From positions 1-23,191 of IMG/VR virus record IMGVR_UViG_3300047362_000192: 23,191 nucleotides of DNA, one strand, 5' to 3'. Made by a program: the position numbers and the translations under genes. Source of the DNA: a virus. The notes under the pieces were generated by a model. It ran no database searches and had not been told where the DNA came from. It saw only the letters and a program-made list of their open reading frames with translations. Positions 1 through 23,191 of the stretch are shown here, one piece after another (position 1 is the first letter of the stretch; each line of letters begins with the position of its first letter).

Positions 1-992
1 ATCAATACTGTATTTTCATGTGCAATAATGTTTGCTAAGTCAACAAATTGTAATTTTTTATCTAGTTTGTCTAACAACATAACGTCTTGTATATTGTATT
101 CACAAAACTTTAGGAAGTCATGATTGTAAAGTCTATCCAAACTACCTTCATATGGAACTTTCTTTTCCCCTACTTCCATCTCACCAATATAGTCTAATCT
201 GTAACTGTGTCTTTCTTCATAGTTGTATTTTCTATAAAGCTCTAAGTAGTCTAAATGTATTCTGCCTACTAAGTCATAAGTAGCAACTTCACTACCAAAC
301 TTTTCATACTCTCTTCTTTTAGGCAGTTTTTTCATTAGACACATACGTCTTGTTTCTGCTTTACCTAATGTTTTAGTAATCCTGTTTATAGTATAAGGAA
401 TATCATATCCTTCACTGTTCCAGCCACTTAGTACATCTGCATCTTCTATAATGTCTAAAAATGTATCTAACATTTCTTTTTCTGTTTTAAACAACATAAC
501 TTCAGGCAACTCTTTTACAACTTCCTGTGCCTGTTCCCAACTTAAAGTTTTAGGAGGAACTGCTAAACATATCATTGCATCCATCCACTGCAAGTAAACA
601 CCTATTGCTGTTATGGGAGTAAATGGATCAGAGGGACTACTATAACCACGTTGTGGATCAAAGTCTACTTCAATATCAAAAAATGCTACATTTAAATCAG
701 GAGCATCAGCACCGTTATAATGTTCTGCTAATACTTTATTAAGAGGCCTTATGTCGCTCTCGAATGTTTTATTACTGCTATGTATACCTAAGTTCTTTTT
801 AAAGTCCTTTATGTTAGCACACCTTAGCTCAGTTACAGGGTCTCCGTAAATGCTTCTGTGTTTACCATTAGGATCTGAATAATAAAAATTATGTGTGGGA
901 CTTATTTCTTTTATAATACGTTTGCCATCAATACGCTCAACGACAGTAACAATGTCCTTGCCTTGATCATAAAATGCGTCAACGTAACTCAT
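1..992 (-). CDS. 43: DNA polymerase, family B, T4 gp43-like (N-terminal part, cut by window edge)
   Basis: Replicative DNA polymerase with 3'-5' proofreading exonuclease; acts with the clamp and the gp44 loader. Only the first 330 codons are in the window; the C-terminal polymerase domain lies beyond position 1. I translated it by hand from ATG 990-992 (MSYVDAFYDQ...). Exonuclease motif I is seen as FFDIEVDF (catalytic Asp106, Glu108), motif II as GWNSEGYDIPY (Asp197), motif III as YNIQDVML (Asp303). The segment spacing and the LDYLELYRKY stretch match T4 gp43. A consensus host-type promoter lies just upstream (1016-1044) with GAGGA in the leader, so early expression is likely. No intein or frameshift is seen in this part. 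Confidence 0.95.
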   Translation of the reverse strand, partial: MSYVDAFYDQGKDIVTVVERIDGKRIIKEISPTHNFYYSDPNGKHRSIYGDPVTELRCANIKDFKKNLGIHSSNKTFESDIRPLNKVLAEHYNGADAPDLNVAFFDIEVDFDPQRGYSSPSDPFTPITAIGVYLQWMDAMICLAVPPKTLSWEQAQEVVKELPEVMLFKTEKEMLDTFLDIIEDADVLSGWNSEGYDIPYTINRITKTLGKAETRRMCLMKKLPKRREYEKFGSEVATYDLVGRIHLDYLELYRKYNYEERHSYRLDYIGEMEVGEKKVPYEGSLDRLYNHDFLKFCEYNIQDVMLLDKLDKKLQFVDLANIIAHENTVL

Positions 993-1015
993 AGATGTGC
1001 TATCCTCATACTGTA

Positions 1016-1044
1016 ATTATACAGTAATAGTGGTTAAAAGTCAA
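1016..1044 (-). promoter_or_regulatory. sigma70-type promoter for gp43
   Basis: On the minus strand TTGACT (1044-1039), a 17-bp spacer and TATAAT (1021-1016). The predicted start near 1009 gives a leader of about 17 nt before ATG 992, with GAGGA inside it. The -35 abuts the stop of the upstream dsbA-like gene. The sequence around the -10 (ACTGTATAATTA) is almost the same as in the dnaJ promoter at 18634. Confidence 0.85.
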
Positions 1045-1048
1045 TTAA

Positions 1049-1312
1049 TTAAAGTGTTTTTCCGACTGATTCCAAAATTGTTTCTAGTTCGTCAAATTTG
1101 TCGAACTCATCTTGGAACTTAGCCTTATGAGCAACTTTTACTGCCTTCATTAAAACTCCAGGCTTGAGGTCCATTTCCTCTGCTATTGCTTTAACAGTTT
1201 CTCGAAGTCCTACGTTAAGAGCGTCTACTTCATGGAGAACAGTATCACCTTCGTTGATAAGTTTTTTAAGTCTTGCGATTTCTTCTTGATTGAATGTTTT
1301 ATTAAATGCCAT
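1049..1312 (-). CDS. dsbA: DsbA-like double-stranded DNA-binding protein
   Basis: 87-aa, mostly helical, highly charged protein. Length and layout match T4 DsbA (89 aa), a dsDNA-binding protein linked to late transcription. The resemblance is in the stretch with charged helix, then L.ETVKAIAEEMDLKPGVLMKAVKVAHK, then an acidic tail (EFDKFDELETILES), comparable to T4 IRAKDELGVDGKMFNRLLALYHK followed by an acidic tail. The start overlaps the end of the upstream gene by 11 bp. A consensus promoter (1357-1384) sits inside that upstream gene, and an AATAAATA box (1337-1344) could give late expression. The assignment rests on pattern and size only. Confidence 0.6.
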   Translation of the reverse strand: MAFNKTFNQEEIARLKKLINEGDTVLHEVDALNVGLRETVKAIAEEMDLKPGVLMKAVKVAHKAKFQDEFDKFDELETILESVGKTL

Positions 1313-1526
1313 TTGTGTTTATATCCTGTATACCAATATTTATTTGTAATGGTTCTATTATAACAGATCTTCCGGCGGTGTCAACATTTATTTCAAATAC
1401 ACCTTTAATTCCTGGAAATTGTTCAAAGGATATAACATTTAGTATTGCACTATCTGTTATTTGTTGATTGGTTTGCTTGTCGTAAGCAACGAATTCGTTG
1501 CCATTAAAATGAACTTCTACTAGCAC
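1302..1526 (-). CDS. hypothetical protein, 74 aa
   Basis: Small protein of unknown function with no signal peptide or membrane segment; the pattern suggests beta strands (LVEVHFNGNEFVAYD, GVFEINVDTAGRSVIIEPLQ). The start is GTG (1526-1524), whose G is shared with the TAG stop of the upstream gene, so translation is probably coupled. Its own 3' end overlaps the dsbA-like start by 11 bp. The frame carries an internal consensus promoter. No family recognised. Confidence 0.6.
   Translation of the reverse strand: MLVEVHFNGNEFVAYDKQTNQQITDSAILNVISFEQFPGIKGVFEINVDTAGRSVIIEPLQINIGIQDINTNGI
1357..1384 (-). promoter_or_regulatory. sigma70-type promoter inside the upstream gene, driving dsbA-like gene
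   Basis: Minus strand TTGACA (1384-1379), 16-bp GC-rich spacer, TATAAT (1362-1357): both hexamers are perfect. The start would be near 1350, giving a 38-nt leader to ATG 1312. It lies fully inside the 74-aa reading frame. Confidence 0.75.
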
Positions 1527-1834
1527 TAAACTTCTACTGATGCCTCAAATGTAAATTTAATATCTGGAAACTCTTCAAAAAGTTCTTCTGATATTTCATC
1601 ACCCTCATCTGCATCTATTTCATCCTGCAAAATAATTTCGTATATAAACATATCACCATCGTCATCTTCGCTGGTGTATGCCATAACTTCGATACCTACT
1701 TTTGCTTTTTCTTCATCGTAAGCAATTAGTAATTTAGTTGGAACAACACTTTGCACAATATCAAAATATACAATAACGTCCTCATCGCTGAGTTCTTCTC
1801 GTGTCAACATTCTTGCAAAGTGTTTAATAAACAT
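1526..1834 (-). CDS. hypothetical acidic protein, 102 aa
   Basis: Unknown function. The protein is strongly acidic (runs such as TSEDDDGD and DEIDADEGDEISEELFEE), a composition often seen in phage inhibitors or DNA mimics, but nothing more specific can be said. I chose ATG 1834-1832 rather than an upstream in-frame TTG (1846) because the ATG overlaps the stop of the 45-aa upstream ORF as TAATG, a typical coupling arrangement. It ends in a stop overlapping the next GTG. No membrane segment. Confidence 0.65.
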   Translation of the reverse strand: MFIKHFARMLTREELSDEDVIVYFDIVQSVVPTKLLIAYDEEKAKVGIEVMAYTSEDDDGDMFIYEIILQDEIDADEGDEISEELFEEFPDIKFTFEASVEV

Positions 1835-1971
1835 TAAAATATCCAAAGCAGAATAGCCATTGTAACCATTCCCTTAATCCAACTGATCCAAGCAACGGTA
1901 TATGTAGATAAGTTATACTTTTCAATAAAGTCTAACGTATAATCTTTATGCCATTCTTTTAATTCTTTCAT
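1834..1971 (-). CDS. small membrane protein, 45 aa
   Basis: Short ORF found by reading the gap: ATG 1971-1969, stop TAA 1836-1834, in TAATG overlap with the next gene. The N-terminal half is charged (MKELKEWHKDYTLDFIEKY) and the C-terminal half is a hydrophobic Trp-rich segment (WISWIKGMVTMAILLWIF), so a single-pass inner-membrane peptide is likely. It sits between a two-TM protein and an acidic protein, with only 5 nt to the upstream stop. Function unknown; a lysis-related or host-envelope role is possible but unproven. Confidence 0.6.
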   Translation of the reverse strand: MKELKEWHKDYTLDFIEKYNLSTYTVAWISWIKGMVTMAILLWIF

Positions 1972-1976
1972 AATTC

Positions 1977-2360
1977 TTACTGTTTGCTAAAGGCTTTTCC
2001 TGCCTCACTAATACCAAATGAACCTAAAGTTACTACAACAAATGATGTGTATATTGTATCAGATATTTTTAAATCCATATCCCAAAATGCTGTAATTAAA
2101 TCACATGCACCAAATACAACCATTAATCCAAAACTCATAAAACCAATTATTGCCTTCTCATTGATGTCATTTTCATCTCTAAATAATGCACCAAAAGAAA
2201 ACCTTTCTACTGGTTTAGCGGCCGCAGTTGCTATCGCTAATTCTTTTCTGAGATTATTCATCTCGTTAATCTTGTCTTGTGCCTCATCAACTTTCAAGAC
2301 AAGTTCTGTATATTTTTCCAAGTCAACTTGTACGTTGCCTTTTCCTTCTACCTCTGCCAT
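1977..2360 (-). CDS. two-TM membrane protein with N-terminal coiled coil (holin-like topology)
   Basis: 127 aa. Residues about 12-45 look like a coiled coil (DLEKYTELVLKVDEAQDKI...LRKEL). Two hydrophobic segments follow, near residues 70-93 (IIGFMSFGLMVVFGACDLI) and 102-120 (TIYTSFVVVTLGSFGIS). The ribosome site AAGGAG lies 5-10 nt before ATG 2360 and an exact late box GATAAATA at 2394-2401. Two-TM topology plus late expression would fit a holin, which is otherwise missing from this window although lysozyme and spanins are present. There is no sequence match to a known holin that I can cite, so function stays open. Confidence 0.65.
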   Translation of the reverse strand: MAEVEGKGNVQVDLEKYTELVLKVDEAQDKINEMNNLRKELAIATAAAKPVERFSFGALFRDENDINEKAIIGFMSFGLMVVFGACDLITAFWDMDLKISDTIYTSFVVVTLGSFGISEAGKAFSKQ

Positions 2361-2393
2361 AGTTTACTCCTTCTATGTGTGTCTACCACATAC

Positions 2394-2401
2394 TATTTAT
2401 C
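2394..2401 (-). promoter_or_regulatory. late promoter GATAAATA
   Basis: Exact GATAAATA on the minus strand, 33 nt before ATG 2360. It is the same box as upstream of the virion genes and resembles the T4 late consensus TATAAATA. A 6-bp inverted repeat (TATGTG at 2374-2379, CACATA at 2387-2392) lies just downstream, partly over the expected transcription start. Confidence 0.7.
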
Positions 2402-2408
2402 AGAAGTT

Positions 2409-2485
<77 letters not shown>

Positions 2486-2496
2486 GTTATCAAGGG

Positions 2497-2527
2497 AAAA
2501 CCTCCTAAATATTAAAATATTAGGAGG
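2497..2527 (-). terminator. intrinsic terminator
   Basis: Inverted repeat CCTCCTA (2501-2507) / TAGGAGG (2521-2527) with an AT-rich inner stem (one bulged base), followed on the minus strand by TTTT (2500-2497). It would end transcripts from the gene at 2643 and from the structured stretch 2528-2642. Confidence 0.75.
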
Positions 2528-2642
2528 TCCTTTCTATACTCGCTGTTTTAACATTGTCGCCAGCATCCGACACGCAAATTATGGTTTTTAGTTTTAAGAG
2601 TCTCTAAACCACCGGGCACCCGGGAAATCGCTCTATAGTAAA
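2528..2642 (-). ncRNA. candidate structured RNA between an unknown gene and tRNA-Arg
   Basis: A 115-bp non-coding stretch, locally GC-rich in an AT-rich genome. On the minus strand it holds consecutive potential hairpins: CCGG-GTGC-CCGG (about 2613-2624), GGTTTAG...CTAAAAACC with AGAGACTCT inside (about 2584-2611), and TGTCG-GATGCTGG-CGACA (about 2557-2574), followed by the intrinsic terminator at 2497-2527. A hairpin series ending in a U-tract terminator is the usual form of a small RNA. I recognise no family. It could also be an unusually structured 3' UTR of the gene at 2643. Confidence 0.4.
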
Positions 2643-3308
2643 TTATTTTCCTTCTTCAACAAATTTAATTCGATTTATTACAGTTTCAAATCCAGCATGA
2701 TATTTACCTTTAGATTGTCCTTTTACAAAACCTTCAACTGTAATTTCTTTGCCTGGTGCAATTTTTTTGTCTGTAAAGAACTTTAAAATATGCTGATTTT
2801 TTACACTACAGGTAACAATATAACTCATAGTTCTTGGTATATACCTAGTAAACTCTACAGTAGCATCAATTTTTTCCCTAGTGTGTAGTTTACCAATTTT
2901 TTCACTAGTTCTGGATAATTCCATTTCTCTATCAGTCCAAGTATCCTGATCTACTTTATTTAGATATACTTTAGGTAAACTAGCGGCTATGCCTAATTTA
3001 TCCTTGGCAATTTCAGGAGAACTTACTAACTTAAGAACATTGCTCTCAAATTCTGTTAAAGTTCTTTCTAATGCTTTAAAACTTAACCCTGCAAGATACT
3101 CTTTAACTTCAGTTGCAGTAGTTTTATCTTCTTCTATGACTTTAAATTTTTTATCTGTAAAAAAATAATTGTATAGTAAGTCACTATTACATGTCGTTTT
3201 TTCAAACTTTTTATCGAACCTTACTTGGTCCTTTTTAATGAAGCCCTCATTTATTCTGTGAGCGGCACAACTGACTGCTAGTACTTCATCAATTGGAAAT
3301 TTTTGCAT
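2643..3308 (-). CDS. hypothetical protein, 221 aa, possible OB-like C-terminal domain
   Basis: Unknown function, probably early because a perfect host-type promoter sits 33 nt upstream with AAAGGAG before ATG 3308. The first ~150 residues are mixed charged and helical. The last ~65 (MSYIVTCSVKNQHILKFFTD...GKEITVEGFVKGQSKGKY...VINRIKFV) have the strand pattern of the small OB-like domain found at the end of many phage proteins, where a 'K-F-T' strand is followed by 'G-x-x-V-T-V-E-G-x-V'. Such domains often bind nucleic acid, but that is inference. No catalytic motif seen. Confidence 0.8.
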   Translation of the reverse strand: MQKFPIDEVLAVSCAAHRINEGFIKKDQVRFDKKFEKTTCNSDLLYNYFFTDKKFKVIEEDKTTATEVKEYLAGLSFKALERTLTEFESNVLKLVSSPEIAKDKLGIAASLPKVYLNKVDQDTWTDREMELSRTSEKIGKLHTREKIDATVEFTRYIPRTMSYIVTCSVKNQHILKFFTDKKIAPGKEITVEGFVKGQSKGKYHAGFETVINRIKFVEEGK

Positions 3309-3340
3309 TTTTTCTACTCCTTTACCTAATTACAGTATAT

Positions 3341-3368
3341 ATTATAGCAAATCTTTAAACTTTGTCAA
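3341..3368 (-). promoter_or_regulatory. sigma70-type promoter for the 221-aa gene
   Basis: Minus strand TTGACA (3368-3363), 16-bp spacer, TATAAT (3346-3341), both perfect. Expected start near 3334, leader about 26 nt with AAAGGAG. Confidence 0.9.
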
Positions 3369-3380
3369 GTGTTTATTCAT

Positions 3381-3411
3381 AAAAATACCCCCAAAAAAGG
3401 AGGTATTTTAT
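3381..3411 (-). terminator. intrinsic terminator after the outer-membrane protein gene
   Basis: Minus strand AAAATACCTCC - TTTTTT - GGGGGTATTTTT: an 11-bp stem with one non-Watson-Crick pair and a following T run, 15 nt after the stop at 3426. It isolates the barrel gene from the next promoter. Confidence 0.8.
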
Positions 3412-3425
3412 ATTTTCTAATCTTA

Positions 3426-4028
3426 TTAGAATGATTTGGATAAAGAAAATACTATTGTATCTTCGTCCATCATTCCTGAATCACTGTCAGCAGTAAAGTC
3501 TACATAAGCAATACCACCTTCAAGACCCATTGGAAGATCAAAAGACTTAGAGATACGCAAGTTGTCACCAACTTCGTCCCACATACCAAATGAAACGTCA
3601 ACACCCATTACTGAATATCCTAGTTCTAAATAGTCTGTGTAGTCATCTTGACCCATGTAATATTCTACTGAAACACCCATGACTGATTTGCTGACAAATA
3701 TTTCGCCGCCATCTAAATCTGCATCACCGTTGTAACTGTAGTCAATATATCCTACTGTCCAATCACCGTTAGACCAACCGCCATACAAATCAGTTTCTAA
3801 GTCTGATCCGTCTGCTAAGTCGATTTGTCCAACCCATGCGCCGAGCATAAATCCGCTTTCGCCAAACGTATGATTGTAATCTACCCATGCTGAGTGACTA
3901 CCGTCTGTTTGTGATACACCTCTAAATAGATAATCAGAATCTAGTCCAACACTGACTCCTGCAAATGCTGGTACTGACATAACTGACAATATTGCAACTG
4001 CTAGAGTTGATTTTAATAATTTAAACAT
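3426..4028 (-). CDS. outer-membrane beta-barrel protein, TorF / TIGR02001-like putative porin
   Basis: 200-aa exported protein. Signal peptide: positive start (MFKLLK), hydrophobic core (STLAVAILSVMSV) and cleavage site AFA-G after residue 23. The mature protein opens with VSVGLDSDYLFRGVSQTDGS, close to the SDY.FRG.SQ..G signature of the TorF/TIGR02001 family of putative porins. The rest alternates polar and hydrophobic residues as in amphipathic barrel strands (Gly/Asp/Tyr rich), and it ends in Phe (FSLSKSF), the usual signal for barrel assembly. It sits alone between its own late promoters and a terminator, like a cargo ('moron') gene. It may change host permeability or mask a receptor; both are inference. 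Confidence 0.85.
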   Translation of the reverse strand: MFKLLKSTLAVAILSVMSVPAFAGVSVGLDSDYLFRGVSQTDGSHSAWVDYNHTFGESGFMLGAWVGQIDLADGSDLETDLYGGWSNGDWTVGYIDYSYNGDADLDGGEIFVSKSVMGVSVEYYMGQDDYTDYLELGYSVMGVDVSFGMWDEVGDNLRISKSFDLPMGLEGGIAYVDFTADSDSGMMDEDTIVFSLSKSF

Positions 4029-4056
4029 TTAGTTCTCCATATATTAATTAAAGTAA

Positions 4057-4065
4057 TATTTATTA
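4057..4065 (-). promoter_or_regulatory. late promoter TAATAAATA for the outer-membrane protein
   Basis: Minus strand TAATAAATA, 28 nt before ATG 4028, at the usual late-promoter distance. ATGGAGAAC between them gives the ribosome site (GGAG). Confidence 0.55.
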
Positions 4066-4104
4066 TGGATAATTTACCTAAAAGGTATTATTGGATGGTA
4101 CTTA

Positions 4105-4112
4105 TATTTATC
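4105..4112 (-). promoter_or_regulatory. late promoter GATAAATA (second, upstream)
   Basis: Exact GATAAATA on the minus strand, just after the stop of the nucleotidase gene and 76 nt before ATG 4028. Tandem with the box at 4057. Confidence 0.6.
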
Positions 4113-4113
4113 T

Positions 4114-4704
4114 TTATTTTGAGGTAATATATTGATGTATTTGTTCCCAATTCTTAACGACAGTACCTTCGACAGGCGTTTCCATGTTGTGACCATGCTC
4201 CATTAGTATGCCTTTAAGCCCAACATAAACACCAGCCATTAAGTTTTCTGGTTTATCTTCTATCCAGTATGCACCAGGATATTTGTGTCCATAGTCTGCA
4301 AGTATCTCATCTTTATCTGCACCTGTATCTAAACATACAACTTCTATAAAGGCATCGCCCATTAATTTTTTAAGATTTCTTTCTCTTAGTTCTTTTGCAT
4401 AAGGATCTAAACTAAGACTAGTAAGAGCAATAAATTTATAACCATACTTTTCATGTAGCAAGTTAATATACCATTGTGCGTCTCTGAGTGGAGGTAAAAA
4501 TCCTATTGCGGCACTTTCATTAAACTGCTTGATTAAACTACGACTAGTTTCTTTTGTAATACCATATCTGGTACCTACATCATATACAAACTGATAGCCT
4601 TCAGTTAAATTATGTCCGTGATGTTGCATCCAGACATTAAATCCTTCTTCCCAATCTAATACTACACCATCTATGTCTGTGAGTATAACTTTATCTTTTT
4701 TCAT
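4114..4704 (-). CDS. HAD-superfamily 5'(3')-nucleotidase-like phosphatase
   Basis: 196 aa. Motif I is ILTDIDGVVLDW (nucleophile Asp10, acid/base Asp12), motif II ALTSLS (Thr95/Ser96), a Lys near 131 (GADKDE) and motif III/IV YWIEDKPENL (Asp150), so the HAD catalytic set is complete. The short all-in-one form resembles phage and bacterial 5'(3')-deoxyribonucleotidases, which would act in nucleotide salvage in the host cytoplasm; substrate is inferred. ATG 4704 has TAGGAGAA upstream and a perfect host-type promoter, which suggests early expression. The gene is followed by late promoters of the next gene and no clear terminator. Confidence 0.8.
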   Translation of the reverse strand: MKKDKVILTDIDGVVLDWEEGFNVWMQHHGHNLTEGYQFVYDVGTRYGITKETSRSLIKQFNESAAIGFLPPLRDAQWYINLLHEKYGYKFIALTSLSLDPYAKELRERNLKKLMGDAFIEVVCLDTGADKDEILADYGHKYPGAYWIEDKPENLMAGVYVGLKGILMEHGHNMETPVEGTVVKNWEQIHQYITSK

Positions 4705-4727
4705 ACCGTTCTCCTAGTTACAATACT

Positions 4728-4755
4728 ATTATACTGGTTTTCATACGAATGTCAA
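4728..4755 (-). promoter_or_regulatory. sigma70-type promoter for the nucleotidase
   Basis: Minus strand TTGACA (4755-4750), 16-bp spacer, TATAAT (4733-4728), both perfect; start near 4721 and a leader of about 17 nt containing GGAG. Confidence 0.9.
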
Positions 4756-4764
4756 GCAATATAA

Positions 4765-4772
4765 GGTAAATA
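4765..4772 (+). promoter_or_regulatory. possible late promoter GGTAAATA, leaderless position
   Basis: Plus-strand GGTAAATA, one mismatch to GATAAATA, followed by five bases and ATG 4778. If used as a late promoter, RNA would start at or next to the A of ATG. No Shine-Dalgarno sequence precedes the gene. Confidence 0.45.
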
Positions 4773-4777
4773 GTAGT

Positions 4778-5350
4778 ATGGCAGTTAAAAAGACGACAGT
4801 ATTTCCAGACTATGTATTTGAAACTCAGATAGAGGTTCCTAAAGAGTTAAATAGGCAAATCCAGGACAGCCTAAAACTTAATAAAGAATCCGGTATCACA
4901 ACTGAGACAGTTTATGGATGGTTTACTAACAAACAATTTCCATGTGAAGGTGTTATAGGAAATATAGCAAATTTATTAGCAACTAATTTTGTTTCAAATG
5001 TAGTACAACACTTTGACTTACAAGTTGCTAGAGATATAAATTTACTTAATCCTTGGATTATTTCAACTAATCCTCACCACTCTTTCCCTACTACAATAGA
5101 GCATCAAAGATGGTACAATGCTGGAATATACCTACAAACAACAAACAAAGGCAGTCATTTAAAATTAGATAATTATACATCTAAAATATATGCCAGTCAA
5201 AACACACAAGAAACGTCACACTTTATTAAACCCAAACAGTTTAAAGTAATATACTGGCCTAGTCATATACCCTGGAGTTTAACTCCTAATATGTCAATGG
5301 TTGAAACAACCATGCTTATATGCTCGTTCAGAGCAGACGCTCAGAAATAA
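4778..5350 (+). CDS. 2OG-Fe(II) oxygenase-like protein, probably degenerate
   Basis: 190 aa, a lone plus-strand gene. The outline matches the short 2OG-Fe(II) oxygenase-like proteins common in marine T4-like phages: N-terminal FPDYVFETQIEVPKELNRQI, a central NPWIISTNPHHSFPTTIEHQ, the strand RWYNAGIYLQ where relatives have SGVYYL, and a C-terminal YWPSHIPWSLTPN...MLICSF where relatives have FPSWLPHSVEPN...RISISFN. The distal metal-binding His of relatives is Trp here (IPWSL) and the first His-x-His is only partly kept, so iron binding is doubtful. It may be a non-enzymatic, possibly structural, descendant. No ribosome site; possible leaderless late transcript. The shared terminator follows. 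Confidence 0.6.
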   Translation: MAVKKTTVFPDYVFETQIEVPKELNRQIQDSLKLNKESGITTETVYGWFTNKQFPCEGVIGNIANLLATNFVSNVVQHFDLQVARDINLLNPWIISTNPHHSFPTTIEHQRWYNAGIYLQTTNKGSHLKLDNYTSKIYASQNTQETSHFIKPKQFKVIYWPSHIPWSLTPNMSMVETTMLICSFRADAQK

Positions 5351-5352
5351 AA

Positions 5353-5384
5353 CTCAAAAAAAGGGCAGTAAAAAACTGCCCTTT
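5353..5384 (-). terminator. strong terminator, usable in both directions
   Basis: Perfect 10-bp stem AAAGGGCAGT (5360-5369) / ACTGCCCTTT (5375-5384) with a 5-base loop. On the minus strand it is followed by a run of seven T (5362-5356 side), so it closes the fibre operon; it also stops the converging plus-strand gene ending at 5350. Confidence 0.9.
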
Positions 5385-5410
5385 AAAGTTACTCCCTACC
5401 CTAGGTTATA

Positions 5411-8400
5411 TTAAACCCAGTTGTAGTGAACTGAAGCCACTGCCGCACCGGCTGAAGGAGCCACTGCGTTATCACTTGCGTCAAAGAATGCTAACGTTAC
5501 CGCCGCATTTTTTGTAAGTGCTATGTCGCCATCTAGTTCTATAATATAGTTACCTACTGTAGCCGCATCTGCGTCTGCTTTAGCAACAAGTGTACTACCT
5601 GAACCAGCATTTTCTTTAATAGTAATGTAATTAATACTGTTACCACTAAATGCTGTGCTGACTTTGATTACTATCTTTTCTGCATAATATGTTCTGCTAG
5701 AAACGTTAGGGACAGTACCAATTGAAGCCGTTGTTGCTCCACTTGTTATTGCCGCTCTTAGTAATAGTCCGTCACCACCATTGTTTTCAACATAGTCAAC
5801 AACTGCCGCTGAAGTTGGAATAGTAGTATCATTATCGTTATTACTAATTCCGTCTGCTTCATCAACAAATTTAGTAACAGCAATGCTCTCACCTGAATCT
5901 GTTAATGTACCAAAACTTACAGCACCACTAATTGTAGCACTTGTACCAATGAATCCAGCCGCTTCAAAATCAGTTGCCGCTAGTGTTAAATCACCAGCAG
6001 TTGATCCGTCTGCAGTTGTAGTCGCCGCTACAAATCTATCAACGTTTTGATCCCATCCTAAGAAACCGTTGTTACCATCTGTTCCTCTTTCATATATGTG
6101 ACCAATGTCATTAGGGTTAGCACCAGTTAATCCACTTTGTAGTGTAATTAAGGTGTCAGTTATAGTTGTGTTAGTTGAATTAACACTAGTTTGTGTACCA
6201 CTAACTGTTAAGTTACCACCAACTGTTACATCACCTGATGTAGCAATAGTTGTAACACCTGTTAATGCACCACTGTTAATACTTGCTACGCCATCAGTTA
6301 ATGTACCTGCTGATACTTGTCCTGAGAAAGTACCTGCTGTCATTCCTGATAATGTTGCGTCTAGGTTTACTGTTAATGTGTTACTTGAACCTGCAGTAGT
6401 AATGTTAGTACCACCTGCGATGTCAAGGACTTCACTGTCAAGATCAATACTTAATGCACCACCTGAGTCGCCTTGGAAGTCCAAGTCGGCCGCTGTTGCT
6501 ACTGAGTCAACGTATGCTTTAACAGATTGCTGTGTTGGGATAAGTGTAGCACTATCTGATGCCATGTTATCTTCATCTACAAAACCTGTAGCAGTAATTG
6601 AACCGTCGCTTAGTGAACCAAATTGTACAGTTCCTGAAGCAGTAACGTTTGTTACTCCTGTTAGGGCACCTGAGTTGATACTTGCTACACCATCACTTAA
6701 TGTTGTTGCAGTTAAACTTGTTAAGCCACTTACTGAACTTGCTAGTCCAACAGCAATAGTATTATTACTAACTGTTGTTGTAGTTTCGTTTGAAGTACCT
6801 ATAAAGTTTAATGTATCAGTTCCTACTCTTACAACGTCATCTGAACCACTGTCAGCACCGATTGTTAAATCTGAGCTAATAGCCGCTGTTCCGGCCGCTG
6901 TTAAACGTCCTTGTGCGTCAACTGTAAAAGTTGGAATTGCTGTTGCACTACCATATGAACCTGCACTAACGGCAGTATCGTCAAGGTTTACAGTTAAAGT
7001 ATCAGTAGCCGTAGTTACTGTTGTTATTCCTGTTCCACCTGCGATGTCAACTGTGTCTCCACCGTCAACTGTTTGCGTACCACTATCACCTGTTAATGTC
7101 CAAGAAGTAGAGATAGAGGCTGTAGAGGCTCCTGTAATCCTACCTTGAGCATCAATTGCCAATACTGGAATTGCTGTACTACTACCATAGTTACCAGCCG
7201 ATACTGCTGTATCGTCTAGGCTCACAGTTAAAGTTTGTCCTGAACCGACTGTTGAAAGTCCTGTTCCACCAGCAATGTCTAGCACTTGTGAATCAAGGTC
7301 TACACTCAATGCACCACCTGAATCTCCTTGGAAATCTAGGTCTTGTGCAGTAATTTGAGCATCAACGTATGCTTTTACTGATTGCTGTGTAGGTATTTTA
7401 GTTGCAGAGTTTGAGGACATATTGTCTTCATCTGCAAATGTTACACCTGAGATTGTTCCATCACTAAATGATGTACCTTCTACTGCACCAAATTTAACAG
7501 CACCTGCACTACCAGTAATTACTGATGAGTTGTCTGTTGCATCTGGAATATATGTAAATACGCCTGTACCTTCGTCCATACCAAAGAAACCAGTTTTTGC
7601 TGATCCATCGTTATGTAGATAAGTAACACCTCTGTCTAAGTTATCGTTAGTATTTGAACCTACTTGGAAAAGTGGGTCTGCAATAGTAACAACTGTAGAA
7701 TCTGTAGTTGTTTGCGTACCTGTAACTGTTAAGTTACCGTTAATTGTAACTGTAGCCGCTGTAATGTCATCTGATAAGAAACTACCAGTAACACTTAGGT
7801 TATTACCTATTGTTACGTCGTTAGGTAAACCTAAAGTTACTTTAACGTCTGTTCCGTCTTTAGTAACTGCTGTTTCTATTTCATTTGCTGTACCCAAGAA
7901 CTGTAAATCATCTGCTGATAAATCTACGTTTTGTGTTCCTGAATCACCGTCTACTGTTAATGCTGTTACGATACTTGCTGTAGTTACTGCTGTAACTAAA
8001 CCTTTAGCATTAACTGTAACAACTGGAATGGCAGATGCTCCACCAAATGTTCCAACGTTACTGTTTACTGTTGCTAAAGTACCAGCACCTGTTACATTAC
8101 CTGTACCATCAAACGCCGCTGATGTCCATGTCATGTCACCTGTCATACCGATTGTTCTACCGGTTGCTAGTGCTGTTGCTGTATCTGAATTTCCTGTTAA
8201 GTCACCGGTAAATCCACCGGTTGCTTGAATTGTTGTTCCTGTGATCGCCGCCGCAGAGTTGGCTCCAATAATAGTACCATCAATGGCACCGCCATCAATG
8301 TTTACTGAATTACTGGCCTGTACTGCTAAGTTACCAAGTCCTAAAGCCGTTCTTGCGTCAGAGGCCGATGTTGCACCTGTACCACCATTTGCAATTGGTA

Positions 8401-8704
8401 ATGTACCACTTACATCTGCTGTTAGGGAAATCGATCCTGCCGACATAGTTCCGCTAGAAACTTTAATAACACCTGACGAACTACTGAAATCTTGTCCTGT
8501 ACCACCGTATTGACTACTGATTGCACTACCATTCCAGGCTCCCGCCGTAACCGTTCCTAATCTTAAATCTTCAAGAGTAGATCCGTTACTTTGAGTTAGG
8601 TCAAATCTTCCGTTACCTGCGTCGTAAATTAAACGTCCGCCTGATTTGCCCATTTGTACATCAGCCGCTATACCTTTGATACCAAAGTTTTTAATATCAG
8701 CCAT
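5411..8704 (-). CDS. giant repetitive virion structural / fibre protein, 1097 aa
   Basis: Rich in Gly, Thr, Ser, Ala and Asp with no enzymatic motif. Typical fibre features: QYGGTGQD near the start and GGTGATSASDARTALGLGNLA near residues 107-127. Repeats: a ~59-residue unit from DEDNM through IPTQQSVKAYVD and DLDFQGDSGGAL to LDIAGGT occurs twice (DNA 7262-7438 and 6409-6584), a DGVASINSGALTGVT unit twice, and NYGSSTAIP..IDAQGR-type units several times. Two blocks (TTTDSTVVTIADPLFQVGS... and SVNSTNTTITDTLITLQSG... with GFFG/GFLG) resemble a domain of cyanophage virion proteins. It probably forms a trimeric appendage; receptor binding is inference. Late promoter at 8775; SD TTAGGAG before ATG 8704; strong terminator after it. 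Confidence 0.85.
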   Translation of the reverse strand: MADIKNFGIKGIAADVQMGKSGGRLIYDAGNGRFDLTQSNGSTLEDLRLGTVTAGAWNGSAISSQYGGTGQDFSSSSGVIKVSSGTMSAGSISLTADVSGTLPIANGGTGATSASDARTALGLGNLAVQASNSVNIDGGAIDGTIIGANSAAAITGTTIQATGGFTGDLTGNSDTATALATGRTIGMTGDMTWTSAAFDGTGNVTGAGTLATVNSNVGTFGGASAIPVVTVNAKGLVTAVTTASIVTALTVDGDSGTQNVDLSADDLQFLGTANEIETAVTKDGTDVKVTLGLPNDVTIGNNLSVTGSFLSDDITAATVTINGNLTVTGTQTTTDSTVVTIADPLFQVGSNTNDNLDRGVTYLHNDGSAKTGFFGMDEGTGVFTYIPDATDNSSVITGSAGAVKFGAVEGTSFSDGTISGVTFADEDNMSSNSATKIPTQQSVKAYVDAQITAQDLDFQGDSGGALSVDLDSQVLDIAGGTGLSTVGSGQTLTVSLDDTAVSAGNYGSSTAIPVLAIDAQGRITGASTASISTSWTLTGDSGTQTVDGGDTVDIAGGTGITTVTTATDTLTVNLDDTAVSAGSYGSATAIPTFTVDAQGRLTAAGTAAISSDLTIGADSGSDDVVRVGTDTLNFIGTSNETTTTVSNNTIAVGLASSVSGLTSLTATTLSDGVASINSGALTGVTNVTASGTVQFGSLSDGSITATGFVDEDNMASDSATLIPTQQSVKAYVDSVATAADLDFQGDSGGALSIDLDSEVLDIAGGTNITTAGSSNTLTVNLDATLSGMTAGTFSGQVSAGTLTDGVASINSGALTGVTTIATSGDVTVGGNLTVSGTQTSVNSTNTTITDTLITLQSGLTGANPNDIGHIYERGTDGNNGFLGWDQNVDRFVAATTTADGSTAGDLTLAATDFEAAGFIGTSATISGAVSFGTLTDSGESIAVTKFVDEADGISNNDNDTTIPTSAAVVDYVENNGGDGLLLRAAITSGATTASIGTVPNVSSRTYYAEKIVIKVSTAFSGNSINYITIKENAGSGSTLVAKADADAATVGNYIIELDGDIALTKNAAVTLAFFDASDNAVAPSAGAAVASVHYNWV
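6409..7438 (-). repeat. internal duplicated unit in the fibre gene (two ~176-bp copies)
   Basis: Copy A at 7262-7438 and copy B at 6409-6584 encode nearly the same block (IPTQQSVKAYVD, DLDFQGDSGGALS, DLDS.VLDIAGGT). A second pair of about 47 bp lies at 6258-6304 and 6658-6704 (GVASINSGALTGVT). The copies differ mostly at third positions and a few residues, so they are an old duplication kept in frame. Confidence 0.8.
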
Positions 8705-8735
8705 GTTGTATCTCCTAATACTTAATGTTCTAATT

Positions 8736-8770
8736 CGTTATCGATAACGTTTCGCTTTCGCTGAACGTTA
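8736..8770 (-). promoter_or_regulatory. palindromic, alternatively folding leader of the fibre mRNA
   Basis: Three copies of CGTTA/TAACG occur within 35 bp. A perfect 14-bp palindrome CGTTATCGATAACG (8736-8749) overlaps a 7-bp inverted repeat TAACGTT (8745-8751) / AACGTTA (8764-8770). The two hairpins share one arm, so they exclude each other. The late promoter places the RNA 5' end near 8769, so the second hairpin would be at the very 5' end of the mRNA. Confidence 0.55.
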
Positions 8771-8774
8771 GTAG

Positions 8775-8782
8775 TATTTATC
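8775..8782 (-). promoter_or_regulatory. late promoter GATAAATA for the 1097-aa fibre gene
   Basis: Exact GATAAATA on the minus strand, 70 nt before ATG 8704 and 17 nt after the stop of the upstream structural gene. Expected start near 8769. Confidence 0.75.
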
Positions 8783-8799
8783 TTATTTGGGAGTTTTTA

Positions 8800-10806
8800 T
8801 TATACGTAGGTAAGTTTTACAGTTACGTTTCCAGCACTGGCATTGTAATGATTACAACGTGCTCGTATAAGTTGATCTTGAGTTTCTGATGCAGGGTAAA
8901 CGTATTCTGGATTAACTATATACGCACCTGTTTCAGTTAGATCGTTATTAGGACTGTCACAATATGCATCAGGATCTGCTACAGTTCCAACTTCAATATT
9001 TGGCGAACCACCTGAGTGTCCTGTAAATTGTGTATGTACATCGACACTGATACTTTGTATTTTTCTGCCAGGAGATATGTTACCCATATTAGTAGTTGTA
9101 CTTGTTCCAAATCCTCCAACAGGCATTGTAAATGTGACTGTTAATGTTTTAGCATCTACAGTTGAGCTGTCTTGGTCTGATATTTGTACCCATGCACTTC
9201 CGTCATACATGTATAGTCCCCATTCGCCATCACCTTTGTTAGTAACGTATGCTTGGTCGCCTGCCATGGCGGCTAAAGAATCTCTAGCAGTAATAGTTGC
9301 AACAAGTGTTGTACCACCTGTTCTAATACCCTGCTCTATGTTCATTGCTAGTGGGAACATACCAGTATGTCCACTTGATATACCAGTATTATTTCTAAAA
9401 TGCTCTGTACTTTCGAAAATGTCTATTGGACCACCGTCTGATCTTGTGAGCTGTAATTTGTTTGTGCCTGGGCTTGGATTACTTAATGACATACCTGTTA
9501 AACTACTGCCTCCTGCAAATGGATTACCATTTGTATCTGAACTAACATTAGTAATAGTAATTGCATTACCGTTTACTTCTGAAAGTGTGAGTACAGTTGG
9601 TGTTGCTGTTACAGTTAGGTTAGCAATATTGGCCGCATTAATATCTATTGCCATGTCTTCAGGTGTTGATACACCTGCGTACTGTGATCCTGCTGTTGTA
9701 AAACTAACTTGGGTATCTCCTGAACCTGAATTAATATTAGCACTAAAGTTTACATACCCACCTGTTAGTCCATATATAGCAGTACTTGAATCACTAGTTA
9801 TAGTGTTAGGGGTTGCTACTGATGAAGCAACAACAAATGTATTTGAAACTGCATTTATTTGACCTACCATTAATGATAAAGTAGCATTTGCTCCACTATT
9901 AGTGAACTGTACTGTTTTGCTATTAAGGGTAATAGTATGATCATGTGGAACACTAGGATCTGCCGCTGTTCCTGTTAATACAGTAGGCATAGCATCTTGT
10001 ATTTTTAAAAATGCAATTTTACCTGTGTCTGTTGTTGACATTGCACCTGTACTACTTACATAAACATAGTCGCCTTGATTACCTGGTATTGTAGGGTCAA
10101 AATCTATAATTTGGTTGTTAGGTAATATCATAAACTGATTAGGTCCAGGTCCTGGTTCAGTTACAACACCTATCATTCTTGCCATTGTAGCCGTATTTGC
10201 TTTTGAGAAACCTGTACTACTTACAGAAACAATATCCCCTTTAGCAAATCCATGAGCTGTTTGTTCTAATACATAGTTAGTTTGTGGGTTTAAATATTCA
10301 AATCTACTTGCTAGTGTTGGATAAAAAGAAGAAGATACTGATGTTGGTAAGGGGTCTAACATTGGAATACCTTTCTCATTAAGTGAGAAAATAACTCCTG
10401 AACCGTTACTAGGAGCACCATTACCATTACTTGCTCTAAATGTATTATACCTTAACCAGTCTTCAACTATACAAGTTACTGATGTTGCAGTTTTTGATGA
10501 TATAGAAATTATCTTCCAGCAGTCTCCACTACTTGCTACTGCTATCCAATCGCCAACAACTACGTCTAATCCGTTGTATTTAAAATCGTCTCGTGTTAAA
10601 TGAGAACCATGTAACTGCTGAGTTACACTAAATGTAATTTCCCATCTGTAATATTTTTTAGTGCCTTTATCTGAGGACCATAAGTCTCCAGAGCCGTTTG
10701 CATGATCCCAATAAGCATGGCCATAAATTGAAGAAATACTTGTTTCAAGTACCTTGTTAGGTACGTTAAGCTCTATTTGGGAGGATTTATAGTTACTTAA
10801 TGCCAT
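8800..10806 (-). CDS. virion structural / tail-fibre-associated protein, 668 aa
   Basis: Rich in Ser, Thr, Gly and Asn, with predicted beta structure and no enzymatic motif. Around residues 520-550 it has DQAYVTNKGDGEWGLYMYDGSAWVQISDQDS, a short carbohydrate- or fibre-type motif often seen in tail proteins. The N-terminus (YGHAYWDHANGSGDLWSSDKGTK) has conserved aromatic residues of unknown role. It starts 9 nt after the upstream fibre gene (SD AAGGATAA), has no promoter box of its own, and is probably read from the late promoter at 14071. A structural role is inferred from composition and its place between two fibre genes. Confidence 0.75.
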   Translation of the reverse strand: MALSNYKSSQIELNVPNKVLETSISSIYGHAYWDHANGSGDLWSSDKGTKKYYRWEITFSVTQQLHGSHLTRDDFKYNGLDVVVGDWIAVASSGDCWKIISISSKTATSVTCIVEDWLRYNTFRASNGNGAPSNGSGVIFSLNEKGIPMLDPLPTSVSSSFYPTLASRFEYLNPQTNYVLEQTAHGFAKGDIVSVSSTGFSKANTATMARMIGVVTEPGPGPNQFMILPNNQIIDFDPTIPGNQGDYVYVSSTGAMSTTDTGKIAFLKIQDAMPTVLTGTAADPSVPHDHTITLNSKTVQFTNSGANATLSLMVGQINAVSNTFVVASSVATPNTITSDSSTAIYGLTGGYVNFSANINSGSGDTQVSFTTAGSQYAGVSTPEDMAIDINAANIANLTVTATPTVLTLSEVNGNAITITNVSSDTNGNPFAGGSSLTGMSLSNPSPGTNKLQLTRSDGGPIDIFESTEHFRNNTGISSGHTGMFPLAMNIEQGIRTGGTTLVATITARDSLAAMAGDQAYVTNKGDGEWGLYMYDGSAWVQISDQDSSTVDAKTLTVTFTMPVGGFGTSTTTNMGNISPGRKIQSISVDVHTQFTGHSGGSPNIEVGTVADPDAYCDSPNNDLTETGAYIVNPEYVYPASETQDQLIRARCNHYNASAGNVTVKLTYV

Positions 10807-10815
10807 AACTTATCC

Positions 10816-13800
10816 TTAATCGTATATCACAAATTGTATCCAGGCATGGGTTGTAGTACCAAATCCACCTCTAGCCGCACCTGTTTCTGTTTCTCTTAAT
10901 CTTAATTTTAAGGAAATACTTGATGAGCCACTAAACAATGTAGGTGAACCACTAGAACCACCACCTGCTATTTCTCTTAAAGCCATTGTAGTTTCTAAAG
11001 GTACTGCATAATATTTGTTATTAGTATGATCGTAACCATATATCATTATACTTGCTGGTGGATAATTTATTGAGCTATCAAAATTAATAGTAACATCTCC
11101 ACCAGTTGCACTATCAATATTAACACTACTAATTAAACTTGTTTTGTCTGATGTGCCTGATAAATTTCCATTACTTGCGTAACTGAGTTTAAATCTTTGT
11201 ATAGGTACACCACCGCCACCGCCACCACCAACAGTATTATCAGTTGCTGGTGCCCATGCACTTCCATTCCATTTTAGAACTTGTCCACTGCTTGGACTTG
11301 ATGCTGATACATCTGTTAACCCATTTAGTGTTGTGGCTCCACCGCCACCACCTGCTAACAATGATGTTAAGTCTACATTACCACTTTGGCCTGTTAAACT
11401 AATAACGTTGCCACTTATGGATAATACTTGACTATCTGTTTCTGATTTTAAATATGGCGCCAATGTTGATGTTAGATCAACATTACCTGATTGTCCAGAT
11501 AAACTAATTACGTTACCTGAAATTGTTAAATCTTGAGCGTCAGTATCTGTTTTACTGTATGGTGCCAACATAGTAGTTAAATCTACTGTGTCGTTGTTAC
11601 CACTAATTGTAATAACATTACCTGAAACACTTAATGTTTGGTCTACTGCACCTGCGGCTCCATCGGCTCCATCTGATCCATTTGATCCTGCCGGTCCTTG
11701 TGGGCCAGTTGCACCTGTTGGCCCTGCTGGTCCAGTTGCACCTGTGGCACCTACGGCACCTAGTACATTACCTGCATTTACAGTTGAACTATCTGCTAAA
11801 GTTATAACTAAATCGCCTGAGCCAGTTACAGTTGCTGAACTTACACCGGCATTACCATCGCCTTGTATACCTTGTATACCTTGAGCACCTTGAACGCCTT
11901 GAACACCTTGTGGACCCTGAGCACCTGTATCACCTTGTACCCCCTGAGGACCTGCAACACTACCAACATCTTGTGTTGATGTGTTACTGTATGTTAATAA
12001 TAAATTTCCACCACTTACAGTTGCGGTAGTTACACCATTACCTGTAGCACCTTGAGGACCTGTAGCACCTTGAGAACCAGTTGGTCCTTGAGCACCTAGT
12101 CCTGAAAGATCTAAAGTTGTGCCATCGTATGTAAAGTTACTGCCACTTAATGATATAACCGGTCTTGTCTGTAAGTCGCTGTATGTACCAGTAAATGCTA
12201 CGGTACTTAATTCTGTATTACTGTTGTTTAATGCATTGGCTACTTCTGCCAAACTGTCTAAGTTTACATTAGCACCGCCTATTAATGTGTTGACTTCTGC
12301 GTCAACATAGGCTTTCATATTTGTATTTGCTGTTGCTACATCTGTAGATGTTGGTATTTTATTCCAACTACCACTGTGTGCAAAGTACATGGCACCGTCG
12401 GCATGTGAGTGTGCAATAGCACCATGGTATGTTGATGCATTAGGGAAATCATTTTGGTTTGCATATAAGAACTGTGTCTTACCTAAATCTACAGTACTTG
12501 AGCTTCCGCTAATTGTTAATATATTTGCACTAACACTTAATGTTTGTTCTAATGATGATAGGGTTACCATATTACCATTAGTAATTGATAACTGCTTATT
12601 ACTTGAGTTCCAACTTAATGCTTGTGAGTCACCATCATTTACCCAGGCATAGTCACTTCCGTTCCAACTTAATACCTGATTAGTACTTGCTTGGCTTCTA
12701 TTTAAATGTGCATCTACACCTGCATTGTCTATTCCGCCACCTGCACCTGAAAGGGCAGTTGTTAAGTCAACACTACCGCCATTAACTAAACTAATGACAT
12801 TACCTGATATACTTAAATCTTGTGTATCAGTATTTGTTGCTTTATTAGTCCAGGCATAATCACTTCCGTTCCAAGTCAATACTTGACCTAAACTTGCACT
12901 ATTTTTATTTAAGTGAGCATCTACATCTGAAGTATTAAGGCTACCTGAAATGACTGGTGGTGTAAATGTAAACGTGCCGTTATTATCATATGTTAAACTT
13001 CCACTACCACTTGCACTTGCTGTATTTACAGTAAAGTCTGTTAAAGATACATTACTGCTACCGCCACCGCCACCGCCACTATTATCTGCAGGTTCAAATT
13101 TTGCTGTGGAATTATTCCATGCTAAAACTTGTCCATTTGTAATACCACCTGCATTAACATCACTAAAGTTGAGAATGCTCATTGCCTGTGCGGCCGCTAC
13201 ACTATTAAGTCCAAATGTAATTGTATCTGAATTGGCTGACGTTGTAATATTTACGCCTGTTCCTGATACGAGATTTAAGTCATCTTCTAATTTTTCTGCA
13301 CTAACAGTTGTTTGTCCTGAAACATTAATGTTAGCAAAGCCTAAACTTGCATTACCTGAACCGCCACTTCCACTTACTGCTACAGTATCTACTGAACTTA
13401 TTCTACCATAAGTATCAACTGTTATACGTGGAGCATGGGTTGTATTACCATATACACCTGCTGTAACACCAGTTGCTACTAGATTTAATACTGAGTTTGC
13501 TTTGTTGCCTGTACCACCAGTAACAGTAATCTGTCCTGATGTTCCAGCAATACTGTTTATATAGTCTGCTGTAAGGCTAGATGCCGCTGTTACTGTAATT
13601 TCAGTTGGTGTGACACCTGTAATTTGTCCTTTACTGTTTACTGTTATTACTGGTGTATGGGTTGCGTTACCATGAACTGCCGCAACATTTGATGCATCTG
13701 CCACATCGGCAATGTAAACACCATCAGCATTAGCAAGTAAACCACCGCCTGAACCTGCGGTAACATTTAAAGTTAATCCTGCTTTGTTAAGACCATTACC

Positions 13801-14037
13801 AGCACTATAAACATCTAAAGTTTGCGGACGGAATTTACCACTTGCTGTATAAACAAGTGTTTGTCCTACTTGAGGGGTATAAGCACCAGTAGTTTCAATA
13901 TCAGTCAGTGTATCTGTTGATATATCATATTGAGCAATTTCTAAATTGCCTGTTGGTCTTACTCGTAAAAACTTACCAGCATTTAAAGTGGTAATGTCTA
14001 CGTCGCTTAATGTTATAAATGTATTTGCAAATGACAT
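10816..14037 (-). CDS. tail fibre with collagen-like segments, 1073 aa
   Basis: Large fibre-type protein. The N-terminus begins MSFANTFITLSDVD and then LNAGKFLRVRPTGNLEI. The middle holds repeated modules such as VDAHLN..A..GQVL.WNGSDYAW (twice) and QDL.ISGNVISL.GQSGNVDLTS (several). Three Gly-X-Y collagen-like blocks lie at about residues 647-668, 693-731 and 758-796; these form triple helices in known phage fibres, so the protein is probably a trimer. The C-terminus (from GVPIQRFKLSYASNG) is a compact beta domain, probably the distal tip or trimerisation knob. First gene of a two-gene late operon; SD TAGGACA before ATG 14037. Host-receptor binding is inference. Confidence 0.85.
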   Translation of the reverse strand: MSFANTFITLSDVDITTLNAGKFLRVRPTGNLEIAQYDISTDTLTDIETTGAYTPQVGQTLVYTASGKFRPQTLDVYSAGNGLNKAGLTLNVTAGSGGGLLANADGVYIADVADASNVAAVHGNATHTPVITVNSKGQITGVTPTEITVTAASSLTADYINSIAGTSGQITVTGGTGNKANSVLNLVATGVTAGVYGNTTHAPRITVDTYGRISSVDTVAVSGSGGSGNASLGFANINVSGQTTVSAEKLEDDLNLVSGTGVNITTSANSDTITFGLNSVAAAQAMSILNFSDVNAGGITNGQVLAWNNSTAKFEPADNSGGGGGGSSNVSLTDFTVNTASASGSGSLTYDNNGTFTFTPPVISGSLNTSDVDAHLNKNSASLGQVLTWNGSDYAWTNKATNTDTQDLSISGNVISLVNGGSVDLTTALSGAGGGIDNAGVDAHLNRSQASTNQVLSWNGSDYAWVNDGDSQALSWNSSNKQLSITNGNMVTLSSLEQTLSVSANILTISGSSSTVDLGKTQFLYANQNDFPNASTYHGAIAHSHADGAMYFAHSGSWNKIPTSTDVATANTNMKAYVDAEVNTLIGGANVNLDSLAEVANALNNSNTELSTVAFTGTYSDLQTRPVISLSGSNFTYDGTTLDLSGLGAQGPTGSQGATGPQGATGNGVTTATVSGGNLLLTYSNTSTQDVGSVAGPQGVQGDTGAQGPQGVQGVQGAQGIQGIQGDGNAGVSSATVTGSGDLVITLADSSTVNAGNVLGAVGATGATGPAGPTGATGPQGPAGSNGSDGADGAAGAVDQTLSVSGNVITISGNNDTVDLTTMLAPYSKTDTDAQDLTISGNVISLSGQSGNVDLTSTLAPYLKSETDSQVLSISGNVISLTGQSGNVDLTSLLAGGGGGATTLNGLTDVSASSPSSGQVLKWNGSAWAPATDNTVGGGGGGGVPIQRFKLSYASNGNLSGTSDKTSLISSVNIDSATGGDVTINFDSSINYPPASIMIYGYDHTNNKYYAVPLETTMALREIAGGGSSGSPTLFSGSSSISLKLRLRETETGAARGGFGTTTHAWIQFVIYD
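11648..12098 (-). repeat. collagen-like Gly-X-Y coding repeats (three blocks)
   Basis: Blocks at about 12033-12098, 11845-11959 and 11648-11763 encode GPTGSQGATGPQG, GVQGVQGAQGIQGIQG and GPAGPTGATGPQGPAG type repeats. On the plus strand the 9-bp periodicity shows as CACCTTGAA / ACCTTGTAT units. The block spacing is kept by short non-collagen linkers. Confidence 0.9.
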
Positions 14038-14070
14038 CCAATCTTGTCCTAATAATGTATTGTATTACAC

Positions 14071-14078
14071 TATTTATC
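14071..14078 (-). promoter_or_regulatory. late promoter GATAAATA for the collagen-like fibre operon
   Basis: Exact GATAAATA on the minus strand, 33 nt before ATG 14037, overlapping the 4 nt after the stop of the 138-aa gene. Confidence 0.75.
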
Positions 14079-14081
14079 AGA

Positions 14082-14498
14082 TTAGGCCGATAAAATTACT
14101 TTGCTTATAGATCCGTATGAGGTATCGTATGTAGTTCCGTCTCCAACGTGGGCTCTATCCATTCTGACTCTTAAATATGTAAAGTTTCCTCTGAATGTAT
14201 ATGCTTCTGCGCCGTCGCCTGGATTGTTACTATTGAACTGAACGTAACTTAGTCCTGCTGAAAACTCAGTTCCATTAGTTACTTCGGGTTTGATGCCGAA
14301 CCAGTCAGTTTCGGCAGGGTCTGTAGACAAAGTTGCCTCTACATGGAACCTGCCTATAAATTGATTGTAAACTGCTTGAATAGTATGCCAGCCATCAGAA
14401 TAGCCATAAAAGGAATCTCCTTTTACATTGTTACTAGTCTCACTCATCTTTGTACCAGTTGAGCCCAGTATGTTGACACTTCTTCTGTTTACAGCCAT
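14082..14498 (-). CDS. small virion-like protein, 138 aa
   Basis: Unknown function, probably a small beta-sandwich: DGWHTIQAVYNQFIGRFHVEATLSTDPAETDWF is followed by AYTFRGNFTYLRVRMDR, a pattern of paired strands with a 'test statistic-like' exposed loop and no catalytic residues. It lies between lysozyme and fibre genes with its own late promoter (14524) and SD AGAGGA before ATG 14498, so a virion role (neck, baseplate or fibre accessory) is likely. No homologue with known function recognised. Confidence 0.7.
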   Translation of the reverse strand: MAVNRRSVNILGSTGTKMSETSNNVKGDSFYGYSDGWHTIQAVYNQFIGRFHVEATLSTDPAETDWFGIKPEVTNGTEFSAGLSYVQFNSNNPGDGAEAYTFRGNFTYLRVRMDRAHVGDGTTYDTSYGSISKVILSA

Positions 14499-14523
14499 TA
14501 AAAAATCCTCTAAATAATAATAC

Positions 14524-14531
14524 TATTTATC
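14524..14531 (-). promoter_or_regulatory. late promoter GATAAATA for the 138-aa gene
   Basis: Exact GATAAATA on the minus strand, 25 nt before ATG 14498, just after the lysozyme stop (14534). Confidence 0.75.
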
Positions 14532-14533
14532 AC

Positions 14534-15004
14534 CTAGACGTTTTCTAATCTCTCCATTAGTCGTTCAGCACGGTTAGTAACTTGCTTATGCCATCTGCTG
14601 TCTCTACCTTCTACTGCGGCAGTTTTCCAATCACCTTCAACAATTCCGGCATGCATTTTCTTAAACTTACTAAGTCTTGTACGACCCATGTTAAACATCA
14701 TGTTAACCAGGATTTGCTGGACTTCGTCGGGTAAGTCTCCAAATACCCCTTCTTCGTATAGCAACTCACACTCACTGATTGCTGTGTCGAGGTCTTTTTC
14801 GAAACATTCCTTGACTCTGTCTTCGTCAACTGGCGTCCCAACCTCTTGTCCATATTCTGGATCTGACTCGAGGACGAGATGGCCGACACCAAATGTTGGG
14901 TAGCCAAGATGGTCGTGGTAGATTTCATTTACTACTCCTTCGTCTATTTTAAGTTGTTCAAATACCGCTTCGCGATCTAATTTTGTATCTTTTCCAAAAA
15001 ACAT
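14534..15004 (-). CDS. e: T4-type lysozyme (endolysin, GH24)
   Basis: 156-aa muramidase that cuts peptidoglycan between MurNAc and GlcNAc. The catalytic triad of T4 lysozyme (Glu11, Asp20, Thr26) is present as Glu22 (LKIDEGVV), Asp31 (EIYHDHLGYP) and Thr37 (YPTFGVGHL). The second lobe carries VNMMFNMGRTRLSKF and SRWHKQVTNRAERL, matching T4 NMVFQMGETGVAGF and SRWYNQTPNRAKRV. There is no signal peptide, so a holin is needed for export. ATG 15004 overlaps the stop of the upstream gene as TAATG, so the lysozyme is last in the dnaJ-clpA operon, an unusual place. It could alternatively be a baseplate lysozyme domain, but the size argues for endolysin. Confidence 0.93.
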   Translation of the reverse strand: MFFGKDTKLDREAVFEQLKIDEGVVNEIYHDHLGYPTFGVGHLVLESDPEYGQEVGTPVDEDRVKECFEKDLDTAISECELLYEEGVFGDLPDEVQQILVNMMFNMGRTRLSKFKKMHAGIVEGDWKTAAVEGRDSRWHKQVTNRAERLMERLENV

Positions 15005-15639
15005 TATTTCTCCAATAATTTTACTTTTTGTACCTTATCTATATAATCACCATAACTTAATTTTAAGAAAGGGTAACCTTTATCATACTCTTCTTGTGTG
15101 ACCCACAAATAATTTTGGTACCAATTGTTTGTGTAACTATCAAATAATCTATAGCCGGCAAAACTTCCTTCTATAAATTCCCTAATATCCTTTCCTATAT
15201 TCTTATCCATACCATAACTTCTATGAAATGATATCTTAATAGGATATTTTCCGTACCAGTATTTATTCCTATATACATACTCTGTGTTTGAATCCAGAAG
15301 TCCTTTTAGATGATCTTCATCAATGGGAGCAGTAATAAAATTTAAATAATCTGTGTGCTGATACCTATCTATAACGTTGTCTAATACATCTTTGTTATGT
15401 AAATAAACATTAATTGACTTTGCTGTATTTTGTATTCTGTAATGCCATGTATATTGATTTAATGTTCTATATAAGTCGCTAAGGAAAACAATATCATAAT
15501 GAAACATGTTACCTTCAAAACTTAACTTATACTGAAAGTCGCTGTAGTAGATTTTATCACTTGCAGTTACATCATAACCACGATAGGTCTTCCCTAATGG
15601 TTCACATGAACCTTTATTATAAAATCTGTCGTATTGCAT
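15004..15639 (-). CDS. hypothetical Tyr-rich protein, 211 aa
   Basis: Function unknown. It is unusually rich in Tyr (more than 25) and other aromatics (YTWHYRIQN, NKYWYGKYPIKISFHRSYG, NNWYQNYLWVTQEEYDKGYP), with no signal peptide or membrane segment. It overlaps the clpA stop and the lysozyme start, both as TAATG, so it is translated in a chain with them. Between an unfoldase and a lysozyme it could be a ClpA adaptor or substrate, or an unrelated passenger; it does not look like ClpS. Confidence 0.7.
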   Translation of the reverse strand: MQYDRFYNKGSCEPLGKTYRGYDVTASDKIYYSDFQYKLSFEGNMFHYDIVFLSDLYRTLNQYTWHYRIQNTAKSINVYLHNKDVLDNVIDRYQHTDYLNFITAPIDEDHLKGLLDSNTEYVYRNKYWYGKYPIKISFHRSYGMDKNIGKDIREFIEGSFAGYRLFDSYTNNWYQNYLWVTQEEYDKGYPFLKLSYGDYIDKVQKVKLLEK

Positions 15640-17828
15640 TATAGTACAAATGTATATTCGTCATCTTGTATATCAATAAGTATATCTCTATTTGTAATAT
15701 TCTCAAATAAGATTTTTTTACTTAATGGCTTTTTAACCTTGTCCTCAAATACTCTTTTAAGAGGCCTTGCACCCATGCTAGGCTTATATCCATCTTTTGC
15801 TAATTTTTCTCTACATGTATCTGAAATAGATATTGTTACACTACTTTCGTTTTCACTAAGCAGTTCATTAGTTTCTTTTACAAGCCTATCAACAATTAGT
15901 AACATAAGCTCTATTGCTAGTTTATTAAATTGTATTGTGGCATCTAGCCTGTTTCTAAATTCAGGAGAGAAGAATTTCTCAACTGCCTTGTCTACTGCTT
16001 TTAGTTTTGTTTGGTCGCCAAATCCTATTTTAAGTCCTTCAGCATCTGTGGCACCCAAGTTAGATGTCATTAGCAATATAACATTACTAAAGTCTACTTC
16101 CTTACCTGTGCTACCTGTAAGTCTACCATCGTCCATTACTTGTAGCAATACTTGTAATACTTCTGGTGCGGCTTTTTCAACTTCGTCTAATAGCAACACA
16201 CAGTTAGGATTTTCTTCTACTTCTGCAAGTAGTAAACCTTGTCCTAGTTTACCCTCAGCATGTCCTACATATCCTGGAGGAGCACCTATAAGTTTACTAA
16301 CACTATGTTTTTCCATGTACTCTGACATATCAAACTTAACTAGTTTACATTCTAATTCATTAGCAAGTGTTTTAGCAGTTTCAGTTTTACCTGTACCTGT
16401 AGGTCCTACTAATAAGAAACTACCAATTGGTTTATTTTTCTCTCTGAGTCCTGACTTACTAACCACAATATTTTCTACAATTTTATCTACTGCTTCATTT
16501 TGTCCAAACACAACCTTTTTAATTCTGGCATCTAAGTTTTTATATGTATCAATACTTTCTATATCAATAACATCAGCACCAACATTTGATATTTTACTAA
16601 TAACATGTATAACATCTTTAAGTGTAACATCGTCCTCGCCACGTAACTTAACTCTGGCTCCTGCGGCGTCTACTACATCTAATGCTTTGTCTGGGAAGGC
16701 TTTGTTCTTAATATATCTGTGACATAAGTCTACTGACTTCTCTAATATATCTTGGCTGTATTTAACTTTGTGGAAGTCTTCATAATAACTATTAAGTCCT
16801 TTTACAATCTCTTTTGTGTCCTCAACATTTGTTTCTAGTATATCTAATTTAGCAAACCTACGCATTAATGCTCTGTCCTTCTCAAAACTATCTGCAAATT
16901 CGTCTGGCGTTGTTGCACCTATTGTAAGCAATCTGCCTTTGCCTAACACAGGTTTAATCATATTGGCAATGTCTACACTACTGCTACCAGCACTACCGGC
17001 ACCCATAATCATATGTATTTCATCAATAAACAAAATAGCATTAGGACTAGCCTCTAATGTTTCAAGTACTGTCTTGAACCTCTCCTCAAAGTCTCCTCTG
17101 TATCTAGTACCAGCAAGTAAGTCGCCTACTGCAAGGCTGTAAATAATTTTATTTTGTATAACATCAGGAACATCACCATCAACAATACGTTTAGCAAGAC
17201 CCTCTGCTACTGCTGTCTTACCTGTACCAGGCTCCCCAACTAATACTACATTATTCTTTTTACGTCTTGCAAGTATGTGTACAAGTTCATCTACTTCTTC
17301 ATGTCTGCCTATGAGGTTATCTATTCTATTTTTTTGTGCCTCGTCATTTAAGTTAGTTGTATATTCTTTAACTAACTCTGAACTTTTATCACTGTTATAT
17401 TTGTGTTCTAAATAGTCTACAATAATATTTTTGTCTAATCCATTTAACTGGCAAAAGTAGGCGGCATGACAATTTTGTTCGCTTAAGATACTTAAGAACA
17501 TATCTAATGGCTTAACTTCTTCTCTGCCACTAAAAATTACCTGTGCTAATGCACGTTGAATTATTCTTTCTGTTGAAGCAGTTTTTTTAGGTTCCCCTTT
17601 TACTCCATGTTCATTTTCTAATCCATTAAGTTCAGGATCATCTAAATAATGATTTAAATCTTCTACAATATTATTTAAATCTACACTTAGCTCTTTTACT
17701 AGTTCAGCAATGTCTTCATTTTCCAAAAGACAAAACATGATATGTTCTAGTGTAACATATTCGTGGCCTTTATCCTTTGCAAAAGTTACTGCGTTTTGGA
17801 TTATGTTATCTATATATTTGCTTTCCAT
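15639..17828 (-). CDS. clpA: ClpA-like AAA+ protein unfoldase
   Basis: 729 aa, near the length of bacterial ClpA. Order: N-domain (residues 1-~145), AAA+ 1 with Walker A GEPGTGKT (198-205) and Walker B ILFIDE (265-270), AAA+ 2 with Walker A GPTGTGKT (475-482), Walker B VLLLDE (544-549) and Arg-finger region FRNRLD (~624-629), then the C-terminal small domain (MGARPLKR). There is no long coiled-coil M-domain, so it is not ClpB. The loop KIGFGD at 600-605 holds the tripeptide IGF, at the place of the IGL/IGF loop by which ClpA and ClpX dock on ClpP. So it could feed substrates to host ClpP. No clpP is in this window. ATG lies 23 bp inside the end of the dnaJ-like gene. Confidence 0.95.
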
Positions 17829-18627
17829 AAATGTTTCTTTGTTTTATTTTATTTAAAGTTTCAATGTCTTTAGTATTAGTTATAGTGGGTACATCTAGTT
17901 CCAATATAATATATAAGTCACCAACCATGCCGTATTCAGGTATTTTCATACCTAAACCACCCATTTTAAGTCTAGAGCCATGAACTGTTCCTGCTGGAAC
18001 TTTCAGTTCATACTTTCTGCTATCAACATGTGTAACAGTAATAGTACAACCTGTCATGGCATCAATGGCATTTATATTTTGCCTATAAAATAGATGCTCT
18101 CTATCTCGACCCCAATTATTAGGAAACTCTATATGTAGCCTAACAATTAAGTCACCTGGCGGGAGTTCGGTGTTCCTGACTGGACCTTTACCTGCTAATC
18201 GCAATTTGGTTCCATCAGCAACACCCTGAGGCACATTTACTTCATAACTACCATACCCTGTGTTTACAACTATGGTAGTTCCAGTATATGCTTGTAACAA
18301 AGTTACGCCTACATCAACTAAACCGTCAGGATTTTTGGGTTGGGTTCTGTATGCATTATGCCTCCTGTTACCAAATATATCACCAAATATATCTGCAAAG
18401 GGACTATTACCAAAACCTTGCCCTAATCCTTCAAAGGGATTAGGATTATCATACTGTTCACGTTTGCTTGGATCACTTAGTGTCTCGTATGCCTCCTGCA
18501 CCACTTTAAATTGTTCTGGGTCTCCACCTTTATCAGGATGATGCTTACTTGCTAATTTGCGAAAAGCCTTCTTAATATCCTGCTGATTGGCGTCTTTGCT
18601 TACGCCAAGTGTTTGGTAGTGATCCAT
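17806..18627 (-). CDS. DnaJ/CbpA-like J-domain co-chaperone (class B)
   Basis: 273 aa. J-domain with intact HPD (residues 30-32) in [12 protein letters not shown], followed by a Gly/Phe region (about 64-90, [15 protein letters not shown]) and two beta-rich client-binding domains ([15 protein letters not shown]...; [19 protein letters not shown]). No CxxCxGxG zinc repeats, so it is CbpA-like rather than true DnaJ. It should stimulate host DnaK ATPase, since no DnaK is visible here. Promoter -10 ends 6 nt before ATG 18627 and there is no Shine-Dalgarno site, so the mRNA may be leaderless. It overlaps clpA by 23 bp, which ties substrate delivery to the unfoldase in one operon. Confidence 0.95.
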
Positions 18628-18633
18628 AGGTTA

Positions 18634-18662
18634 ATTATACAGTGATTTGTATTGTAAGTCAA
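18634..18662 (-). promoter_or_regulatory. sigma70-type promoter for the dnaJ-clpA operon
   Basis: Minus strand TTGACT (18662-18657), 17-bp spacer, perfect TATAAT (18639-18634). With the usual -10 geometry the start is 18627, the A of the dnaJ ATG. A short hairpin CTGGT-AAA-ACCAG (18664-18676) lies between it and the upstream stop. Confidence 0.85.
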
Positions 18663-18677
18663 TCTGGTTTTACCAGT

Positions 18678-19088
18678 TTAATTATCTTTTGTTGAGTACT
18701 TGTCTAAGAAAGCAGACAAGGAAGATTTTGTTTCGGCTTTAGTCTGTTCGCCTTCGTAATACTTTTTGTATTGCTCTACTTGGAATCTAAGTTGTTCAAT
18801 TTTTTTATTACTTAAAGCCATATTATATTGCAACTGTTCCCAACCTAAATCAGTAAACCCAAATATAACAGGATCTATACCCTGTTGTACTAGTCGCTCA
18901 AATACTTCTTTTTGTGTCTTGCTAGTAATAATTATTACTTCAATCTGTTCCATTTCCTCTACAGTAAGAGGTTTTAGATCAAGAGGCTGTCTTTCAACTT
19001 CAGTTGTAAATATCTCAATAGGCTTTACTCCCATACTGGAGCAACCGCTTACTAATATAATTGCTAATATGCCTACTAATATTCTCAT
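18678..19088 (-). CDS. outer-membrane lipoprotein, o-spanin (Rz1-like)
   Basis: 136-aa lipoprotein: signal peptide MRILVGILAIILVSGC with lipobox VSGC (Cys16). The mature part has a proline-containing linker (ERQPLDLKPLTVEE), a small folded part (IEVIIITSKTQKEVFERLVQQGIDPVIFGFTDLGWEQL) and a helix (KKIEQLRFQVEQYKKYYE). It starts within the last 4 bp of the i-spanin gene (ATGA overlap), the standard spanin gene order. With the i-spanin it would bridge and fuse the two membranes at the end of lysis. It is larger than lambda Rz1; the same size is common in marine myophages. Confidence 0.75.
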   Translation of the reverse strand: MRILVGILAIILVSGCSSMGVKPIEIFTTEVERQPLDLKPLTVEEMEQIEVIIITSKTQKEVFERLVQQGIDPVIFGFTDLGWEQLQYNMALSNKKIEQLRFQVEQYKKYYEGEQTKAETKSSLSAFLDKYSTKDN

Positions 19089-19573
19089 AGTTCTTTGTAG
19101 TTAGGATTTGCAGATGCTGGACACATACTATTGTAACCAGGATCTGTTTTATTAACTACTGCTTTCTCATCTTCTGTTAATGGACTGCCTTGTGCAATCG
19201 CATTACATCTAATTTGATTATTAAAGTCATTATTTAATATACGCTCAACAGTTAATGGTCTAGAATTGGCAAGATCACCTAAATCACGTACTTTACCATC
19301 TGCATTTGTTTTATTGAATCTGGTTCTAACAAATTTAAGATCTTTTTCTAACTGAGCATTTTTCTTTTGTGTTTCCTCAAAAACCTTCTTTTGTGCTTCA
19401 AAGTCAGCAAGTTGTTGTGCCATTAATTTCTTTTGTTCTTCTATTCCGCCTTCTAGTTTGGCGTTATTGGCCTCCGAGATAGCCAGGTTGGCTTGGAGAT
19501 TTTTGACATACATGAACCCACCGCCGGCTACGCCGAGGGCAACTAACATTAAAATTAATTTAATTTTGAACAT
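19085..19573 (-). CDS. inner-membrane spanin, i-spanin (Rz-like)
   Basis: 162 aa: one N-terminal membrane anchor (residues ~4-23, IKLILMLVALGVAGGGFMYV), then a long coiled coil (about 25-95, NLQANLAISEANNAKLEGGIEEQ... LEKDLKFVRTRF) and a C-terminal periplasmic part with two Cys (QIRCNAIAQG and NSMCPASANP). This is the Rz topology. ATG 19573 lies 14 bp inside the end of the acyl-carrier-protein gene, and the o-spanin start overlaps its stop, so the three genes are translationally coupled. Confidence 0.8.
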   Translation of the reverse strand: MFKIKLILMLVALGVAGGGFMYVKNLQANLAISEANNAKLEGGIEEQKKLMAQQLADFEAQKKVFEETQKKNAQLEKDLKFVRTRFNKTNADGKVRDLGDLANSRPLTVERILNNDFNNQIRCNAIAQGSPLTEDEKAVVNKTDPGYNSMCPASANPNYKEL

Positions 19574-19790
19574 TGTGCTTCTCTACTACTTCTAATAGTT
19601 GTTGCACAGTCTGTAAATCGAATGTTTCCTCTTCAGGAATGCTTATGTTAAGTTTATTTTCTATTTGCATTAAGACATCTACTACATCTAAATCATCTGC
19701 GCCTAAGTCATTAAGCATATTTGTTTCAGGTGTAAAGTCTTTATCTTGACCAAAGTGGCCTTTTAAAATGTCTATTACTGTGTCTTTCAT
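19560..19790 (-). CDS. acyl carrier protein homologue lacking the phosphopantetheine serine
   Basis: 76 aa, the usual ACP length, acidic and helical. It aligns along its length with bacterial AcpP: TPETNMLNDLGADDLDVVDVLMQIENKLNISIPEE against ..[33 protein letters not shown]. The attachment Ser in the GADSL motif is Asp33 here (GADDL); the codon reads GAT, so this is not a misread. It cannot be loaded with 4'-phosphopantetheine by the usual route, so a carrier role in fatty-acid synthesis is unlikely. A decoy or partner-binding role (ACP binds many host proteins) is inference. It lies between an unknown 263-aa gene (3-nt gap) and the i-spanin (14-bp overlap). Confidence 0.85.
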   Translation of the reverse strand: MKDTVIDILKGHFGQDKDFTPETNMLNDLGADDLDVVDVLMQIENKLNISIPEEETFDLQTVQQLLEVVEKHNVQN

Positions 19791-19793
19791 TTT

Positions 19794-20585
19794 CTAACTC
19801 GCTTTTGCTATTAAAACATCTTTGTGTTCTGGATTGTACATCACAATATACTCATCAATTGGCAATGCTTTCATTTCACCTAGCATTGCATTGAGTTTTG
19901 CAAATGATACTTTATCAAAATCTGTTTTGATTGCACTTTCTGATATGCCCATCTCTGACATAATATCTGGACCATGTCCAAAGTTTACTATCTCAAATGA
20001 TGCTACATCTCTACTGCCTCTGATATGCAACATATTATCATTTATGCCTGCTTCTAGAATATTGCTGGGCTTTAAAAATTCTAATATTTTACTGCTGTTA
20101 TCTTGAGCTTGTTCTTCTAACCTTTGTTCTTCTTGTTTTTGTTCTGCTTCTAATTTTTGTGACATGAATTCATCCTTAGTAAGATAGTTTTCCGGATCTG
20201 TTTGTATATATCCAACTAGACTATCATCATGTAATGGTATCATTTCTTCACTTAGTGTGGTTGATACCTGCCAACTTAATTTACCTGACAATCTTTCTAC
20301 TTCTCTAATAATCTCTTTGATAGTGTCTAATGACTTTTCGTTTCTATCTAATTCCATAAACACCATGTAGTAATTGTCTGGATTAGGATTAGGAGAAACT
20401 TCTACGTCTCTGATATCTATAACACTATTATTAATAAAATGATATAAGTCTTTAGCAGGTGCAGTCTCATTTAGATATAAACCTACAACCATAACATCCT
20501 GTGTTTCGCCTGTTTTAGGCTCAAACTCATCTATACTAACATTTTTTAGCATAGTGTGTTTTAGGTCTCCTTCTTTTAATGCCAC
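19794..20585 (-). CDS. hypothetical protein, 263 aa
   Basis: Unknown function. The N-terminal half (DVMVVGLYLNETAPAKDLYHFINNSVIDIRD...YYMVFMELDRNEKSLDTIKEIIREVERL) looks like an alpha/beta domain. A charged Gln/Glu coiled stretch follows at ~140-160 (EAEQKQEEQRLEEQAQ), then a separate C-terminal domain. Similar proteins occur in marine T4-like phages without assigned function. The start is GTG (20585-20583), one base after the TAA of the upstream gene, so translation is probably coupled. Confidence 0.7.
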   Translation of the reverse strand: MALKEGDLKHTMLKNVSIDEFEPKTGETQDVMVVGLYLNETAPAKDLYHFINNSVIDIRDVEVSPNPNPDNYYMVFMELDRNEKSLDTIKEIIREVERLSGKLSWQVSTTLSEEMIPLHDDSLVGYIQTDPENYLTKDEFMSQKLEAEQKQEEQRLEEQAQDNSSKILEFLKPSNILEAGINDNMLHIRGSRDVASFEIVNFGHGPDIMSEMGISESAIKTDFDKVSFAKLNAMLGEMKALPIDEYIVMYNPEHKDVLIAKAS

Positions 20586-20586
20586 G

Positions 20587-21111
20587 TTATAATCCCATAT
20601 TCATTTGTTCTTGACCAACTTGTGCATTTGCATCTGTATCTTCCTGATCAATGTACTCATCTTCTTTTGCTTCAACATGTTGAGCACTAAACTCATCTAC
20701 ATATCTTCTTGGCATGTCTATACTGACTATCCAAACAGGTTCGCTGTCTGCTTTAGGTGTAAAACGTTGAGAGCCATCTGGTCTTGTTCCTACTTCAACA
20801 TCATTAAAGTCTTTTACCCTACGTGGTGATTCTAACATATCTTTGTCATACTTAACTAAGCAATCTCTTGCAATTAATCGTTTAGCACCATCAGGGTCTG
20901 GCATTTCCTTATGTGGATATATTAATTTAACATTCACATAGTGTCTGCCTAAAGTAGGTCCTTCTAATACTTCTCCCTTATCCCAATTTTTAAAAGCATA
21001 TAGATCTAATTCGTCTAATGTTTTCTCAAATTCCATAAGCATATCTAGTAAAGTATTAGATTTAGATACTTCTGTTATTTTATCGTTTAAAATTTTAACT
21101 GAAATTGTCAT
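20587..21111 (-). CDS. hypothetical protein, 174 aa
   Basis: Unknown function. Begins MTISVKILNDKITEVSK, with a helix (TLLDMLMEFEKTLDELDLYAFKNWD), a beta-rich centre (RHYVNVKLIYPHKEMPD, EPVWIVSIDMPRRYVDE) and an acidic disordered tail with Gln (EDEYIDQEDTDANAQVGQEQ). I chose ATG 21111-21109 over an in-frame GTG at 21126 because the GTG lies inside the promoter box GATAAATA (21117-21124). Neither start has a Shine-Dalgarno site; the box is five bases from the ATG, so the mRNA may start at the ATG. First gene of the run that ends with the spanins. Confidence 0.7.
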   Translation of the reverse strand: MTISVKILNDKITEVSKSNTLLDMLMEFEKTLDELDLYAFKNWDKGEVLEGPTLGRHYVNVKLIYPHKEMPDPDGAKRLIARDCLVKYDKDMLESPRRVKDFNDVEVGTRPDGSQRFTPKADSEPVWIVSIDMPRRYVDEFSAQHVEAKEDEYIDQEDTDANAQVGQEQMNMGL

Positions 21112-21116
21112 ATTAG

Positions 21117-21124
21117 TATTTATC
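21117..21124 (-). promoter_or_regulatory. late promoter GATAAATA, leaderless position
   Basis: Exact GATAAATA on the minus strand, then CTAAT and ATG 21111. By T4 late-promoter geometry (box at about -13 to -6) the start falls on the A of ATG. Confidence 0.65.
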
Positions 21125-21202
21125 ACCTGAATAAACTATTGTGTTATTAGAATGAACTCTATTGGTAAATAATATTGTAATCAATTACAGAATACATAAT
21201 TT

Positions 21203-21370
21203 ATGATAAACAACCATATAAAAAGTTGGCACACAGAAAAAGCAAACTACCGTGATAGGATTCCACCTAGCCACGGTTTTTTTATGGCTACAAGGAGGAT
21301 AGAATGTCCAGAAAGGCTAGAAAGAAGAATTGTAACAAATATAGAAAACAAAAAGGAGGAGATTATTTGA
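21203..21370 (+). CDS. possible 55-aa upstream ORF before phoH (low support)
   Basis: ATG 21203 to TGA 21368-21370, overlapping the phoH reading frame. The peptide is basic and charged (NNHIKSWHTEKANYRDR, ATRRIECPERLERR). Its stop overlaps an in-frame TTG of phoH (21367) that is preceded by AGGAGG, so a coupled second start is possible. It has no ribosome site of its own and contains a terminator-like hairpin, so it may be a chance ORF. Confidence 0.25.
   Translation: MINNHIKSWHTEKANYRDRIPPSHGFFMATRRIECPERLERRIVTNIENKKEEII
21248..21285 (+). terminator. terminator-like hairpin in the phoH 5' region (possible attenuator)
   Basis: Plus strand ACCGTG - TAGG - loop - CCTA - CACGGT followed by TTTTTTT. 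The two nested stems and U run have the form of an intrinsic terminator on the plus strand. No plus-strand gene lies upstream for thousands of bases, so it would act on the phoH leader or on antisense transcription. Confidence 0.6.
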
Positions 21371-22050
21371 GAGTAATACAAGGGGGAGCCCTGCAAAGAC
21401 AGAGACAGAAGGAAGTTAAGATCGTACCTCGCAACTTCCACCAAGACGACTTACTTGGGTTAATAGAGGACAAAAACATCAACATAGTGTTTGCCACAGG
21501 ACCAGCAGGTACGGGTAAAACATTCATATCAACTTTAGCAGGTATAAGAGGACTAAAAAACAACAAAATAGATAAATTTGTAGTAACTAGACCAGCAGTA
21601 TCAGTAGATGAGCAACACGGCTTTTTGCCAGGCACATTACAAGAAAAAATGGCACCATGGACTAGACCTATAATGGACTGCTTTGAAGATTTTTATTCGC
21701 CAGACCAAATCGAATATATGTTAAATGATAATAAAATAGAAGTGGCACCGTTAGCCTATATGAGAGGACGAACGTTTAAAAACTCTTATATAATAGCAGA
21801 CGAAATGCAAAATGCTACGGACAATCAAATGAAAATGTTATTGACTAGAATAGGTGACAATAGTAAATTGATTGTGACGGGAGACTTAGCTCAACATGAA
21901 AGAGGTTACGAGAGCAACGGTCTTAAATGTTTTATTGAACGTTTGACTAGATTAGGTTCGGATAGAATCAAAGTAGTACAATTTGAACACACGGATATCG
22001 AAAGACATCCAGTAGTTACGGAAGTTTTAAGATTATACGACGAAGCCTAA
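21304..22050 (+). CDS. phoH: PhoH-like P-loop ATPase
   Basis: 248 aa. Walker A GPAGTGKT (66-73), Walker B YIIADEMQNAT (163-173), then LIVTGDLAQHE, the diagnostic PhoH-family pattern; TRPAVSVDEQHGFLPG and YMRGRTF are also family motifs. PhoH-like ATPases are common in marine phages; the role is probably RNA-related or stress-linked, with no settled function. ATG 21304 has a strong AAGGAGG site and gives a basic N-terminus (MSRKARKKNCNKYRKQ). A second in-frame start, TTG 21367, also has AGGAGG. The gene is plus-strand, converging on gp44, whose stop it overlaps by a few bases (22047-22050). No consensus sigma70 promoter is seen upstream; GGTAAATAA at 21164-21172 may be a late box. Confidence 0.93.
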   Translation: MSRKARKKNCNKYRKQKGGDYLRVIQGGALQRQRQKEVKIVPRNFHQDDLLGLIEDKNINIVFATGPAGTGKTFISTLAGIRGLKNNKIDKFVVTRPAVSVDEQHGFLPGTLQEKMAPWTRPIMDCFEDFYSPDQIEYMLNDNKIEVAPLAYMRGRTFKNSYIIADEMQNATDNQMKMLLTRIGDNSKLIVTGDLAQHERGYESNGLKCFIERLTRLGSDRIKVVQFEHTDIERHPVVTEVLRLYDEA

Positions 22051-22970
22051 AGGCTATTCATTTGTAATTCAATCAACGTTGCTGAAAGATTAATTTCTGG
22101 GTCAGCACACAAACTGCTCTTGGCCATGCCATTTCGTATAATAACGACTGCTTGATCTTGTTGCTGTTCTGTGTTGCCCCACAGCTCTAAGTTCCTATAC
22201 ATAAACTTGTATATGTCATCATACTCTTCTGGCCTTGCTTGACTACAAATTAATGTTCTGGCATCTTTGTATTTGCCTGCCTTAAACATTTCTATAGCAC
22301 TTAACATCCAGTCACTAGATGCTTTGTCTCCGTCCTGTGGACGTTGTAAAACGTTGTCTACCACGTTTTGTTGCACCAAGTTAATACTTTTACGCAAGTC
22401 AGGATAACTTGCTTGTACATAAGTGTCTAGTGTGTCTAAATCCATTTCCACACCCTCATCAATACAGATAGTTGCCAGCCTGGCAGTAAACTCATTTATG
22501 TCTAGTTTCTCAATATGGAAGCCTTGACACCTGCTATGTAATGCAGGAATAATTCTTTGTGGATAGTTACATGTTAATATAAATCTACAACTAGTGTGAT
22601 ACATTTCCATAACACCACGTAAAGCCGCCTGACCATTGGGAGTAATATAATCAGCCTCGTCTAAGAGAACGTATTTAATATCGCCAAACGGCATAGTGGA
22701 TGAAAAGTTTGTAATTTTATTTCTGATAGTATCGACATTGTTTTCATTACTAGCATTTATTTCCAGTATGTCCATGTCATCTACTTCTAGTTCATTTAAA
22801 AGGACTTTGGCTAGTGTTGTTTTACCAGTTCCGGGAGCACCACTGAATAGTAAGTGTGGTAGTGCTCCTTCTTCGACCCAGCCACTCACCTGCTGGCGTT
22901 GGCCCTCATCTCGAAACACATAGGTACCTATGCTTGAGGGCCGATATTTCTCTGTCCAAAGTTCCTTCAT
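22047..22970 (-). CDS. 44: clamp-loader ATPase subunit, T4 gp44-like
   Basis: 307-aa AAA+ ATPase (T4 gp44 is 319 aa) that opens the sliding clamp and loads it on DNA. Walker A GAPGTGKT (44-51), Walker B VLLDEAD (101-107, with DEAD), sensor-type TCNYPQRI and the Arg-finger motif HSRC (145-148). The start MKELWTEKYRPSSI matches the clamp-loader N-terminus (xWxEKYRP). gp62 and gp45 are not visible here; the upstream gene is cut by the window edge. Its ATG overlaps the stop of a small membrane ORF (ATGA), so it is probably translated in a chain. 3' ends of this gene and phoH overlap tail to tail. Confidence 0.96.
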   Translation of the reverse strand: MKELWTEKYRPSSIGTYVFRDEGQRQQVSGWVEEGALPHLLFSGAPGTGKTTLAKVLLNELEVDDMDILEINASNENNVDTIRNKITNFSSTMPFGDIKYVLLDEADYITPNGQAALRGVMEMYHTSCRFILTCNYPQRIIPALHSRCQGFHIEKLDINEFTARLATICIDEGVEMDLDTLDTYVQASYPDLRKSINLVQQNVVDNVLQRPQDGDKASSDWMLSAIEMFKAGKYKDARTLICSQARPEEYDDIYKFMYRNLELWGNTEQQQDQAVVIIRNGMAKSSLCADPEINLSATLIELQMNSL

Positions 22971-23125
22971 AAATTAATTCCTATAAAAAACATTCCTATT
23001 CCTACACTTGCTAACACTATTACTTGTATCACTGACATGACAGCAATTTGTTTCATTGGATGTACTTTGTCTATAGAGCCTAATTGTTCAGCCTGTGTGG
23101 CTTTCATTTTGTTGTATTCGTTCAA
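22967..23125 (-). CDS. small membrane protein, 52 aa
   Basis: Found by reading the edge region. Start TTG 23125-23123 (overlaps the stop of the upstream gene as TTGA; AAAAGG lies 7 nt before), stop TGA 22969-22967, overlapping the gp44 ATG. The N-terminal half is polar (NKMKATQAEQLGSIDKVHPMK) and the C-terminal half is one hydrophobic helix (IAVMSVIQVIVLASVGIGMFFIG), so a single-pass membrane protein is likely. An in-frame ATG (23107) is an alternative start. Function unknown. Confidence 0.55.
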   Translation of the reverse strand: MNEYNKMKATQAEQLGSIDKVHPMKQIAVMSVIQVIVLASVGIGMFFIGINL

Positions 23126-23191
23126 TGTATTACCTTTTTTGTTTCTTCTTTTAAATCTACTAGGAGAGCATCAACCTCTTCATCTGATAAC
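23122..23191 (-). CDS. C-terminal end of an unknown gene (cut by window edge)
   Basis: Only the last 22 codons are visible (LSDEEVDALLVDLKEETKKV, stop TGA 23124-23122). Charged and helical; not enough to name it. In-frame to the window edge with no start inside. Confidence 0.5.
   Translation of the reverse strand, partial: LSDEEVDALLVDLKEETKKVIH

Follow-up and report, generated by a model that had tools for sequence, protein, structure and literature searches.

A TorF-family porin gene in a marine phage, its kinship with SAR86 proteins and a possible role in ammonium or small-cation uptake

Introduction

What might a phage gain from a gene for a bacterial outer-membrane porin, and from which cell did that gene come? 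This question is raised by a stretch of viral DNA of 23,191 nucleotides (IMG/VR record IMGVR_UViG_3300047362_000192), taken whole and called the window below. An earlier note, made from the letters of the DNA, had proposed that it carries a late-expressed outer-membrane barrel of the TorF/TIGR02001 type, acquired from a bacterium. A literature search on phage TorF, Gcw_chp or TIGR02001 proteins found no relevant work. Here we describe the gene, its viral and cellular relatives and the roles that it might play.

Results

The porin gene lies on the minus strand at 3426..4028 and encodes a protein of 200 aa. The profile search that had been proposed as a possible refutation of the barrel assignment places this protein with TorF: it scores 51.5 bits for TIGR02001 ('TorF family putative porin'; cut-off 47.15) and 37 for the Pfam family PF09694, Gcw_chp (cut-off 24). 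Its score for the cyanophage barrel family PF24653 (Phage_OMP) is only 15.3, with a gathering cut-off of 27, and the KdgM profile is absent among the Pfam matches listed for it. The features that had been read from the sequence are all found in this open reading frame, namely a signal peptide (residues 1-23; 3960..4028, minus strand) with cleavage between AFA and G, the SDYLFRGVSQTDG signature (3900..3938, minus strand) and a C-terminal Phe. As for the span of 3426-4065 first given to the gene, its lower bound holds and its upper bound does not: the reading frame itself ends at 4028, and the stretch up to 4065 takes in one late promoter box.

The strand pattern, proposed as a further check on the barrel, is present in an AlphaFold2 model built on an alignment of 34 relatives from phages and bacteria. 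The model has a mean pLDDT of 91.9, with a signal helix at residues 2-16 and 12 strands within residues 21-199. The signature is located in the first extracellular loop (residues 31-45 in the model), and its residues Y33, R36, G37 and Q40 are invariant in the 34 aligned rows; E78, D80 and E109 are conserved across phage and bacterial rows. Among solved structures, the top match to the model is KdgM (Z 15.8, 2.5 Å over 153 residues), and other matches are NanC (Z 14.1) and Tsx (Z 12.7). The window protein is a TorF-family barrel, with a predicted location in the outer membrane and a putative channel activity.

The porin gene has a promoter region and a terminator of its own, as the earlier note had described. 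Two late boxes precede it, GATAAATA at 4105..4112 and AATAAATA at 4057..4064, together with a GGAG ribosome-binding site at 4035..4038, and an intrinsic terminator hairpin of 11 pairs with a T-rich tail lies 3' of the stop codon at 3382..3409, all on the minus strand. The boxes have counterparts in three viral relatives (L112, L114 and L116), and the same hairpin recurs in these loci. GATAAATA is present in six copies, every one on the minus strand of the window; 1.5 would be expected, and none of 100 shuffles reached six. Five of the six sit closely 5' of the start of an open reading frame; the sixth, at 21124-21117, falls on the 5' end of ORF 20587-21126 as set mechanically, and where that frame truly starts is uncertain. 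A plain terminator scan of the region gave a number within chance (5 found, 4.2 expected), and the case for the terminator is therefore built on the stability (-14.2 kcal/mol, z -3.3) and the conservation of the hairpin itself.

The two flanking genes, also on the minus strand, lie outside this unit and have early promoters with an exact TTGACA-16-TATAAT. The upstream neighbour, which belongs to phrog_420 (4114..4704), has its promoter at 4728..4755. The downstream neighbour (2643..3308), for which family searches gave nothing over cut-off and which has no assigned family, has its own at 3341..3368, both promoters being on the minus strand. Such exact promoters number three in the window, against none expected. 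The porin thus belongs to a different expression class from the genes that flank it, and it is in terms of expression that the gene stands apart from its neighbours.

Other genes of the window and of its relatives deserve mention. A tRNA-Arg gene (anticodon TCT; 2409-2485, minus strand) is found just before a late box at 2401-2394. A 2OG-Fe(II) oxygenase-like gene (4778-5350, plus strand, opposite to the porin) matches phrog_81 at E 2e-4, with no Pfam match, and a Clp-like ATPase gene (phrog_4871; 15639-17828, minus strand) has its best named-phage matches, at 46%, in large Pseudomonas phages of the PA5oct type. In a related locus (L002/L112), a run of extra genes (L112:1560-4796) lies between the porin gene and the homologue of the 2643-3308 gene; the window has none there, and the site is a possible insertion hotspot.

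Another phage group indicates that the timing of the porin is not fixed to its role. In six of six loci examined in that group (L117, L119, L120, L122, L123 and L125), the homologous porin gene is preceded by a strong early-type promoter, with TTGAC(A/T) and TATAAT hexamers of the sigma-70 type at -103 to -107. If these hexamers act as early promoters, the porin would be wanted early in that group and late in that of the window. Late expression was consequently rejected as an indication of a late role, and the earlier argument that it speaks against a role early in infection loses its force. In the same phage group, a ferritin-like gene (PF00210; L120:1840-2280) precedes TorF by a few genes.

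None of 50,697 phage records searched matched the window protein at E 0.01. IMG/VR yielded 51 viral TorF loci, about 37 of which (L111-L146 and L157, several near-identical copies included) are of the compact type of about 200 aa found in the window, as judged by length and sequence. The other 14 are of a longer type, of 233-240 aa, and two of them were placed elsewhere in the first tree described below. These longer proteins of viral contigs (L147-L156 and L158-L161) fall outside the compact clade, near Microbulbifer, and may represent host sequence or another capture. The genes around the viral porin form at least seven different sets. The Gp23 major capsid gene was detected in only four of 25 porin-carrying phage contigs (L128, L140, L142 and L143), so that one single T4-like phage group is not demonstrable by this test. 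The record CAKLQF020000008.1 (L019), named Acinetobacter phage MD-2021a, was not used as a phage relative: it has catechol and muconate genes beside Gcw_chp and looks like a bacterial chromosome.

Two phylogenetic trees, one of 64 rows and a second of 65 rows with more SAR86 proteins, both place the viral and SAR86 proteins together. In the second, which omits twelve rows of the first, mostly ones with long branches or remote from the viral clade, a split with a support of 97/96 sets the viral and SAR86 proteins apart from 31 other bacterial rows; support at the base of the tree is modest. The core viral clade, with 18 rows including the window porin, has a support of 99/99. Two more viral rows, L146 and L157, are found on a long branch close to the viral/SAR86 split, and a single capture for all 20 viral rows is accordingly no more than possible.

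The SAR86 label is based on the order of genome G027 (locus L033). When 369 genomes were drawn evenly from the class, the highest scores came from four genomes (G031, G027, G029 and G030; 79.2 to 63.6 bits, the next at 55.5) that had also been drawn in the search of the SAR86 order. An even sample of the phylum, with 398 genomes, had the SAR86 genome G027 in first place, at 72.3 bits, with the next at 53.5. Within the SAR86 order, a TorF match at 1e-5 was found in 154 of 199 genomes. A genome scan with a phage-only alignment recovered no cellular relative, its patterns being phage-specific. A scan with a mixed phage and bacterial alignment did recover cellular relatives and also ranked SAR86 first, a ranking that is pattern-limited and does not by itself constitute evidence. 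Sequence kinship thus identifies SAR86 as the nearest cellular lineage of the phage porin, at 30-44% identity, and the earlier proposal that the gene was acquired from a bacterium is supported by the joining of viral and SAR86 proteins in the phylogeny. Judged from the porin gene, SAR86 is also a plausible host of these phages; the phage DNA polymerase, sought in SAR86 genomes as independent host evidence, gave one match only, at 30%.

In SAR86, torF is found in an ammonium-operon context. Among the 20 loci considered, which are the best-scoring ones and not a random draw, amtB lies downstream of torF on the same strand in 19, with glnK between the two in 17; one of these loci (L182) comes from the same genome as L031. 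On a strict count, 16 or 17 loci have glnK, and 17 have an Amt of >50% identity, with two distant ones in addition. In three glnK-bearing loci the Amt match is distant, partial or weak (about 25% identity in L171 and L173), and in L181, L182 and L186, as well as in L031-L033, amtB follows torF with no glnK match. The transporter of one SAR86 locus, taken as a fragment of 359 aa, has its best NCBIfam match in the marine Amt subtype TIGR03644 (492.7 bits, below the cut-off of 514), and the small protein of the tested locus matches P-II models, below the equivalog cut-offs.

Other Gammaproteobacteria show the torF-amtB linkage in part. Of the 80 bacterial loci in the genome scan, 27, three SAR86 loci among them, encode a similar AmtB within their 3-kb flanks, the order of the genes varying between loci, and four others have glnK together with a distant relative of Amt. 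By our own estimate, chance would place amtB within 3 kb in well under 1% of cases for a genome of 4 Mb. The neighbours of torF are rpe, trpS and dam in Alteromonas and a two-component system in Marinobacter, and one Pseudoalteromonas copy adjoins a BCCT betaine transporter gene. Taken over these loci, SAR86, the sister lineage, has a strong ammonium link, and the TorF family as a whole a partial one.

The barrel has a mosaic ancestry within the viral pool. Over 9.4 kb, the window and L004 are mostly >90% identical, with the gene ends and flanks near 95% and the porin middle at 51-83%. This central segment, with approximate bounds 3540..3985 (minus strand), matches L112 (82-96%), and the ends match L114 (89-97%), the reverse pairings being lower, which indicates that the window porin arose by recombination between two barrel types. 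For the porin relatives, pairwise dN/dS is 0.12-0.39; these values, obtained by a counting method with dS often near or above 1, are approximate, and they show at the sequence level that the porin is kept by purifying selection. Another gene of the window, that of a 1097-aa structural protein (5411-8704, minus strand), has internal repeats about 70% alike, and its patches at 6900-7400 and 8200-8400 are 63-86% identical to L004, amid surroundings that are mostly about 99% identical.

Discussion

We propose, with about even chances of being right, that the phage porin is a captured channel of the SAR86 type for ammonium or small cations, which would feed the AmtB of the host. A 12-stranded channel would have been captured long ago from a torF-glnK-amtB operon of SAR86-like marine Gammaproteobacteria and would now circulate among marine phages as a free-standing auxiliary gene. 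The porin would be exported and inserted into the host outer membrane during infection, making that membrane more permeable to ammonium or to small cations like it; AmtB, the inner-membrane transporter that the host itself supplies, might then feed nitrogen into phage synthesis. Uptake of nitrogen or of small cations is suggested by the position of the nearest bacterial relatives beside glnK and amtB. The mature porin has 5 K/R against 33 D/E, and the residues that presumably face the lumen comprise 12 D/E against 1 K/R, as assigned from strand alternation, not from model coordinates, with two strands ambiguous. In the modelled barrel, an acidic lumen of this kind would suit a path for cations, ammonium included. 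TorF proteins with no ammonium link are equally acidic, so that this make-up does not single out ammonium as the substrate.

Other points count against an ammonium channel. Ammonia and ammonium already pass general porins. AmtB (PF00909) was found in none of the 25 porin-carrying phage contigs, many of which are fragments, and the identity to SAR86 TorF is only 30-44%. As most viral contigs are fragmentary, the absence of AmtB is a weak point. We also put forward, tentatively and as a possible rather than a probable history, that a single old capture from SAR86 gave rise to a viral channel lineage that moves and recombines among unrelated phage groups infecting SAR86, under early or late promoters.

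The phage porin might instead alter or replace a host surface protein and block later phages, by superinfection exclusion or by receptor masking. Outer-membrane proteins of phages are frequently associated with exclusion, and the Lc porin of phage PA-2 was reported to block the adsorption of later phages. Late expression in the window's group would suit the protection of the infected cell and of the progeny, and the swapping of the barrel middle by recombination within the phage pool would also be in keeping with such a function. However, the extracellular loops are short in the model (3-15 aa), and conservation in loops 1, 5 and 7 equals or exceeds that of the strands. Loop-driven diversification is disfavoured, the loops being no more variable than the strands, and the masking of receptors by variable surface loops, one reading of the earlier suggestion, is weakened accordingly. 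Purifying selection on the porin, and nearest cellular relatives that are genes of transport operons, also argue against exclusion, which we consider unlikely.

The protein might also form a general pore in the outer membrane that serves another small solute, such as betaine, TMAO or amino acids, the ammonium link then being incidental. The TorF family name refers to a TMAO locus, and some TorF genes adjoin a BCCT betaine transporter gene or other genes, as described above. Set against this is the ammonium linkage of 19 of the 20 loci in the sister lineage SAR86, and we give little credence to a pore of this kind.

A helper of lysis or release, which would weaken the outer membrane late in infection, would agree with the late boxes of the window's phage group. 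Help with phage release had been among the roles first suggested for the gene; it is weakened by the early-type promoter of the homologous gene in the L117-L125 group. The presence of a spanin-like gene in the window and the small porin-type barrel of the model also speak against this role, which appears very improbable. Lastly, the cargo-like position of the gene, with its own promoter and terminator, might be that of a neutral hitchhiker from a recent random capture, a reading already disfavoured by purifying selection (dN/dS 0.12-0.39), the old viral clade and at least seven gene neighbourhoods, and one that we find scarcely credible.

Our preferred reading remains a captured channel for ammonium or small cations. 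SAR86 ranks with the most abundant of the uncultured marine lineages, and few phages are known to be linked to it. The porin would be a marker that ties at least seven phage gene neighbourhoods to this one cellular lineage, and it provides a testable claim on what the phages that carry it need from their host. If the single-capture reading is true, the outer membrane, and not the inner-membrane transporter, would be the step of nitrogen uptake that these phages alter. A role as the outer-membrane partner of GlnK-AmtB is suggested for part of a family listed as 'putative porin' or of 'unknown function'. More generally, a phage may be able to acquire just the outer-membrane component of a nutrient system.

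With regard to known systems, the phage porin shares with SAR86 TorF a signal peptide, a DYxFRGxSQ-type motif, conserved acidic positions, the barrel, a compact length of about 200 aa and a C-terminal DEDxxVFSxSxS end. Unlike SAR86 TorF, the phage porins form a clade of their own at no more than 44% identity, occur without amtB and have phage promoters. KdgM and NanC are 12-strand monomeric channels like the porin model (Z 14-16), but they have about 6-10% identity to the window porin, whose barrel is strongly acidic; these two porins prefer anions. Like the window porin, members of Phage_OMP (PF24653) and other phage barrels, such as E1A206 of Aeromonas phage phiAS5, are outer-membrane barrels encoded by phages. 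Acinetobacter phage AB1I1M-1 (OQ627712), like the window phage, carries a gene annotated 'TorF family putative porin'. Its protein, in contrast, does not join the marine viral clade; it has a long branch whose position is uncertain and is, as far as the tree can tell, a separate capture. By analogy, the nearest precedent is the glnK-amtB-ompL cluster carried by marine viruses of oxygen-depleted waters (PMC8115048), in which a viral outer-membrane porin is tied to ammonium uptake, as we propose for the window phage. Compared by description, ompL is of the Flavobacteriales type and comes with glnK and amtB, whereas the window carries TorF alone, with SAR86 as its nearest cellular relative.
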